DNA of 64,000 bases from Acidobacteriota bacterium (GTDB lineage: Bacteria; Acidobacteriota; Terriglobia; Bryobacterales; Bryobacteraceae): contig JANXSF010000020.1 of the NCBI GenBank assembly GCA_025352795.1, positions 62,001-126,000 of the forward strand. The letters run 5' to 3'. The position numbers were made by a program, and so were the translations under genes. The notes under the pieces were generated by a model. That model was given only the letters and a program-made list of their open reading frames with translations. It ran no database searches and was not told the origin of the DNA. Positions 1 to 64,000 of this stretch are shown here, in pieces. How positions within the stretch are numbered: the stretch's first letter is position 1; each line of letters opens with the position of its first letter.

Positions 1-296
1 TCCAATGGCTGATGTTCCTCTTTCAAGGAACCAACTGCACTGAGAGAAAGTATATGTTTCACCCCCAACTTTTTCATGCCGTAAATGTTGGCGCGAAAAT
101 TGAGTTCCGTAGGGGTCAGGCGATGCCCTTTGCCATGGCGCGTCAAAAACGCAACATCGCGACCAGCCAACTTCCCCACCACATAGGCATCAGATGGCGG
201 ACCAAAGGGAGTTTCAATGGTTACCTCTTCTTGCACTGTAAAACCGGGCATGCTGTAGAGGCCGCTGCCTCCGATGATTCCAATAATTGGCGTCAA
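1..296 (-). CDS. mtnP: S-methyl-5'-thioadenosine phosphorylase, N-terminal part
   Basis: The product would cleave methylthioadenosine with phosphate to adenine and methylthioribose-1-phosphate in methionine salvage. Translating the minus strand from a TTG at 296 gives about 98 residues carrying the family's N-terminal landmarks: IIGIIGGSGLY (phosphate-loop region), TPFGPPSD, FLTRHGKGHR and LNFRANIYGMKKLGV followed by LSLSAVGSLKEE. The TTG is chosen because an SD-like GGAGAG lies 8 bases upstream and the upstream gene stops 5 bases before it, so the two are probably one operon. The C-terminal two thirds lie outside the window. A purine nucleoside phosphorylase of the same superfamily is the only real alternative. 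Confidence 0.88.
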   Translation of the reverse strand, partial: MTPIIGIIGGSGLYSMPGFTVQEEVTIETPFGPPSDAYVVGKLAGRDVAFLTRHGKGHRLTPTELNFRANIYGMKKLGVKHILSLSAVGSLKEEHQPL

Positions 297-300
297 AAGT

Positions 301-1611
301 CTATCTCTCCTCTATCAATTCCAACAACACCCCGCCCGTGGAACGAGGGTGCACAAATACATATTTATGACCGCCAGCACCAAGCTGCGGCTCATTCAAA
401 ATCCGCGCACCTTGCGATTTTAACCGTTCTACCGAAGTCGATAAATCCGGCACCCGCAAGGCAATGTGGTGCAAGCCTTCGCCTTTATTTGCAATGAACT
501 TTGCGATGGTCGATTCCGGGTCCGACGCTTCCAGTAATTCCAGCTTGGATTTCCCGGCAGGCAACAGCGCTACATTCACCTTTTCCTGCACAACTGTTTC
601 CCTATGCTCCACAGTAAGTCCAAGTGCATCCCGGTAGAAACCCAGCGCGTTATCAATCGATTTAACTGCGATTCCCAAGTGATCAATTTCAAATGGATTA
701 GTCCCGCGAATTTGTTTCAGCCAGCCATTCACAATGGCGTAAGGGTCGCTTTCATTGCTGGTTACTGCCCGCGCAGCTTCTTCAATTTGTTCTGCAGAAA
801 TTTGATTCGATAGCTTTTCACGCAACAGTTGTTCCAACCGAACTATCCAGCGCTGCCGTTGCCGATCCTTGGGTTTACTGTGCGACTTAAAGGATCGCAA
901 AGCAGTTAGACTCTGTGCAATTCCCTGCCCTTCAGTAGCGATGGTTCGAACAATGGTTGGAACCCAATTATCGAGACGATGGGCTAAGGAGAGCATCATC
1001 TGGAGCTCAGCTTCCAACTTCGGGGCACCATCCAAATCACTTTTGTTGATCACTAAAACGTCGGCGATTTCCAGAATGCCAGCTTTGATCGCCTGCACCT
1101 CATCACCCATACCGGGTACCAGAACCACAGCAGTGGCATCGGCCATATTGGCAATGTCAATTTCATCCTGCCCTACGCCGACTGTTTCTACCAGGATCAC
1201 GTTGAAGCCTGCGGCGTCCAGCAACAGAGTCAGATCAAGAGTGGTTGGAGCAAGTCCGCCGAGCTTGCCACGGGTGGCCATGGAACGGATGAAGACCCCG
1301 GGGTCGCCATGATGTTCCTGCATGCGGACGCGATCCCCTAAGATGGCACCTCCGGAAAAAGGACTGGTTGGATCAACAGCAATTACCGCCACAGTCTTAT
1401 TTTCCTGCCTGAGTTCGCGAATCAGTGCGGTGACAAAAGTGCTTTTACCTACCCCTGGTGCACCGGTAATGCCGAATACCTCTGCAGTGCCAGTGTGCGG
1501 CCAAAGGGCCTGTAATAAGGCCTCCGACGCAACACTTCGATTCTCAATGAGAGTGGCCGCACGGGCAATGGCTCGCGGTTGACGGGCAAGGATACTTTCT
1601 ATGCTGGTCAT
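301..1611 (-). CDS. MeaB-type G-protein chaperone fused to methylmalonyl-CoA epimerase
   Basis: This is a 436-residue two-domain protein. Residues 1-302 are a MeaB/ArgK-family GTPase, the chaperone that protects and reloads B12-dependent methylmalonyl-CoA mutase: P-loop GAPGVGKST at 50-58, [17 protein letters not shown] at 78-94, VETVGVGQ at 141-148 and the guanine-binding NKSD at 189-192. Residues 307-436 are a VOC-fold methylmalonyl-CoA epimerase with DHLGIAV (His311), GLHHIALRV (His381/382) and a C-terminal LLELIEE carrying the last metal-ligand Glu. Both are normally separate proteins. The ATG at 1611 overlaps the upstream acyl-CoA dehydrogenase stop (ATGA); a longer reading to 1677 would overlap that gene for no reason. 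The mutase subunits are not in the window. Family assignment is firm; that both domains act on the same pathway is inference. Confidence 0.93.
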
Positions 1612-2750
1612 CTTCCTAGAATTTGACGAGCGATCACTAGCCGTTGAATTTCGCTGGTCCCTTCGCCGATGGTGCACAGCTTCACGTCGCGATAGAACTT
1701 TTCCACGGGGTAGTCTTTAATGAAGCCATAGCCACCATGAATCTGAACCGCTTCGTTGCATATATCCACGGCAGCTTCAGAAGAAAACAGCTTGGCCATA
1801 GCCGATTCTTTATTGACAGACTTGCCCTGATCCTTCAGCCAACCCGCACGATAAGTGAGCAGCCGCGAAGCTTCAATGGCCGTGGCCATGTCTGCCAGTT
1901 TATGTTGAATGGCTTGAAACTCAGAGATGGGCCGACCGAACTGTTTGCGCTGTTTTGAGTACTTCAACGCTGCGTCGTAAGCACCCTGGGCAATGCCAAT
2001 GGACAAGGCGGCAATGGATATGCGGCCACCATCTAAAATGCGCAGACTATCGACGAATCCTTCACCGATCTTGCCTAGCAGGTTGGCATCGGGCAAACGG
2101 CAATCAGTGAATACAACTTCGCCGGTATCGCTGGCCCGCATGCCCATCTTATTTTCTTTCTTGCCGGTGGCGAATCCGGGCGTTCCTTTTTCAATGACAA
2201 AGGCGGAAACACCATGATGGGAATTCGCGCGATCGGTAACGGCCATGGCCACGCAGACGTCGGCATAGTGCGCGTTGGTGGTGAATGTCTTCGAACCATT
2301 GAGCACCCACATATCGCCATCGCGAACGGCAGTTGTGCGAGTTCCTGCAGCGTCGGACCCAGCTTCCGGTTCCGTCAGCGACCAGCAACCGATCCATTCT
2401 CCGGTGGCGAGCTTCGGTATGTAGCGCTGCCGCTGCTGATCGTTACCAGCCAAATAAATGTGATTGGAACATAGCGAATTGTGCGCAGCTACGATCAATC
2501 CCACGGACCCATCCACACGTGCCAGTTCCTCAATCACAATGGAATAATCAATGTAACTGAGGCCCGCACCGCCAAGTTCTTCCGGGAAAATCACACCCAG
2601 GCAACCCAGATTCCCCAACTTTTTCACGACTTCTAAAGGGAACGTTTGGGCTTCATCCCACTCCATGACATGGGGGCCAATTTCCGCTTCAGCAAATTCG
2701 CGGATCTGCTTACGAAGGTCGATTTGATCTGGAGTGAAAGCGAAATCCAT
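1608..2750 (-). CDS. acyl-CoA dehydrogenase (short/medium-chain type)
   Basis: A 380-residue flavoprotein of the acyl-CoA dehydrogenase family, which oxidises acyl-CoA to 2-enoyl-CoA and passes electrons to ETF. It has the N-terminal helical domain, the FAD/substrate signature [14 protein letters not shown], the [19 protein letters not shown] block and the catalytic Glu in GEGTSEIQ near the C-terminus. Length is normal for the family. It starts 6 bases after the upstream oxidoreductase stop and overlaps the downstream meaB-mce start by four bases, so these genes are translationally coupled. Its electron acceptor could be the etfBA pair at 46.5-48.2 kb. The exact acyl chain cannot be told from sequence; butyryl- or isovaleryl-like substrates are possible given the neighbourhood. 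Confidence 0.93.
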
Positions 2751-2756
2751 AGTGCG

Positions 2757-3968
2757 CTAAACGATCTCTTCCTTATCCGAATCCCAACGCACGGTGCGAC
2801 CCTGCCGGTAACTTTCAACAGCCATTCTGCAGGCGATGGAGACGCGGAATCCGATATCGAAGGGGCAATTGGTTTCGTTGCCGGAACGAATGCTGTCAAA
2901 GAAATTCTGCATGTGCGGCTGAGCCCCGGTCCTGGTCTGCCCTGCAATTTCAGTGGCCTTTGGCCGGTTCATACTTTGCGGAATATAGCGGATCTGTTGG
3001 CTTTTTACGATGGTTCCATGGGTACCCAATACATGTTCAGCAGCGCCCAACTGGCTATTGCCAAAGCCGGAACTCCAACTGAACAGGATGTCTTCGGATT
3101 GCTTGGTTAAATGCTGCATACTGACGTTCATGGTGTCGGGAACTTCGCGGCCATCTTTCCAAAGATAGACGCCACCCACCATGGTCACTGCTTTCGGAAT
3201 TTGCAGGTCCATGCACTTGTACCAGAAGCTCAATTGGTTACACAGATTTTCATGAACATTGCCGCCAGAGTAATCCCAGAAGTAGCGCCAGTTAGTGTAG
3301 CGATTGGCGTCGAAATCGCGTTTAGGAGCGTCTCCTAAAAACTTGCTCCACAGAATATTTTCCTCAGTCATGTCAGGAAAAACGGGGCGAGACCATTGTG
3401 GTTTTCCTTGGGGAGTATTGCGATACATGTTGGCTTCAATGGCCGTGATCTGCCCCAAAATATTCTGTCCCAGGAAATGCATCGCATCGGTAACCTGACC
3501 GGAAGAACAACCCTGATGTCCAATCTGCACTGTTCGATTCCCAGCCTTCTGGTAAGCAGTGCGCATCAGCTTGGCATGATCCACGGTGAAGGCCATGGTC
3601 TTTTCCTGGTAGACGTGTTTGCCCGCTTCCATGGCGTCCACAAAATGCTGACAGTGGAGATGTTGAGGCGTGGCGATAAGCACCGCGTCAATGGATTTAT
3701 CTTCCAGCAGGTAGCGATGATCAAGGTAGATGTTAGCCGCAGGAACCAACTGCCTGGCAGCTTCCAACCGTGCCGAATAGATATCGGAAAACGCCACGAA
3801 ATCAATATTGGGACATGCCAAAGCGTCGCGCGTAATTTCCAATCCACGAGCACCCGCACCAATGATTCCCACACGAATGCGGTCGTTTGCGCCCAACACC
3901 GCACCCGGTGCAGCCATCACCGCCAAGCTGGATGCGACATTGCCAATAAAGTTACGTCGAGAATTCAT
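2757..3968 (-). CDS. Gfo/Idh/MocA family oxidoreductase with Tat-like signal
   Basis: A 403-residue NAD(P)-dependent sugar dehydrogenase-like protein. The N-terminus MNSRRNFIGNVASSL looks like a twin-arginine signal (SRRNFIG) followed by a hydrophobic stretch, so export in folded form is likely. The Rossmann motif VGIIGAGARG follows at about residue 33, then DAVLIATPQHLH and the GKHVYQEKTMA block that replaces the usual EKP catalytic region (Glu-Lys kept, Pro replaced by Thr). Such exported members are common in Acidobacteriota and Planctomycetes; substrates are mostly unknown. It is first in a run leading to the acyl-CoA dehydrogenase with only 6 bases between them, though a metabolic link is not obvious. 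Confidence 0.87.
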   Translation of the reverse strand: MNSRRNFIGNVASSLAVMAAPGAVLGANDRIRVGIIGAGARGLEITRDALACPNIDFVAFSDIYSARLEAARQLVPAANIYLDHRYLLEDKSIDAVLIATPQHLHCQHFVDAMEAGKHVYQEKTMAFTVDHAKLMRTAYQKAGNRTVQIGHQGCSSGQVTDAMHFLGQNILGQITAIEANMYRNTPQGKPQWSRPVFPDMTEENILWSKFLGDAPKRDFDANRYTNWRYFWDYSGGNVHENLCNQLSFWYKCMDLQIPKAVTMVGGVYLWKDGREVPDTMNVSMQHLTKQSEDILFSWSSGFGNSQLGAAEHVLGTHGTIVKSQQIRYIPQSMNRPKATEIAGQTRTGAQPHMQNFFDSIRSGNETNCPFDIGFRVSIACRMAVESYRQGRTVRWDSDKEEIV

Positions 3969-3980
3969 TTTTATACTTTA

Positions 3981-4008
3981 ATTGTACCTGGAGTGGAAGG
4001 CATATTAA
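3981..4008 (-). promoter_or_regulatory. possible sigma-70-like promoter for the 3968-301 operon
   Basis: On the minus strand TTAATA (4008-4003), a 16-base spacer and TACAAT (3986-3981) precede the oxidoreductase start at 3968. The predicted transcript would have a leader of only a few bases, and no SD is visible. The -35 match is weak, so this is tentative. Confidence 0.3.
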
Positions 4009-4018
4009 GCTGGGAAGA

Positions 4019-4594
4019 ATGGCTGACCGACTAAACCTTTCCTATTGGCTACGTGGATTCTCTCCCATGAACATGACCCGGCATTTCGATAAGATGCTGA
4101 GTAACTTCCCCTTTTCGCCACAAAACCCTTCGCATACTGTGCTGCGAGTGCAAGCGATCTCTTCGTCCGAACCTGCGCTGCGAGAGCATGAATTTCCCGA
4201 TCCGGTAGACGTTGAGGCAATTTCAATTGTGATGAAAGAAGAGGCTGGAACCGACAGTTGCCTGCAGATCGACGGCTTTTGGGGCTTGTGGCAGTTCGAT
4301 AAAGATTGGACGCTGCGTCCTGCACCGGTTTCGTTATTCTGTTATGGACCTGAGTTTGAAGGGTACGAATTGAGCGACGGTACACGTGAAAATTTGCGGA
4401 TCGAATTCGGGTTGGAAAGTCATTTCCTGGTGCAACCGGATTTGCCGGATAGCACCTACTTCGTGCAATCCAATTTGAAGGGATTGCTGCAATTGGCGCA
4501 CACGCTGGATGAGGCACTAGCTGTTGAAAAACGAACGCTGTGGTCAGAATCTGGCGAGAATTTCGCTGATAAGTTCAAGGCCTTCCTGCAGTAG
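4019..4594 (+). CDS. hypothetical protein, 191 residues
   Basis: I do not recognise this protein. It is soluble (no signal or membrane segment), mildly acidic, and has a beta-rich middle part (IDGFWGLWQFDKDW, PVSLFCYGPEFEGYE) and a helical C-terminus. The start at 4019 follows an AAG-rich stretch; a second Met 16 residues in is an alternative. It is divergent from the oxidoreductase at 3968 and lies 39 bases before the DUF433 gene. Base composition and codon use look like the neighbours, and no overlapping frame on the other strand resembles a known protein, so the reading frame is probably real. Confidence 0.65.
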   Translation: MADRLNLSYWLRGFSPMNMTRHFDKMLSNFPFSPQNPSHTVLRVQAISSSEPALREHEFPDPVDVEAISIVMKEEAGTDSCLQIDGFWGLWQFDKDWTLRPAPVSLFCYGPEFEGYELSDGTRENLRIEFGLESHFLVQPDLPDSTYFVQSNLKGLLQLAHTLDEALAVEKRTLWSESGENFADKFKAFLQ

Positions 4595-4633
4595 TTGCTG
4601 ACTTGAAACCGATGCTGCTCACTGCGGTACACT

Positions 4634-4864
4634 ATGATCATGATGTTGTCAGATAGTGTTGTTTCAGATCGAATTACTGTTGACGCAGAAATCCTTGCTG
4701 GAAAACCTATCATCCGCGGCACACGTCTTGCGGTTGAGTTCGTACTTGAGTTGATGGCCGCTGGCCAGTCCGAACAAGATCTGCTGACAAACTACCCTGG
4801 GCTAACGCGCGAAGATATTCTTGCTTGCCTTTCCTACGCCAGCTACTTGGTGCATGAATTCTGA
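4634..4864 (+). CDS. DUF433 family antitoxin-like protein
   Basis: A 76-residue DUF433 protein, a winged/helix-turn-helix small protein family usually encoded beside a PIN-like DUF5615 protein. The family signature is complete: RITVDAEILAGKPIIRGTR, then VEFVLELMAAGQSEQDLL and YPGLTREDILACLSYA. The exact start is unclear: ATGs at 4634, 4640 and 4643 follow each other without an SD, and a TTGAAA / TACACT pair with a 19-base spacer (4603-4608, 4628-4633) would start transcription at about 4640, so a leaderless start at 4640 is plausible. The partner lies 32 bases downstream. By analogy it would act as antitoxin and operon repressor; this is inference. Confidence 0.85.
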   Translation: MIMMLSDSVVSDRITVDAEILAGKPIIRGTRLAVEFVLELMAAGQSEQDLLTNYPGLTREDILACLSYASYLVHEF

Positions 4865-4896
4865 GCGTACCCGATTCCGGCGTAGCTCACTTTCCG

Positions 4897-5285
4897 ATGC
4901 GTATCCTCGCTGACGAGAACTTTCCCGGACCCATCGTCGACTTTCTCCGTCGCGCTGGCAACGATGTTATTTGGGTCAAAACAAATTGCGCGACATTGAA
5001 GGATCCAGAACTTTTGAACCTGGCCGAATCTGAGGCACGCATTATGCTAACTCTTGACAAAGACTTCTGGCAGATTGCCCTACAGCGACGGGTTCACTTG
5101 TAGAGTCAGGCGTAGTCTTGTTTCGTGTTCACCCGGCGACTCCACAAAGCATTCAAGTGCTGATCCACGCTTTTCTAGAGTCCGCGAGCGATTGGAGAGG
5201 ACATATTAGTGTTGTTACTTCTATGGGGATTAAAATGGTGCAAGCCAAACGAAAGTTGACTTTGGTTTTGCCACGAACACCCTAA
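4897..5285 (+). pseudogene. DUF5615 PIN-like toxin, frameshifted
   Basis: The first frame (4897-5103) encodes the N-terminal half of a DUF5615/Mut7-C PIN-like protein: MRILADENFPGPIVDFLRR with the first acidic pair, and LTLDKDFWQIAL with the second. It then stops at a TAG (5101). The missing C-terminal half continues without a stop in the frame starting at 5091 (LVESGVVLFRVHP, then LESASDWRGHISVV) and ends with TAA at 5283-5285. Restoring one G in the GGG run at 5090-5092 gives a single 129-residue protein of normal family length. The toxin is thus either inactivated by a one-base deletion or this is a sequence error. Its DUF433 partner upstream is intact. Confidence 0.85.
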
Positions 5286-5286
5286 A

Positions 5287-5724
5287 TCAACTGGTGTGAT
5301 CTACAATAATCTTCCAGCCACCCGGCGTCTTCTTAAAAAGCAGCGTGAAAACGCCATTCACATCGCCGCCACCAATCACAGTGCGCGTCAAGAAAAACTT
5401 TCCTAACACTGAAGCATGTTCCGACCCCAACATGCGAGTCTCCAGAATTTCAAATCGCAGTGTTCCCATATTGTCTTTGGTTGGGTAACGCTTCTTGTAA
5501 CTGGCCAGCACGGCGGCATGACCCTTGGTCACCGCTTTGCCCACAAACGTTGTTTGCTCGCCAGTCTGATAGCCATCCATGAATGCCGTCACATCCCCGG
5601 CATTCCAATTGATGACTTGCTTGTCCAATACTGCGCGGATTTCTTGTTCCGGCGTTTGGGCAATTGCCACAGTGCAAATTGCCAAAACACAAGAGGTAAG
5701 CAAAAGAAGAAATGATCTAGTCAT
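5287..5724 (-). CDS. secreted SnoaL/DUF4440-like protein
   Basis: A 145-residue protein with a clear signal peptide (MTRSFLLLLTSCVLAICTVA, cleavage likely after AIAQ) and an NTF2/SnoaL-like cone fold as seen in the DUF4440 family: helix EIRAVLDKQVINWNAGDVTAFMDGY, a strand-turn part with GKAVTKGHAAVLASYKKRYP and a final LLFKKTPGGWKIIVDHTS. Family members bind small hydrophobic ligands or have unknown roles. The start at 5724 is preferred over an upstream extension (to 5928) that would be antisense to glcE. A TATAAT lies at 5739-5734, only nine bases before the ATG. Confidence 0.8.
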   Translation of the reverse strand: MTRSFLLLLTSCVLAICTVAIAQTPEQEIRAVLDKQVINWNAGDVTAFMDGYQTGEQTTFVGKAVTKGHAAVLASYKKRYPTKDNMGTLRFEILETRMLGSEHASVLGKFFLTRTVIGGGDVNGVFTLLFKKTPGGWKIIVDHTS

Positions 5725-5747
5725 GCGGTTCCAATTATACTGGTTAA

Positions 5748-6860
5748 TTGCTGATACTTCCCCATTCCCCTGAGGAACTAGCGCAGGCCATGGCCCAGTC
5801 CTCCGAAAACAAGCAGCGGATCCGTATTTTTGGATGCGATTCCAAGCGCGCCATGGGAGGGCCAATCCACGCGACCGAGACGGAAATTTCCACTCGGGAA
5901 ATGCGTCGTGTCCTAGCTTATGAGCCAACCGATTTGACCATCAGCGTGGAAGCCGGAATGCCCATCCTGCAATTGGAACAACTGCTGGCCGATAAAGGCC
6001 AGATGCTTCCGCTGGACCCGCCCTTTTCGTCCACTGGCACCGTTGCCGGAACGCTGGCGGCGAACTTGAGTGGTCCACGTCGCCGACTTTATGGCACCGC
6101 GCGAGATCTGATCATCGGCATGAAATATGCCACGTTACAAGGCAAAGTTGTGCAATCGGGAGGCATGGTGGTGAAGAACGTTGCCGGGTTGGACACAGCT
6201 AAGTTGATGGTGGGGAGTTGGGGCACGTTGGCCGCAATTGCAGTGGTCAATTTCAAGGTGCTACCTAAGCCTGCCTGTTCCCGCACTTTCCTGATGACCT
6301 TCGATTCAGCCAGTGCCCTGCTCGCCAAAAGGAATGCCATCCTCAACAGTGTTTTGCAACCCTGTGCCGTTGATCTTTTGAATCCGGCTGCAGCATCGCG
6401 AGTAGGACAAAGTGGCTTCCTGCTTGCAGTTCAAGCTGCTGGTAGTGCACGTGTGATGGGTCGCTACAGCAACGAATTTGCTGGCGCCAATACTTTGGAA
6501 GATGCCGATGAAAACACTTTCTGGGAACACGTGCGTGAATTCGCTCCCAATTTTATGGCGGAAAATCCACAGGGAGTAGTGATCAAAGCTCCCCGTACTT
6601 TAACAGCGGTGACCGATTTATTGGCAGCAGAGGAACCCGTATTGGCTCGCGGTGGAAATGGAGTTTGCTACGTTTGTTTCAAGAACAGTAGTGCGGCAAT
6701 TCCAACCGGCGGCGTGGTGGATTATAGCTCTGAAGAGAATCGTTCCACACGAACGCTGTGGCCATCCCCCGGTTCCGATTTCAAAATTATGCAGCAATTG
6801 AAAAACTTGTTTGACCCGGATCTACTTCTGAATCAAGGACGACTCTATGGCCGTATCTGA
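5748..6860 (+). CDS. glcE: glycolate oxidase FAD-binding subunit GlcE
   Basis: A 370-residue FAD-linked oxidase (PCMH fold). GlcE works with GlcD and GlcF to oxidise glycolate to glyoxylate and feed the quinone pool. Visible motifs are RIRIFGCDSKRAMGG, LTISVEAGMPILQLEQLLA, the FAD-pyrophosphate block LPLDPPFSSTGTVAGTLAAN and SGGMVVKNVAGLDTAKLMVG. The start is a TTG at 5748 directly after an in-frame TAA; the next Met (5790) would cut into the fold. No SD is visible. It overlaps glcF by 14 bases. No glcD is in the window, so the catalytic subunit must be encoded elsewhere or this pair serves another hydroxyacid. Confidence 0.9.
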   Translation: MLILPHSPEELAQAMAQSSENKQRIRIFGCDSKRAMGGPIHATETEISTREMRRVLAYEPTDLTISVEAGMPILQLEQLLADKGQMLPLDPPFSSTGTVAGTLAANLSGPRRRLYGTARDLIIGMKYATLQGKVVQSGGMVVKNVAGLDTAKLMVGSWGTLAAIAVVNFKVLPKPACSRTFLMTFDSASALLAKRNAILNSVLQPCAVDLLNPAAASRVGQSGFLLAVQAAGSARVMGRYSNEFAGANTLEDADENTFWEHVREFAPNFMAENPQGVVIKAPRTLTAVTDLLAAEEPVLARGGNGVCYVCFKNSSAAIPTGGVVDYSSEENRSTRTLWPSPGSDFKIMQQLKNLFDPDLLLNQGRLYGRI

Positions 6861-8136
6861 AGCACCCAAACAAGCTGATTTAGACCGATGCGTGCACTGC
6901 GGCTTGTGTCTGAATTCCTGCCCTACCTATCGCGAATTGGGACTGGAGATGGATTCTCCGCGGGGCCGCATTTATCAGATGGTGCAGGTGTCCACGGGCA
7001 AAGCTGAGATTACCGAATCCTATCAGCATCACATTGATTTGTGTCTGGCTTGTCGCGCTTGTGAAACCGCCTGCCCTTCCGGTGTTCAGTACGGACGCCT
7101 GGTAGAAGCGGCCCGGGCCCACATTGAACAGAACATAGAACGGCCGTGGTATGAAAATATGCTGCGGCAATTCATTTTCGGACACTTGCTGCAAACTCCC
7201 TGGATGCTGAAACTTGCTGGTTACGGGCTCTACGGTTTCCAGGCTTCGGGATTGCAGAAGCTGGTTCGCAGTTCCGGAATTCTTAACCATTTAGGAAAGC
7301 TTGGCGAAATGGAAGCTCTTTCACCGGGAGCGGAACCTCCTTATTTTTTCAACGAAATTGGTAAAGTGTTTCCAGCCGAAGGGGAACGCAAATATCGAGT
7401 GGCCTTCCTGGGTGGATGCATTGCCAACGTGAGTTTTGCTCGCCTCAACGAAGCCACCGTTCGAGTGCTGCAGAAGAATGGTTGCGAAGTAATCGTGCCA
7501 GCGGGCCAAGGTTGTTGCGGAGCGCTGCATGTCCATTCTGGATTGAAGGATATGGCTCGTGAACTGGCCCGCAAGAACATTGATGCGGTACCCAGCGGCA
7601 GTTTCGACGCCATTATCACCAATGCCGCTGGCTGTGGTTCGACGCTTAAAGAGTATGATGAACTCCTTGAACACGACGCAGCATATTTCGATAAGGCGAA
7701 AGCGTTCATCGCCAAGATGAAGGACATTACTGAGTTTCTGGCTGGCTTGGAATTGAATCCAAATATGGGTGAACTGAAAGCTACGGTCACCTATCAGGAT
7801 TCCTGCCATTTAGCGCATGGCCAGAAAATCCGCACCGCTCCACGGAAGCTGATCAACGCCGTTCCTGGGCTGACGTTCAAGGAAATGCCACTATCGGACT
7901 TGTGCTGCGGCAGTGCTGGTATCTATAACGTGATGCAGCCAGAAATGGCGGGCAAGCTTTTAGAAAACAAGATGGAGTACGTCAACGGGACCAATGCCGA
8001 TTGGATTATTACGGCAAACCCCGGGTGCATGATTCAACTGCAAGCCGGGGCGGAAAAGTATGGGTCGCGCCAACCGGTTTATCACGTGGTGGAAGTTTTA
8101 GATCAGGCTTACCGGCGCTTTGATTTGCCCAAGTAG
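6847..8136 (+). CDS. glcF: glycolate oxidase iron-sulfur subunit GlcF
   Basis: A 429-residue protein with two N-terminal [4Fe-4S] motifs (CVHCGLCLNSCP and CLACRACETACP) and two cysteine-rich CCG domains (GGCIAN...GCCGALHVHSG and DSCHLAHG...LCCGSAGIYNVMQ). It carries electrons from the flavin subunits towards the membrane. Length and order of domains match GlcF/LutA-like proteins; neighbouring glcE makes GlcF the best name. Its 3' end overlaps the convergent esterase gene by 28 bases. Confidence 0.93.
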   Translation: MAVSEAPKQADLDRCVHCGLCLNSCPTYRELGLEMDSPRGRIYQMVQVSTGKAEITESYQHHIDLCLACRACETACPSGVQYGRLVEAARAHIEQNIERPWYENMLRQFIFGHLLQTPWMLKLAGYGLYGFQASGLQKLVRSSGILNHLGKLGEMEALSPGAEPPYFFNEIGKVFPAEGERKYRVAFLGGCIANVSFARLNEATVRVLQKNGCEVIVPAGQGCCGALHVHSGLKDMARELARKNIDAVPSGSFDAIITNAAGCGSTLKEYDELLEHDAAYFDKAKAFIAKMKDITEFLAGLELNPNMGELKATVTYQDSCHLAHGQKIRTAPRKLINAVPGLTFKEMPLSDLCCGSAGIYNVMQPEMAGKLLENKMEYVNGTNADWIITANPGCMIQLQAGAEKYGSRQPVYHVVEVLDQAYRRFDLPK

Positions 8137-9632
8137 CGGCTATACTGGTGTTGCATCTCCTGATCAATGCGGAGCGCCAACCCTTCTTTGTAACTATCGT
8201 ACGGTTGATACAAATTGCTGTGGTCGCGGTCTGGAACAATCTCACAGGCATCTTCCCTGCCCTTTGACGTCAGAAAACCGCAGAACAATTTGGCGGCTTC
8301 TTCCAGGTGAAAGGTATCGGCTGATCCGACGACTAATCGAATTTTCCCGCGCAACTTCGGACCCAGACGATCCCAATTTTCTTCCACGACGCGGCGGATA
8401 TCGTATCGAATCCAATACTGCTGCACTTCAGGATTTTGTTCCCCAGTGGCACGGTTAAACAACTTCAGCGGACGGCCATCGGGCCCCTTGGGGCTAAACA
8501 CCCAATCAAACGACGCCATCTGTCCGCCAACTGGCCCGGCCACTTCTTCTTGACGTACAAAATCGTTCATGCTGCCCACATCCTTACCAGCTTGGCGAAC
8601 CAACCAAACCGGCTTGCCATCCAGTTTTTGATACGCAAACTGAGGGGAACTGGGGGTGGCATCAATGCCTGTGAAGCTGTGGAAGTCCACTGGATCAGGG
8701 GCGGTGGGCCAAGTGCCTCCAAAGAAGTCAGGATAGGCCACCTGCAACCATAATGTGGACCAACCACCGGAGGAATGTCCGGTCAAGAATCGTGCACCGG
8801 GGTTGGGAACCAGCCGATATTTCTTTTCAAGAAATGGGATGAATTCCTGGGTGAGAGCGGCGCCCCAAGGACCGTTATTTACAGAGTCGGCGAATACGTG
8901 GTGGCCAGTGGGGAAGCTGGCATTCAGAAATACGTGAACCATTTCAAGATATTTACCGTCGTCGATTTGCTTACGAATATTTTCGCCCTGCGTCCAGGCC
9001 GCGCGATGCGTGCCACCAAAGCCATGCACTCGATAGCAGACCGGATAGCTGGTCTTCTTATGTTTGGCGTAGCTGGGCGGCAGCACAATGCCAGCTTGCA
9101 TGACTATAGGACGACCCCAGAAAGCGGTAAGCATCGGGCTGGTGAATTCCACCAATTCCACGCCATCCACTACTTTGGATGCCGGGCGCGGCGGAGTTAC
9201 TTTCGATATCGACAAGGCGATGGGAGCGGCAGTGGCCGGGTTCCAATCGGCGACAGCGATTACGGAGCTGTATAAATCGCCGGCATCCTGACCACCACTG
9301 GCAAAGCTGTGATTGGGATCCAGCAGCGCCATAAATTCCCACTCACCAGCGGGCGCTTCGGAAAATGGTTTGGGATAAGATTGCAGGTCGGGATTGAATT
9401 CGATCACTTGGCCTGGAGCGATGTTCTCAAACTCCATAGCAGCAAACCAAGTGGCCCCGGGAGTGAAGCTAGTTGTGATGCGTTCACGATTCTTGATGCC
9501 TTTGGCCATTAAAACAAACAGACGGCCAGAGCCACCTTTGGGAGCAATAGCAGGATCGAGTGTGATGTGAAAGAGAGGCTTGGCTTGGCACAATGTCGCC
9601 AGCAACAAGAAGGCAGGCAGAAAATAGCGCAT
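8109..9632 (-). CDS. secreted esterase D-like alpha/beta hydrolase
   Basis: A 507-residue protein with a signal peptide (MRYFLPAFLLLATLCQA) and, after an N-terminal beta-domain of about 170 residues, an esterase (PF00756-type) domain. The nucleophile elbow is GHSSGGW; the oxyanion region YPVCYRVHGFGGTHRAAW precedes it, and the catalytic His is probably in PDRDHSNLYQPYDSY near the C-terminus, with an acid in VVGSADTFHLEEA. Exported esterases of this type act on carbohydrate esters or feruloyl/enterochelin-like substrates; which one is unknown. It follows the hypothetical 9637-10242 gene on the same strand with a 4-base gap, so the two may be co-expressed. Confidence 0.82.
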   Translation of the reverse strand: MRYFLPAFLLLATLCQAKPLFHITLDPAIAPKGGSGRLFVLMAKGIKNRERITTSFTPGATWFAAMEFENIAPGQVIEFNPDLQSYPKPFSEAPAGEWEFMALLDPNHSFASGGQDAGDLYSSVIAVADWNPATAAPIALSISKVTPPRPASKVVDGVELVEFTSPMLTAFWGRPIVMQAGIVLPPSYAKHKKTSYPVCYRVHGFGGTHRAAWTQGENIRKQIDDGKYLEMVHVFLNASFPTGHHVFADSVNNGPWGAALTQEFIPFLEKKYRLVPNPGARFLTGHSSGGWSTLWLQVAYPDFFGGTWPTAPDPVDFHSFTGIDATPSSPQFAYQKLDGKPVWLVRQAGKDVGSMNDFVRQEEVAGPVGGQMASFDWVFSPKGPDGRPLKLFNRATGEQNPEVQQYWIRYDIRRVVEENWDRLGPKLRGKIRLVVGSADTFHLEEAAKLFCGFLTSKGREDACEIVPDRDHSNLYQPYDSYKEGLALRIDQEMQHQYSRYLGKSKRR

Positions 9633-9636
9633 GCCT

Positions 9637-10242
9637 CTATTTTCGACGAGCGCGAATGGTTTGGCTAGCGGAAACTACTTCAGCAGCAAATTTAGGATAG
9701 GATTTGGCGAACTCTTCCAACTCTTCGGCATCCGACGCTTTGCCGATCAGCGCGATCGCCTTAATGACGTCTTTCACGGTATCCTGTTTGGGGAGAATCG
9801 CGGCAACCCGTTGGCCGGGCTTGAAACTGCCTTCGTCCGATTGGTAATAGCGCAGCACCTTACCGTTGATTGGGCTGAGAATATTTTCGGCGGTCAGGGT
9901 AGCGATGGTCTCACCGATGCGAACAGATTTCCCCGGCACAATAATCGGTTGCAGATTTCCGGTACCGGTGGCAAAGATAGTTTGAGGGTAAAGGGAAGCG
10001 ATTAGAGCGCCCCGACCGGTTGCATCATTGGCGTGAGCCAGACGGATAGCGGCCATGCGGCGAACCTCCACATCATCCTGTTCCAGCAGATTGCGAAGTT
10101 GTTCTACGTTCAGGGAAGTGACGCTTGCTTCGCGTGCCTGTTGGGCGCGACGAAAGTCAATTTCCTTGCGGACATCGCCACGCTTGAACCAGATCAAGGT
10201 AGAAAGTGCGGCAAGTAGAATAGCGACCAGAAACCACTTCAT
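9637..10242 (-). CDS. membrane-anchored protein with lipoyl-like barrel between HEAT-like helices
   Basis: I do not recognise a named family. The 201 residues start with one membrane anchor (MKWFLVAILLAALSTLIWF). Residues 45-85 read as a HEAT-like helical pair (LRNLLEQDDVEVRRMAAIRLAHAND). Residues 97-150 look like a biotinyl/lipoyl-type barrel as in efflux adaptors (PIIVPGKSVRIGETIATLTA, then ILSPINGKVLRYY and FKPGQRVAAILP), without the modified lysine motif. The last 45 residues are again helical (VIKAIALIGKASDAEELEEFAKSYP). A periplasmic scaffold or adaptor role is possible but is only inference. The gene is 4 bases upstream of the esterase start. Confidence 0.7.
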   Translation of the reverse strand: MKWFLVAILLAALSTLIWFKRGDVRKEIDFRRAQQAREASVTSLNVEQLRNLLEQDDVEVRRMAAIRLAHANDATGRGALIASLYPQTIFATGTGNLQPIIVPGKSVRIGETIATLTAENILSPINGKVLRYYQSDEGSFKPGQRVAAILPKQDTVKDVIKAIALIGKASDAEELEEFAKSYPKFAAEVVSASQTIRARRK

Positions 10243-10271
10243 TCAATTATCAAGTCTCCGGAAATGATTAA

Positions 10272-10299
10272 GGGCGCCAAAGCAGATGCTCTGGCGCCC
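10272..10299 (-). terminator. hairpin downstream of rpsU
   Basis: An 8-base perfect stem GGGCGCCA / TGGCGCCC (10272-10279 with 10292-10299), extended inside by AGC/GCT around an AGAT loop. On the minus strand it comes 25 bases after the rpsU stop and is followed by a weak T-rich stretch (TTAATCATTT). Likely the rpsU terminator. Confidence 0.6.
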
Positions 10300-10324
10300 C
10301 ATAAACGAAGGGAAAACAAAGACT

Positions 10325-10522
10325 CTATTCGATGTCTTTGCTTCTCTTTTTTCGATTGCGTTTCCGCGCTAGGGCTTCCTTGGTACGGCGCTTCTCGCCC
10401 GGCTTGAGGTAAAAGGAGTGACGCTTGATCTCCTTAATAATGTCCTCTTGCTGGACTTTCCGCTTGAAGCGGCGTAATGCGCTTTCCAGGGTCTCCCCGT
10501 CTTGCACGAGTACTTCAGCCAA
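10325..10522 (-). CDS. rpsU: 30S ribosomal protein S21
   Basis: The 65-residue product is a typical bacterial S21: MAEVLVQDGETLESALRRFK, then KEIKRHSFYLKPGEKRR and a basic tail of Arg and Lys. S21 sits near the anti-SD region of 16S rRNA and takes part in mRNA binding on the 30S subunit. The start codon is a TTG at 10522 with a strong SD (AGAGGTGA) seven bases upstream, which decides the start. It is a single-gene unit: a leader hairpin lies upstream (10558-10578) and a terminator-like hairpin downstream. Confidence 0.96.
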   Translation of the reverse strand: MAEVLVQDGETLESALRRFKRKVQQEDIIKEIKRHSFYLKPGEKRRTKEALARKRNRKKRSKDIE

Positions 10523-10557
10523 TCGAATTCACCTCTCAGTCGTGGTTAAATTGAAAT

Positions 10558-10578
10558 GCCTTGCCCAGTGGGCAAGGC
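10558..10578 (-). terminator. perfect hairpin between the 10616 gene and rpsU (terminator or leader attenuator)
   Basis: A perfect 9-base stem GCCTTGCCC / GGGCAAGGC with a 3-base loop. On the minus strand it is followed by ATTTCAATTT. It lies 37 bases after the stop of the coiled-coil gene, so it can be its terminator. A TATAAG at 10596-10591 lies just upstream of it, in which case the hairpin would sit at the very 5' end of the rpsU transcript and could attenuate rpsU. Confidence 0.65.
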
Positions 10579-10615
10579 AGATCCACCAAACTTATAGGAT
10601 AGCAGACACTTACGA

Positions 10616-11500
10616 CTAACGGGCGCTGGTGACCTTGGGTGTAGACAAATAGCCGATGATTACATCTTTACTCACCTTGTTCACCACAATTTCGTAGGGC
10701 TGTTTGGCTTTGGAAGTGTAAAACTGCAAGGGCTCGTTAATCGATTTATCTTTCTTTTCCGTCATTAAATCGTCCGCTAGCACTTCAACGGTGAATTTAT
10801 TCTTCTTGATGTCGGTCTTCTTGAGCAGCATGGAAATGTCGCCGACACGCTGCGGATCTTTGGTCTTCCCCAGCTTAAATTCGGTGATATTCCGTTCGCC
10901 CAAAGCCCGCAGTGCGGAAATTTCACCGGAGTTGGTGGCAATTTTCATACCCGCACCATCCAGATCTCCACGCACGGTTTTCAACGAGACTATGGTTTTA
11001 TCCAGTTCGGTCTTGTTGTTGGCCACATCGGTTTTGACTGTGCCCACTTCGGTCTTCACTGCGCCTACTTCGGTGGATACCGCTCCAATCGCCGTTTTTG
11101 CTTCATTGGCAGCTTCGCCAATCTTGGTGGTCAGCGCGGCTTCCGCCTTTTTCTGTTCCGCTTCCAGCTTATGGGCTAAGGTTTCGGCATACTTTTCAGC
11201 GTCCACCTTGGCTTGGCCAGAGGACATTTGCGCCGACCGTCGAGCAGTCTCTAATTGATCCTGCAACTGAATGAGTTGTTTCTTGCTGGTAGCAACGGAA
11301 ATAGAAGATGTCTGCCTGACTGTGGAAATTTCCTCAGTAAACGCTTCTTTGGTCTTGGCAATATCATCTTTGGTCTTATCAAATTGAAGGAACAGGTAAA
11401 CGTTCGATGCTATAAGGGCAAGTACTGCGCCAAACAGGACTGGAATCTTGGCCCCTCCCGAAGGTGGTTGAGGGTATACGGGAACAGGATTTTCACTCAT
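10616..11500 (-). CDS. membrane-anchored coiled-coil protein
   Basis: I do not recognise a named family. The product has about 294 residues: a Pro-rich cytoplasmic N-terminus (NPVPVYPQPPSGG), one membrane segment (IPVLFGAVLALIASNVYLFL), and a long coiled coil from about residue 45 to 200 with Lys/Glu/Ala heptads and a short TEVGAVKTEVGTVKTDV repeat. A folded C-terminal part follows (LLKKTDIKKNKFTVEVLADD, then PLQFYTSKAKQPYEIVVN). The ATG at 11500 is chosen because of an AAGGAAG SD; an upstream in-frame ATG at 11569 lacks one. The topology resembles cell-envelope spacers or tethers, but this is inference. Confidence 0.78.
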   Translation of the reverse strand: MSENPVPVYPQPPSGGAKIPVLFGAVLALIASNVYLFLQFDKTKDDIAKTKEAFTEEISTVRQTSSISVATSKKQLIQLQDQLETARRSAQMSSGQAKVDAEKYAETLAHKLEAEQKKAEAALTTKIGEAANEAKTAIGAVSTEVGAVKTEVGTVKTDVANNKTELDKTIVSLKTVRGDLDGAGMKIATNSGEISALRALGERNITEFKLGKTKDPQRVGDISMLLKKTDIKKNKFTVEVLADDLMTEKKDKSINEPLQFYTSKAKQPYEIVVNKVSKDVIIGYLSTPKVTSAR

Positions 11501-11672
11501 TGACGATCTTCCTTTTCGCAAGTGGTTGGCTGGAAAGCCATTACAGACTTCCCACAGTATAACATTCACCTCTTTATATGCGGCGAAGGCCCAATAGGTT
11601 TCACAACAATCACCGGAGTACTAGTGTTGATCAATTTTCAACTTAGGGCCAGACCCTTAGCATGCCGCGCTA

Positions 11673-11701
11673 TTGAGAACAAAAACTACCGCCGATAGAC
11701 A
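11673..11701 (+). promoter_or_regulatory. candidate promoter of the peptide ABC operon
   Basis: TTGAGA (11673-11678), a 17-base spacer and TAGACA (11696-11701) lie directly before the ATG at 11707. Transcription from this promoter would start at or within a base of the start codon, and there is no SD, so the first permease may be translated from a leaderless mRNA. Confidence 0.45.
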
Positions 11702-11706
11702 AACGT

Positions 11707-12573
11707 ATGTCCGTCTTGCGTGCATTGGGCCGAATATTGTTGGTGGTTGTTGCCGGTGGATTCCTGGCCCAGGCTCTAATTGTGTTTGCCCCTGGTTACA
11801 GTGCCGATGAACGGGAACTGGACCCCGGCTTATCCGCCGAAACCCGCCAGACAATGTTGCAGGAAAAGGCAAAGGATCGCCAACTGTTGGGAAATTATGG
11901 AAGGTTTCTGTCGGGATTAGCTCGCGGAGAACTGGGGACATCCCGTTCGTTAGGGCGTCCGGTGAAAGAACTTTTGGAAGATCGACTGCCAGTCACGCTG
12001 CTTGCCATTGCAAAATCAGTGACCTTGGGTTGGTGTTTAGGATTCACACTGGCGGTGATCTGCTTCGCCTATCCTGGGTCGCCGATTGAAACTTTAGGGT
12101 TAGTATCTACGAATTTGTTGCTCTGTCTTCCTGCGGCGTTAATGGCCCTACTGCTATTGATATGGGGAGACGCCAGAGGCAGTGCCGGTGTCTGGGTGGT
12201 GGCTTTGGCATTAACTCCCAGAATTTTCAGATATAGCTACAACTTGCTGCGCCAATCCCACGAATCGCCACACGTGCTTTTGGCGATGGCCAAAGGTTTG
12301 GGGCCGATCCGAATTTTGTTTCACCACGTTATTCCTCCCATTGCTGGCCAACTGATCGCACTGGTGGGTCTATCGGTCAGCTTAGGCTTAAGTGCCGCTA
12401 TCCCCGCAGAGGTGGTTTTGGACATTCCAGGTATAGGTCAATTAGCTTGGCAAGCTGCCCTAAGCCGGGACTTGCCCCTGCTTGTGAATCTTACCTTTGT
12501 GGTGGCGCTGATTGGGACCACGGCCAATGCTCTATCGGACTATTTGCTTGCCGAGACGGTGCCAGGGCAATGA
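11707..12573 (+). CDS. peptide/nickel-type ABC transporter permease (DppB-like)
   Basis: A 288-residue inner-membrane permease of the BPD_transp_1/DppB family, slightly shorter than usual. An N-terminal helix (ILLVVVAGGFLAQALIVFAPG) is followed by a periplasmic loop with the FLSGLARGELGTSRSLGRPV block typical of DppB, then five more membrane helices. The EAA loop that contacts the ATPase is seen in AMAKGLGPIRILFHHVIPP. First gene of a four-gene transporter operon; it ends in an ATGA overlap with the next permease. Confidence 0.9.
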   Translation: MSVLRALGRILLVVVAGGFLAQALIVFAPGYSADERELDPGLSAETRQTMLQEKAKDRQLLGNYGRFLSGLARGELGTSRSLGRPVKELLEDRLPVTLLAIAKSVTLGWCLGFTLAVICFAYPGSPIETLGLVSTNLLLCLPAALMALLLLIWGDARGSAGVWVVALALTPRIFRYSYNLLRQSHESPHVLLAMAKGLGPIRILFHHVIPPIAGQLIALVGLSVSLGLSAAIPAEVVLDIPGIGQLAWQAALSRDLPLLVNLTFVVALIGTTANALSDYLLAETVPGQ

Positions 12574-13385
12574 AACTGCGCCGAATTATTGCGTGCCTAC
12601 TCATCGGATTAGCGGTGCTTTTGCTGGGTGCCCGCTGGGTGGCCCCGCACGGGTATGAACAGCAGTTTCGCGACTTCATTGCGGCAAGTCCGACCAAAGA
12701 ATTCCCGTTGGGCACTGACGCCCTGGGTCGGGATCGGTTGGCCAGACTTCTGTATGGAAGTAGACTTTCCCTCTTGCTAGCTCCAGCGGCGGCCGCCGTA
12801 TCTGTTTTCCTGGCGGCCTTAATCGGCGGCTTGGCGGCATTTGCCGGTAAACGGTGGGAGCGGGCCATTCTACTGGCAACGGACCTTACCCTATCCCTAC
12901 CCTGGCTATTTTTGATTCTCACCATCCGCGGAGCCATGCCACTGGATGTGCAGCCAGAGATTTCCGTGTTGATTACATTTCTGGTGCTGGGGTTACTGGG
13001 CTGGGCTGGGCCGGCACGCGTGGTCCGGGCTGGTGTAAAAAAAATCATTGCGTCCGATTTTGTCTTTCAGGCAAACGCCATGGGAACTCCGCCAAGACGC
13101 ATATTTTTTCACTATATTCTTCCGAATGTCCGTCCATTGCTTTTTGCGCAATTCTGGATTTCTTTACCTGTTTTCATCCTCAGCGAGGCAAACCTGGGGG
13201 CCATGGGATTAAGCGTATCCGAGCCGATGCCCAGTTGGGGAAACCTATTGCGGGAGTTGGAATCACAAACCAGCGCCCTGGAACACCCATTGCAGAATTG
13301 GTGGTTACTAGCACCCATTGTGTTGCTGGTAGGAGTTGTAAGTTTATTACAAGTTTGGCAGCAACGACCGAAAGGATCTTTATGA
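12570..13385 (+). CDS. peptide/nickel-type ABC transporter permease (DppC-like)
   Basis: A 271-residue second permease. It shows the DppC landmarks: N-terminal helix, FPLGTDALGRDRLARLLYGSR, then five or six helices and an EAA loop (ANAMGTPPRRIFFHYILPN) and the GLSVSEPMPSWGNLL block near the end. The start at 12570 overlaps the dppB-like stop by four bases; a longer in-frame extension to 12447 lies inside the previous gene and is rejected. The stop overlaps the start of the binding-protein gene in the same ATGA way. Confidence 0.92.
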   Translation: MKLRRIIACLLIGLAVLLLGARWVAPHGYEQQFRDFIAASPTKEFPLGTDALGRDRLARLLYGSRLSLLLAPAAAAVSVFLAALIGGLAAFAGKRWERAILLATDLTLSLPWLFLILTIRGAMPLDVQPEISVLITFLVLGLLGWAGPARVVRAGVKKIIASDFVFQANAMGTPPRRIFFHYILPNVRPLLFAQFWISLPVFILSEANLGAMGLSVSEPMPSWGNLLRELESQTSALEHPLQNWWLLAPIVLLVGVVSLLQVWQQRPKGSL

Positions 13386-15019
13386 GCTTGATTCTGATTC
13401 CATTTCTACTCGCCGCCGCTGCTACTCCGGCGGAATTGAGCGCGTCAAAGATTCTAACTGGCGGTGAACTCCGTTTCGTCCTGCCTTCTGAGCCCAAAAC
13501 ATTGCATCCTTTGCAGGTGTCTGACGAATCGGGGGAACTGATTCGATATCTGACGTCGGGGTCACTGGTACGGCTGAACCGGGTATCGCAGAAGATTGAA
13601 CCGGAACTGGCCGAATCGTGGAAGCTGGGGGATAACGGGGCGCAAATCACCTTCCAATTGCGCAAGGGATTGAAATACTCGGATGGATCTCCTTTCGATT
13701 CCGCCGATGTAGTTTTCACCATTCAAAAGCTACTGGACAAAACCATGGTTTCCCCTGCAGCGGAATCTTTCCGACCCGAAACAGGCACGGTGGAAGTGAA
13801 AGCGTTGGGAGCAACCACGGTGGTGGTCAAATTCCCAAGCCATGTTGCGGGAGTGGAACGGCTTTTTTCAGGCCTTTCCATACTATCTTCCCGCTCTCCA
13901 AAAAAAGAAGCAGTGGGCTTGGGTCCGTTTGTGATTGCCGAATCAAAAGCGGGATCGTTCCTGCGCATGACCAGGAATTCCAACTATTGGAAGAAGGATA
14001 GTAACGGGCGACAACTTCCTTACCTGGATGGAATCCGTGTGGAGTTCCAACGAAATCGTGATATTGAACTGTTGCGATTTCAAAAGGGCGAGCTGGATTT
14101 GGTAAGCAACCTGGAACCAGAAGCCTTTGAAAAGTTGAAGACCAATCCAGCGGTAACCAGTCTGGATTTGGGAACTTCGTTGGATGCAACACAGCTTTGG
14201 TTCAATCAGGTCCCCACAGCACCAATTGGAGCGTACAAAAAGGAATGGTTCGGATCGCAAGCATTTCGCCTGGCAATTTCAGAATCCATCAATCGAAAGG
14301 ATATGGCCAGGGTTGTGTATCACGGCTTTGGAGTTCCCGCGGCTGGGTCAATCTCACCGAGCAATATTTTCTGGTACGCAAACGAGTTGAAGGCTCAGGA
14401 GTTTCAGCCAAAAGCAGCATTGGCTCGCTTACAAAAAGAGGGCTTTCGTTTAGATGGGGAGCAGTTGAAGGACAAAGGCGGCAACCTCGTGGAATTCACC
14501 ATTGTCACCAATACCGGCAACAAAGTAAGAGAGCGGCTGGCGGCCATGATTCAGGCGGATTTGCGGCAAATGGGCATCAAAGTGACGGTAGCGGCGCTGG
14601 ACTTCCCTTCCCTGATTGAAAGAATCATGCGGACCTTTAACTATGAAGCTTGTTTGTTGGGTGTGGTGAATACGGACCTGGACCCTTCTTCGCAAATGAA
14701 CTTTTGGCTCAGTTCCGGTTCCAGCCACGCTTGGAATCCCAATCAAAAGACACCAGTCACAAGCTGGGAAGCAGACATTGATAAATGGATGCGGTTGCAG
14801 TCTAAAGAAATTGATCCGAAGAAGCGGAAAGCAGCTTTTGACAAGGTTCAGGTGATTGCAGCGCTGCAATCGCCGATCATCTATCTGATTAATAAGCGCA
14901 CTTTGGGAGCAGCATCTCCTCGTGTAAAAAACCTGAAACCAGCCATTCTTCCGCCACACATGGTGTGGAACATTGAAGAAATCTATTTTGCCGAAGGGGC
15001 GGGGAAAGTCGCCAAATAG
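13382..15019 (+). CDS. ABC transporter substrate-binding protein, family 5
   Basis: A 545-residue periplasmic binding protein (SBP_bac_5) that should deliver peptides or similar solutes to the permeases. It has a signal peptide (MSLILIPFLLAAAATPA) without a lipobox, then the family start LRFVLPSEPKTLHPLQVSDE, LAESWKLGDNGAQITFQLRK, LKYSDGSPFDSADVVFTIQK and the FRLAISESINRKDMARVVYH block. The ligand cannot be read from sequence. The ATG at 13382 overlaps the dppC-like stop; the open frame extends back to 12854 but that part is inside the permease gene. Confidence 0.93.
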   Translation: MSLILIPFLLAAAATPAELSASKILTGGELRFVLPSEPKTLHPLQVSDESGELIRYLTSGSLVRLNRVSQKIEPELAESWKLGDNGAQITFQLRKGLKYSDGSPFDSADVVFTIQKLLDKTMVSPAAESFRPETGTVEVKALGATTVVVKFPSHVAGVERLFSGLSILSSRSPKKEAVGLGPFVIAESKAGSFLRMTRNSNYWKKDSNGRQLPYLDGIRVEFQRNRDIELLRFQKGELDLVSNLEPEAFEKLKTNPAVTSLDLGTSLDATQLWFNQVPTAPIGAYKKEWFGSQAFRLAISESINRKDMARVVYHGFGVPAAGSISPSNIFWYANELKAQEFQPKAALARLQKEGFRLDGEQLKDKGGNLVEFTIVTNTGNKVRERLAAMIQADLRQMGIKVTVAALDFPSLIERIMRTFNYEACLLGVVNTDLDPSSQMNFWLSSGSSHAWNPNQKTPVTSWEADIDKWMRLQSKEIDPKKRKAAFDKVQVIAALQSPIIYLINKRTLGAASPRVKNLKPAILPPHMVWNIEEIYFAEGAGKVAK

Positions 15020-15028
15020 GGCAAGTCT

Positions 15029-15829
15029 ATGGGATTGACTCCACTACTTTCGTTGTATCTGACGGCGGAATACCCTGGCAAGGGGACCGTCCTCAATGGG
15101 GTGAGCCTGGACGTTCAAGCGGGCGAAATTCTGGGACTGGTGGGACAAAGCGGGTCGGGAAAAAGCACTCTGGCGCTGTCCATTTTGCGGCTGCTGCATT
15201 TCAAGGGAGGCAGTGATTCAGGCAGTATTCTGTTTCGCGAAACAGACTTAATGAAAGCCAGCGAAAAGGACATGCGGAAACTGCGCGGCAAGGACATCAG
15301 TTTGGTGATGCAAAGCCCGCTCGCATCCCTCAACCCCTCCATGACCGTAGGAAATCAGTTACTGGAAGCATGGCGAGCTCATTCTAAGTTGGATGGCACG
15401 CAGGTGATTATGGAAACGCTGCGTCAAGTCAGTCTCTCGGTAGACGTTGCCTTTCTCAACCGCTATCCAACACAGCTCAGCGTGGGGCTGGCCCAACGAG
15501 TCCTAATCGCGATGGCCGTGCTGCATAAACCGGCACTGTTGCTGGCCGATGAGCCCACCAGCGCTCTTGATGCGCTTACCCAGGCTGAAATATTGGAGCT
15601 GTTTGCCCGGTTGAATCGCGAAAATGCTACGGCCATGCTCTATGTGTCGCACGATTTGCTTTCGGTGGCATCGCTGTGCCATCGCATCGCCATTTTGCAT
15701 GAGGGCAGAATTGTGGAACAAGGGGAACCGAAGGACATCTTTGAAAATCCGCAGCATGAGTACACCCGCAAGCTGGTGAACGCGGTACCCACATTACGAT
15801 TCAAATCACGGGAGTTGATTCCGGCTTAA
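15029..15829 (+). CDS. ABC transporter ATP-binding protein (DppD-like)
   Basis: A 266-residue ATPase. Walker A is GQSGSGKST, the Q-loop is LVMQSPLASLNPSM, Walker B is LLLADEPTSALD and the H-loop is YVSHDLLSV. The signature motif reads LSVGLAQR, where most family members have LSGGM/QQR; the Gly-to-Val change is unusual. The C-terminal ENPQHEYTRKLVNAVP is the oligopeptide-ABC extension. Only one ATPase is encoded, so it either forms a homodimer or pairs with one from elsewhere. Its stop codon shares a base with the start of the HD-GYP gene (TAATG). Confidence 0.92.
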   Translation: MGLTPLLSLYLTAEYPGKGTVLNGVSLDVQAGEILGLVGQSGSGKSTLALSILRLLHFKGGSDSGSILFRETDLMKASEKDMRKLRGKDISLVMQSPLASLNPSMTVGNQLLEAWRAHSKLDGTQVIMETLRQVSLSVDVAFLNRYPTQLSVGLAQRVLIAMAVLHKPALLLADEPTSALDALTQAEILELFARLNRENATAMLYVSHDLLSVASLCHRIAILHEGRIVEQGEPKDIFENPQHEYTRKLVNAVPTLRFKSRELIPA

Positions 15830-18246
15830 TGGATCCTCGCAATTCCCAATCCGCCAACTTTTTCGCTGCCGCCGTCATTGTGATAGGGGCGCTGACGATT
15901 GGCTTGGGATTGAGCCAATGGAGATCGGCAGATCTCGCCCGGCTGGTAACGTATGTTTTGATTACCGTGGTTGCCGCCAGGATGAGAATCCAACTGCCTT
16001 CCATTCAAGGGACGCTGTCGGTGTCGTTTCTGTTTGCATTCGTAGGCGTGCTGGAACTGAGTTTGGCTGAATCTATCTTGTTGGGAATCGTTTCCGTCTT
16101 GTCGCAAAGTGTGTTTCCCAAGAAGTCAAAAAACTATCAGATCGCCTTTTCGGTGTCGAACAACTGCTTCGCTATCGCCATTGTCTATGCGCTGTATGCG
16201 GTCCTGGGATCCCGTTTTTCAACGCTGGGCATGCCCTTGATTTTGACTGCGTTGACATTGTCCTTCTTCCTGCTCAACACCGTCCCAATCGCCATCGCCA
16301 TTGGGTTGACGGAAGGGAGAAACATAGTAGCGATCTGGAAAAAGAACTACCTATGGTCCTTCCCACTGTATCTGGTAGGTGCCTGTCTGGCAGGGCTCAT
16401 GCATTTTGCGTCCCTGGAATTGGGCTGGCAGGTGTCCCTGCTACTGCTGCCTTTGGTGTACTTGATTTATAGCTCATACAGCAGCTACACGGGCAGGCTT
16501 CAGGATGGCAAAGCTCACGCAGAAGAAATGGCGTCGCTGCATCTTCGGACCATCGAAGCGCTGGCATTGGCGATTGAGGCAAAAGACGATTCCATTCATG
16601 CTCATTTGCAGCGCATTCAAATTTACGTCGTAGAACTGGCCAAGCAGTTGGGTCTGGCCCCAAAAGAGATCGAGGCGCTACGGGCTGCGGCGATTCTCCA
16701 TGACATCGGCAAGCTGGCTGTGCCGGAACACATCAGTTCCAAGGCGGGCCGACTCACTCCGGAAGAGTTCGAAAAGATGAAAATCCACCCCATTGTGGGG
16801 GCAGAAATTCTTGAGCGAGTTCAATTCCCCTACCCTGTGGCACCCATTGTATTGGCCCATCATGAAAAATGGGATGGGTCAGGATACCCGTACGGGTTGA
16901 AAGGGGAGCAGATTCCCATTGGTGCCAGAATCCTTTCTGTCGTGGACAGCCTGGATGTTTTGTCATCAGACAAACAGTATCGGCCGGCACTCCCTTTAGA
17001 AGATGCCGTGGCATATATTTCGAGGGAATCCGGGAAGAGCTTCGATCCGAAAATTGTGGACCTACTTAAACTCCGCTACCTTGAGTTGGAAGAGCTTTCG
17101 AAACAGAATATCCCGAAACAGAATGATATCCAGCGAGTTGCCAGGGAACAACCAGTGGATCGCCGGGTCAACTTTGAAGAAGAGCCGCCAAACTTGTTGC
17201 TGAGGGCTCAAGAAGCGCCACGGATCGACTTTCTGACTTCCATTGCAGCCGCCAGACAAGAGGCTCAAAACCTTTACGAGTTATCGCAGGAACTTGGCAC
17301 ATCCTTGAGCCTTAGTGAGACTCTTTCCCTGGTCGCTTCCCGGCTGAAACCAATGGTTCCGTTTCATGCGCTGGCCTTGTTCACTCTGCAGAACGAGGTT
17401 CTCACCCCAGAGTATGTGGAAGGTGCCGATAGCATGTTGCTTCAGGGCTTGAATATTCCCAAAGGTGCGGGGATTTCCGGATGGGTGGCAGCCCATTCAA
17501 AACCTGTGATTAATGGAAATCCGGTGATGGAACCGGGTCTATTGAGTGCGGCGAATTTATCGACGGTCCTGCGGGGTGCCTTGGCTGTTCCTTTGGTGGG
17601 AGTGAATGGGACCATTGGCGTGATCACGCTGTATCGAACCGAATCCGATTCTTTTAGTCGCGATCACCTTCGTATTCTTCAGGCAGTTGCCGGGAAACTG
17701 GCCTTCACGGTAGAAAATGCCCGAAAATACGAACAGGCAGAAACCTCCGCTTCAGTTGACTATCTGACGGGTTTGCCAAACGCCAGAGCCATTTTCCAGC
17801 GGGTGGATGCCGAACTTGCTCGCAGCAGTCGCACCGGTGAGCCCTTGGCGGTTATGGTTTGCGACTTGGACGGGTTCAAGAAAATCAACGATATGTTTGG
17901 GCATCTGACGGGGAATAAAATCTTACGAGCATTTGCCGCCAGCCTTCGCGAACTGTTCCGGCAGTACGATTTAGTAGGCAGGTTGGGCGGTGACGAATTT
18001 GTTGTGGCCTTGCTCGGCATGAATTTGGACGATGCCCAACAACGCGTTCACCAGATTGACGAAATGGTGAAGCAGGTTGGAATGCAAATTACAGGAACAG
18101 AGCATTTGGCCATCAGCATTGGCATTGCGATCTTTCCGCAAGATGGAGAAACCGTGGAGGCGCTGCTTTCAGAAGCCGACCGCAGAATGTATCAGGTGAA
18201 GCGATTGAATCAAGCCAGCCGAACTCCCATCATCATCAAAGCCTAA
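15829..18246 (+). CDS. membrane HD-GYP / GAF / GGDEF cyclic-di-GMP protein
   Basis: An 805-residue protein. Residues 12-215 form about six membrane helices. Residues 236-418 are an HD-GYP phosphodiesterase domain (HDIGKLAVPE with H291-D292; HHEKWDGSGYP with GYP at 352-354). Residues 480-635 are a GAF sensor, and residues 640-800 are a diguanylate cyclase with an intact GGDEF at 720-724 and an inhibitory RxxD site at 711-714. Both cyclic-di-GMP making and breaking sites look competent. The ATG overlaps the stop of the ABC ATPase by one base, so expression is coupled to peptide uptake. A full-length paralogue lies at 57636-60122. Confidence 0.95.
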   Translation: MDPRNSQSANFFAAAVIVIGALTIGLGLSQWRSADLARLVTYVLITVVAARMRIQLPSIQGTLSVSFLFAFVGVLELSLAESILLGIVSVLSQSVFPKKSKNYQIAFSVSNNCFAIAIVYALYAVLGSRFSTLGMPLILTALTLSFFLLNTVPIAIAIGLTEGRNIVAIWKKNYLWSFPLYLVGACLAGLMHFASLELGWQVSLLLLPLVYLIYSSYSSYTGRLQDGKAHAEEMASLHLRTIEALALAIEAKDDSIHAHLQRIQIYVVELAKQLGLAPKEIEALRAAAILHDIGKLAVPEHISSKAGRLTPEEFEKMKIHPIVGAEILERVQFPYPVAPIVLAHHEKWDGSGYPYGLKGEQIPIGARILSVVDSLDVLSSDKQYRPALPLEDAVAYISRESGKSFDPKIVDLLKLRYLELEELSKQNIPKQNDIQRVAREQPVDRRVNFEEEPPNLLLRAQEAPRIDFLTSIAAARQEAQNLYELSQELGTSLSLSETLSLVASRLKPMVPFHALALFTLQNEVLTPEYVEGADSMLLQGLNIPKGAGISGWVAAHSKPVINGNPVMEPGLLSAANLSTVLRGALAVPLVGVNGTIGVITLYRTESDSFSRDHLRILQAVAGKLAFTVENARKYEQAETSASVDYLTGLPNARAIFQRVDAELARSSRTGEPLAVMVCDLDGFKKINDMFGHLTGNKILRAFAASLRELFRQYDLVGRLGGDEFVVALLGMNLDDAQQRVHQIDEMVKQVGMQITGTEHLAISIGIAIFPQDGETVEALLSEADRRMYQVKRLNQASRTPIIIKA

Positions 18247-18251
18247 GAGCC

Positions 18252-19364
18252 TTACATCAGGCTGGCCAAGCTCTTCCACTTGCGCTGCTGCGATTCCGCC
18301 ACACCTGCATAAACTACTTCGCCCTTATACGTATTAACACCTTCCGCAATGGCTGGATTACTGAGGCAAGCCTCCACCAATCCTTTATTGGCCAGTTGCA
18401 GAAGATAAGGCAGCGTGGCGTTGTTCAAAGCGAAAGTGGATGTATGGGGAACGGCTGCGGCCATGTTCGTCACGCAATAATGCAGGACGCTGTCCACGTA
18501 GTAAACCGGATCGGTGTGAGTGGTTGGTTTTGATGTTTCCAGGCAACCACCTTGATCAATGGCAACGTCTACCACCACGGAACCCGGTTTCATCAACGAA
18601 ATCATGTCTCGTCGAACCAGCTTGGGGGCGGATGCACCAGGAATCAGCACTGCGCCAATCACCAGATCGGCATGCTTCAAAGCGCCACGAATCGTATAAA
18701 CATCTGAGGCCAGCGTCACTACATGGCCATTATAAATATCGTCCAGTTCCCGCAACCGGTTCAAATTTTTGTCGATGATGGTGACGTGCGCGCCCAGCCC
18801 ACAAGCGATTTTCGCAGCATTGTGACCCACAATGCCGCCGCCTAAAATCACCACATTCGCCGGTGCTACACCAGGAACTCCCCCCAGCAAAATCCCCCGA
18901 CCACCGTTGGCCTTTTCCAGATACTGCGCACCCACTTGGACAGACATTCTACCAGCCACTTCGCTCATCGGAGTGAGTACCGGCAGCGACCCGTCCTTTT
19001 CGCGAATCGTTTCATAAGCCACCGCAGAAACTTTGGATTCCAGCAGTTTCGCCGTCAGTTCCGGCAGCGGTGCCAGGTGAAGAAATGTTGCGAGAATCAA
19101 ACCAGGACGGAAGTGAACGTATTCCGCAGGAAGCGGTTCCTTCACCTTCACAACCATATCGGAACGGTCCCAAACTTCACCAGCAGTGGCCACAATATCG
19201 GCACCGGCTTCCACATAATCCTGATCTGGTAAGCTGCTTCCTTTCCCTGCACCAGATTGCACCAACACTCTGTGGCCAGATTCCACCAGCGCCGTCACAC
19301 TGGCGGGCACCAGCCCCACGCGTGTTTCGTGATCTTTGATTTCTTTTAGAACGCCGATAATCAT
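18252..19364 (-). CDS. ald: alanine dehydrogenase
   Basis: The 370-residue product matches NAD-dependent L-alanine dehydrogenase, which interconverts alanine with pyruvate and ammonia. Landmarks: MIIGVLKEIKDHETRVGLVP, the substrate region TFLHLAPLPEL, the catalytic-His block SVLHYCVTNMAAAVPHTST and the NAD site VVILGGGIVGHNAAKIACGLGA. Length is standard. The start is one base after the TAA of the peptidoglycan-binding gene, as last member of the aromatic amino acid operon. Converges with the HD-GYP gene with a 5-base gap. Confidence 0.96.
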   Translation of the reverse strand: MIIGVLKEIKDHETRVGLVPASVTALVESGHRVLVQSGAGKGSSLPDQDYVEAGADIVATAGEVWDRSDMVVKVKEPLPAEYVHFRPGLILATFLHLAPLPELTAKLLESKVSAVAYETIREKDGSLPVLTPMSEVAGRMSVQVGAQYLEKANGGRGILLGGVPGVAPANVVILGGGIVGHNAAKIACGLGAHVTIIDKNLNRLRELDDIYNGHVVTLASDVYTIRGALKHADLVIGAVLIPGASAPKLVRRDMISLMKPGSVVVDVAIDQGGCLETSKPTTHTDPVYYVDSVLHYCVTNMAAAVPHTSTFALNNATLPYLLQLANKGLVEACLSNPAIAEGVNTYKGEVVYAGVAESQQRKWKSLASLM

Positions 19365-19365
19365 A

Positions 19366-19914
19366 TTAAGGCTGCACCGTTGGAACGGGTGAAAGTACAG
19401 GGGGTGCTGGAGCCGTATTCGTGGCCGTTAACCGCTTGGGACCCAGTCCCAATTGGATTAAAGACATGGAATTCAATTGGCCGCTGGCTGGTAAATGCTT
19501 TTCCATTTGAAAGTGACGCATCGCATCGGTGGTTTGCGCATCCCATGATCCAGATGGCGTACCTTGCATGTAACCCTTGTCGATCAGTGCCTGCTGAATT
19601 TCCTGATATCGATCTGGAGTCGGCGAGCCTTGCCCACGGTAGATGGGTGCAGCCACAACTCGCTTGCCCGTTTTTGCATAGCTGCGGGAAGCTACCCGCT
19701 TCTTACCCGCTGCCACAACCACTGGGCGGGCGGAAGTCTTTTTAGCAGTGCCTTTAACCACAGCCACAGATTTTGTAGGGGCTTTGGTGACAGCACCCTT
19801 CTTCACAGGCACATTCGCTTTCTTGGTGGTCGCTGCACCCCAAACATAGGGAAAAGCCAAACCCATTAAAAATGAGGCTAAAACAACAATTCTCGTTGGA
19901 CGAACCATACTCAT
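19366..19914 (-). CDS. secreted Lys-rich protein with peptidoglycan-binding domain
   Basis: A 182-residue protein: signal peptide (IVVLASFLMGLAFPYVWGA), a Lys/Ala/Val/Thr-rich basic linker of about 65 residues, and a PG_binding_1 three-helix domain (YQEIQQALIDKGYMQGTPSG, then DAQTTDAMRHFQMEKHLPASG and LIQLGLG), then a Pro-rich tail. It probably binds cell-wall peptidoglycan; no catalytic domain is present. A TAGAAT hexamer lies at 19920-19915 directly before the first ATG, so a start at the second ATG (19908) from an internal promoter is possible. Sits between tyrA and ald without obvious metabolic link. Confidence 0.82.
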   Translation of the reverse strand: MSMVRPTRIVVLASFLMGLAFPYVWGAATTKKANVPVKKGAVTKAPTKSVAVVKGTAKKTSARPVVVAAGKKRVASRSYAKTGKRVVAAPIYRGQGSPTPDRYQEIQQALIDKGYMQGTPSGSWDAQTTDAMRHFQMEKHLPASGQLNSMSLIQLGLGPKRLTATNTAPAPPVLSPVPTVQP

Positions 19915-19920
19915 ATTCTA

Positions 19921-20790
19921 TCAACTACCCAGGATGGTGGCGGTGAATAAGCGTTTGCGAAACGCAGCCGCTTGCTCAAACGAAATCTGAAGGGCAGAAG
20001 GATCTGTCTTCAATTGGGTCCGAAATTGGGTTAGGACAGCAATGTAAGATTCTAGTGCAGCATCAATTTCCGATGCATTGGAATCCAAAATGTCGTTCCA
20101 CACCTCAAAGGACGAAAGTGCCAAACGGCTCATATCCTGAAAGCCGGGGCCAGCAGTTTTCTGACTGTTCGCATCGGGCAAATTGCGGTCCACGGAAATT
20201 GCCAGTGCTGTTGAAATCAGTTGCGGTAAATGCGAAGTGAAGGAAACAGCGTGATCGTGCTGTTGCGGCGTAAGCACTAATGGGTTGGCGCCAGCTTTGG
20301 AAATCCAATGCAGCAGTTCAATCACCGCAGGCCATTGCATTTGTTCTAAAGCTGTGGGAGTCAGCACATAGGTGCGGCCTTGAAACAGATTGGCATCGGC
20401 TGAACTCACGCCTCGCGATTCCTTTCCAGCCATTGGATGTCCACCAATAAATATGCCTGCGGGTAAGTACTTGGCGGCCGCTGCTACAATTTCCTGCTTG
20501 GTGCTGCCCGCGTCGGTGACCAACAATCTGGCACGGGGCTTTACAATCTTACCTATCCGTTCAATATCCGTAATGATGTTGTGAATGGGCGATGCCAGGT
20601 AAACGAAGTCCGCTTCATTGACTGCTTGTTCAAAGGTCGCAGCACGATCAATCGCACCTCGTTCCAGAGCAGTTGCAATGGTTCGCTCTGAACTCACGCC
20701 CAGGATTTCGCCAGCGAATCCGGCCTTTTTAAGAGCCAAGGCGAACGATCCACCAATCAGTCCCACGCCAACAATTGCTACGGTGCGCAT
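19921..20790 (-). CDS. tyrA: prephenate dehydrogenase
   Basis: A 289-residue TyrA, which converts prephenate to 4-hydroxyphenylpyruvate in tyrosine synthesis. NAD motif VAIVGVGLIGGSFALALKKAG at the N-terminus, DAGSTKQEI, the conserved GGHPMAGKESRG and the catalytic-region FTSHLPQLIS are all present. It has no ACT domain or fused chorismate mutase, which is encoded separately two genes upstream. Its start is one base after the DAHP synthase stop. Confidence 0.95.
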   Translation of the reverse strand: MRTVAIVGVGLIGGSFALALKKAGFAGEILGVSSERTIATALERGAIDRAATFEQAVNEADFVYLASPIHNIITDIERIGKIVKPRARLLVTDAGSTKQEIVAAAAKYLPAGIFIGGHPMAGKESRGVSSADANLFQGRTYVLTPTALEQMQWPAVIELLHWISKAGANPLVLTPQQHDHAVSFTSHLPQLISTALAISVDRNLPDANSQKTAGPGFQDMSRLALSSFEVWNDILDSNASEIDAALESYIAVLTQFRTQLKTDPSALQISFEQAAAFRKRLFTATILGS

Positions 20791-20791
20791 A

Positions 20792-21817
20792 TCACTTGGC
20801 CGGTTGAATGAAGCGGTCCACTGCTATTGCAATGGCTCGGATCTGGTCCATCATGGTTGCGTATTGTTCGGGCTTTAGTGTTTGTGCACCGTCGCTCAGG
20901 GCATGATCTGGATCGGGATGCACTTCCACCAAAACGCCATCAGCACCAGCGGCAACCGCAGCCCTGGCCATGGGAAGAACCTTATCGCGACGTCCAGTGC
21001 CGTGCGAAGGGTCGGCCATAATAGGTAGATGACTCAGTGCCTTCACCACCGGAATGGCCGAAATATCCATGGTGTTGCGAGTGGCTGTTTCGTAAGTGCG
21101 AATACCCCGCTCACACAAAATCACGTCGTAGTTACCACCGGACATAATGTACTCTGCCGATAGCAACAGTTCTTCAATGGTCCCGGCGATGCCCCGTTTC
21201 AGCAGCACAGGTTTACGTACGTTCCCCAACTCCCGCAATAAATTATAATTCTGCATGTTGCGTGCGCCCAATTGAAACACGTCAACATACTCCGCCATCA
21301 TGGAAATTTGTGAGCGGTCCATTACTTCACTCACCACAATCAGGTTGTGACGCTCGGCTGCCCGCCGCATCATCTTCAAACCTTCTTCGCCCAAGCCTTG
21401 AAAACTATAAGGGGAGGTACGCGGTTTGAAAGCGCCTCCACGCAAGCCACGCCCGCCAGCTTTCGCCACAATTTCCGCGCAAGCTTCAATGTTGTCGCTG
21501 TTTTCAACACTGCAGGGGCCACCAATCACAATCACTTCCGGACCGCCAATGCGCACCCCTTTTACTTCAACAATGGTGCCTTGTGGACGGAAGCTTTTGT
21601 TGGCCAACTTATAGGGCGAAACAATGCGATGGCATTCTTTCACGCCGCTCATCACTTCAAAATCACCGGGTTCGAAATCATCCACCGGACCAACGCCACC
21701 AAGCAAAGTATGGGTGGAACCAGTGGAGCGATGCACAGTAAATCCCATCACTACTAAGCGGTCAATCACTTGCTGAATTTGGGTTTCAGCAGCACCCTCT
21801 TGCATAACAACTAACAT
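20792..21817 (-). CDS. aroF: 3-deoxy-7-phosphoheptulonate synthase with N-terminal regulatory domain
   Basis: A 341-residue DAHP synthase of the Thermotoga/Bacillus type: an N-terminal ferredoxin-like regulatory domain (1-70, [19 protein letters not shown]) followed by the barrel with [41 protein letters not shown]-like ([12 protein letters not shown]) and [14 protein letters not shown]. It catalyses the first step of the shikimate pathway. It follows the chorismate mutase gene by 7 bases; in this enzyme type the two often act together in feedback control. Confidence 0.94.
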
Positions 21818-21824
21818 GGATTCC

Positions 21825-22124
21825 TCATACGCTTTCTTTATTCATACGGTTGCGCTGCACCGTGCGCATCTCATCTATGATGCGTTCAAAAATTCGTTTG
21901 GCGGAATCGTGTGGCAACGGTCCCTGGTTGCTGGCGACAATATTCAAGTACACTTCGTCTTCGCGCTTGGGCTCATAAACGGGCAATTGATAGGTTCGTT
22001 TCACCGCACCGATTTCTTCCACCACACGCGTCCGTTCATTCAGCAGTTCCACAAGTTTGCGGTCAACACCGTCAATCTTATCCCGCAGCTTCGCCAGTTC
22101 CAGCTTTACCTGATCTTCATTCAT
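21825..22124 (-). CDS. aroQ: chorismate mutase, AroQ type
   Basis: A 99-residue all-helical chorismate mutase (chorismate to prephenate). AroQ landmarks are [20 protein letters not shown], the catalytic [10 protein letters not shown] block and [13 protein letters not shown]. It overlaps the trpA stop by four bases and precedes the DAHP synthase, so the operon feeds chorismate to both the Trp and Phe/Tyr branches. Confidence 0.93.
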
Positions 22125-22936
22125 TGCTTTTTCGCCGAAAGCGCGCCCTGCTTCAATTCGCGAGCCAATGCTTCCAATTTTTGTTCCAGCTCTGGTGAGT
22201 CTGAATTATTTTCGATCAGGCGGACAATGGCGCTGCCTACAACTACCGCGTCGGCAATTGCACCAATCGCCGCAGCATCGCGCGCAGTGGCAATTCCGAA
22301 ACCAACAGCCAACGGCAGATCCGTAAATTTTCGAGTATTGGCAACCAAAGGGGCAACCGCATCGGACAGTTGATCCTGCTCCCCGGTTACGCCCGTGCGG
22401 GAAACCAGATAAACGAAACCAGACGAGTAGCGGGCTACCAGTTCCAACCGCGCCGGAGGGCTGGTAGGAGCTGCTAAAAATACTGTATCCAACCCAGCCT
22501 TGCGCAAACTGCCCACGTAGGGTTCAGCCTCTTCCACACTCAAATCCGTCATCAGACAGCCGTCAATTCCAGCGGCCACAGCGTCCACCGCCAAACGTTC
22601 AAAACCGTAACTTAACAATGGATTCATGTAGGAGAACAACAGCAGGGGAATCTCCGATTTTTCCCGGATCCTCTTTGCCATCTCCAGAACCTTGGCCACA
22701 TTGGTACCGTTCTTCAAAGCTCTGGCCGAACCGCGTTGAATCACTGGGCCATCGGCGATGGGATCGGAAAATGGCACGCCCAGCTCAATAATATCGGCCC
22801 CTCCACGTTCTAAGGCCAACACCAAATCAGGTGTCCTTTCCATGCTGGGATCACCGGCTGTCAGGTAGGCAATTAAGCCTGGGTTGCCTTCTTCTCGAAG
22901 CTGCTGGAAGCGTTTGCTAATTCGTGTCTGGTTCAT
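22121..22936 (-). CDS. trpA: tryptophan synthase alpha subunit
   Basis: A 271-residue TrpA, which releases indole from indole-3-glycerol phosphate. Family motifs: [11 protein letters not shown], the catalytic Glu in [34 protein letters not shown] with the catalytic Asp region, and [14 protein letters not shown]. The start at 22936 overlaps the trpB 3' end by 20 bases. Confidence 0.96.
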
Positions 22937-24125
22937 CCAGATCCTTTAAGTTCTCACGATAGATATCAATGTCTTTGTCACCACGACCGCTTAAGTTTAC
23001 TAAGAAAATCTGGTCTTTGGCGTCAGGTGCGCGGCGAATCGCTTCAGCCACAGCGTGTGACGATTCCAGAGCCGGAATCAATCCTTCCGTTCGTGACAAC
23101 ATACATGCCGCGTCCAAGGCATCTTTATCCAGACAGGAAGTATATTCAGCCCGTCCACGGTCAGCCAACCATGCGTGTTCAGGGCCGATCATGGCGTAAT
23201 CAAGTCCTGCAGAAATGGAATGTGTTAATGCCACCTGGCCATCTTCATCCTGCAAAAGATAGCTGTAAGCACCTTGCAAAACGCCTGGCTTACTGCCGGA
23301 CATGCGGGCAGCATGTTCGCCAAGTTCCGGACCATGGCCACCAGCTTCAATGCCAATCAGCTTCACAGTGGCGTCGCCAATGAACGCGTGGAATATTCCG
23401 ATGGCATTGCTGCCACCGCCGACGCAAGCAAAAATCGAATCAGGCAGGCGACCGGTAGCTTTCAGGATTTGCTCACGAGCTTCAATACCCATGCAGCTAT
23501 GAAAATCGCGAACCATCAATGGATACGGATGCGACCCCAGTGCGGAACCAAGCAGGTAGTACGTGTCGCCAACGTTGGTCACCCAATCGCGCATGGCCTC
23601 GCTGATGGCGTCTTTCAATGTTCGGCTACCGGTATTGACCGCCACCACTTCAGCACCAAGAAGCCGCATTCGAAAGACGTTCAGACGTTGGCGACGCATG
23701 TCTTCTTCACCCATATAAACGCGGCACTGTAAGCCAAACAGCGCACAAACAGTAGCCGTGGCCACCCCGTGCTGCCCTGCCCCGGTTTCCGCAATAATCC
23801 GTTTCTTACCCATCCGACGGGCTAACAAAACTTGGCCAAGGCAATTGTTGATCTTGTGAGCACCAGTGTGCAGCAGGTCTTCGCGCTTAATATAAATCTT
23901 TGCGCCACCCAAATTTGCCGAAAGTCGCTTGGCAAAATAGAGCGGTGTGGGACGGCCTGCATAATTTTTTAGCAGATCATCCAGCTCAATTTGAAACGCC
24001 GGGTCTTGACGGGCCAATAAGTAGGCCTGCTCCAATTCTTCAAGAGGATTCATCAGGACTTCCGGCACGTACCGCCCTCCGTAGGGGCCAAAGTGACCGT
24101 GGGCGTCTGGTTGGGAAGTAATCAT
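22917..24125 (-). CDS. trpB: tryptophan synthase beta subunit
   Basis: A 402-residue PLP-dependent TrpB1-type subunit that condenses indole with serine. [17 protein letters not shown] opens the protein, the PLP lysine is in [15 protein letters not shown], and [19 protein letters not shown] and [16 protein letters not shown] are intact. The start forms an ATGA overlap with the trpF stop. Confidence 0.97.
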
Positions 24126-24718
24126 AAATTTCTAAGCTCGCATAGGAATGCTGACATTTTGGCGCGATCTTTGCGTCCTGGTGAGGATTCAAGCCGCGAA
24201 CAAGCATCCACGCCCCAAGGTGCAGCGGTGGCAATGGCCTGTCTCACATTGGATGCATCTAATCCGCCTGCCAGAATAATTTTGTGGCCAATGTTGTGGG
24301 CCAAATTCCAATCGAATACATGGCCACTGCCGCCATAGAGCTCTGTTGGCGAATCCAGCAAGTAGGCTTCAGCAGGAAATTCACGCAGTTTATCAGCAGA
24401 AAAATTTGCATCCACCCGAAAGGCTTTCCAAACTGGATACCCGGCAGGTGCTTGATCCGGGGTTTCCTTTCCGTGAAGTTGAACAACATCAAGCGCAGCC
24501 AAATTGGCAATTGCTTCCACCACACCAGCCGATTCATTGACGAAAACGCCAACTTTGAGCGCATCCTTTGGCAGTTGAGCGATGATTTCTGCCGCAGCTT
24601 GGGGAGTAATGTAACGTGGGCTTGGCTGATAAAAATTGAACCCCAGTGCCGTTGCCCCTTCTTCTATGGCAGCCAGTGCATCCTGCAAATTGGTGATGCC
24701 GCAAATTTTCACCATCAT
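24122..24718 (-). CDS. trpF: phosphoribosylanthranilate isomerase
   Basis: A 198-residue TrpF barrel: [20 protein letters not shown] with the catalytic Cys, [40 protein letters not shown] and a C-terminal [16 protein letters not shown]. The last block carries Cys-Ser where most have VDVSSGVE-like residues, so the phosphate site is slightly altered. Overlaps trpC by four bases. Confidence 0.94.
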
Positions 24719-25500
24719 GCCAATAACAACTTTAGGGACGTCGCCGGATCGCCAGATTTCATCAGATGCTCACCCACAAGGAAGGCTTGATATCCGGCGG
24801 CGTGCAGTAGTTTTAAATCGGTGTTGGAGTGGATGCCACTTTCACTGACCTTTAAAATATTCGCGGGAATTCGGCTGGCCAGTTCCAATGAAGTTTCCAG
24901 CTTGACTTTAAATGTATGAAGATTGCGATTGTTGACTCCCAAAATTTCAGCACCCGAATCCAGAGCAATGTCCAGTTCCTGTCCATCGTGAACCTCAACC
25001 AGAACGTCCATTGCAAAGGTTGCAGCAAGCTCGCGGAAACGTCGTAGTTCAGCTGGAGTTAGGATCGCGGCAATCAGCAGAATCGCATCGGCCCCGGACG
25101 CGGCAGCTTCCACTATGTGAAATTCGTCAAGCGTGAAATCCTTGCGCAAGACTGGAATTTTGACTGCGCTACGTGCCTCCGCCAAATCTGCCAAGCCGCC
25201 TTGAAAAAAGTGGATATCAGTAAGGACTGACAGCGCTACGGCACCACCCAGTTCATATTGCTTTGCAATCCGTGATGGCGAGAAGTCTGAAGAAAGCAAC
25301 CCTTTGCTGGGAGACGCTTTCTTGATTTCAGCGATGATGGAAGGCGCACTGGCAACCAGGTTCGCACGGAATCTACGGCGGGCAGCGACGGAGTCAACGG
25401 CCTGTCGTTCCAGGTGCGGAGTGATCCCGCCACTGATGGCAAGCTCTGCCCTTTTCTGCTCGACAATACGAGCCAGCACGTCTGGAACGGTCTGTGTCAT
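24715..25500 (-). CDS. trpC: indole-3-glycerol phosphate synthase
   Basis: A 261-residue TrpC: IIAEIKKASPSKGLL with the catalytic Lys, YELGGAVALSVLTDIHFFQG, VLRKDFTLDEFHIVEAAASG, LGVNNRNLHTFKV and SESGIHSNTDLKLLH. It starts 20 bases after the PPIase gene and is the first Trp gene in the cluster; trpE, trpG and trpD are not in the window. Confidence 0.96.
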   Translation of the reverse strand: MTQTVPDVLARIVEQKRAELAISGGITPHLERQAVDSVAARRRFRANLVASAPSIIAEIKKASPSKGLLSSDFSPSRIAKQYELGGAVALSVLTDIHFFQGGLADLAEARSAVKIPVLRKDFTLDEFHIVEAAASGADAILLIAAILTPAELRRFRELAATFAMDVLVEVHDGQELDIALDSGAEILGVNNRNLHTFKVKLETSLELASRIPANILKVSESGIHSNTDLKLLHAAGYQAFLVGEHLMKSGDPATSLKLLLA

Positions 25501-25520
25501 GGGGAAACTTCTATCGTAGC

Positions 25521-26378
25521 TTACTTGGCCGGTTGGGCAGGCATGACGGGCGTGGCAGCCACATCAGGCGCCTTCACTGTCACTTGATTCCTGACAGAAG
25601 TCAGCCACAAATTCTTTCGCTCCAACTTCAGTTCCCGATAGATATCGTCCTTCACGTCCTTGTACTGCTTAACAACTAATTCTTCCAACCGGAAAAGATA
25701 GTAACCGTTGGGCAATTTGATCGGTTCGGTCATCTGACCTTTTTGCAGTCCGAAAACAGCATTTTTCACAGTGTCTGGAATCTGATCCGTCTTGTGAATG
25801 GTGAAGTCTCCGTTCTTCTTCTTTGATTCTTCATCCTCGGAAAACTCTTTTACCAAAGCAACGAAATCGGCCCCTTTCTTGACGCGTGAAGCAAGATCGG
25901 TAATTCTTTGTTTCGCTTTCAGTTCCGTTACTGTATCGGAAAAGGAAACATAAATCAGTTTGGCGTTGGCTTCGTTGTAACGGTCGGCGTGCTTTTTGTA
26001 AAACTGTTCCTGATCGTAGCCCGTAACAATGTCGGTATATTCTTGCTCCTGCATCATGGCTTCAGAAAGAATTTGCAAGTTCATCATCCGCATCTTGGTT
26101 TTGTAAGGTTCTTTCGATTCCAGTTGCTCTTTCTTAGCTTGTTCCACCAACTTGTCCATAAAGCCGAAGTAGCGAAGAAACTCTTCTGGATTCCCTTTCA
26201 TGGCTTCTTGAACTTTTGGATCAACAGACAAGGCAATCTGCTGGAACTCCACTTGCGTGATTGGTTTGCCGTTGACGTACGCTATAACAGCATCAGGCTT
26301 TTCAGAATTGATGACAATATTTTGCGCCGACAACAGTGCGGTGAAAAATGTAAAAGAAAGGATTGTGCGGTGGATCAT
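25521..26378 (-). CDS. secreted parvulin-type peptidyl-prolyl isomerase (SurA/PrsA-like)
   Basis: A 285-residue exported protein with a signal peptide (ILSFTFFTALLSAQN). Residues 28-125 form a SurA/trigger-factor-like chaperone N-domain (VIAYVNGKPITQVEFQQIA), and residues 140-240 a rotamase domain (KLIYVSFSD, ADFVALVKEFSEDEESKKKNGDF-like block, then FGLQKGQMTEPIKLPNGYYLF). It would help fold outer-membrane or periplasmic proteins. It opens the minus-strand aromatic operon with a 20-base gap to trpC; a shared promoter is likely. SD AAGAAG precedes the ATG. Confidence 0.88.
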   Translation of the reverse strand: MIHRTILSFTFFTALLSAQNIVINSEKPDAVIAYVNGKPITQVEFQQIALSVDPKVQEAMKGNPEEFLRYFGFMDKLVEQAKKEQLESKEPYKTKMRMMNLQILSEAMMQEQEYTDIVTGYDQEQFYKKHADRYNEANAKLIYVSFSDTVTELKAKQRITDLASRVKKGADFVALVKEFSEDEESKKKNGDFTIHKTDQIPDTVKNAVFGLQKGQMTEPIKLPNGYYLFRLEELVVKQYKDVKDDIYRELKLERKNLWLTSVRNQVTVKAPDVAATPVMPAQPAK

Positions 26379-26393
26379 GCTTCTTTCTATAAT
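26363..26393 (+). promoter_or_regulatory. candidate promoter of the phospholipase B-like gene
   Basis: A perfect TATAAT (26388-26393) with a partial TTGTGC (26363-26368, 19-base spacer). It would give a short leader holding the GGAGAGG SD of the 26413 gene, which supports the start chosen there. Confidence 0.5.
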
Positions 26394-26412
26394 TAGAACA
26401 TTGGAGAGGGCC

Positions 26413-27828
26413 TTGCCGTCTATTAACCGTTTTGCCTTTGTAACATTATTAGCTGCAGGTATTGCATTTGCCGGCGGTAGAATTGATCAACCCAAAGCTG
26501 GAAAGATGAAGGGCGCAACTCGCTCCGCCATTCGCAGCGGTTGGATATCTGTCCACTTAGAAGGGTCCCCTGCGGAAATTGGCTATCAACATGGCTACCT
26601 GCTGGCACCAGAAATTCTAGATACATTTCAAGTGATCCAAATGGAATCAGTGCACGATTCCAACAAGGATTGGGCCTTCTTCCGCAAGACCGCGCGAGAA
26701 GTGCTGTGGCCAAAAATTGAGAAAGAATATCGCGATGAGTTGCAGGGAATCCTGACTGGGATGCAGGCGCACGGTATTAAGCAGTTGGACATGTGGGACT
26801 TGGTAGCAATGAACACATCGCTTGAAACAGGACCCTATTACGTTCCTTTTTATGACAAGCAACAGGGCACCCCAAATGCAGTGAAACCCCCTGTTCCAGA
26901 GCGTTGCAGCGCTTTTGTGGCCACGGGCACTTATACCAAAGACGGCAAGCCAGTGCTGGCGCACAATAACTGGACCAGTTACATGGATGGGTCGCACTGG
27001 AACATTATGTTCGATATCGCGCCCAACAAAGGCCACCGCATTTTGATGGACGGGCTGCCAGGCTACATTCACAGTGCCGACGATTTCGGCATTAATTCCG
27101 CAGGACTGATGATTACTGAAACTACCATCAGCCAGTTCAGTGGATTTGACCCCAAAGGCATTCCCGAATTTGTACGAGCGCGCAAAGCCATGCAATATGC
27201 CGGTTCCATTGATGAATTCGCCAGCATCATGAAAGAAGGTAACAACGGCGGGTACGCCAACAATTGGTTGATAGCCGACCGGCGCACAGGTGAGATCGCT
27301 TCGTTGGAATTAGGATTGAAGCACGTCAACTTACAACGGTCGAAAGATGGTTACTTCGCCGGTTCCAATTTTCCGGTCAATGAAAAACTGGTGAAAGAGG
27401 AAACAGATTTCGACGTCAAGGATATGGGGATCAGCGCCAATGCCCGTCATGTTCGTTGGGATCAACTGATGAGTGAAAACAAGGGAAAGATTGATGCGCA
27501 GTTGGCCAAAACATTTCTGGCTGATCATTACGATACCTTCGAAAAAACAGAGCAGCCAAGTGAGCGTACTCTGTGCGGACACATTGACCTTTCCCCGCGC
27601 GGCATTAAGGGATGGTGGGGTCCATATGGCACTGCAGGCGCAGTGCAGAACAAAGTAGTGGATGCCAATATGGCGGCTGCAATGAAAATTTCTGCTGCTA
27701 TGGGTCATGCCTGTGGTCTCAACTTTAAAGCCAAAGAACACTTGGAAAAGTACAAAGAACATGATTGGCAAAAACTGATGCGAGACTTGCCCGCCAACCC
27801 TTGGGACGATTTTCAAGCGGCACGGTAG
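26413..27828 (+). CDS. secreted phospholipase B / C45 acyltransferase-like Ntn hydrolase
   Basis: A protein of about 471 residues with a signal peptide (FAFVTLLAAGIAFAGG). The core resembles C45 peptidases and lamina-type phospholipase B: IGYQHGYLLAPEI, a helical region WPKIEKEYRDELQGILTGM, and a candidate N-terminal nucleophile Cys in PERCSAFVATGTYTKDGK, followed by LAHNNWTSYMDGSHWN and AGLMITETTI. Autocleavage before this Cys would activate the enzyme; this is expected of the family, not seen. The TTG at 26413 is chosen because of GGAGAGG six bases before it. The upstream part of the open frame is antisense to the PPIase gene. Confidence 0.82.
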   Translation: MPSINRFAFVTLLAAGIAFAGGRIDQPKAGKMKGATRSAIRSGWISVHLEGSPAEIGYQHGYLLAPEILDTFQVIQMESVHDSNKDWAFFRKTAREVLWPKIEKEYRDELQGILTGMQAHGIKQLDMWDLVAMNTSLETGPYYVPFYDKQQGTPNAVKPPVPERCSAFVATGTYTKDGKPVLAHNNWTSYMDGSHWNIMFDIAPNKGHRILMDGLPGYIHSADDFGINSAGLMITETTISQFSGFDPKGIPEFVRARKAMQYAGSIDEFASIMKEGNNGGYANNWLIADRRTGEIASLELGLKHVNLQRSKDGYFAGSNFPVNEKLVKEETDFDVKDMGISANARHVRWDQLMSENKGKIDAQLAKTFLADHYDTFEKTEQPSERTLCGHIDLSPRGIKGWWGPYGTAGAVQNKVVDANMAAAMKISAAMGHACGLNFKAKEHLEKYKEHDWQKLMRDLPANPWDDFQAAR

Positions 27829-27854
27829 CTGGCCATCGCGATAGAATACGGTTC

Positions 27855-28808
27855 GTGAACCGCAGAACTTTCGCATCCACAACCGCCGCCGCCGCGTTGC
27901 AAGCATTTGGCGCCGATAGCAAAATGACAGTGCCCATCATAGACACGCACATCCACCTGTTCGACCCGACTCGAAAGCAAGGTATCCCCTGGCCGCCCAA
28001 AGATAACGCCAAGCTTTATAAACCCGCGTTGCCAGACCGCTATCGAAAAATGGTTACGCCGCTGGGTGTAGTCGGTGCCATCAAAGTGGAAGCCAGCCCG
28101 TGGGTTGAAGATAACCAATGGGTGCTGGATCTAATTGCCAAAGATCCCATCATTGTTGGCATCATCGGAAACCTGGAACCGGGTAAACCGGAGTTCCGTA
28201 AGAATTTTGACAGGTTCCACAAAAACCCTCTTTTACTGGGACTTCGCTATGGAAACTTGTGGGACAGGGACTTCCATGCTGGCGTTGCGAATCCCGCCGT
28301 CATCGCCGATCTGAAAGTATTGGCAGATGCCGGTTTGACCATGGATTCGGCTAATCCAAATCCGGCATTAATTAAGGACTTGCTCCACCTTTCCGATACA
28401 CTTCCTAACTTGCGCATCATGATCGACCACCTGCCGCAAATCACAATTCCTACTCTGGCTGTCGAGAATAAAGCTTACGAAACAAACTTGGAAAAGTTCC
28501 GAACACGTAAGCAGGTCTATGTGAAAGTCTCTTCAGTGCTGCGTCGGGTAGATGGCCGCGTGCCAACGGATCTGCCCTTTTACAAAGCGCGGCTAGATCA
28601 ACTGTTCGACGTGTTTGGACCAGACCGCGTCGTCTACGGCAGCGATTGGCCCAATAGCGACAACTGGGATGACTACTCCAAAGTGCTGGCCGTCGTTCAC
28701 GAATATTTTTCGGCAAAGGGACAAGCCATTGCCGAAAAATACTTCTGGAAGAATTCTGTAGCCGCTTATCGTTGGAAGAAGCGAGCCGCTAATCAACCGT
28801 CGCTATGA
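27855..28808 (+). CDS. amidohydrolase family (TIM-barrel lactonase-like), Tat-like signal
   Basis: A protein of about 317 residues, starting at a GTG whose product MNRRTFASTTAAAALQAFGA looks like a short twin-arginine signal. The amidohydrolase_2 core follows: IIDTHIHLFDPTR with the metal HxH, LGLRYGNLWDR, MIDHLPQITIP and FGPDRVVYGSDWPNSD carrying the catalytic Asp. Relatives hydrolyse sugar lactones or 2-pyrone-4,6-dicarboxylate; the substrate is unknown. Alternative start is an internal ATG (27924), giving a cytoplasmic enzyme. It is 26 bases after the phospholipase-like gene. Confidence 0.82.
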   Translation: MNRRTFASTTAAAALQAFGADSKMTVPIIDTHIHLFDPTRKQGIPWPPKDNAKLYKPALPDRYRKMVTPLGVVGAIKVEASPWVEDNQWVLDLIAKDPIIVGIIGNLEPGKPEFRKNFDRFHKNPLLLGLRYGNLWDRDFHAGVANPAVIADLKVLADAGLTMDSANPNPALIKDLLHLSDTLPNLRIMIDHLPQITIPTLAVENKAYETNLEKFRTRKQVYVKVSSVLRRVDGRVPTDLPFYKARLDQLFDVFGPDRVVYGSDWPNSDNWDDYSKVLAVVHEYFSAKGQAIAEKYFWKNSVAAYRWKKRAANQPSL

Positions 28809-28830
28809 GTGTGCACTATGAGAGGAACGA

Positions 28831-29967
28831 TTGAATAATCGCCCAATTTTGGACTTCATGTTCTTCGATGCGGGTGGTGGCCACCGGGCTGCTGCCACCG
28901 CGTTGAAGCAGGTCATCGAAAATCAGAAAAGACCTTGGGAAGTCCGCCTGATTGATGTTCAGGATGTTTTGGACGAACTGGATATCTTCCGCAAAGTTAC
29001 CGGACTGCGGTTGGAAGATATTTACAACCTGGTGCTTGAAAAGGGTTGGACGTTGGGGTCGGCACAACTAATGCCGCTGATGCACGGCGTGATCTGGCTG
29101 TATCACGGATCGCAAGTGAAGGTGTTGGCAAAACACTGGCAGGCCAGCCCACCAGACATGGTTGTGTCGCTGGTGCCGAATTTCAATCGCTCCATGCTGG
29201 AGGGTCTTCGCAAAGTTTCAGCCACCATTCCTTACGTCACAGTGCTCACCGATATTGCCGATTACCCTCCGCATTTTTGGATTGAAAAACAGGATCAATA
29301 TTTCATTTGCGGTTCGGCTAAGGCGGAACAACAGGCGCTGGGCCTGGGTCATTCCAAAGACAAGGTGATCCGTACTTCAGGCATGATTCTGAATCCACGA
29401 TTCTATGAACCAGTTGATGTGGATGTTGCTGCAAGGCGTCGCGAACTGGGTCTTGATCCGACAAAGCCCACCGCCCTTGTGATGTTCGGTGGCCAAGGCT
29501 CCAACGTGATGAAGACCATTGCCGATAGGCTGGACAAATCGGACCTTGATTTGCAATTGATTTTCATTTGCGGAAAGAATGCCAAGTTGGCGGAATCGCT
29601 ACGAGCGCGCAAGGGACGGTTAACTAAATTCGTCGAAGGGTTCACCCAGGAAATCCCCATGTACATGAAGCTGAGTGATTGGATGATCGGCAAGCCTGGC
29701 CCAGGCAGTATCAACGAGGCCGTAGCCATGGGGCTTCCTGTAATCACCGAACGCAATGCCTGGACCTTGCCCCAGGAACGATACAACTCGGAGTGGATTG
29801 TAGAGAATCAGATCGGCGAAGTTGTCCCGAACTTCGACCAGATTGTGGATGCTTCGCGACGCATGTTGCAGCCCGGTGCGCTAGCCAAATATAAGGCCAA
29901 TGCCGCGGCCCTTCACAATCGGGCAATTTTTGAAATTCCCGATATCTTAGAGACTCTTCTTGGCTGA
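28831..29967 (+). CDS. MGDG synthase-like glycosyltransferase
   Basis: A 378-residue GT28-type enzyme. The N-terminal half is MGDG_synth-like (ILDFMFFDAGGGHRAAATAL, then PPDMVVSLVPNFNRSML and TVLTDIADYPPHFWI); the C-terminal half binds the nucleotide sugar (ALVMFGGQGSNVMKTI, ICGKNAKLAESL, DWMIGKPGPGSINEAVAMGLP). It should glycosylate diacylglycerol or another lipid at the inner membrane. The start is a TTG at 28831 with GAGAGGAA upstream. The end overlaps convergent hrpB by 21 bases. Confidence 0.88.
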   Translation: MNNRPILDFMFFDAGGGHRAAATALKQVIENQKRPWEVRLIDVQDVLDELDIFRKVTGLRLEDIYNLVLEKGWTLGSAQLMPLMHGVIWLYHGSQVKVLAKHWQASPPDMVVSLVPNFNRSMLEGLRKVSATIPYVTVLTDIADYPPHFWIEKQDQYFICGSAKAEQQALGLGHSKDKVIRTSGMILNPRFYEPVDVDVAARRRELGLDPTKPTALVMFGGQGSNVMKTIADRLDKSDLDLQLIFICGKNAKLAESLRARKGRLTKFVEGFTQEIPMYMKLSDWMIGKPGPGSINEAVAMGLPVITERNAWTLPQERYNSEWIVENQIGEVVPNFDQIVDASRRMLQPGALAKYKANAAALHNRAIFEIPDILETLLG

Positions 29968-32337
29968 CAAAGGGTCTTCCGGCCAGGCATGACGCGGATA
30001 TCGTCGCGATAACTCCCGGCGAATTTCCGGATAGAGCCGCTGCCAAAACCCAGCCAAATCTGACGTCATCTGCACTGGTCGATAGTTTGGTGCCAGCAAG
30101 TGAACCACAACCGCAACGCGACCCCCAGCCACTTTGGGCGTTTCTTTCATGCCGAAGAAATCCTGTAACCGCGACGCAACCCAGGGTAGTTGTCCTTCAG
30201 CATATTCCACACGAGCCATGCGACCCGATGGCAACCGCAAACGATCAGGCGCAAACTCTTCAAAGCGACGAGCCACGTCACTGGGAAATCCTTGCAACAC
30301 CGTGCGCTGCAATCCGCCATCGGCCAGCAGCGTTTTCAATTCCGCAAAACTTTCCAAGCCATACGCGCTCTGTTCAATCAAAGGCTGCAGGAAGGCATCA
30401 TCCACAGGCGGAAGTGCAAGATGTTCCGACGCAAATGAAAGCCGAGCCCGCAACGCATGCCAAACATCTTCGCCTACAAAACGAGCCATCCCCGCTTCCA
30501 ACGCTTTGGTCGTAAGCAGACTGGTGGCTGGCACCGCATCCACTTCCCCACTGCGCGATTCTTCAATGATCAATCCGTCATAAAGCAGCGCACTGCGAGC
30601 TTCCACCCGCTCCTTTGCCGTGTTCCATTCCAAGCCAATGGATTCCACAATTTTTTCTGGAAATAGATCAATCAACCATTCCGGTTGCACTTTACTGGCG
30701 AGGCGAATCAGCGGCAAGCCTTTGTCCTTGCGCTCTTCCACATCCACCGCCACAATTAACGCCTCACCTTCCAAAGCGCTTTCCGCAGCCAGACGGGCCG
30801 AACCGCCACCAGCCAAACTGTACTCGCCAGCGCGCTTACGCACCGCCAGTCGATCTGGAAATGCCGCAAGCGTAGCCATCAACAGATCTTCATCCGCAGC
30901 ATGGCGTTGATCTCGAACACCGGCTGCCCGTCTGATTTGTTCCAACGTTTGACGGGTACGATACTGCCAATCCTGATCCATCAACACCAACAGGTCACTT
31001 GGCGAAGCTTGCTTGCTACGACTGTTTAGACGCTCTCCAGCAGACAACGCAGCAGCCATCCGACAACCGTCATACCCTGCATTGCGCGATTCCGCTTCCA
31101 CCACCAACCTAGCCAAGCGAGGCGGCAGTGGGAGCCTTGCCATTTTGCGCCCAGCAGGACCGAATGCCCCCAGACGATTCAGCAGTTCCCGTGCAGCGGC
31201 AATGTGTTCCGCAGGCGGTGGCGCAAGCCAAGGCAACGTGTCAGGGTTCAGATGCAGAGCGTCCAGGTCAAGTAATAGTTGCGACAATTCCCGCCGCAGC
31301 AGTTCCGGCGTATCCTGCGCAGGGCGACGTGCAAAATCCTCGGCTGTATAAAGATGGATCACGGTGCCAGGTCCGGTGCGTGCAGCACGACCAGCACGCT
31401 GGCGAACCGATGCCTGGCTAATGCGGGTGACACGCAGTTCCGGAATGCCAGTCCACTGCGAATCAAAGGCGGTGCGAGCCAGACCGCTATCAATCACGGT
31501 GGTCAATCCGTCAATCGTGATGGAACTTTCGGCGACGTTGGTTGCAAGGATCAGCTTCAAAGAAGAGTTCGGCTCCACAGCTCTATCCTGTTCGGCAGGG
31601 GCCAGATCGCCATGCAAGGGCAGCACCAATAAATTGCGACTGCGGGCAATGGATTCCACTGCGAGTTCTGCTTGCCTGATCTCCGCCGCTCCAGGTAGAA
31701 ATACCAGCGTGTTTCCCAAAAGCGGCACCGATTCAAGCGCCGTAACCACTTGGTCCTCCAGCCTGGCGTTGGAGTAAGGCGTCCAACGTTCCGTCAGCGG
31801 AAATAATCGCCCCTCACTACGGATCACTTCGCATTGCAGATGTTCGGCGATAGGCGCGGCGTCAATTGTGGCGGACATCACCAGCAGTTGCAAATCAGGA
31901 CGTACCGTCAGTTGCAGATTCAGCAGCAATGCCAGCGCCAGATCGGCATCCATGTGGCGTTCATGAAATTCATCGAGAACAACAATTCCGACGGCGCTCA
32001 ACGTTGTATCGGAATGCATTCTTCGCGTCAAAACGCCTTCTGTCAGAAAGCGAAGTCGAGTATTCGGACCGGCAACTTCTTCGAAGCGAACCTGATATCC
32101 GACAGTTTCCCCAAGCTTTTCCCCCATTTCAGCGGCTACTCGCCGGGCGGCCATGCGGGCGGCAATGCGTCGCGGTTCCAGAACCCAAACTTCTTTGTTC
32201 GTTAGCGTCAAAAGAGCCGGTGGAACACGGGTTGTCTTACCCGCGCCAGGGGCGGCTTCCAGCACCAAATTACGATTTTTCTTCAGGGAATTCAGGATCG
32301 GTGCAAGCGATGCATCAATCGGCAAAGTGACAGACAC
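29947..32337 (-). CDS. hrpB: ATP-dependent helicase HrpB
   Basis: A 796-residue DEAH-type helicase. Walker A is EAAPGAGKTTRVP, Walker B is VVLDEFHERH (DEFH), motif III MSATID, then TNVAESSITIDGLTTVIDSG and QRAGRAARTGPG (motif VI). A helicase-associated domain and the HrpB_C domain (FFGMKETPKVAGGRVAVVVHLL) follow. Length and order match HrpB. Role in the cell is uncertain (RNA handling is assumed). Single gene, divergent from the aminotransferase by 26 bases. Confidence 0.95.
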   Translation of the reverse strand: MSVTLPIDASLAPILNSLKKNRNLVLEAAPGAGKTTRVPPALLTLTNKEVWVLEPRRIAARMAARRVAAEMGEKLGETVGYQVRFEEVAGPNTRLRFLTEGVLTRRMHSDTTLSAVGIVVLDEFHERHMDADLALALLLNLQLTVRPDLQLLVMSATIDAAPIAEHLQCEVIRSEGRLFPLTERWTPYSNARLEDQVVTALESVPLLGNTLVFLPGAAEIRQAELAVESIARSRNLLVLPLHGDLAPAEQDRAVEPNSSLKLILATNVAESSITIDGLTTVIDSGLARTAFDSQWTGIPELRVTRISQASVRQRAGRAARTGPGTVIHLYTAEDFARRPAQDTPELLRRELSQLLLDLDALHLNPDTLPWLAPPPAEHIAAARELLNRLGAFGPAGRKMARLPLPPRLARLVVEAESRNAGYDGCRMAAALSAGERLNSRSKQASPSDLLVLMDQDWQYRTRQTLEQIRRAAGVRDQRHAADEDLLMATLAAFPDRLAVRKRAGEYSLAGGGSARLAAESALEGEALIVAVDVEERKDKGLPLIRLASKVQPEWLIDLFPEKIVESIGLEWNTAKERVEARSALLYDGLIIEESRSGEVDAVPATSLLTTKALEAGMARFVGEDVWHALRARLSFASEHLALPPVDDAFLQPLIEQSAYGLESFAELKTLLADGGLQRTVLQGFPSDVARRFEEFAPDRLRLPSGRMARVEYAEGQLPWVASRLQDFFGMKETPKVAGGRVAVVVHLLAPNYRPVQMTSDLAGFWQRLYPEIRRELSRRYPRHAWPEDPLSAKKSL

Positions 32338-32354
32338 TCATTTCACGTTACACT
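32327..32354 (+). promoter_or_regulatory. candidate promoter of the aminotransferase gene
   Basis: GTGACA (32327-32332), 16-base spacer, TACACT (32349-32354). The start codon follows nine bases after the -10, so the leader would be two or three bases long and no SD is present. Confidence 0.5.
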
Positions 32355-32363
32355 GAAAAAGAT

Positions 32364-33485
32364 ATGTCTAGTTCGATTCCAAGCCTTAATCCTCCCCACC
32401 GGCTCCTATTTGGACCCGGACCCACTCCCGTCGCGGCGCGAGTGTACGAGGCCATGGCCAAACCCATTGTGGGACATTTGGACCCCTTCTTTTTCCAAAT
32501 CAACGAAGAGATCCGGCCCTGGTTGCGGATGGTTTATGGCACCACCAATCCATTCACCATGGTGCTTTCTGGAACTGGTAGTGCGGGAATGGAAGCCGCC
32601 GTTTCCAACTTTGTCCATGAAGACACCAAGTTTGTAGTTTTTATAGCAGGCTATTTTGCGGATCGCATCGCCGAAATGGGTCATCGTCAAGGGGCAACCG
32701 TAGTTCGCGTTGAAAAACCTTGGGGTGAAACTTTCACCGATGCCGAAGTGCGCGAAGCCATCCTGCGTGAAAGGCCCACTATGGTCGGCTACGTCACTGC
32801 GGAAACGTCCACTGGCGTTTGGCAAGGTGGCAATGCTATTTGCCAGGCAGCGCATGAAGTTGGCGCGTTGGTAATTGCCGATTGCGTCACGTCGCTAGGC
32901 ACCATGCCCATTAACGTGGATGCCACTGGCATTGATATCGCCTTTAGTTGCTCGCAAAAAGGGTTAAGCTGCCCTCCTGGTCTATCTCCCATCACGGTAA
33001 GTGAAAATGCGATGAATCGGTTACGGGCTCGCCAGACTTCCAATCGCACCTGGTACCTGGATTTCAAGTTGCTCGACGAATACTTCGGCGGACAAAAGCG
33101 CTACCACCACACAGCTCCCATCAGCATGTTTTATGCGCTGCGAGAAGGCTTAGCACTGATTGCTGAAGAGGGTGTGGAAGCCCGCTTCGCCCGTCATAAA
33201 GCCAACCATCTGGAATTAGTCGCAGGTCTGGAAGGACTGGGTCTGAAGATGCTAGTGAACAATCCTCATCGACTTTGGACTCTACACACTCCCATCATTC
33301 CCGAAGGCAAAGACGATATGAAGATCCGCAAGTATTTGCTGGATCAATACAGCATTGATATTGCCGGTGGTTTTGGACAATTAGCCGGCAAGATCTGGCG
33401 CATAGGGCTGATGGGTGAAGGTTCAAAGAAGGAAAATGTGGCCTTGCTCGTTGAATCCATGGGCAAAGCATTGGCTGCAGCATAA
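32364..33485 (+). CDS. alanine-glyoxylate / serine-glyoxylate type aminotransferase
   Basis: A 373-residue class V aminotransferase. LLFGPGPTPVAARVYEAM opens it, FTMVLSGTGSAGMEAAVSN and TAETSTGVWQGG are the cofactor and substrate blocks, VIADCVTSLGTMPINVDA binds PLP, and the Schiff-base Lys is in FSCSQKGLSCPPGLS. The tail WRIGLMGEGSKKENV matches the family. It would make glycine from glyoxylate, which fits glyoxylate made by the glcEF system in the same window, but this link is inference. Confidence 0.92.
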   Translation: MSSSIPSLNPPHRLLFGPGPTPVAARVYEAMAKPIVGHLDPFFFQINEEIRPWLRMVYGTTNPFTMVLSGTGSAGMEAAVSNFVHEDTKFVVFIAGYFADRIAEMGHRQGATVVRVEKPWGETFTDAEVREAILRERPTMVGYVTAETSTGVWQGGNAICQAAHEVGALVIADCVTSLGTMPINVDATGIDIAFSCSQKGLSCPPGLSPITVSENAMNRLRARQTSNRTWYLDFKLLDEYFGGQKRYHHTAPISMFYALREGLALIAEEGVEARFARHKANHLELVAGLEGLGLKMLVNNPHRLWTLHTPIIPEGKDDMKIRKYLLDQYSIDIAGGFGQLAGKIWRIGLMGEGSKKENVALLVESMGKALAAA

Positions 33486-33593
33486 AGCGAACAGACGGAT
33501 ATTTCTTACATTCTTACGGGCTTTTAAGGAATATCCTTGTTTCCTCTTTCATTCCAATTCATTCCATGTTATCCTACGGATGAGGATATGGAT

Positions 33594-33878
33594 ATGCAAT
33601 CAGCAACAGCTACCGCACCAGCTTACGACATAGCGTTAACCAAAAAGACCACCATTCTCTTTTCGCCACACCAATTTGACTTCCTTACCCGACTTGCCGA
33701 ACAGCGCCACACCAGTGTTGGCGAACTGGTCCGTGAAGCGTGTCGTGTGCGATATATGCTGACTACCAATGCCGAACGGATGGCTGCAGTGGACGCGCTG
33801 GCCTTTCTTAGCCTCCCCGTGGGCACTCCCGCAGAAATGAAGCGGGAATCGGTACCAGCCGTTCAACCGCTAACATGA
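33594..33878 (+). CDS. VapB-like ribbon-helix-helix antitoxin
   Basis: About 94 residues with an RHH/CopG DNA-binding segment: KKTTILFSPHQFDFLTRLAE (strand and first helix) and TSVGELVREACRVRYML (second helix). It should bind its own promoter and neutralise the PIN toxin downstream, with which it overlaps by four bases (ATGA). The ATG at 33594 is chosen because GAGGA lies eight bases upstream; an ATG at 33588 is in frame too. Confidence 0.82.
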   Translation: MQSATATAPAYDIALTKKTTILFSPHQFDFLTRLAEQRHTSVGELVREACRVRYMLTTNAERMAAVDALAFLSLPVGTPAEMKRESVPAVQPLT

Positions 33879-34273
33879 TCCTGATTGACACTAACATTCT
33901 GATGTATTCCGCCGGGGCCGAACATCCCAACAAGGCCCCGTCTCTTGCAATTCTTCGACGAGTTGCCAGTGGTGAAATGGAAGCTACCATTGATGCAGAA
34001 GTGCTGCAGGAAATCCTCCATCGCTATCTGGCATTGAACCGCTGGCCAGATGGCAAGAAAGTCTACGAACTAGCCCGTAAATTGTTCCCGGAAGTGCTTG
34101 CAGTAACTGCCGTAGTGATGGATCAGGCCAAGAAGTTGGCCGATGTCGACCCGTCCCTTTCAGCACGTGACGCCGTGCATGCAGCAGTTGTGTATAGCTA
34201 TAAGCTGGAAGGCATTTGCACTTTTGATAGCGATTTTGACCGCATTCACGGCTGTCGTAGAATAGGGGTCTAG
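33875..34273 (+). CDS. VapC-like PIN-domain toxin
   Basis: A 132-residue PIN RNase. The four acidic landmarks are in place: LIDTNILMY (first Asp), DAEVLQEILHRY (Glu), SARDAVHAAVVY (Asp) and CTFDSDFDRI (last Asp pair). It is thus expected to be an active Mg-dependent RNase. Together with the antitoxin upstream it forms an intact type II pair, unlike the broken pair at 4.6-5.3 kb. It converges with the ADOP permease gene. Confidence 0.92.
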   Translation: MILIDTNILMYSAGAEHPNKAPSLAILRRVASGEMEATIDAEVLQEILHRYLALNRWPDGKKVYELARKLFPEVLAVTAVVMDQAKKLADVDPSLSARDAVHAAVVYSYKLEGICTFDSDFDRIHGCRRIGV

Positions 34274-34285
34274 TCCACACTCGCA

Positions 34286-36751
34286 TTAATCACAGCGCAA
34301 AGCAGCTAGCGGAGACACCCGCGACGCTCGTAATGCCGGGGCAATTCCAGCTAACATCGCGGTCAGTAAAAGTACCAGCGCCGCTCCTGCCATGTGCAGA
34401 ACATTCGTTGATCGATCAACGCCGAACAGTAAGCTCTTCACCATTTCCACTAACAAATATGCTGCTGGGAGTCCAACAAAAACGCCCCCTAACGCCAGCA
34501 GTAAAGATTCGCGCAACATCATCCAAACCACTTGCCCAGGCATGGCCCCCAGTGCCATCCGCAGACCCATTTCAGCCGTCCGCCTGGTGACGGAATACGC
34601 AATTACTCCATAGATCCCCATGGACGCCAAGGCCAGCGCGATCATTCCAAACAAGCCGGACAACGAAGCCAGCAACTGTTCCCGCTGTAGCGACTGTTCC
34701 ACTTGCCAGGTCAATTTTTCCGAACTCAAAAACAAATCTGTTCCTTCAGCCTGCACAATCCGACGCACCGGTTCGGTTAAGTCTGTCAAGTTACCCTTCG
34801 ATTTGATTAAGCCAAAGCCCAGGGGCCACCCATCTTTGCGATGTGGAAAATACAGCATGGGCTGCAGGTCTTCACGCAATTCGTTGTACTTGGCATCACC
34901 CACAACGCCAACGATGAGGGACCGCACGTTTTCCGACTCCGGGCCGAACGAAACATAGTCCCCAACTGGATTCCCTTTTGTCCAGAAGCGCCTGGCCATG
35001 GTTTGATTGATCACGGCGATGGCAAACTCGTCCCGTTTGGCATCGTTAGGGTCGAAGGTCCGACCAGCCAGCAGAGGCAATCCGGATCCCCTGAAATATC
35101 CGTAGGTAACGGCAGCAAAATCCACCACAGCGTCTTCCGGTTTACGCGGTTGAAAGTCACGAGTGCGGATGCCAGGCAGTTTCGAGGAACTGAACTGCAG
35201 GAATCCGCGCGTTGAGAATCCTACCGCTTCAACACCGGGCAGCGCAGACAATTCCTTTTCCAGCTTTTCGTATTTCACCTCGTGCTTATTTTCTGATACA
35301 CCCCAGCTAGGATTGATCTGCACTTGCAAAACTCCATCACTGAGGAACCCTGTTGGCAGATGACGCAAGTTTTGAAGCGAGGAAAAAAATAGCCCGGCCC
35401 CAACCAACAATACCAACGCCAGCGACGTTTCCAGAACCACCAAGGCTTTGGCTAATTTACCTGAAGATGACGAAGGTCCATTGGCCCCTTGATCTTTTAT
35501 GGAGGCTTGAATATCCTGACTCACCGCCGTGAACAATGGGGCTAGAGAAAACAACACTGTAGTTAGAATGGACAGCGTCAAAGTGAACGCCAAGATTCGC
35601 CAATCCAGGCGCATATCCACGGTTTCCTTCAGCGGGAAACCAACCCATGGCGATAGCCCCTTGCTGCCCCAATCGGAAAATAAGAGGCCCAAGGCTCCAC
35701 CGGGTAGGCCTATCAAAAAGCCCTCTGTCAGCAGTTGACGGCAAATCCGCCATCGACTGGCACCTAGAGCCAGACGGATGGCAATCTCCTTACGCCGAGC
35801 GCTGGCGCGTTCCAATAATAGATTGGCCACGTTTACGCAGGCAATCAATAATATCAACGCTACCGACGCCATTAGAAATTGCAGTGGACGTGAATATTTT
35901 TCCCGCAAATCAGAAAGGCCCCGCGCACCGGAAACCAGGGATATGGTTTTTTTGTTCTCGTTCAAATCGTCCCCGCTGCGTTCCTTGTTGAAACCAGCCA
36001 GCAGACTGCTTAACTCCAATTCCGCCTGCTTTGCGGACAGGTCCGGTTTGGGGCGACCAACCACTGCAAGCCAGTGCATCACCCATTTCTTCGAGTTGGT
36101 GATGTAGTCCTTTCCCTTCTGGATTCGAGGTTGCAGGCGCATGGGGATGTAGATCTGGGGGCGGTTACTTACCTCAATTCCAAAGAACCCTTGCGGGGCA
36201 ACTCCGGCAATCATCAAAGGCTCGTGATTCACTCGTAATAAAGTCCCCACCACTTTGGGATCACCCTTAAACTTCTGCTGCCAGAATTCATAATCCAGCA
36301 CTACCACGGGGTCATCAGTGGCAAATTTGTCATCGGAAGGAGAGATCAGCCTGCCCGCTGCGGGCTTCAGTCCAAGAAACTGAAAAAAGTTTCCCGCGAC
36401 AAAAGCCAGCAAATGATTTTCGCCGCTGGCCAGCGCTTTCTCCGGTTCCCAAATTCCCAAGCCCGATGCAGTGATGCTGCCAAGCGTTTGGCTCCGTTCC
36501 CTAAGGAAATCGAACAATTGTGTGGAATGCCGGGTGCTGACGCCAGTTGAATCCACGCGTTGAATGGTCACCAGTTCCGCTGGACGTTGCACCGGCAGTT
36601 CCCGCAGCAGGAGTTGATCAACAACCCGGAAGATGGCCGTATTCGCACCCACCCCGAGTGCGATGGAAAGGATGGCAACCGTAGTGAACACGGGAGCTCG
36701 TCGCAGCATACGCAGACCGTGAATAATATCTGTTAGCAATATCGTCTTCAT
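34286..36751 (-). CDS. ADOP-type duplicated MacB/FtsX permease
   Basis: An 821-residue permease of the kind called acidobacterial duplicated orphan permease (TIGR03434-like). It starts with DIIHGLRMLRRAPVFTTVAILS and an N-terminal helix, a periplasmic MacB_PCD domain, a FtsX three-helix block (LMASVALILLIACVNVANLLLERASARRKEIAIRLA-like, with the RxxEIAIR turn), then a second periplasmic domain and a second FtsX block (TRRTAEMGLRMALGA). No ATPase is nearby, as usual for this family; role unknown, perhaps export or signalling. The ATG at 36751 is taken; the frame runs on to 37036 but that would overlap the divergent oxidoreductase gene. Confidence 0.93.
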   Translation of the reverse strand: MKTILLTDIIHGLRMLRRAPVFTTVAILSIALGVGANTAIFRVVDQLLLRELPVQRPAELVTIQRVDSTGVSTRHSTQLFDFLRERSQTLGSITASGLGIWEPEKALASGENHLLAFVAGNFFQFLGLKPAAGRLISPSDDKFATDDPVVVLDYEFWQQKFKGDPKVVGTLLRVNHEPLMIAGVAPQGFFGIEVSNRPQIYIPMRLQPRIQKGKDYITNSKKWVMHWLAVVGRPKPDLSAKQAELELSSLLAGFNKERSGDDLNENKKTISLVSGARGLSDLREKYSRPLQFLMASVALILLIACVNVANLLLERASARRKEIAIRLALGASRWRICRQLLTEGFLIGLPGGALGLLFSDWGSKGLSPWVGFPLKETVDMRLDWRILAFTLTLSILTTVLFSLAPLFTAVSQDIQASIKDQGANGPSSSSGKLAKALVVLETSLALVLLVGAGLFFSSLQNLRHLPTGFLSDGVLQVQINPSWGVSENKHEVKYEKLEKELSALPGVEAVGFSTRGFLQFSSSKLPGIRTRDFQPRKPEDAVVDFAAVTYGYFRGSGLPLLAGRTFDPNDAKRDEFAIAVINQTMARRFWTKGNPVGDYVSFGPESENVRSLIVGVVGDAKYNELREDLQPMLYFPHRKDGWPLGFGLIKSKGNLTDLTEPVRRIVQAEGTDLFLSSEKLTWQVEQSLQREQLLASLSGLFGMIALALASMGIYGVIAYSVTRRTAEMGLRMALGAMPGQVVWMMLRESLLLALGGVFVGLPAAYLLVEMVKSLLFGVDRSTNVLHMAGAALVLLLTAMLAGIAPALRASRVSPLAALRCD

Positions 36752-36832
36752 GGAATGATAGAAGCTTAGGGTAAATCTATCCCAAAACATGGGCTTCGGA
36801 ATATTTTTCCAGTCTAAAGGGATGTACAGAAA

Positions 36833-38080
36833 ATGCATTTTGTAGTCATCGGAAACGGAGTGGCGGGCATCACCGCAGCCTTGACTTTGCGCGAGCGGGA
36901 GAGTGCTGCAAAAATCACACTGATCAGCGGAGAGAGTGACTATTTCTTTTCCCGCACAGCATTGATGTATGCTTTTATGGACCGCATGACCCTGCGTGAC
37001 TTGGAACCGCTGGAGCGCAAGTCGTACGACGCACAACGCATCGATAGAGTGCGCGACCGGGTAACGGATATCGACGCTTCCGCCAAGATGATCACGCTAC
37101 AATCCGGCCAAACCATGCAGTACGACGCGCTGTTGCTGGCCACCGGTTCGAGTCCAAATCAATTGAACGTTCCAGGGGTCAATGCAGCCAAACAAGGCAT
37201 GGTCAACTTTGTAACCCTTCAAGATCTGGAACAGTGTGAAAAACACACCAGACTGGGTGGCAATGCAGTTGTCGTGGGTGGCGGATTGATTGGAATTGAA
37301 CTGCTGGAGTGTCTGGTGCATCACGGAATGAAAGTGGATTTCATGGTTCGCGATCCCTGGTACTGGCCTGCCGCACTGAATAAAGAAGAAGCCGCTATGG
37401 TGACTGAACACATGCGCCATCATGACGTGAACGTGCTGTTGGAAGAATCTGTGGTGGAAATAAAATCGAATAACTCTGGCAAAGTTGAAGCCGTCATCGG
37501 CAGTTCCGGGAAGCGATATGATGTGGAATTACTAGGTGTCGCAGTAGGAGTTCACCCTTCCATAGAATGGCTGGCTGCCACCAAGACTGCGCCGAAAGTG
37601 AATCGGGGAATCCTGGTAGATTCGGCGTTTCGCACTTCCCTGCCCCATGTTTGGGCCGCTGGCGATTGCGTGGAACTTGCATCCACTGGCTTGGTGGAAC
37701 AGATCTGGTACAGCGCCAAACGACAAGGTGAGTTGGCCGCCAAATCTATTCTTGGAGACGCAATCGACTACCGGCCCCCCATCTTTTATAACAGCTCTAA
37801 ATTTTTCGATATCGAATTCACCACCACTGGGAAATTAGGTGCAGAGAGCTTCTATCATCGCGTTGCAGGAAAGGAAATCAGCATCCGCGTCAGTTGGGAA
37901 AATTCAGCCGTAACTGGATTCAACATGCTGGGGTCACGTTGGAATCATGAATTCTTCGAACGCTGGATCACCGAACGACGCACGCCGGAATATGTGATGA
38001 AGCACTTGCTCGAAGCGCAATTCGATGGGGAATTCGGCACGCTCCCACTCAATTTCAACTTCCAAAGGGGAAGCAAATGA
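36833..38080 (+). CDS. FAD-dependent pyridine nucleotide oxidoreductase (NirB/rubredoxin reductase-like)
   Basis: A 415-residue flavoprotein. FAD motif FVVIGNGVAGITAALTL at the N-terminus, LLLATGSSPN, the NAD(P) motif VVVGGGLIGIELLECL near residue 145, and VWAAGDCVELA for the flavin. No redox-active CxxC is present, so it belongs to the group with rubredoxin/ferredoxin reductases and the NirB N-domain. It overlaps the membrane iron-sulfur gene by four bases, so the two probably form one electron-transfer unit between NAD(P)H and Fe-S clusters. Physiological partner unknown. Confidence 0.88.
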   Translation: MHFVVIGNGVAGITAALTLRERESAAKITLISGESDYFFSRTALMYAFMDRMTLRDLEPLERKSYDAQRIDRVRDRVTDIDASAKMITLQSGQTMQYDALLLATGSSPNQLNVPGVNAAKQGMVNFVTLQDLEQCEKHTRLGGNAVVVGGGLIGIELLECLVHHGMKVDFMVRDPWYWPAALNKEEAAMVTEHMRHHDVNVLLEESVVEIKSNNSGKVEAVIGSSGKRYDVELLGVAVGVHPSIEWLAATKTAPKVNRGILVDSAFRTSLPHVWAAGDCVELASTGLVEQIWYSAKRQGELAAKSILGDAIDYRPPIFYNSSKFFDIEFTTTGKLGAESFYHRVAGKEISIRVSWENSAVTGFNMLGSRWNHEFFERWITERRTPEYVMKHLLEAQFDGEFGTLPLNFNFQRGSK

Positions 38081-39141
38081 TTCGTCAAACCACTTACGAT
38101 CGCTTCACGCATGACATCACCAATCGTGGGATTTCCGCGTGGATCCTGTCTGCTTTGTTGACCGGATTCTACCTTGCACTCTACTTCACTGAGTGGTTCA
38201 CGCCCATTGCCCAAAGCATCGGCTTAGATGGAAAGTGGACCCTCTACGGCCTGCTCTACACCATCGCCATAGTGGGCGGTGGCATCTTCGTCATCAGACG
38301 TTACCGGCACAACCGCTATCAGGTGATTCGAACCTGCGTGGTGATGTTCGTGCAATCGGTGTTGGCCTTTGCGTTACCTCAATTTCTGAAAGCCATTCAT
38401 CAGCCGGAATATTATTTCAGCTACTTCTGGCCTTTGAAATTGGACTACCTGACGCCCAACACCATCTTCCATTACCCACTACCAATCATTCTGTTCAGCT
38501 TTGCTGGTTCGTTGCTATTGGTTCCCATCGCTGGAGCATTCTTCGGCAAGCGCTGGTACTGTTCCTGGGTCTGCGGATGCGGCGGGCTGGCCAATACCGC
38601 AGGGGAACCCTTTCGACACTTATCCAACAAATCGACCGCAGCTTGGAAGTTTGAAAAGGCCGCCATCTATTCAGTACTAGCTATCTGCATCGTTCTTACG
38701 GCACTGCTGTTCACCACCTACGCCGTTGGACCCAAGCATCCCGATCTGGCAGCGTTCACCTATAAATTTCAATCTTTTTATGGGCTGATTGTTGGCACCA
38801 TGCTTTCCGGAGTCGTCGGTGTGGGTTTGTATCCAATTGGCGGCACTCGCGTTTGGTGTCGAAATTTTTGCCCCATGGCGGCACTGTTGGGAATGGTGCA
38901 GAAGATCGGTCGTTACCGCATCACAGTGAAGAAGAACATGTGCATTTCCTGCGGACTCTGTTCCAAATATTGCGAGATGGGAATTGACGTTCGCTCTTAC
39001 GCGCAATCAAACGAAAGCTTCACCAGGGCATCCTGCGTGGGATGCGGGTTGTGCGCAGAAGTTTGTCCGCGCGGCGTTTTGAAATTGGAAAATGTATCGA
39101 ACCGCGCACCCCAGGAAAGGTTGGTTCAGATTACTCTTTAA
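38077..39141 (+). CDS. NapH/CcoG-like membrane polyferredoxin
   Basis: A 354-residue integral membrane iron-sulfur protein with about five helices (for example ILSALLTGFYLALYFTEWF, YGLLYTIAIVGGGIFVI, IILFSFAGSLLLVPIAGAFF). Cysteine motifs: CSWVCGCGG after the second half of the helices, CRNFCPMAAL, and two classic [4Fe-4S] sites, CISCGLCSKYC and CVGCGLCAEVCPRGV, at the C-terminus. NapH, NosR and CcoG share this layout. With the FAD protein upstream it could move electrons across or along the membrane. It ends 11 bases inside the convergent gene. Confidence 0.9.
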   Translation: MIRQTTYDRFTHDITNRGISAWILSALLTGFYLALYFTEWFTPIAQSIGLDGKWTLYGLLYTIAIVGGGIFVIRRYRHNRYQVIRTCVVMFVQSVLAFALPQFLKAIHQPEYYFSYFWPLKLDYLTPNTIFHYPLPIILFSFAGSLLLVPIAGAFFGKRWYCSWVCGCGGLANTAGEPFRHLSNKSTAAWKFEKAAIYSVLAICIVLTALLFTTYAVGPKHPDLAAFTYKFQSFYGLIVGTMLSGVVGVGLYPIGGTRVWCRNFCPMAALLGMVQKIGRYRITVKKNMCISCGLCSKYCEMGIDVRSYAQSNESFTRASCVGCGLCAEVCPRGVLKLENVSNRAPQERLVQITL

Positions 39142-40192
39142 CTGGCGGAGGTGGCACTTCCAAAACTGCGGGCTTGGCTGGGTCCACTGCATCTTTCTTC
39201 TGATTCCGACGGAAGCGAGGTGCCTTGGGAACTGGCTTGGCACTCACCAATTCAATCATCACCTTTTGCACAGCATCCTTCTTTTCAGGATCAGAAATCA
39301 GATATTGATGTTTCCCTGTGGGAGAGGCAATAAACTGCGTACGCCCGTCGTCCAGCACTTTGATTGTGCCCGAAGGGGACATCTTAAAGTAGCTTTCTTT
39401 GGGACGGATAGCGGCCAACACTGCGGCAACACCGGGTGCCGGGGCATCGTATGGCATGGCTCGAAACGCTTTGTAAGCGTCAACCACAGGGTGATCTTGC
39501 GTGTAAGAAAAATCGCTTTCAATGCTGCTAGCGGGGTACTTCAACTGGGCTCCCAGTTCGGCCCCAGCCACAATGATTTGCGTTGGCCATTCAGCTAATA
39601 GTTCGCGCGCAGCAGCAACGTCGGCCTTGATATTGAACTCCGCCGGACCGCCGCCAAAATCTCCGGCAACAATGCTTAACAGGCGAACCTTTTGCGATAT
39701 CAAATCTTTCACGCCAGGCAAGCGCAGAGTCTGAACCAAGTTCGTCGCCGGACCAGCCAAAACCACAATGCAGTTTTGATCATACTGCGAGGTAAATGCG
39801 TTACGAATCAGCGCCGAAACTTCCGCGGTATCCACCAGTTGATGAATGCCGTGGGCATAAACGGGCTTACCTTCTTTATCTTTTTTATCCAGCGGAACGG
39901 ACAGCATCGGCGTTTCGCCATTGATGCGGCCATCGGTGGCTAAACCGACCGGTAAATTGCGACCAATCGCACCAAAATCACCACTCACCGCACCTGCATA
40001 AAAGCGACCAATTGCTTCGCTGAACGATGCCGAACTGATGTTGGACCGGCTCACGCTGACCGAAACCATGCGGGCTTCGTTTTTGCTGTCCAGCCCATAG
40101 ATCAGCGCCATGGCTAAAGCATCATCAATGCGGCTGCCCATCGCCGAATCGAAAATTATGCCAACAGGCGGCTTACCTTGAGGGAATTGCAT
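39131..40192 (-). CDS. nucleoside-hydrolase-like protein with altered metal site
   Basis: A 353-residue protein of the inosine-uridine nucleoside hydrolase fold: VGIIFDSAMGSRIDDALAMA at the N-terminus, VVLAGPATNLVQTLRLP in the middle and a Pro/Lys-rich tail. The usual DxDxGxDD calcium motif is changed to FDSAMGSRIDD, with the second Asp missing and two extra residues, so nucleoside hydrolysis is doubtful. It has no signal peptide. It follows the DUF1552 gene by 8 bases and so belongs with that cluster; the same association is seen in Planctomycetes-like gene sets, as far as I recall. Confidence 0.75.
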   Translation of the reverse strand: MQFPQGKPPVGIIFDSAMGSRIDDALAMALIYGLDSKNEARMVSVSVSRSNISSASFSEAIGRFYAGAVSGDFGAIGRNLPVGLATDGRINGETPMLSVPLDKKDKEGKPVYAHGIHQLVDTAEVSALIRNAFTSQYDQNCIVVLAGPATNLVQTLRLPGVKDLISQKVRLLSIVAGDFGGGPAEFNIKADVAAARELLAEWPTQIIVAGAELGAQLKYPASSIESDFSYTQDHPVVDAYKAFRAMPYDAPAPGVAAVLAAIRPKESYFKMSPSGTIKVLDDGRTQFIASPTGKHQYLISDPEKKDAVQKVMIELVSAKPVPKAPRFRRNQKKDAVDPAKPAVLEVPPPPVKE

Positions 40193-40200
40193 GGCTGTAA

Positions 40201-41541
40201 TTAGCTCAGGTTCAGACCGTTGAGACGACCGGTGGAATCAGCAAAATGATCCACATTGACGCCCATTCGATCCATCATCGACAAATGAAGATTGGTAATT
40301 GGTGTTTCCCGACGCACAACCACTCGGCGTCCGGGGGTGATGGTATTTCCGCCACGTCCCAGCAAAACAGTGGGCAGATCTTCGTGATTGTGACGATTGC
40401 CATCGCACAGCCCAGCACCGTAGACGATCATCGAATTATCCAGCAGCGACCGATCCCCTTCTTTAATGCTCTTCAGCTTTTCCATCCAACCAGCAAATTG
40501 CTTCACATGGTAGGTGTTGATCTGGGCGACTTTTTCCATTATTGCCGGGTCGTTGCGATGGTGAGTCAACGGGTGATGCCCATCGGGAATTCCCAGCTCT
40601 CTATACGAACGCAATGATCCTTCGCGCGTGACCATGAAAGTGAACACGCGGCTCAAATCGGCCTGCATGGCAATGGTCATCATGTCGGTCATCAGCTTGA
40701 AATGCTCAGCGAAATCGGCAGGCACGCCATAGGGCTTGGGCATGTGCGGATCAATTTGTGCGTTGTCTTTTTCAGCACGATCCAACATTCGTTCCACTTC
40801 GCGGATGGAAGAAAGATATTCGTCCAATTTACGGCGATCAGTGGGACCCAGGTTCGATTCCAGCTTGCGGGTATCGTCAGAAACAAAGTCCAGAATACTG
40901 CGGCGGAATTTGTTGCGGCGTCCGCGCTGCTCAGGAGTTAAACCAGCATCGGCACCAAATAAACGTTCAAATAAAGCTCGTGGATCAAGAATAGGCGGCA
41001 GTGGCTGCGTTTCACTGCGCCAAGCCAAGTTATTGGTGTAGGCACACGAGTAGCCTGAATCGCAATCGCCTGCCTGACGTGCGTCGTCCATGCCCAGTTC
41101 GAGCGACGGGAAGCGAGTTTGACTGCCAATCTTGTTGGCCACAATCTGATCGCAGGAAATGCCGCTGTGAATATCGGCAGCGGACTTCTTTACATGAACA
41201 CCAGTGAGGTAGGCGCCAGCGCAGCGACCGTGGTCCCCGGCTCCATCCAAAAGCGCGCGACCATTGTTTTGGGTTAGGTTCCCAAATACGGTCATGTCGT
41301 CTTTGAAGGGTTCCAGCGGGGACATAATACGGGAAAGCTTACCCAGCTTGCCTTCGTAATCCAGGTTCCAATTGCGGATGTCCATACCGTTGGGGACATA
41401 GACAAAGCCCATCCGAATTGGAGTCTTTCCAGGCAACTGCGACGCGAAGGCTGGAGCCATGGCATCCAACACTGGTAGCGCAATCGCGGTGCCCAGGCCA
41501 CGCAGGAAGGATCTACGGGCAAGTACTTTATTCGTAATCAT
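40201..41541 (-). CDS. DUF1552 / HXXSHH-motif protein with Tat signal
   Basis: A 446-residue exported protein. The N-terminus is a twin-arginine signal (LARRSFLRGLGTAIALPVLD). The DUF1552 body follows (GFVYVPNGMDIRNWNL, ILDFVSDDTRKLESNLGPTD) with the family His motif seen as GHHPLTHHRN, in which Thr replaces the usual Ser, and YGAGLCDGNRHNHEDLP near the C-terminus. The family is abundant in Planctomycetes and Acidobacteria and always paired with a PSD/PSCyt protein; function unknown. It overlaps the cytochrome gene by four bases. Confidence 0.92.
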   Translation of the reverse strand: MITNKVLARRSFLRGLGTAIALPVLDAMAPAFASQLPGKTPIRMGFVYVPNGMDIRNWNLDYEGKLGKLSRIMSPLEPFKDDMTVFGNLTQNNGRALLDGAGDHGRCAGAYLTGVHVKKSAADIHSGISCDQIVANKIGSQTRFPSLELGMDDARQAGDCDSGYSCAYTNNLAWRSETQPLPPILDPRALFERLFGADAGLTPEQRGRRNKFRRSILDFVSDDTRKLESNLGPTDRRKLDEYLSSIREVERMLDRAEKDNAQIDPHMPKPYGVPADFAEHFKLMTDMMTIAMQADLSRVFTFMVTREGSLRSYRELGIPDGHHPLTHHRNDPAIMEKVAQINTYHVKQFAGWMEKLKSIKEGDRSLLDNSMIVYGAGLCDGNRHNHEDLPTVLLGRGGNTITPGRRVVVRRETPITNLHLSMMDRMGVNVDHFADSTGRLNGLNLS

Positions 41542-43862
41542 TGTTGGGCAATCTCCTTGGATTTCACCTTTTTATCGCTACTAACCAACTCACCACGCCG
41601 CATTTGAAACGGCAAACTTTTCACAATTTCAAGAACCAGGCCCTGGAATGGATACCCTGCGGCAGCGTTCTTTTGATCAATATCTTCAATGGTTCGGCGA
41701 TCGTAACGTTCCAAACCGCGACCTAAAGAGTAGGTCAACATTTTTTCCGTAATGCAGCGGGCAAACTGAGGGACTTCTTCCTTCAGTAGGACTCGCATTT
41801 CCGCAGGCGTGGAAAACTGCTTTCCGTTGGGAAAGATCCCACTCACATCCAGGGGAAACGTCCCGTCCTTGGTGCGCCACTTGCCCAGTGCATCGTAATT
41901 TTCCAGGCCGAATCCCAACACATCCATGCGATTGTGGCAGGAAGCGCAAACGGCGTTGGTCCGATGCTTTTCCATCTGCTGACGCATGGAACCAGCATTG
42001 GCCACTTGATCTTCATCCAGCGTTGGAACGTCAGGTGGAGGTGGGGGCGGTGGTGCACCCAGAATATTCTGCAAAATGTATTTACCACGAATCACAGGGG
42101 AAGTCCGCGTAGGATAGCTGGAAACCGCCAGCACACTGGCATGACTCAAAATTCCGCCGCGTTGGTCTGTAGTCAGTTCCACCTTGCGGAATTCAGGACC
42201 TTCCACGCCAGCAATGCCATAGTGCTTGGCCAACCGGGCGTTCAAGAATGTGTACTTGGCATCAATGAACTCTGGCAGAGGACGATTTTCCCGCAACACG
42301 TATTCAAAGAACATGCGCGTTTCCGTTTTCATTGCATCCCGAAGTTCAGGGTTCCAGTCTGGAAACTTTTTCGGATCGGGCTTCAGACTATCCAGGTTGC
42401 GAACTTCCAGCCATTGCCCGGCAAAGTTATTAGCAAAAGCGGCAGACCTCTCATCGGCCAACATACGGTTCACTTGCCCTTCCAAAACACCAGCCGTGCG
42501 CAATTTCCCCGCTTCAGCCAAACCACGAAGTTGGTCGTCAGGCATGGAACTCCACAAGAAATAGCTTAAGCGCGATGCCAATTCCAGGTCGGTGATCTTA
42601 TGGACAGCGGCAGCATCGGTCGGGTTTACGTCGCGCTCAATTCGGAATAGAAAATGGGGCGATACCAACATGGCCGTAATGGCCAGTTGGACGCCTTGCT
42701 CCATGGATTGGCCTTCAGCCTTAGCCATTCGAACGAACTTCATCAGCCCGGCGGTGTCTACTTTAGAAACTGGTCTACGATAGGCTTTGTGGGCAAGTTC
42801 GGAAAGAATCTTTTCAACACAAGCATCGCCGGTTTTGGGATCGCAAATCAGGATTTTCTTGCGGCTGGGCTTCTCTACTTTGGAAGAATAAGGACCCAAG
42901 AACCACATCATGTTCGGGAATTTGTTCTTCTTATCGCTGAAAGCTTCTTTTTCGTCCAGCGTCTTGGCGAATTCATCATTCATGAAACCGGCCCGAAACA
43001 CGTGATCCCCTTCGGGCAGCGTCAATTTGAATTCTTCTTCTGAATAAGGATTAAATGCCACCATCTTCGACGGCTTAGTTTCCACGTCCATGGTGTGAAG
43101 CAGCTTGCCATCCATCCAGAAGCCCATCTTCACGGCCTTGGCGTCAGCCGCGCGTTCGCCCGGCAGACCAATGCGAATCGTATATTCGCCATCGAAATCA
43201 ACCCGATGGGTAGCTTCAATATTGCTCCGATCCAAGCGGCGGATATTGGCGTTCTTCTTTGAATATTCAGCTTCCAGCGGCTTCGGTAGCGGGTCAGCCC
43301 CAATGGCGCGAGCCGCAATACGCTCCGCAGCTACCACATACTTTTCCATCAGAATCGGGGAGATGGTCAGGACATCGCCAATGTTGTCGAACCCATAACC
43401 GGAATCGTCTGAGGGGAAATCTTTCTCTGCCCGAAAGTCGACAGCTAGCAGGTCACGAATCGTGTTGGAGTACTCATTTCGATTCAGTCGACGCGCGGTG
43501 ACACGGCCCGGATCAGGCTTCACGTTTTTATCTGCGCGGGCAAACTCGCCTTCAAGAAACTGCGTCATGGCGTTGAGCTGTTCAGTGACGCGGGGCATCC
43601 CTTTGGGGGGCATCTCGCCGCTGCGCACTTTTTGAATAATGTGTTCCCAACCTTCGCGCTGCTCCAGTACTGAAGCGGGTACAGAAAACAGGCCGAGGTT
43701 CAAACCCCCAGACGCCATGCGATCGTTATGGCACGGGGCGCAGGATTTATTGATGACAGGGAGGACGGATTTGTCGAAACTGGCAGGGGTTTGGGCGTAA
43801 GAAGTGAGCACCAACATCGGGGCAAACAGGTAGCCAGTCAGTCTAAGAAGGTTTTTACGCAT
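41538..43862 (-). CDS. planctomycete-type cytochrome / PSD-domain protein (DUF1587-1595-1592-1588-1585)
   Basis: A 774-residue exported protein. After a signal peptide (LLRLTGYLFAPMLVLTSYA) comes a c-type heme site CAPCHN (PSCyt1), then PSD3 (TARRLNRNEYSNTIRDLL), PSD5 (ELAHKAYRRPVS), PSD4 (LASRLSYFLWSSMPDDQL), PSCyt3 with a second heme site CASCHNRMDVLGFGLENYDA, and PSD2 (TYSLGRGLERYDRRTI). All domains are in the usual order. The role is unknown; heme suggests periplasmic redox. An extra GTG three bases upstream (43865) is in frame. TACAAT at 43880-43875 may be its -10. Confidence 0.93.
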   Translation of the reverse strand: MRKNLLRLTGYLFAPMLVLTSYAQTPASFDKSVLPVINKSCAPCHNDRMASGGLNLGLFSVPASVLEQREGWEHIIQKVRSGEMPPKGMPRVTEQLNAMTQFLEGEFARADKNVKPDPGRVTARRLNRNEYSNTIRDLLAVDFRAEKDFPSDDSGYGFDNIGDVLTISPILMEKYVVAAERIAARAIGADPLPKPLEAEYSKKNANIRRLDRSNIEATHRVDFDGEYTIRIGLPGERAADAKAVKMGFWMDGKLLHTMDVETKPSKMVAFNPYSEEEFKLTLPEGDHVFRAGFMNDEFAKTLDEKEAFSDKKNKFPNMMWFLGPYSSKVEKPSRKKILICDPKTGDACVEKILSELAHKAYRRPVSKVDTAGLMKFVRMAKAEGQSMEQGVQLAITAMLVSPHFLFRIERDVNPTDAAAVHKITDLELASRLSYFLWSSMPDDQLRGLAEAGKLRTAGVLEGQVNRMLADERSAAFANNFAGQWLEVRNLDSLKPDPKKFPDWNPELRDAMKTETRMFFEYVLRENRPLPEFIDAKYTFLNARLAKHYGIAGVEGPEFRKVELTTDQRGGILSHASVLAVSSYPTRTSPVIRGKYILQNILGAPPPPPPPDVPTLDEDQVANAGSMRQQMEKHRTNAVCASCHNRMDVLGFGLENYDALGKWRTKDGTFPLDVSGIFPNGKQFSTPAEMRVLLKEEVPQFARCITEKMLTYSLGRGLERYDRRTIEDIDQKNAAAGYPFQGLVLEIVKSLPFQMRRGELVSSDKKVKSKEIAQQ

Positions 43863-43918
43863 CACTCATTCATTATTGTAAACGGTTTAGTAAGGGAAAA
43901 GGTTACGGCTCACGATTG

Positions 43919-45640
43919 TCAGAGTGTTGGAGATCTGTCCAGAGGGAGCAGAATCTTGCGCACCAACTTCAACGGCAGTGGTCCAATCTTGATGAATTCA
44001 TCATGAAAACTGAGCAAAGAGTATTCTGGACCCTTCGTCCTTTGGTAATCCTGGCGCAGCTTATAAATCTGCAGCTTTCCCAATGTGTAGTAAAGATATG
44101 TTGGGTTATATGCACCTCGCCGGGCTTCTTCATAGGCATTGGCTTTTTCCTGAAAACCTTTCTCCACAAAAAGCTTAGCGGCCTGCTCCACTGTCATGCC
44201 TTCCGTATGCATTTTGATACCGGCAACGTATCGGCAATCGCGAAGTAGGGCTTCTGACAATTGGGCCAGTTTCCGTTTGGGGTCACTTCCAGAAAATCCG
44301 TCTTCAATCATCATTTGCTCGCTGTAATGCGCCCAACCTTCGGAGTTGCTGGAGGCAGAAAGCAGCTTTCTGGTCTTACCGGGGAACTGTTTTGAGTACA
44401 AAAACTGAGTGAAATGACCAGGAAAGGCCTCGTGGATGGTAATTAAGTCCATTACAGGACGGTTATAGAGGCGCAAATGCTCCTCGACGTGCTTGCTATC
44501 CCACTCTTTTTCCGGTGGAGTGACGTAATAGAAGGATTCCTCAGCTCGATTTTCGAAGGCACCGGGGGAATCCATCGAAGCAAAACTGCCGTTGCGGGCG
44601 TAAGGAGGTGTTTCCTGCACCAGGGGCATGTTTTCATTGGGCAGCGTGATGATTTTGTGATCGACAAGAAATTTACGTATCCCGGCTAGGGTTTGCCGGG
44701 TGGCTGGAATTAGCCGTTCGGCTGATGGATGATCATCCGATAAGGATGCCATCACCGCCGCTGGTGTCTTTAGATTGTTCACTTTATGAGCTATTTCAAC
44801 AAAATCGCGATAATCCTTGTCCAGATTCTCCTGCCCGATGACTAGTAGCTTGGCCAGCGGGATATCGACCATTTCCTCATATAAAAGCTTTTTGGAAAAG
44901 GCTTCCGCACCAATGGCATAGCTTCCTTTGGACAAGGGTTTCAAGTCTGTTTTCAACCAGTTAGCAGTATTCTTGATTTCAGAAACCACCTTGGCATTGG
45001 CTGTGTTAAAGCTGGCCAGCGCCGTCTGATCCCCTTCCGCTGCGCTTACGGCCCAGGCGGCTACTTCTTTTTCAAAGAATCCTGCCGAACCTTGCGCCAT
45101 GCGAATCGCCAGATCAGTGAACTCTTTGGGAGGATTGGAAATATTTTCCCGCAAGGAAACAAACGTGGCCGGAATTAAAGCGAGTCGGGTTGTGACGGCG
45201 TTCAATCGATCTTTAGCTGGTGCGAAATTCCGTTTCATCAACCCATCCACCGCGGAGCCCGCCAAACTGACGTAACCCATGGGATTCTTTTTCCAGGTTT
45301 GAAGAGTTTCTAATTCGTAGAGTTCAGCGGAAATCTGCGACGCCAGGAACTCCGCATCAATTGCTTCATCCCCTTTCAGCACACTGAATCCAGCCAATTG
45401 CTTTTCGAACTCTTTCAGTCTGGTGATTCGTTTGGATACCGAAGCAGCAGAAAGATCGTCCAATTTATTGTCGTAGGCATGATAGCCAGAGGCAGTGGCA
45501 AAGGTAGGGCTGTATTCGAAGGACGCCTTGAAGTAATTATCCACAAAATCAGAGAATCCCGATTCCGGGGTGACCGCAGGCTGATTGTAAGAGGAACAAC
45601 TGGTGAGAGCCAGTAGAAGTACGACAAAAGCGATACGCAT
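43919..45640 (-). CDS. DUF885 family lipoprotein, putative metallopeptidase
   Basis: A 573-residue protein with a lipoprotein signal (MRIAFVVLLLALTSCSS, lipobox LTSC), so it should be anchored to a membrane. DUF885 landmarks: EYSPTFATASGYHAYDNKL near the N-terminus, and the Zn motif IHEAFPGHFTQFLY, then GWAHYSEQMMIEDG. The HExxxGH arrangement suggests a Zn peptidase, probably a carboxypeptidase acting on short peptides. An SD (AAGGA) precedes the ATG. Possible partner of the peptide ABC system, by function only. Confidence 0.9.
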   Translation of the reverse strand: MRIAFVVLLLALTSCSSYNQPAVTPESGFSDFVDNYFKASFEYSPTFATASGYHAYDNKLDDLSAASVSKRITRLKEFEKQLAGFSVLKGDEAIDAEFLASQISAELYELETLQTWKKNPMGYVSLAGSAVDGLMKRNFAPAKDRLNAVTTRLALIPATFVSLRENISNPPKEFTDLAIRMAQGSAGFFEKEVAAWAVSAAEGDQTALASFNTANAKVVSEIKNTANWLKTDLKPLSKGSYAIGAEAFSKKLLYEEMVDIPLAKLLVIGQENLDKDYRDFVEIAHKVNNLKTPAAVMASLSDDHPSAERLIPATRQTLAGIRKFLVDHKIITLPNENMPLVQETPPYARNGSFASMDSPGAFENRAEESFYYVTPPEKEWDSKHVEEHLRLYNRPVMDLITIHEAFPGHFTQFLYSKQFPGKTRKLLSASSNSEGWAHYSEQMMIEDGFSGSDPKRKLAQLSEALLRDCRYVAGIKMHTEGMTVEQAAKLFVEKGFQEKANAYEEARRGAYNPTYLYYTLGKLQIYKLRQDYQRTKGPEYSLLSFHDEFIKIGPLPLKLVRKILLPLDRSPTL

Positions 45641-45683
45641 TCCTTGAGACTAACATGGGGGAGTTCGATTAAACTATAAGAAG

Positions 45684-45760
45684 GGGCGCGTAGCTCAGCT
45701 GGATAGAGCACCGGCCTTCTAAGCCGGTGGTCGCAGGTTCGAGTCCTGCCGCGCCTACCA
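45684..45760 (+). tRNA. tRNA-Arg (anticodon TCT)
   Basis: Complete cloverleaf: acceptor GGGCGCG (45684-45690) with CGCGCCT (45750-45756, one G-U pair), D stem GCTC/GAGC, anticodon stem CCGGC/GCCGG (45711-45715, 45723-45727) with loop CTTCTAA giving TCT, T stem GCAGG/CCTGC. Discriminator A and an encoded CCA (45758-45760) follow. It decodes AGA and AGG. Confidence 0.97.
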
Positions 45761-45856
45761 ACTTCACCCATACATCATCACCCTCCTTGAGAAACCTGAA
45801 TTTGTTGTCACAACAGATAAAACACACTTTCAGCCTGGAGGATAATCAAACAACAA

Positions 45857-46498
45857 ATGGACGAAACTTTAATCGCTTTGCGGCGTGACTACACAGCCGC
45901 CACCTTGGATATAACCGACGTCTTGCCAGACCCCATCGCCCAATTCGGACTTTGGATCAAGCAAGCCATGGCGTCCCAGGTTTTGGATGTGGAAGCGATG
46001 ACCCTGGCCACCGCCTCAGCGGAGGGCACACCCTCTGCACGGATTGTCTTATTGCGAGGGTATGACCAGCGGGGCTTCACCTTTTACACGAACTATGAAA
46101 GTCAAAAAGGGTCCGATCTGGCTGCAAATGCTGCTTGTGCCGTTGTCTTCCATTGGCGTGAAATTGAACGGCAGGTGAGGATTCAAGGGGTTGCCCAAAA
46201 GGTAACAGCAGAAGAATCTGAAGCTTATTTCGCTACCCGCCCCAGAGGAAGTCAGCTTGGGGCCTGGGTATCGCGCCAGAGTGCTGTTCTTAAGAATCGT
46301 GAAGAGTTAGAAAAAGAATGGAACAAGCTCGAAAGCAAGTACGGAGGAACTGCGATTGAGCGACCCCCATTTTGGGGTGGATATCGAGTTGTTCCAAATT
46401 GCATTGAATTCTGGCAGGGCCGACGCAGCCGGTTGCACGACCGATTGCAATATAGCCTTACCGACGCAGGCTGGAAGTTGGACCGGCTGGCACCCTGA
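45857..46498 (+). CDS. pdxH: pyridoxamine 5'-phosphate oxidase
   Basis: A 213-residue FMN enzyme that makes pyridoxal 5'-phosphate. RIVLLRGYDQRGFTFYTNYE, FHWREIERQVRIQG, RPRGSQLGAWVSRQS and the C-terminal GGYRVVPNCIEFWQGRRSRL are all canonical, including the PLP-binding arginines. A GGAGG lies 15 bases before the ATG, a rather long spacing. It comes after tRNA-Arg and converges with etfA, one base apart. Confidence 0.96.
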   Translation: MDETLIALRRDYTAATLDITDVLPDPIAQFGLWIKQAMASQVLDVEAMTLATASAEGTPSARIVLLRGYDQRGFTFYTNYESQKGSDLAANAACAVVFHWREIERQVRIQGVAQKVTAEESEAYFATRPRGSQLGAWVSRQSAVLKNREELEKEWNKLESKYGGTAIERPPFWGGYRVVPNCIEFWQGRRSRLHDRLQYSLTDAGWKLDRLAP

Positions 46499-46499
46499 A

Positions 46500-47456
46500 C
46501 TACTGTGCTTTGGCTTTCTTCACTTCTTCAATCAGGGCTGGAACCACTTCAAAAAGATCGCCCACAATTCCGTAGTCAGCTACTTCAAAAATAGGGGCGT
46601 TGGCATCCTTGTTGATGGCCACAATGCACTTGGCACCTTTCATGCCCACCAAATGTTGAATGGCCCCGCTGATGCCTACAGCCATGTAGACTTTCGGAGC
46701 AACCGTTTGTCCGGAACTTCCCACCTGACGTTCCATGGGAAGCCAGCCGTTGTCAATGATTGGGCGGGATGCTGCAAGTTCCGCCCCAAGCACTTTGGCC
46801 AGTTCTTCGACAATGGGAATATTCTCTTTTTCCTTAATGCCCCGGCCCACGCTTACAATAAATTCCGCCGCTGTCAAATCCACAGCTCTCGAAGCTTCAC
46901 GATAAGGCGGCTCCGGTTTCTGCCGCAAAACAACGCCATCGTAAGATGCTGTGAAGACTTCCATCAAAGCCGAACCTGCCTGTAGCGCATCTGCCCGATA
47001 GGCTCCGGCCTGCAGCGAAAGGAACTGAGGTCCATGGCCCGTGATTTGAAGATCCATGTTGAGCTTGCCTTGAAATAGCTGGCGAACCAACACCAATCCA
47101 GCAGATTCAGCACGACATTTCACAACATCGCTTACCAACACCCTTCCAAAGCGTGTGGCCAGCTTGGGAGCAAAATCGCGAACCTGATAGGTATGAGGAA
47201 ACAACACTATTTTCGGATTTACGTGGCGTACCAGTTGTTCTAGCGCAGCACTATATCCATCAGCAGTGTACTCAATCGCAGGAATTGTATAAACCCGGTC
47301 CAGCTTCTTTTCTGCCGCCTCTTTCGCTTCGCCGATCACTGCTGCGGCAACCGGTAAACCCATGGCGGAACCCAGTTCCTGACCGGCAGCCAGCGTTTCC
47401 CAACTCATCCGATGCCAATTGCCATTCGCCTGTTCGAGGACCACCAGAATGCTCAT
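46500..47456 (-). CDS. etfA: electron transfer flavoprotein alpha subunit
   Basis: A 318-residue EtfA. The C-terminal FAD domain is clear: FIVSVGRGIKEKENIPIVEE, the GAELAASRPIIDNGWLP block, then RQVGSSGQTVAPKVYMAVGI and SGAIQHLVGMK. With EtfB it accepts electrons from acyl-CoA dehydrogenases and passes them to the quinone pool. ATGA overlap with etfB. Confidence 0.95.
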   Translation of the reverse strand: MSILVVLEQANGNWHRMSWETLAAGQELGSAMGLPVAAAVIGEAKEAAEKKLDRVYTIPAIEYTADGYSAALEQLVRHVNPKIVLFPHTYQVRDFAPKLATRFGRVLVSDVVKCRAESAGLVLVRQLFQGKLNMDLQITGHGPQFLSLQAGAYRADALQAGSALMEVFTASYDGVVLRQKPEPPYREASRAVDLTAAEFIVSVGRGIKEKENIPIVEELAKVLGAELAASRPIIDNGWLPMERQVGSSGQTVAPKVYMAVGISGAIQHLVGMKGAKCIVAINKDANAPIFEVADYGIVGDLFEVVPALIEEVKKAKAQ

Positions 47457-48223
47457 ATTACCCGCACCTCGAATTTTAGTTTTTCAACCAACTTGGCTGC
47501 TGATTCCTTTGCCGAACCTTCGAAGATCATCGCTTGTTTGGTGCGACTGGGAACGTATACTTTCAACCGTTGTACTTGGGGTTCAGATGTCACTCCAAGG
47601 CTAGCCGCAGCCAGTACCTTAATCTCTTTACTCTTCGCTTTCTTGATTCCCATCAACGTGGCGTAGCGCAATTTATTAATGCCGCTTTGAATGGTTAAGG
47701 CTGCGGGCAAGGGCATGGTGACATGCTGAAACCAGCCATCTTCCAGCTCCCTTTTGACGCGAATGCTGTTGTCTGTTTTTTCCACGGCCATGATTAGGGT
47801 GCCATGCGGGAGCCCCATCAATTCCGCCATAATCACACCGGTTTGGCCAGATCCTAAATCGTCCGATTGCAGGCCCGTGAGGATTAAATCAGGCTTTTCA
47901 GAGTCGGCGGCAGCGACCAACAATTTTGCCAGTGCCAAAGTGTCCAAAGAATCGAAGTTGTCCCCTTCAATGTGGATCGCTCTATCGGCACCTTTAGCCA
48001 GTGCTTCTCTGATGGTTTGGGCAGCCCGTGACGGTCCGGCGCACAGTGCTACCACTTCGCCACCATGCTTCTCTTTCAGCTGTAAAGCTTCTTCCAGAGC
48101 GTAGGCATCGGGCTCATTGATCTCAAAAGTTAAATCAGATTCGTCTACCCATTGGGCAGCGGCGTTGACTCGAATTGCGGAGTCACGCGAAGGTACTTGT
48201 TTTATGGCAACCAGAATTTTCAT
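47453..48223 (-). CDS. etfB: electron transfer flavoprotein beta subunit
   Basis: A 256-residue EtfB: MKILVAIKQVPSRDSAIRV, EINEPDAYALEEALQLKEK and the AMP-site region LILTGLQSDDLGSGQTGVIM. It follows fabF by only three bases, so fatty acid synthesis and acyl-CoA oxidation electron transfer genes share one operon here. Confidence 0.95.
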   Translation of the reverse strand: MKILVAIKQVPSRDSAIRVNAAAQWVDESDLTFEINEPDAYALEEALQLKEKHGGEVVALCAGPSRAAQTIREALAKGADRAIHIEGDNFDSLDTLALAKLLVAAADSEKPDLILTGLQSDDLGSGQTGVIMAELMGLPHGTLIMAVEKTDNSIRVKRELEDGWFQHVTMPLPAALTIQSGINKLRYATLMGIKKAKSKEIKVLAAASLGVTSEPQVQRLKVYVPSRTKQAMIFEGSAKESAAKLVEKLKFEVRVI

Positions 48224-48226
48224 GAA

Positions 48227-49468
48227 CTATTCCGTGTAGCGCTTAAAGATTAGACTCCCGTTGGTTCCGCCGAATCCGAAGGAGTTGGAAAGAGCGTAGT
48301 CGATCTTCATAGGTCGTGCGACGTTTGGCACATAATCCAGATCACAGCCTGCAGCAGGGTTTTCCAGATTAATCGTCGGTGGAGCAATTTGATCGCGAAT
48401 GGCCAATACAGTAATGCCGGCTTCCAGTCCGCCCGCTCCGCCCAGCAGATGGCCGGTCATGGATTTTGTGGAGCTGATGGCCACCGTCTTGGCATGATCT
48501 CCAAAACATCGCTTAATGGCGATGGTCTCAATGCGATCGCCAACCTCAGTGCTGGTGCCATGGGCATTAATGTAATCGATGGCCGAGGGTTCAATTTGAG
48601 CGTCCTTCATGGCGGCACGCATGACTCGATATGCGCCATCGCCATCTTCTGCCGGGGACGTAATGTGAAACGCATCGGCACCCATGCCGTAGCCCACAAT
48701 TTCTGCCAGGATTTTAGCACCACGCTTTTTAGCGAACTCCAGTTCCTCTAGCAGCAGCACTCCAGCCCCTTCCCCAATCACAAACCCATCGCGATCCCGA
48801 TCCCAGGGTCTGGATGCGCGCTGCGGTTGGTCATTTCGGGTGGACAGAGCGCGCATGGCAGCAAAGCCGCCAACGCCTAGCGGAGTAATGGTAGCTTCTG
48901 CGCCGCCACAAATCATGGCATCGGCAGCACCGCGTTCAATTAATTTGTAGGAATCACCCACCGCATGGGCTCCGGTGGTGCAAGCGGTTGCGGTGGCTGA
49001 ATTCGGACCCTTGGCCCCGGTTCGGATGGAAACGTAACCGGATGCAAGATTGATAATACTGGCAGGAATAAAGAAAGGGGAAATTTTGCTAGGCCCCCCT
49101 TCCAAAAGTTTTTGGTGCTCGCGTTCAATCACCTCAAACCCGCCGATTCCTGAGCCAATGTAAATACCCACCTGCTCAGCAATTTCAGGAGTGACCTTGA
49201 AGTTTGCCATGTTCATTGCGAAATCAGATGCGGCAATGGCGAAGTGCATAAATCGCGCCATCTTCTTGATATCTTTTTTCTCAATGTAATCGGCTGGGTT
49301 GAACCCTTTCACTTCACCGGCAATTTTGCAAGTAAATTGAGTGGTATCAAAAGTGGTGATCAACCCAATGCCAGACTGGCTGGATTTCAACCCATCCCAC
49401 GTCTGTTCGGTCCCGGCACCAAGAGCTGATACCAGACCAACACCTGTAACCACAACTCTACGCTGCAT
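48227..49468 (-). CDS. fabF: 3-oxoacyl-ACP synthase II
   Basis: A 413-residue FabF. The Cys-His-His triad is visible: Cys in TATACTTGAHAVGDS, His in INAHGTSTEVGD and His in KSMTGHLLGGAGGLEA. The C-terminus FGFGGTNGSLIFKRY has Gly-Ser where most have Ala-Ala or Ala-Ser. It elongates acyl-ACP chains using malonyl-ACP. It starts 36 bases after acpP. Confidence 0.96.
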   Translation of the reverse strand: MQRRVVVTGVGLVSALGAGTEQTWDGLKSSQSGIGLITTFDTTQFTCKIAGEVKGFNPADYIEKKDIKKMARFMHFAIAASDFAMNMANFKVTPEIAEQVGIYIGSGIGGFEVIEREHQKLLEGGPSKISPFFIPASIINLASGYVSIRTGAKGPNSATATACTTGAHAVGDSYKLIERGAADAMICGGAEATITPLGVGGFAAMRALSTRNDQPQRASRPWDRDRDGFVIGEGAGVLLLEELEFAKKRGAKILAEIVGYGMGADAFHITSPAEDGDGAYRVMRAAMKDAQIEPSAIDYINAHGTSTEVGDRIETIAIKRCFGDHAKTVAISSTKSMTGHLLGGAGGLEAGITVLAIRDQIAPPTINLENPAAGCDLDYVPNVARPMKIDYALSNSFGFGGTNGSLIFKRYTE

Positions 49469-49504
49469 ACAATTTTCGATTCATCCAATGGCACCTAGGT
49501 ACCA

Positions 49505-49747
49505 CTATTTCTTGCTCTTGCCTTGAATATAGGTAACGGCGTCTTTTACAGTGGCGATCTTTTCGGCATCTTCGTCGGGGATGTCAATCTCAAAACCTTC
49601 TTCAAAGGCCATCACCAGTTCGACGATGTCCAACGAATCGGCACCAAGGTCGTCAACAAATGACGCGCTGTCATCCACTTGCGCTTCATCAACACCAAGC
49701 TGCTCAACAATAATCTGCTTAACTTTTGCTTCTATGGAAGTAGACAT
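49505..49747 (-). CDS. acpP: acyl carrier protein
   Basis: An 80-residue acidic ACP with the phosphopantetheine Ser in [18 protein letters not shown], followed by [18 protein letters not shown]. It carries acyl chains during fatty acid synthesis. First gene of the acpP-fabF-etfB-etfA run. SD GGAG lies seven bases before the ATG, and a good promoter sits upstream. Confidence 0.97.
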
Positions 49748-49780
49748 GAATTCTCCGTGCGTAATCTCTTAAAGGCTTTG

Positions 49781-49809
49781 ATTCTAGCGACTTCGTCAGG
49801 GTTTCGCAA
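49781..49809 (-). promoter_or_regulatory. sigma-70-like promoter of acpP
   Basis: On the minus strand TTGCGA (49809-49804), exactly 17 bases, and TAGAAT (49786-49781). The start site would fall at about 49774, giving a leader of roughly 27 bases with the GGAG SD of acpP. This is the best promoter match in the window. Confidence 0.65.
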
Positions 49810-49978
49810 CCATTGGTGCGCGCTCCGCAATGGCAGGCGCTTGATGGAAACCGGACACGAGTAAGGACATTCGATTTCATTGTACTCTTTTCCGGGGCGT
49901 TTGCCGCAATCGCAAGGCACCGATTTTCATAGTCACACGGCAAGCAGCCCGTCCGAAGTAAGATAAATTAAGATTGAC

Positions 49979-50212
49979 ATGCTGAAACTCGGATCGATTC
50001 GCTGGAAAGGGAAATGCACCAAACATCCTCGTTATGATCCGTCAGAGCAAGGGGAAAGCGGCTTGGTGGGTGGTTGCACGCGTTGTTTGCAACTGCTGGA
50101 AATACATCTAAGCCATAGGAAAACCATCTCTCTACTCAGAGCCTTTGGCCCAGGACGGGAAGTAAAGCCCAAAGCCGAGGTTTTGGAAGATCGTCAAATT
50201 GCGCTTTTTTGA
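49979..50212 (+). CDS. small conserved-looking protein with paired Cys/His motifs
   Basis: A 77-residue protein that I cannot name. It has CTKHPRYDPSEQG and, 17 residues on, GGCTRCLQLLEIH, together a Cys-x2-His / Cys-x2-Cys pattern that could bind zinc. The rest is basic and partly helical (ISLLRAFGPGRE). Upstream AT-rich sequence includes TAAGAT hexamers but no SD. It lies 28 bases before the cytochrome oxidase subunit gene on the same strand. Confidence 0.6.
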   Translation: MLKLGSIRWKGKCTKHPRYDPSEQGESGLVGGCTRCLQLLEIHLSHRKTISLLRAFGPGREVKPKAEVLEDRQIALF

Positions 50213-50240
50213 TTTATCGCTTTTTTATTCATAGATCAGC

Positions 50241-50852
50241 ATGACCAAACAGGAAGAACCCGAAGTATTCGCCGCCGTGCCGAAACATTATTGGTGGCCC
50301 AGTGTCCCCCAAATGGGCATGATTGGCTGGATTCTTAGCCTGATTGTTTTCTTTGCGGCCCTTATTCTGGCCTTTGGAGTTACGCTGCAAGGCGCTGATA
50401 TTGAGGATCGGATTCTCGTCCCAGTGGCTTTATGGGTAAGTACGGTGCTGTTGACAGGCAGTGCCATTTCCATGGCGGTGGGCCGCTACCAGTTGCGACG
50501 CGCCAGAGTGCAAAGGTACCGCCAATTGATTGCACTTACGGCAATCTTAGGATCGGCATTTTTGATCAGCCAGTTGCTGGGAGCAAAAGCGCTTTTCGAT
50601 CAAGGTGTTTACACTGAAGCCAACCCCAGAGGATCGGCATTCTATACGTTCACCGGCCTTCACGGACTGCATTTGATCGGCGGAATTGGAACTCTTATTT
50701 ATCTGCTCAGAGGCATTCAAGGCCTAAAGGGTGAAGAGGAACAGCCGTTGCGCAAAGCACGCATGCGCGCCCAAATTTCAGCATGGTATTGGAATTTTGT
50801 GTTTGTTAGCTGGTTGGTGCTATTCGCCTTTCTATGGAGATGGTCCGGTTGA
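50241..50852 (+). CDS. heme-copper oxidase subunit III family protein, orphan
   Basis: A 203-residue membrane protein with five helices, typical of CoxC/CyoC: IGWILSLIVFFAALILAFGV, LVPVALWVSTVLLTGSAIS, the LLGAKALFDQGVY segment and FTGLHGLHLIGGIGTLIYLL with the family HxxH, then WYWNFVFVSWLVLFAFLW. It would be part of a terminal oxidase, but subunits I and II are not in the window. No SD is obvious. The assignment as subunit III is firm; the partner oxidase is unknown. Confidence 0.88.
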   Translation: MTKQEEPEVFAAVPKHYWWPSVPQMGMIGWILSLIVFFAALILAFGVTLQGADIEDRILVPVALWVSTVLLTGSAISMAVGRYQLRRARVQRYRQLIALTAILGSAFLISQLLGAKALFDQGVYTEANPRGSAFYTFTGLHGLHLIGGIGTLIYLLRGIQGLKGEEEQPLRKARMRAQISAWYWNFVFVSWLVLFAFLWRWSG

Positions 50853-50861
50853 CCGGGTACC

Positions 50862-50937
50862 AAGTAAAAGCCTAAGAATAAAAGCCATAAGAGTCAAGGA
50901 TAAATTCGGTTACTTTTACTGCAACCTTAAGGCTTTT
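50862..50937 (+). repeat. overlapping inverted repeats after the oxidase subunit gene
   Basis: Two perfect inverted repeats share a left arm: AGTAAAAG (50862-50869) with CTTTTACT (50913-50920), and AAAAGCC (50865-50871) with GGCTTTT (50931-50937). A second AAAAGCC copy lies at 50880-50886. The stems exclude each other, like a terminator/antiterminator pair, but the loops are long (43 and 59 bases) and GC is low. Confidence 0.35.
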
Positions 50938-50979
50938 GCTGGGGTGTCCTGGCCTGGGAAGTGATCCAGACTGAATGTT

Positions 50980-51867
50980 ATGGACTCCCCTTCCGTCCGC
51001 TTAGGCCAACCGGTCACCACAAAAACCATTGCGGGCCTGTTCTTTCTGGCATCTTTGATTACCGCTGCAAGTTCGTTGAGCATTCCCTGGATCACAATGA
51101 GAGTGGTGCTGTGTCTTTATTCAGCCTGCTTTGTGTTCTTTGCCTTTCGACGATTCCAATTAACATTTTGTTCCGTGGATCTGAGCGCCACCGAGTTGCG
51201 CGTGGATTACCCGTGGAAGGGCGGCAAATCCAAAATCAGTTGCCAGGCTATTAAACACGCCCACTTCAGCCGCTTCCCCTTTGATTTAGTGATCACTACA
51301 GACCAGGGCGATGTGCGAATTCCCCGCACCCTGAATGGTTTTCAAAAGATCTGTGATCAGGTTTTCAGTTCACTGCGCGGCGGCCAGGATAGTATCTGGC
51401 CAGTTACGGTGAAGGTGCAAAAAGCTTTGGTGCTTTGCGGGATTCTTTGCACTTTAATTACCACCGGCATTTCATTCCAAATGCTGAAGGGCGGACTCAC
51501 CTGGGTAGGCGTGCCGCTGATTGGACTGAGCATAGCCTGCACCGCCGTGTTTCTGGACGAACTCATTTTGCGACGATACTATTTCCATCCGGAAGGCCTT
51601 CGAGTGAAGGGTTTTTTCACCAATAAGTGGTACCCAAAAGAAACATTGCGGGTTGCCGATGTGACCAATGGAACATTCTGGAGCCGAGTCAGGCTGGAAT
51701 TCGATGGCAACGCAGTGGAAATTGAAGATCGTCGAGTAGACACTCCCATCACCATGATCGCCAGTCTTGTGGAACAGGAATGGAAGTGCAAGGTGCAGGG
51801 CGCAAAGAGCAAATACAATTTTCCAAAGTTTTTCTACGCCAATCCCGACCCTGCGGCGAAGAGTTAA
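50980..51867 (+). CDS. membrane protein of unknown function, 295 residues
   Basis: I do not recognise a named family. Two pairs of membrane helices (AGLFFLASLITAASSLSIPW with VVLCLYSACFVFFAF; and ALVLCGILCTLITTGISF with GVPLIGLSIACTAVFL) each precede a soluble beta-rich part of about 70 residues (SATELRVDYPWKGGKSKISC; HPEGLRVKGFFTNKWYPKE). The two halves look alike in layout, as in bacterial PH-like duplicated proteins, suggesting an internal duplication. Start uncertain: no SD. Converges with the cupin gene. Confidence 0.68.
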   Translation: MDSPSVRLGQPVTTKTIAGLFFLASLITAASSLSIPWITMRVVLCLYSACFVFFAFRRFQLTFCSVDLSATELRVDYPWKGGKSKISCQAIKHAHFSRFPFDLVITTDQGDVRIPRTLNGFQKICDQVFSSLRGGQDSIWPVTVKVQKALVLCGILCTLITTGISFQMLKGGLTWVGVPLIGLSIACTAVFLDELILRRYYFHPEGLRVKGFFTNKWYPKETLRVADVTNGTFWSRVRLEFDGNAVEIEDRRVDTPITMIASLVEQEWKCKVQGAKSKYNFPKFFYANPDPAAKS

Positions 51868-51875
51868 TTAATACG

Positions 51876-52274
51876 TCATGCGCCTTGGTATTGTTCGTCA
51901 CTGACCTTTTCCATCCAGTCGGCAGACTTGCCATCCAGTTGTTCAACAATGGAGATGTGCGTCATGCCCGTGGTGGGCCCAGCCCCATGCCAGTGCTTCT
52001 CTCCGGGAGAAAACCAGATCACATCTCCTGTCCGAATTTCTTCCATCGGACCACCCAATCGTTGAGCTCGGCCACAACCCGCTGTGACGAACAACGTCTG
52101 CCCTAGCGGGTGTGTATGCCAAGCTGTTCGGGCACCTGGTTCGAAAGTGACGCTGACCCCTAAAACGCGCGCCGGGGCAGGCGCATTGAATAGAGGATCT
52201 ATCCGCACAGCGCCGGTGAAATAATCCAACGGTCCTTTGCCCGATAGCTGTGAACCGCTTCGCTTAATTTCCAT
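51876..52274 (-). CDS. cupin domain protein
   Basis: A 132-residue small cupin. Motif 1 is [19 protein letters not shown] with two metal His, motif 2 is [17 protein letters not shown]. Relatives are carboxymuconolactone-type or quercetinase-like proteins often annotated only as cupin. It follows the aldo/keto reductase by 32 bases on the same strand, a pairing often seen in bacterial genomes. Substrate unknown. Confidence 0.88.
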
Positions 52275-52306
52275 TGTCTTAAACCTCTAAATTTTACATT
52301 CAAACG

Positions 52307-53293
<987 letters not shown>

Positions 53294-53385
53294 TTATCCT
53301 GTGGAGGTCTTTCTCTAGGATAGGATAGACCACGCCGAAGGCGGTATGCCAATCCGATTGATTGCCCCAATTTTCAATGAATAAA

Positions 53386-54384
53386 TTACTGAAAAAAGCT
53401 TCGAACCAAACCGGGCTTCTTCTCCCAGACAATGGCTGAAAAGCAATTCTCTGTGTGGAAGCCTAACCGTTCGTAGAAATTGACAGCAATCTTGTTCTTA
53501 GTGGTAACCGTTAGCGACACTTGCCGGGCCCCGGCTTGCCCCAATGCATCAATGGATCGACGCAGCAGTTCATAGCCCAGCCCCGTGCTGCGGAAACGGG
53601 GAGTGACACAGAGCTGCGTGATATGACCGGAATCGGCTGATACGTTGCTTGCGAAAGAGATTCCCAACAAGCGATTGCTGCCAGTTTCCCGTGCAATAAA
53701 TGAAGCCGCATAATTGAAGGCGCCGCAGCCTGGGTACTGGATGATGTTGCGCAAAAATCGTCGGGCACCGGGAATGCTGCGGTATTGATCATTGATCAAT
53801 GCATCCACATGTCCGGAGTAGCTTTCTGACACCAACCGGGCCGCTTCGTTGTGCACATCCACGCGATCATTGAAGGGTTCAATTACGCATAGAGCGGGAA
53901 ACTGACGTGGCTGCAATTGAAAGCCACTCTGCGACAGAACCATGAAGTTGCGGTCAAAGAAAGTTGGATGTTTGCCAAACGCTGGAGCATTGCGCCTTTG
54001 AGCATCCAACAGAAGCAGTTGGCATTCCACGCGATTGCAGTTCCAGTTCCGAATCAGCTCTTCCGCTGAATTGGTCAGAATGCGATTTTCCATGTCGGGA
54101 GTGCTGAACTTCTTCAGGACATAAATATCGCCGATCAGCCCCTTGCCTTCTTCCGCAACAAAGTAGGCATACCCGGCCACTGTCCCACCACACAGCAATG
54201 CCAGACCATTCAACGAACCCATATTGGCGAAACGACGGACCAGTTCCGCTGAACCTGAACAATCCCAGTTCAGGCGTTCCTGCCAGACCTTGGTTTCCTC
54301 TTCCAGCAATTCGTCCAGGCGACCGGGGGCCAGACTGCGGAGGTCCACCAATTCCCCTACCGATGGTTGTGGCTGTGCGGCCAT
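53386..54384 (-). CDS. GNAT acetyltransferase, tandem-domain type
   Basis: A 332-residue protein. The C-terminal half is a typical GNAT domain: HITQLCVTPRFRSTGLGYELL (acetyl-CoA loop, with RSTGLG in place of RxxGxG/A) and VSLTVTTKNKIAVNFYERLGF. The N-terminal half (GLALLCGGTVAGYAYFVAEEGKG-type strands, then IGDIYVLKKF) looks like a second degenerate GNAT fold. What it acetylates is unknown. It lies 21 bases downstream of the SBBP gene on the same strand. Confidence 0.83.
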   Translation of the reverse strand: MAAQPQPSVGELVDLRSLAPGRLDELLEEETKVWQERLNWDCSGSAELVRRFANMGSLNGLALLCGGTVAGYAYFVAEEGKGLIGDIYVLKKFSTPDMENRILTNSAEELIRNWNCNRVECQLLLLDAQRRNAPAFGKHPTFFDRNFMVLSQSGFQLQPRQFPALCVIEPFNDRVDVHNEAARLVSESYSGHVDALINDQYRSIPGARRFLRNIIQYPGCGAFNYAASFIARETGSNRLLGISFASNVSADSGHITQLCVTPRFRSTGLGYELLRRSIDALGQAGARQVSLTVTTKNKIAVNFYERLGFHTENCFSAIVWEKKPGLVRSFFQ

Positions 54385-54405
54385 GAAAAAATTATATCTA
54401 CTGGC

Positions 54406-57400
54406 TTATTCAACAGCAATCGTCACGCCATCGGGGGAGGACTTATCGCCCACTGTAAGCACCACGGGAACTTCGCCAGACGCAGATCCAGCCGGTATGC
54501 GCACGTTGATTTGCATTGCCCCGGCGACTATTCCGGGGGCACCTCCAGCATAAAGAACCACCGCGTCTTTGCCATCAATGGTAACTTTCACAGGAAGCAA
54601 AGGCTTGGGAAGGATAGAGCCGGCCAGTTGCCCATCAGCACCATCGGGTTTAGTCTGACCTTCTCCAGTTGCGTACAGCACAATCACACCATCTTTCTTG
54701 GCAGGTTTCTCTGTTGTGTTGACTGATCCATTCTCATTCAATGCCGCAGCAAATCCGCTTCCCGATGCGTTCAGGGTAAATAGAGCAGGGGAACTGCCGA
54801 CGGTGGTGACCACAATGGCATTGGAACGGATCCCAATGTATTCCACTTCCAGTTTGGAAGTCTCCCGGTTGGAAAGAAAGTAGGGGGCAATGGCCGAGGT
54901 TTGGTTGGCTGAAACATAGAGCAGCGGAGCTGCAATTCCGTCGAACAGAACACGCGTGCTGCCAATGAATTTCGATACAGTTCCGGCGGACGTCAATTGA
55001 GCCCCCAGCAAATCCACCGGGCCGATTCCCGATCCGTAAATCGTAATCACTTCCCCCGGCGCAATGGAACCGGATTTGAAGCTGGCCCCATTAAGGGTTC
55101 CGGCGGCTGATATTTGGGGGCCAACCGTGCCGATGACTGGACTGCTAATCACAAGCGGAATATTGAGGATAATGCTGTTCAGCGGAGTGCCACTGGTGGC
55201 AATGGTAAGGCGTCCGGTATAGTTTCCAGAAATGAGTGAGCCGGGATCTGCCGTAAGCCGAATGGTGGCAGGAGTAAATCCCACAACAGGACTTGCACTC
55301 AGCCAACCTCCAGGGGAAGTATAAGAAATCCGAAATTCGAGGGGCGCACCAGAGCTGGTCAGAGTCATCTCAGAAAAAGCTGGAGGTCCACCCACCACCC
55401 CTTTGATGGGAACAATCTCAGTGTTCAAAAGATTCGGCAACTCCGCACCTAATTTCACGATGAAGCCGTCTGTCCCTCCCTGGGTGATCGGTTGGAAGGA
55501 CCCATTGGTGGCCGGGAAAAATTGCGAGTCGGTAGTGCCCGCAAGAAAAATGTTGCCAGACGGATCCACCGAAATTGCATTGAGCTGATCGTTATTCGAT
55601 CCTCCGAAATAAGTGGAAAAGGTAAGGGCGGATACGTCTGCTGGAATCTTGATCAAAAGAATGTCTCGGGCCCCACTATTTCGGAAGAAAATAGCGTCTC
55701 TGGTAGCAAGAAAATTGGTGGAATCAGTGGTGGCCGCAATGAGCAGAGACCCATCTGGATGAAAAATAATTTTCGGATTTTCCTCTTGCCGGTTGCCACC
55801 AAAAAATGAGGCGAATCTTACGGTGGAACCAGTCTCATTCAAGGAGAAAAAGACGCCATCGGTATTTCCGCCACTAAACGTATCCTGGAAAGCGCTGGCG
55901 GCAATAACGGGAAACGAACTGTTGGTGGTGGTACCTGTGATCCAGGCCAATCCATTGGTATCTACAGCGATGGACGTGCCCACATCGGAACCGCTACCGC
56001 CATAAAAAGTGGAATATCCAAGAGCCCAACTGTTGGAAAATTTTGTGGCGAAAATGTCGTTATTCCCTTTCAACACTTTTTGAGGCGCGTTGGCTGATAG
56101 AGGAAAATTCGGCGATGAGGTAGCCCCGGTGACATAGAAATTCCCATTCTTATCCTGGGCAATGGCCGATACTGTATCCACTCCCGATCCACCTAAATAA
56201 CTGGAATAGACCAGGTCAGAACCTGTTGCGTTGAATTTGGAAATGAAACCGTCGCCATTGCCTCCAGCAGCTCGCTGATAAGCGTTGGCCGTAACGGGAA
56301 AGTTGCCGCTAAGTGTGGACCCAGTGATCACCGGATTCTGATCTTTGTCCAACAGCAGACTGGTGACAGATTCCCCAAGGGAACCTCCCAAGTAAGTAGC
56401 AAACAGAATGGTGGCCCCAGTGGGGTCCAGCTTAAATAGAAAGGCATCTCCTCTAAATAAGCCGTTATCGTTAGAAAAGCCTCCGGAGTTGGTCTTTTGA
56501 TAAGCCGTAGCACTTACCGGAAGATCAGTCGAATTGGTGGTGCCTGCAACGTAAACATTGCCTGAAGAATCCAAGGCTATGGCCTGGGCCATATCGTCCC
56601 GATTCCCACCAATGACGGTGGTGAAATCAATGCCGGTGCCAGAGGAATTCAACTTCACCACAAAAGTGTCGAAGGAACCGCCCGCGTCGGTGGAATTTGT
56701 CAATCCCAAACGACGGGGAAAGTTGGTGGATTTCATGGTCCCGGCAACCAGCACGCTGCCATCTGGGCCGATTGCCATGGCATTGATCTGGTCATCCCGG
56801 TTGCCACCCAGATAGGTGGAAAATATCACGATGGGATCAATCACCAGTTTCTTCAATGGGTCATAATTCCTGGCAAAGAATCCAATGCGAGTTGGCGATT
56901 TCTTCACAAAATGGCCGTCAATCCGTTTTCCATCCTGATAGAGCGTGGGTTTTTGATGGCGAATCACACCGGATTTGGTGTGAATGAGAAGATCGCCAGA
57001 TTTGCTGATTTCCAGCTTCGAACTTCCGCTGAATTCCAACTGCACGGATGAAGGGTTAACCCCGGCGTCGACAAGAAAATCGTATTCCAACTGAGAGCCT
57101 TGCTGGGGATGAAGTTTTAAGTGAATGCCAGGGTAAAGATCGCGATACAGCACTGAGCCATAATTCGGAACATTCCGCTTCCATCCGGCTGGATTTGAAC
57201 CGATGAAGTAGTTGGAAAACGAAGATTGCCGATCGTCACCTGTGATGGAAGATGGCGTTTGTGCCCCATGAAATCGCATTTCGACGGCATTGCCCACCGC
57301 GTCGAAAAAGCGTAATCCCGTTTGACCAGCCAAAACGGACAACCCTTTTGTCATGCCAAAAAACAGCGCAAATTCTGGGGCCTGACCCACGTTCGGTTCA

Positions 57401-57537
57401 AATCGCAGCGGAATGTTGTAAGGCTGGACCGAAGCAGCCAATAGTGGCATAGCCAAAAATCCAAGGAGAAAGGCGGGTAATCTCATTGCTTCCATTATCT
57501 TCTGATTCAGGTTAAGTTGAGTGTTTAGGTGGGACAT
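54406..57537 (-). CDS. secreted SBBP-repeat beta-propeller protein with TIGR03437-like C-terminal domain
   Basis: A 1043-residue exported protein. A signal peptide (LPAFLLGFLAMPLLAASV) comes after a 17-residue leader; SD AAGGCGGAG supports the ATG at 57537, though ATGs at 57495 and 57486 are possible. An N-terminal domain of about 220 residues (FEPNVGQAPEFALFFG) is followed by about seven SBBP repeats of the form YLGG-x-x-DD-x-x-A-x-x-D-x-x-G-x-x-x-x-GTT-x-S-x-x-FP, then a domain ending with a Solibacter-type C-terminal block (GASFKSGSIAPGEVITIYGS). Such proteins are large families in Bryobacterales; adhesion or carbohydrate binding is guessed. Confidence 0.9.
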   Translation of the reverse strand: MSHLNTQLNLNQKIMEAMRLPAFLLGFLAMPLLAASVQPYNIPLRFEPNVGQAPEFALFFGMTKGLSVLAGQTGLRFFDAVGNAVEMRFHGAQTPSSITGDDRQSSFSNYFIGSNPAGWKRNVPNYGSVLYRDLYPGIHLKLHPQQGSQLEYDFLVDAGVNPSSVQLEFSGSSKLEISKSGDLLIHTKSGVIRHQKPTLYQDGKRIDGHFVKKSPTRIGFFARNYDPLKKLVIDPIVIFSTYLGGNRDDQINAMAIGPDGSVLVAGTMKSTNFPRRLGLTNSTDAGGSFDTFVVKLNSSGTGIDFTTVIGGNRDDMAQAIALDSSGNVYVAGTTNSTDLPVSATAYQKTNSGGFSNDNGLFRGDAFLFKLDPTGATILFATYLGGSLGESVTSLLLDKDQNPVITGSTLSGNFPVTANAYQRAAGGNGDGFISKFNATGSDLVYSSYLGGSGVDTVSAIAQDKNGNFYVTGATSSPNFPLSANAPQKVLKGNNDIFATKFSNSWALGYSTFYGGSGSDVGTSIAVDTNGLAWITGTTTNSSFPVIAASAFQDTFSGGNTDGVFFSLNETGSTVRFASFFGGNRQEENPKIIFHPDGSLLIAATTDSTNFLATRDAIFFRNSGARDILLIKIPADVSALTFSTYFGGSNNDQLNAISVDPSGNIFLAGTTDSQFFPATNGSFQPITQGGTDGFIVKLGAELPNLLNTEIVPIKGVVGGPPAFSEMTLTSSGAPLEFRISYTSPGGWLSASPVVGFTPATIRLTADPGSLISGNYTGRLTIATSGTPLNSIILNIPLVISSPVIGTVGPQISAAGTLNGASFKSGSIAPGEVITIYGSGIGPVDLLGAQLTSAGTVSKFIGSTRVLFDGIAAPLLYVSANQTSAIAPYFLSNRETSKLEVEYIGIRSNAIVVTTVGSSPALFTLNASGSGFAAALNENGSVNTTEKPAKKDGVIVLYATGEGQTKPDGADGQLAGSILPKPLLPVKVTIDGKDAVVLYAGGAPGIVAGAMQINVRIPAGSASGEVPVVLTVGDKSSPDGVTIAVE

Positions 57538-57635
57538 GTCTCCGCCTTGTCCTTTTCAAAACTTGGAAGTTTCAGCGCAGTGGTACGCAAGTCCGCGAGG
57601 GAGCGGTGTTTGAACCACAGGTTATCCGAGGAAAC

Positions 57636-60122
57636 CTAAGTGACATTGGTGTCCACTTGGTCGATGCTTGACTCTTGCGTTGTTTCTTCTAGCGCAGCGG
57701 CTGCCGTCGATTCTTGCAAGGCAAGAAGACCCTTGGTCATCTTGTGATGAATTTCCTTCATGGCATACATGCGACGATCTGCTTCCGCCAGTACTTCCTC
57801 AGCGTTGGTTCCGTCGCTTGGATATTTGGCCTGGCCTACGCTAAGAGCCACAACTTCTTGCCCAGTCAGAATGCGCCCTTGCTCTGCCACCATGCTGGCC
57901 AATTGTTTCTTTCGTTCTTCAACGACTGCGTCTGGCACATTCGGCAGAACAATCACAAATTCGTCACCACCCATGCGCGCCACATAGTCATTGGGCCGCA
58001 GGTGGACTTTCAATCCTTTGGCGATCATCTGCAGCAGTTTGTTCCCTTCTAAATGGCCAAACCGATCATTCACTGCTTTGAAACCGTCCAGATCCAACAC
58101 AAGAGCGGTCAGTGTTTCACCCGCAGCCTCGGACCTGTGCAGTTCGCTATCCAGATGCAGGAAGAGCGATCTGGCGTTGGGAAGTCCGGTTAACGAATCC
58201 GTTGAGGCAGTTTTTTGTTCATTTTTGAATTTCAGCGAGTTTTCAATGGCGATTCCACACTTCGACCCAATAGCTAACAGGATACGCAAGTGATCCCTGG
58301 AAAACGCGTCATTTTCCGCATGGTACAACGTCATGGATCCGATCACATTGCCCGCGCCATGCAGTGGAATGGAAATGGCGGAACGCAGCGCACTGAATTT
58401 CTTTGCATCGTTCAAATAACCCGGTTCCACCGAAGGGTTTCCATTGATGATGGGACGATGATTTTCCACTACCCAGCCGGATAAACCTTGTCCCATAGGG
58501 ATTTCTAAGGAGGCGAAGAGTTTGGAATCGGTACCTTGCACAAACTGCGGAATCAACTTGTCTTCTTTGGTTAAGTAGAACGCGATGCAATCATGAGGCA
58601 CAACTGTTTTCATGCGCGTCGTAAGAAGAGAAAAGGTGTCGTCCAGGCTTAAAGAACTACCCAAATCCTGGGTTAATTCGAACAAAGTTTGAATCTCCTG
58701 CCGTGCTGCAGCAATGGAGGCAATGAAATCAGCCTGGGGTCGCTTCACTTCCGTAGTTGGCGCACCTTCGCTGGCCTCGAATCCGGCAGCGGGCGCTTCC
58801 CCTCGCTCTACCTTTACTGCGGTCGAAAGACGCTCATCTTCAATGGTCGCATCCCTGGCCATTTTTTCCAGATCTTTGTAGCGATGGCGCAGGACTTCGA
58901 TCACTTTAGGATCAAAACTTTTACCCGATTCAGCGATCAGCACATCCATAGCCTGGTCTAAAGGAATGGCTCGACGATACTGTCGGTCCGATGCCATTGC
59001 GTCCAAACAATCCACTGCCGTCAAGATGCGCGCACCAATCGGAATGTCTTCCCCTTTGATCCCGTCGGGATAGCCGCTACCATCCCATTTTTCGTGATGA
59101 TGGCGCACAATAGGCACAACCGGATAGGGGAATTTCACCGATTCCAGAATTTCTGCCCCAACCACCGGATGAATTTTCATCTTGTCGAATTCCTCAGGCG
59201 TCAGACGACCTGGTTTCGAGATGATGTATTCCGGCACGGCCAGCTTTCCAATGTCGTGCAAAAGTGCAGCAGTTTGCAAGGCCCGCATGATTTCTTCAGG
59301 AACGTTCAGTTCCTTGGCGATTTCCTGAGCATAAATCTGCACCCGTTTTAAGTGATTGTGCGTGGTTACGTCTTTGGCATTGATGGCCAGGGCCAGTGAT
59401 TTGATGGTTCTTAAATGAAGATCCGCGATCTGTGACACATGTTGCTGCTCTTGTTCCAACCGACCAAGATAGAGCCTGTAGGATCGATCTACAAAAAACA
59501 GGCAAGGAAGCACCAGCACAGAAACTTCCCATCCAAAAACGCCTACCAGAACATGGATCAACCAAGTCAACATTGCCCCAAAAAGGTATTGTGGCGACGT
59601 CCAAAAGTAGTTGTCCTTCCAAAATTGCCAAACCGGTTTCTCTAAACTGAGCGCGGCAATGGTAGCGACGGAAACGGTGTTGAAAATAAAGAAGCCAATA
59701 GCTGTCCAAAACACCATGATGGGGAATTTGGAGTTGATGCTCCTCAGATATTCAGAATGAAAAATTAGGTAAGCAAGCCCGCACGATGTTGCGCAGCTAG
59801 CGGCATTGAACATCACGTGAATGAGCTTGAGCTTGTTCTTCGAGTTCCAAAGTAGTTGCGTGAGCGCCCCGGTAACAGACACGATGACTGTTTTACTTGG
59901 ATCAAGAGCCGTTACTGCCAATAAAGTGAAGACGAAGTTCACCGACATTGTCCCGTTGACGCCGGGCATCCGCACTTTCATCTGTGAGCAAAGAGCGACA
60001 AACACAATATAGAATGCGAATTGCAGCAGGTTGTCCCCTTTCCAGTTGGAAAGAGCTAACGCCAATGCAATCAATCCAAGGATGATTGTAGAGTAGGCAA
60101 ATATGCGTGCTCGAATTGGCAT
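57636..60122 (-). CDS. membrane HD-GYP / GAF / GGDEF cyclic-di-GMP protein, paralogue
   Basis: An 828-residue protein with the same layout as the one at 15829-18246: about six membrane helices (10-215), HD-GYP (HDIGKLAVPEYI at 289-298; HHEKWDGSGYP with GYP at 350-352), GAF (475-630), GGDEF (718-722) with an RPND inhibitory site at 709-712, and an extra acidic tail of about 25 residues. All catalytic residues that I can check are kept in both copies. It is a single gene; no SD is visible, and an inverted repeat lies 14 bases before the start. Confidence 0.95.
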   Translation of the reverse strand: MPIRARIFAYSTIILGLIALALALSNWKGDNLLQFAFYIVFVALCSQMKVRMPGVNGTMSVNFVFTLLAVTALDPSKTVIVSVTGALTQLLWNSKNKLKLIHVMFNAASCATSCGLAYLIFHSEYLRSINSKFPIMVFWTAIGFFIFNTVSVATIAALSLEKPVWQFWKDNYFWTSPQYLFGAMLTWLIHVLVGVFGWEVSVLVLPCLFFVDRSYRLYLGRLEQEQQHVSQIADLHLRTIKSLALAINAKDVTTHNHLKRVQIYAQEIAKELNVPEEIMRALQTAALLHDIGKLAVPEYIISKPGRLTPEEFDKMKIHPVVGAEILESVKFPYPVVPIVRHHHEKWDGSGYPDGIKGEDIPIGARILTAVDCLDAMASDRQYRRAIPLDQAMDVLIAESGKSFDPKVIEVLRHRYKDLEKMARDATIEDERLSTAVKVERGEAPAAGFEASEGAPTTEVKRPQADFIASIAAARQEIQTLFELTQDLGSSLSLDDTFSLLTTRMKTVVPHDCIAFYLTKEDKLIPQFVQGTDSKLFASLEIPMGQGLSGWVVENHRPIINGNPSVEPGYLNDAKKFSALRSAISIPLHGAGNVIGSMTLYHAENDAFSRDHLRILLAIGSKCGIAIENSLKFKNEQKTASTDSLTGLPNARSLFLHLDSELHRSEAAGETLTALVLDLDGFKAVNDRFGHLEGNKLLQMIAKGLKVHLRPNDYVARMGGDEFVIVLPNVPDAVVEERKKQLASMVAEQGRILTGQEVVALSVGQAKYPSDGTNAEEVLAEADRRMYAMKEIHHKMTKGLLALQESTAAAALEETTQESSIDQVDTNVT

Positions 60123-60135
60123 AGTGACAATACAA

Positions 60136-60153
60136 AAGAGTGTACAAACTCTT
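60136..60153 (-). promoter_or_regulatory. inverted repeat upstream of the HD-GYP paralogue
   Basis: AAGAGT (60136-60141) and ACTCTT (60148-60153) form a perfect 6-base inverted repeat around GTACAA, ending 14 bases from the start codon. It may be an operator or a 5' UTR hairpin. Confidence 0.3.
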
Positions 60154-60203
60154 CTGAATTACTTAATCGTCATTTAGCACTGAAAAGTTAAGGGTTACGC
60201 CTG

Positions 60204-60237
60204 AAAAAAGACCGTATCCCCACGTAAGCGAAGGGAT
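60204..60237 (-). terminator. weak terminator after the GNAT gene
   Basis: On the minus strand, ATCCC / GGGAT (60237-60233 with 60220-60216) and then, after ACGGTC, a run of six T (60209-60204). The stem is only five bases with a 12-base loop, so this is tentative. Confidence 0.35.
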
Positions 60238-60238
60238 T

Positions 60239-61039
60239 TTAGATGGACTCTCGAGCCTTGAACACGGAAAATCCGGTGACTGTGTTGAATCCGAGACGTT
60301 TGTATAACGAAAAGCCGATATCGGAAGATTGCAATACGAACGCCTTCTGCCCTCGATGTTCGCTAGCCCGTTCAATGCACCAACGCACGGTGGCTTCCCC
60401 GAATCCGCGTTTGCGATATTCTGCGAGCGTCCCAATAGAATACAAACCGGCCGCACCCGCGCTATAAACAATGAGCGCAAGCGTGACTGGCTGTTGACCG
60501 CAATAACCCACCCAGCCTTCAAATTCTTCTCCCCAAGCATCGGCATCCCCATACATCGCTTTGGTGATTCCGAAAGGAATTTCAAAAATATGCGAAGTGA
60601 GATGGCAGAAAGTGGCGCGACTGGCGGCATCCAATACTTGTCGAAACACAATCCTCCTATTTCTGAGACTGGCCGGAGGCAATCCCTGCAACAGCATTCC
60701 AGGAGGTTCACTTAACCGGTAAAACCCTCTTTCCGGCAGAATGGTGGTTTTGATTTCTGCCAGAAACCTTGGTTCCACCAGCCCGTGGCATAGCCAAAAA
60801 CAGTAGCCGCAGCGCAGGGATCGGAAGTGTTGCGAAACTGCGGTCAACTCCTGCCGTAACGTTCCTATTTGCCAACCCTCCAAGATGGCTACATTAAAAA
60901 CAGGGTAGTTTCTGCCGCAAAATACGGTTCGGACGCCTGGCAGAACTTGCACCTTTCCTTCCAGATTGGCTCCGGCATAAAAGCTCATTGCCTGACACAG
61001 GTTATCGTTGACAAGCAGTGCTTCGGCAGTTGCTGGCAT
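60239..61039 (-). CDS. GNAT family N-acetyltransferase
   Basis: A 266-residue protein with a C-terminal GNAT fold: TLALIVYSAGAAGLYSIGTL, the acetyl-CoA loop EYRKRGFGEATVRW and FSLYKRLGFNTVTGFSVF. The N-terminal half is Cys-containing (RCGYCFWLCHG) and of unknown function. It is 8 bases downstream of priA on the same strand and so may be read through from it. Confidence 0.87.
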   Translation of the reverse strand: MPATAEALLVNDNLCQAMSFYAGANLEGKVQVLPGVRTVFCGRNYPVFNVAILEGWQIGTLRQELTAVSQHFRSLRCGYCFWLCHGLVEPRFLAEIKTTILPERGFYRLSEPPGMLLQGLPPASLRNRRIVFRQVLDAASRATFCHLTSHIFEIPFGITKAMYGDADAWGEEFEGWVGYCGQQPVTLALIVYSAGAAGLYSIGTLAEYRKRGFGEATVRWCIERASEHRGQKAFVLQSSDIGFSLYKRLGFNTVTGFSVFKARESI

Positions 61040-61047
61040 TGGGGCGA

Positions 61048-63504
61048 TTACAGCAAAGAAAGTGGGTCCACGTCAATGATCAATGCCGTGGCGGGCCATT
61101 GCTTTTCAAATGCGAAATTCCGGGCCCCTTGCAATTTCTCATTCAATCGACGTCGATCAGCGGCTTTCAGCAGCAATTGGTAACGAAATTCGTTCTTGAC
61201 ACGGGCCACGGCAGCTTCCGCAGGTCCCAGAATCTTCAAGTCAGCGGCGGAATTGCCCAGGAAATGGGCTAACTCGCTACTCAGGCGCAGGGCTTCCTCC
61301 TGCTTCTGATGGCGGATCATCAAGTTGGCCAAAGCTGCAAACGGTGGATAGCGCATAGCTTTGCGAAACTGAATTTCTTTTTCGTAAAAAGCTTCGTAGT
61401 CTTGCGTGGCCGCCAACTGGATGGCGTAGTGATCGGGATTGATGGTTTGAATCAGAACCTTGCCCGCTAAATCCCCTCGCCCGGCTCTGCCAGCGGCTTG
61501 TGTTAGCAGTTGAAAGGTACGCTCCGCCGCACGGAAATCAGGCATTCCCAGGCCAATATCCCCGTTCACGATTCCCACAAAGGTGACTTTGGGAATATCG
61601 TGTCCTTTGGCAATCATCTGCGTTCCTACAAGAATGTCGTACGCGCCTTCGCGAAAGCCGTAAAGCAGCGTTTCAAACTGACGCTTGCTGGCCACCGTAT
61701 CGCGATCCATGCGCGCTATCTGGGCCGCTGGAAATGCCTGATGCAGTTCATCCTCAACTTTCTCCGCACCCGTCCCAAGAAACTGGATGTGCTCACTCTG
61801 ACAAAGTGGACACACAGTAGGAACTTTTTCGGCATAGTTGCAATAGTGGCACAGCAACCGTTTATCGCGCCTGTGATAGGTCAGAGTAACCGCACAGTTG
61901 ACGCAGTTCACTCGTTCCCCGCAAGACCTGCACGCCACAAAGCTGGCGAACCCACGTCGGTTCATTAGAAGCATGGCTTGTTCTTTCAGCGCTAAACGAT
62001 CGGTCAGCGCCTGCATGATGCGTCGCGAAAAAACGTTGTACTTTTTCGTCTCCAGATATTCCTGCCGCATGTCGACAATCTCAACCTGGGGCATGGGACG
62101 TCCCGCTACACGGTCCGGTAAGAGCAATCGCTGATACTTGCCCTTTTCGGCATTTTGACGTGTCTCCAAACTGGGAGTTGCTGAACCCAAAACGATGGTT
62201 GCATTGTCTGCCTTGGCCCGAACCACCGCTACATCACGGCCGTTATAGCGCGGGTTTTCTTCCTGTTTGTAACTCTGGTCGTGCTCTTCGTCCACCAGAA
62301 TCAAACCCAGATTTTGAACCGGGGCGAAGATCCCGGAGCGAGTCCCCACCACCACCTTGGCCTCACCACGACGGATTCGTCGCCACTGATCGGCCCTTTC
62401 TGTATCTGAAAATGCTGAGTGAAGAATGGCCACGCTATCGCCAAAACGATGAAAGAATTGTCCAGCAACCGCAGGGGTCAATGCGATTTCAGGAACCAGC
62501 AGCAACGCTGAACGCCCCACTGCCAGAGCCGCTTCAATGGCACTTAAATAAACTTCAGTCTTGCCTGATCCTGTGACGCCTTGCAGCAGGAATGGTTCAA
62601 ACACTCCACGATGTAAGGAATCGCGAATGGCCTCGAATGCCACTTGCTGGTTAGGGTTCAACTGATGCGACCCGCGCGGAGCAAAGGTCAACATTTTGGG
62701 CGATTCCACTTCCAGCAGAATCAATTTTCGTCTAGCCAACCCACGGGCCACGGTTCCTGCGTTGGGAACCATGTCTTCCAGCTTCGCCAAATTGTGCGTC
62801 CCCGGATGCAGTTCCAGAAATGCGATCAATTCCCGTTCTGGCTTCTTCAGCTTTTCTGTTTCTGCACGGCCTAGAAAACCAGCGCGCAGTCTGGCCGCAG
62901 GTGCCCGTAGCGGATCTTTATCCTGCAACTCTTCGTCCAGCATGACGAAGCCTTTTTTCTCAAGAAGGCGCAACACTCTGCTGGCATCTTTGATTTTTGC
63001 GGCCAATGAGGATTCGGCCATAGGTCTTGCTTCCAGCATCCGTAACAGGGCTACTTGCGGGTCATCGGAATTATCGGAAATGGTCAATTGACGCGCCGAA
63101 TCACGACCCGCATCGGTTAGCGAATAAACTCTCTTGCGACGTACTTCGCCAGTTAACGGAGTCATCGTACGCAGCACTTCGCCTAACGGGCAGCAGTAAT
63201 AATTGGAAATCCAGCGGGCCAGTGAAATCATTCCTGGGCTAAGCACGGCCTCTTCATCCAACAGCCGAATTGCCTCGCGGGCTTTCATCTCTGGCGGCGT
63301 ATCGTGCAGCTTCAGGATCACACCGGTCAGCTTACGGGTTCCAAATGGAACTAGAACTCTGGAGCCAGCCTGAGCCCGATGACGCATTGATTCGGGCAAG
63401 GCATAGGTGAAGGGTTGATCCAGTGGGACAGGCAAACTGACATCGGCAAAGGTCGCTATTTTTTCACCGCCAACGTGAGCCCATCGCCGATGGTCAACAT
63501 GCAC
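61048..63504 (-). CDS. priA: primosomal replication protein N' / PriA helicase
   Basis: An 818-residue PriA that restarts stalled replication forks. DNA-binding domain with VSLPVPLDQPFTYALPESM, Walker A GVTGSGKTEVY, Walker B LILVDEEHD, then the zinc module (CRSCGERVNCVNC and CHYCNYAEKVPTVCPLCQ, eight Cys) and the helicase C part (GTQMIAKGHDIPKVTFVGI, QLLTQAAGRAGRG). The frame opens with a GTG at 63504, which overlaps the upstream methyltransferase by 49 bases and has no clear SD; no better in-frame start exists before the conserved region, so the start is unsure. Confidence 0.95.
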   Translation of the reverse strand: MHVDHRRWAHVGGEKIATFADVSLPVPLDQPFTYALPESMRHRAQAGSRVLVPFGTRKLTGVILKLHDTPPEMKAREAIRLLDEEAVLSPGMISLARWISNYYCCPLGEVLRTMTPLTGEVRRKRVYSLTDAGRDSARQLTISDNSDDPQVALLRMLEARPMAESSLAAKIKDASRVLRLLEKKGFVMLDEELQDKDPLRAPAARLRAGFLGRAETEKLKKPERELIAFLELHPGTHNLAKLEDMVPNAGTVARGLARRKLILLEVESPKMLTFAPRGSHQLNPNQQVAFEAIRDSLHRGVFEPFLLQGVTGSGKTEVYLSAIEAALAVGRSALLLVPEIALTPAVAGQFFHRFGDSVAILHSAFSDTERADQWRRIRRGEAKVVVGTRSGIFAPVQNLGLILVDEEHDQSYKQEENPRYNGRDVAVVRAKADNATIVLGSATPSLETRQNAEKGKYQRLLLPDRVAGRPMPQVEIVDMRQEYLETKKYNVFSRRIMQALTDRLALKEQAMLLMNRRGFASFVACRSCGERVNCVNCAVTLTYHRRDKRLLCHYCNYAEKVPTVCPLCQSEHIQFLGTGAEKVEDELHQAFPAAQIARMDRDTVASKRQFETLLYGFREGAYDILVGTQMIAKGHDIPKVTFVGIVNGDIGLGMPDFRAAERTFQLLTQAAGRAGRGDLAGKVLIQTINPDHYAIQLAATQDYEAFYEKEIQFRKAMRYPPFAALANLMIRHQKQEEALRLSSELAHFLGNSAADLKILGPAEAAVARVKNEFRYQLLLKAADRRRLNEKLQGARNFAFEKQWPATALIIDVDPLSLL

Positions 63505-64000
63505 AGGGTGACTCTACTATCCTGGGCCAGTTTCTTATTGAAGGTGCGCAGGGCTTCTGTATCCGGGTCCGTAACCGTCGCGTCAATTACTTTGCCAGAC
63601 CACAGCACATTGTCTACGGCGATCAAACCGCCGGGGCGGATCAAGGTAAATACAGCATCGTAATAATGGCCGTAATTGGCTTTGTCGGCGTCAATAAATG
63701 CAAAGTCGAAAGTACCGGTTTGGCCATCATCAATCAGGTCCTGTAGCGTGTTCATGGCCGGAGCAATGCGCAGGTCAATCTTGTGTTCCACGCCTGCTTC
63801 TTTCCAATAGCGCCGGGCAATGGAGGTCCACTCTTCGTTGATATCGCAAGCAATGATCTTGCCGTCATGGGGAAGTGCGCGGGCCACTGCAAGGGATGAA
63901 TAGCCTGTGAATACGCCAATTTCAATGGTGCGACGGAATCGCCCTAAGTGGGTAAGCACCGTAAACAGCGCACCTTGTTCCGGGGTGATTTGCATGATGG
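63456..64000 (-). CDS. SAM-dependent O-methyltransferase (caffeoyl-CoA OMT type), N-terminus outside window
   Basis: About 180 visible residues of a class I O-methyltransferase: ITPEQGALFTVLTHL, the SAM-binding TIEIGVFTGYSSLAVARALP, CDINEEW, the metal-site FDFAFIDADKANYGHYYD and GGLIAVDNVLWSGKVID. The family is about 220 residues long, so 35-40 residues are missing at the edge. An ATG seen at 63995 sits inside the conserved QITPEQG region and is unlikely to be the true start. Substrate unknown. Confidence 0.9.
   Translation of the reverse strand, partial: IMQITPEQGALFTVLTHLGRFRRTIEIGVFTGYSSLAVARALPHDGKIIACDINEEWTSIARRYWKEAGVEHKIDLRIAPAMNTLQDLIDDGQTGTFDFAFIDADKANYGHYYDAVFTLIRPGGLIAVDNVLWSGKVIDATVTDPDTEALRTFNKKLAQDSRVTLCMLTIGDGLTLAVKK

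Follow-up and report, generated by a model that had tools for sequence, protein, structure and literature searches.

How nutrient uptake sets the level of c-di-GMP is a general question, and to my knowledge there are few cases in which an importer and a c-di-GMP enzyme are held together in one conserved operon. The messenger is synthesized by GGDEF domains, recognizable by the GGDEF active-site loop and RxxD I-site of diguanylate cyclases, and hydrolyzed by HD-GYP phosphodiesterases with their HDIGK and HHExxDGxGYP motifs; MbaA of Vibrio cholerae carries EAL and periplasmic domains. Two known systems come closest to the locus discussed here. The first is NspS-MbaA, presented in PMC8967002 as a bifunctional polyamine receptor, in which a solute-binding protein (SBP) is paired with one enzyme that makes or breaks c-di-GMP in a ligand-dependent manner; the second is the group of 5TMR_LYT receptor kinases, such as BtsS and YpdA, which PMC11109136 describes as receptors with the S-component fold.

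The window, by which I mean the whole stretch of 64,000 nucleotides that was analyzed from a member of the Bryobacteraceae, likewise holds an SBP gene beside an enzyme that, judged by its motifs, would have both c-di-GMP activities. Unlike MbaA, this enzyme has an HD-GYP domain and no Pfam match to EAL, its membrane domain is predicted to adopt the S fold, and a whole ABC importer lies within the operon. With the S-fold receptors of PMC11109136 it shares a predicted S-component-like membrane domain that has one extra helix at its N-terminus and feeds outputs of the GAF, GGDEF or kinase kind, and in both the AxxxA motif of helix 1 is mostly missing; it differs from them in its apparent relation to MASE9 (PF20972), a family not named in the main text of that source, in a further C-terminal helix, in its HD-GYP output and in being joined to a type I importer of the peptide type. 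I show from gene order and motifs that a one-ATPase, peptide-type importer is genetically joined to an enzyme with intact HD-GYP and GGDEF motifs, and the locus is one member of a module, widespread in the class Terriglobia (Acidobacteriota), that seems made for peptide living. This class of abundant and poorly understood soil bacteria often carries, as one genetic unit, an importer and a c-di-GMP enzyme with a predicted sensor fold.

The operon and its importer

A sequence-only reading had described five genes running together, and this run is real: four transporter genes and the enzyme were read directly from the sequence, with their families confirmed by Pfam (Table 1). The permeases match BPD_transp_1 (2.4e-17 and 3.9e-14), the solute-binding protein SBP_bac_5 (3.4e-71), the ATPase both ABC_tran (1.7e-27) and oligo_HPY (5.1e-8), and the enzyme HD_5 (1.2e-39), GAF_2 (7.8e-13) and GGDEF (1.5e-41). 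The arrangement of importer and enzyme is not chance, because the same genes recur tightly ordered in many other genomes. Since the enzyme gene lies behind the ATPase gene with a stop-start overlap, production of the two proteins is probably coupled in the window's genus, where the junction reads TGATG in one relative (G001, locus L180) and TAAATG in another (L181). A scan of positions 10400-18500 on both strands, confined to sigma70-like promoters, returned 0 sites against a shuffle mean of 6.1; the presumed promoter region held neither sigma70- nor sigma54-like sites, and the consensus scan found no sigma54-type site upstream of dppB in the window or in L180.

Table 1. Features of the importer-enzyme operon (positions in the window)
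Feature	Position	Strand	Remarks
Intergenic, divergent coiled-coil gene to dppB; presumed operon promoter region	11570..11706	+	
dppB-like permease, BPD_transp_1	11707..12573	+	Pfam; G001 copy 72% identical
dppC-like permease, BPD_transp_1	12570..13385	+	ATGA overlap with preceding dppB-like gene at 12570-12573
SBP_bac_5 solute-binding protein	13382..15019	+	ATGA overlap with second permease at 13382-13385
ATPase, single, PepT-type, ABC_tran + oligo_HPY	15029..15829	+	9-nt gap after SBP stop
ABC signature of the ATPase	15476..15490	+	LSVGL, not LSGGQ/LSGGM
TAATG stop-start junction, ATPase/enzyme	15827..15831	+	Enzyme start inside ATPase stop
Membrane HD-GYP-GAF-GGDEF c-di-GMP enzyme, 805 aa	15829..18246	+	
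MASE9-like membrane domain	15838..16494	+	About 8 hydrophobic helices (by eye); residues ~33-200 match S-components
HD-GYP domain	16570..17055	+	HDIGK 16699-16713; HHEKWDGSGYP 16858-16890
GAF domain	17305..17715	+	Pfam
GGDEF domain	17749..18207	+	I-site RQYD 17959-17970 (RxxD); GGDEF 17986-18000

The two BPD_transp_1 permeases and the SBP_bac_5 protein are those of Opp/Dpp (PepT) importers, and the oligo_HPY ATPase is likewise held in common with OppABCDF and DppABCDF, but those systems use a D and an F ATPase, separate or fused, and this operon has one ATPase gene only. No other ATPase of this kind occurs in the genome (the next best genomic match reaches just 7.9e-25), the solute-binding protein is the sole SBP_bac_5 member found there, and across 80 loci from named genomes no second ATPase match lies within 3 kb, five being present farther away at 27-29% identity. 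Peptide, nickel and heme binders are among the closest solved solute-binding proteins, and among ATPases of solved structure the fused DppD (8wd9) and Rv1281c (8j5q) of M. tuberculosis come closest. S-G-G is kept in the ABC signature of the solved relatives that were compared, whereas the window's ATPase family replaces it by S-[V/T/L/I]-G. The S-V-G form is invariant across 15 aligned relatives, and the third place of the signature is V, T, L or I in 52 of 52 fetched loci with a family SBP beside the ATPase and G in all 8 loci without family SBP or permeases, one locus set having been split by the signature itself, while in the class-wide draw the split coincides with SBP presence. For an importer with one ATPase this altered signature is an oddity in its own right, and one that can be tested directly.

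As for the enzyme, the earlier description of it as bifunctional is justified only at the level of motifs, all of which (HDIGK, HHEKWDGSGYP, GGDEF and the RxxD I-site) are intact. Among 56 full-length enzymes, HDIGK is found in 55 and HHExx[DN]GxGYP in 56, and GGDEF and the I-site are both present in 55, L239 having SGDEF.

Linkage across Terriglobia and its descent

The same reading held that uptake and c-di-GMP turnover are coupled at the translation level and proposed to look for conservation of the gene order. The association between importer and enzyme is indeed kept far beyond the strain, the enzyme lying on the importer's strand, mostly as the first gene, in 96 of 115 de-duplicated Terriglobia loci with enough flank, but the strict order is not widely kept and the TAATG coupling is not general. 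In the 80 named-genome loci the enzyme is directly upstream on the same strand in 63 (10 of them only partly visible at contig ends), directly downstream in 2 and further downstream in 1, with 7 loci lacking it and 7 cut off; in a class-wide draw it is linked in 40 of 47 informative family loci. Importer loci without a same-strand enzyme number 7 of 73 in the named genomes, 7 of 47 class-wide (two of them without anything similar) and 6 of the first sample's 16, two of the six having a kinase in its place. An enzyme at the end of the operon, as in the window, was observed in the window's genus (L180, L181) and in L146, L302 and L304. Translational coupling as a conserved principle is therefore rejected, the enzyme being first in 63 of 80 loci; the TAATG coupling is a local variant and the linkage is the conserved feature. 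Measured from the enzyme's stop codon to the earliest in-frame start that the first permease gene (B) could have, a choice that biases the figures short, the median gap is 9 nt and 51 of 61 gaps are at most 30 nt, and from the stop to the first aligned B codon the distance is at most 159 nt in 63 of 63. The enzyme was absent from both control sets, which are small and imperfect: 0 of 8 ATPase loci without family SBP or permeases alongside, and 0 of 6 relatives of the SBP whose loci have either two ATPases or no ATPase. In one of these six (L159), an HD protein of 230 residues is encoded on its own ahead of the SBP. A literature search, whose coverage fell short of most subscription papers, found no report of this cluster.

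It is fair to ask whether a tight operon has simply been inherited without any functional coupling. Most of the enzymes that come first in their operons fall within one large part of a tree of 96 enzymes, so much of the linkage count reflects common descent. However, the linked enzymes do not form one clade, the link survives changed gene order and a fall to about 50% SBP identity, and the control sets are without it, all of which makes a neutral layout very improbable. A single inheritance of the link, with the first sample's 10 linked enzymes as one clade, was rejected (p-AU 0.0069) in a test that was run on a quick tree and assumes a group named before the tree, this group having been set by gene neighbourhood. 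In the 96-enzyme tree, from which two rows with long branches, four from contigs that were already represented and all proteins of fewer than 700 residues were left out, the label 'linked upstream' changes 10 times, at least 6 of these changes being forced by starred branches. Because the window's enzyme lineage stands apart from the main enzyme-first clade, the tree suggests that its link was re-formed rather than only inherited. The first tree had 46 rows, after 13 ORFs of cluster 0 had been dropped (fragments, other outputs and two G057 frames) and one G057 frame restored.

A predicted S-component fold

The membrane part of the enzyme is predicted to adopt the six-helix fold of ECF S-components. 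In a structure comparison of its AlphaFold2 model (pLDDT 92.0, pTM 0.86), 21 S-component entries came out on top with Z of 10.1-13.0, the next family reaching 7.6, and the best match was 5x3x_M (Z 13.0, rmsd 4.0, 183 aligned); as Z below about 13 can arise in unrelated helical bundles, the case rests on this clean ranking, which was repeated with an independent model of stand-alone relatives. The top 12 Foldseek matches were also S-components, yet with E of 0.019 or worse. Entries 4m5b and 4m58 are NikM, and 4huq is an ECF complex. The MASE9 profile is recognized in 36 of the 49 aligned relatives (best 8e-9), the window's row not among them, and it matched nowhere in the window's genome; a search of the literature for 'MASE9' found nothing related. 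The features of an ECF transport subunit were not found: the helix-1 AxxxA assembly motif occurs in just 6 of 49 rows, not including the window, and the genome's single identified CbiQ/EcfT gene sits on a different contig from the locus.

These observations bear on what the domain may sense. It might bind a small ligand of its own, either an organic acid or a product of peptide breakdown (compare pyruvate for BtsS and YpdA), and never touch the transporter; the operon would then do no more than co-express a sensor with an importer of one shared nutrient. The predicted fold with its extra N-terminal helix resembles the receptor kinases of PMC11109136, which describes AxxxA as absent from the receptors, in line with its rarity here, and in 36 of the 46 rows of the first tree the domain is unlinked to a transporter; similar enzymes being so common without one, the domain is no dedicated transporter reader. 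A private ligand alone, however, leaves the retention of the enzyme in so many importer loci unexplained, and some linked enzymes have no S-fold domain, so that I regard this account as possible but on the unlikely side. The linked enzymes without the domain (L146 and L304, which by eye keep one or two hydrophobic helices) also speak against a strict membrane-sensor reading. In two other genomes the same membrane domain is part of hybrid histidine kinases that are encoded next to the same importer.

Peptide supply and c-di-GMP

A subtilase or sigma54-type activator gene often lies within 10 kb of the importer-enzyme loci, many of which hold secreted-type subtilases; neither was found near the window's locus. 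Because importer and enzyme are usually joined, and often near such protein-digesting enzymes, the module suggests that peptide feeding is wired to a lifestyle switch. I lean, if only a little, towards a module for foraging on peptides, whose S-component-like receptor would adjust c-di-GMP to the supply of peptides or to the state of the transporter. Subtilases would release peptides and the importer would take them up, the S-component-like, MASE9-like domain may sense a small ligand, or else the SBP's or the transporter's state, and a signalling helix and the GAF domain would relay this and shift the balance between the catalytic domains, such that c-di-GMP, and hence attachment or motility, would follow peptide supply.

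A bolder proposal, which I consider rather unlikely, is a transceptor complex in which the S-component-like, MASE9-like domain docks on the SBP or permeases and converts transport state directly into making or breaking c-di-GMP, the single, altered-signature ATPase serving as a motor whose slowness or regulation suits it to sensing. If it were true, an ECF-type fold would have been re-used to gauge flux from within an unrelated ABC importer of type I and kept so across a major soil class. On the side of the peptide-foraging reading, distances of enzyme domains and transporter parts co-vary over 50 loci (r 0.69-0.88 for the membrane, GAF and GGDEF domains, 0.54-0.65 for HD), and the membrane domain shows its highest partial correlation with the SBP (0.35), against 0.02 and 0.08 with permeases B and C. 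As a test of contact this co-variation was set aside, since it is mostly common descent with only a weak lead to the SBP; the near-zero values for B and C would, if meaningful, oppose sensing through the permeases.

The coupling could also lie in the output only, with c-di-GMP regulating the operon or the subtilase genes, for example through a divergent sigma54-type activator, and the enzyme sensing something unrelated via its GAF or membrane domain. Such activator genes stand divergently beside the enzyme in many loci, and neither of the two examined by Pfam contains a receiver domain, but the window is without one, GAFTGA occurs in 6 of 46 activator matches (the others having mostly GAFSGA), and promoter matches are few. 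When the sigma54 consensus was scanned with up to one mismatch, against shuffles for expectation, sites appeared in 4 of 35 intergenic regions between activator and enzyme, where 0.68 sites were expected, and upstream of subtilases in 2 of 45 stretches, where the expectation was 0.28, both weak signals, and I find this explanation improbable.

To return to the peptide-foraging reading, the module is also present in AB60 (L229) and Occallatibacter savannae (L259), both records not being titled as MAGs, and the coupling of importer and enzyme is therefore testable. Also in favour of this reading, motA and motB come after the enzyme in L146.

A peptide-type importer genetically linked to a putative c-di-GMP enzyme

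The sequence-only reading had described transporter genes running into an HD-GYP-GAF-GGDEF gene, and such a run is indeed seen, with successive junctions of ATGA, ATGA, a 9-nt gap and TAATG (see table). The solute-binding protein (SBP) is the sole SBP_bac_5 protein found in its genome, the ATPase has no close second there (next best match 7.9e-25) and estimated genome completeness is 96.6%, so this is probably the only importer of its kind in the genome. The second MASE9-like paralogue, 44% identical to the first, is not linked to such a transporter, and relatives of the coiled-coil-like protein turn up again near further loci with a MASE9-like enzyme or Opp genes (L139, L141, L160, L168, L175 and L177).

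Features of the window and of homologous loci (L numbers) in other genomes
Feature	Location	Strand	Remarks
Coiled-coil-like protein gene	window 10616-11569	-	divergent, upstream of importer genes
Gene run	window 11707-18246		five co-directional genes
Permeases	within 11707-18246		two BPD_transp_1
Solute-binding protein	within 11707-18246		SBP_bac_5
ATPase	within 11707-18246		single gene, oligo_HPY tail
c-di-GMP enzyme	within 11707-18246		HD-GYP-GAF-GGDEF, membrane, 805 residues
Alanine dehydrogenase gene	window 18252-19364		convergent, downstream of enzyme gene
Second MASE9-like HD-GYP-GAF-GGDEF paralogue	window 57744-60110	-	
Membrane-domain hybrid histidine kinases	L148:5566-7872; L153:3247-5124		adjoin the same importer
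Sigma54-type activators	L143:5003-6049	-	mostly GAFSGA; relatives in L180-L259
Output-less MASE9-like protein	L250:14432-15157		27 similar places, L180-L259
Importer ATPase, enzyme, motA, motB	L146:4646-9098	-	same strand, in this order; ATGA overlap of ATPase and enzyme

Conservation and descent

In a first sample of 61 genomes (the window's own and relatives), a same-strand HD-GAF-GGDEF enzyme adjoins 10 of 16 one-ATPase transporter loci; two others instead have a hybrid histidine kinase to which the enzyme's membrane domain is fused, on the same strand in L153 and on the opposite one in L148, and four have neither, one of them (L155) on a contig ending inside the SBP gene. The enzyme was absent (0/6) beside control SBP relatives whose loci hold either two ATPases or no ATPase at all. 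An SBP alignment run against genome_contigs (84,980 species) gave 490 relatives, and among the best 80 of these, with the enzyme scored by its GGDEF domain, it lies directly upstream on the same strand in 63 (10 broken off inside it by a contig end), directly downstream in two and further downstream behind a subtilase gene in one; seven lack it and seven are contig-end losses. The 80 records are titled as Acidobacteriota groups, except L226 and L255, which are titled Acidimicrobiia and Betaproteobacteria yet carry the acidobacterial cluster and are probably mislabelled.

A class draw, not ranked by the window's SBP, compared an ATPase alignment with 299 genomes spread evenly over the class Terriglobia (105 matched at 1e-80), and 60 further loci were taken, mostly by score rank. 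The family SBP is present in 52, five of them contig-truncated, and 40 of the 47 informative loci have a same-strand enzyme within 9 kb (one broken off inside it). Among the seven exceptions, two have an opposite-strand enzyme (one without recognisable GGDEF), two a MASE9-HD-GAF protein on the same strand in which GGDEF is not recognisable, one a kinase, also on the same strand, bearing the enzyme's membrane domain, and two (L292 and L300) nothing of the kind; the remaining 8/60, with a canonical-signature ATPase and without family SBP or permeases, have the enzyme in 0/8. Sixteen class-draw loci repeat the best-80 set and six best-80 loci repeat the first sample, and the de-duplicated total is 66/73 + 25/32 + 5/10 = 96/115 informative loci, which carries the proposed union of uptake genes and c-di-GMP enzyme beyond this strain. 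Much of this count is common descent.

The sequence-only reading had also asked whether gene order is kept, and the strict order is not widely kept: the enzyme directly follows the ATPase in the window's genus (G001 = L180, TGATG; L181, TAAATG) and in L146 (overlapping by 4 nt), L302 (some 60 nt apart) and L304 (start uncertain), but is the first gene in most loci. Wherever this was measured (63 loci), the enzyme's stop precedes the first codon of permease B in the alignment by no more than 159 nt, and the furthest-upstream possible start by a median of 9 nt (<=30 nt in 51/61). A tree test rejected a single clade for the ten first-sample enzymes that are linked; on a 96-enzyme tree the label "linked upstream" changes 10 times, at least 6 of them forced by well-supported branches, and the window's enzyme pair stands apart from the main linked part. 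The association was thus either retained or formed anew across changes of gene order and of paralogue.

Enzyme and membrane domain

Of 56 full-length enzymes (the window's and those of L180-L259, a few being second copies within a locus), 55 retain HDIGK, all 56 retain HHExx[DN]GxGYP, and 55 retain GGDEF together with the RxxD I-site. Both the conserved linkage and the intact motifs are thus shown at the sequence level. Pfam gave no match on the membrane part of the window's enzyme and matched MASE9 in 36 of 49 aligned membrane-domain rows. The AlphaFold2 model from the 49 rows (pLDDT 92, pTM 0.86) predicts a sensor fold: Foldseek's top 12 PDB matches are all S-components (E-values 0.019 or worse), including three untitled entries that I take to be such, and VIA-align ranks 21 S-component entries top (Z 10.1-13.0; next family 7.6). 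When stand-alone MASE9-like proteins from beside subtilase genes were modelled in turn, 22 S-component entries again ranked top (Z 10.0-14.4; next 8.3). Partipilo and Slotboom (PMC11109136), whose main text leaves MASE9 unmentioned, showed that the fold is shared by 5TMR_LYT receptor kinases, which do without AxxxA, a motif that ECF assembly requires. Among the rows aligned here AxxxA occurs in 6/49. The MASE9-like domain would, on this reading, be a receptor and not a transport subunit. The output-less MASE9-like proteins (about 240 residues, predicted S-component fold) mostly adjoin subtilase genes and are possibly a protease partner or receptor.

Transporter, regulation and possible output

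In the ATPases, S-V-G replaces S-G-G of LSGGQ in 15/15 aligned; among 75 readable best-80 signatures the third residue is V in 74 and T in one (four matches were too short and one locus had no ATPase match), and it is V, T, L or I in 52/52 class-draw loci with the family SBP, where loci were sorted by the signature itself and SBP presence was mapped separately. S-G-G is kept by the nearest solved ATPases and by those two-ATPase relatives whose motif could be read. The closest solved SBPs bind peptide, nickel or heme, and peptides are favoured as substrate because of subtilase neighbours, matched in 31/41 loci flanked by 9 kb or more of sequence on either side (three checked were Peptidase_S8 by Pfam); the window has no subtilase near its importer locus and four relatives elsewhere in its genome. 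Sigma54-type activators match in 32 of the same 41 loci, the window having no such gene; two checked by Pfam had no receiver domain, only 6/46 matches have GAFTGA, and sigma54 promoter matches are few.

The module most likely joins peptide supply to c-di-GMP, a coupling whose ligand, direction and contact I infer. The nearest known logic is that of NspS-MbaA (PMC8967002). Searches of open-access paper listings gave no description of the cluster. A partial correlation of 0.35 between the SBP and the enzyme's membrane domain offers a weak lead to the SBP. Two linked enzymes without the S-fold domain, yet with membrane helices, suggest that in some species only membrane placement is kept. Motility would fit as an output, since motA and motB come after the enzyme in L146.
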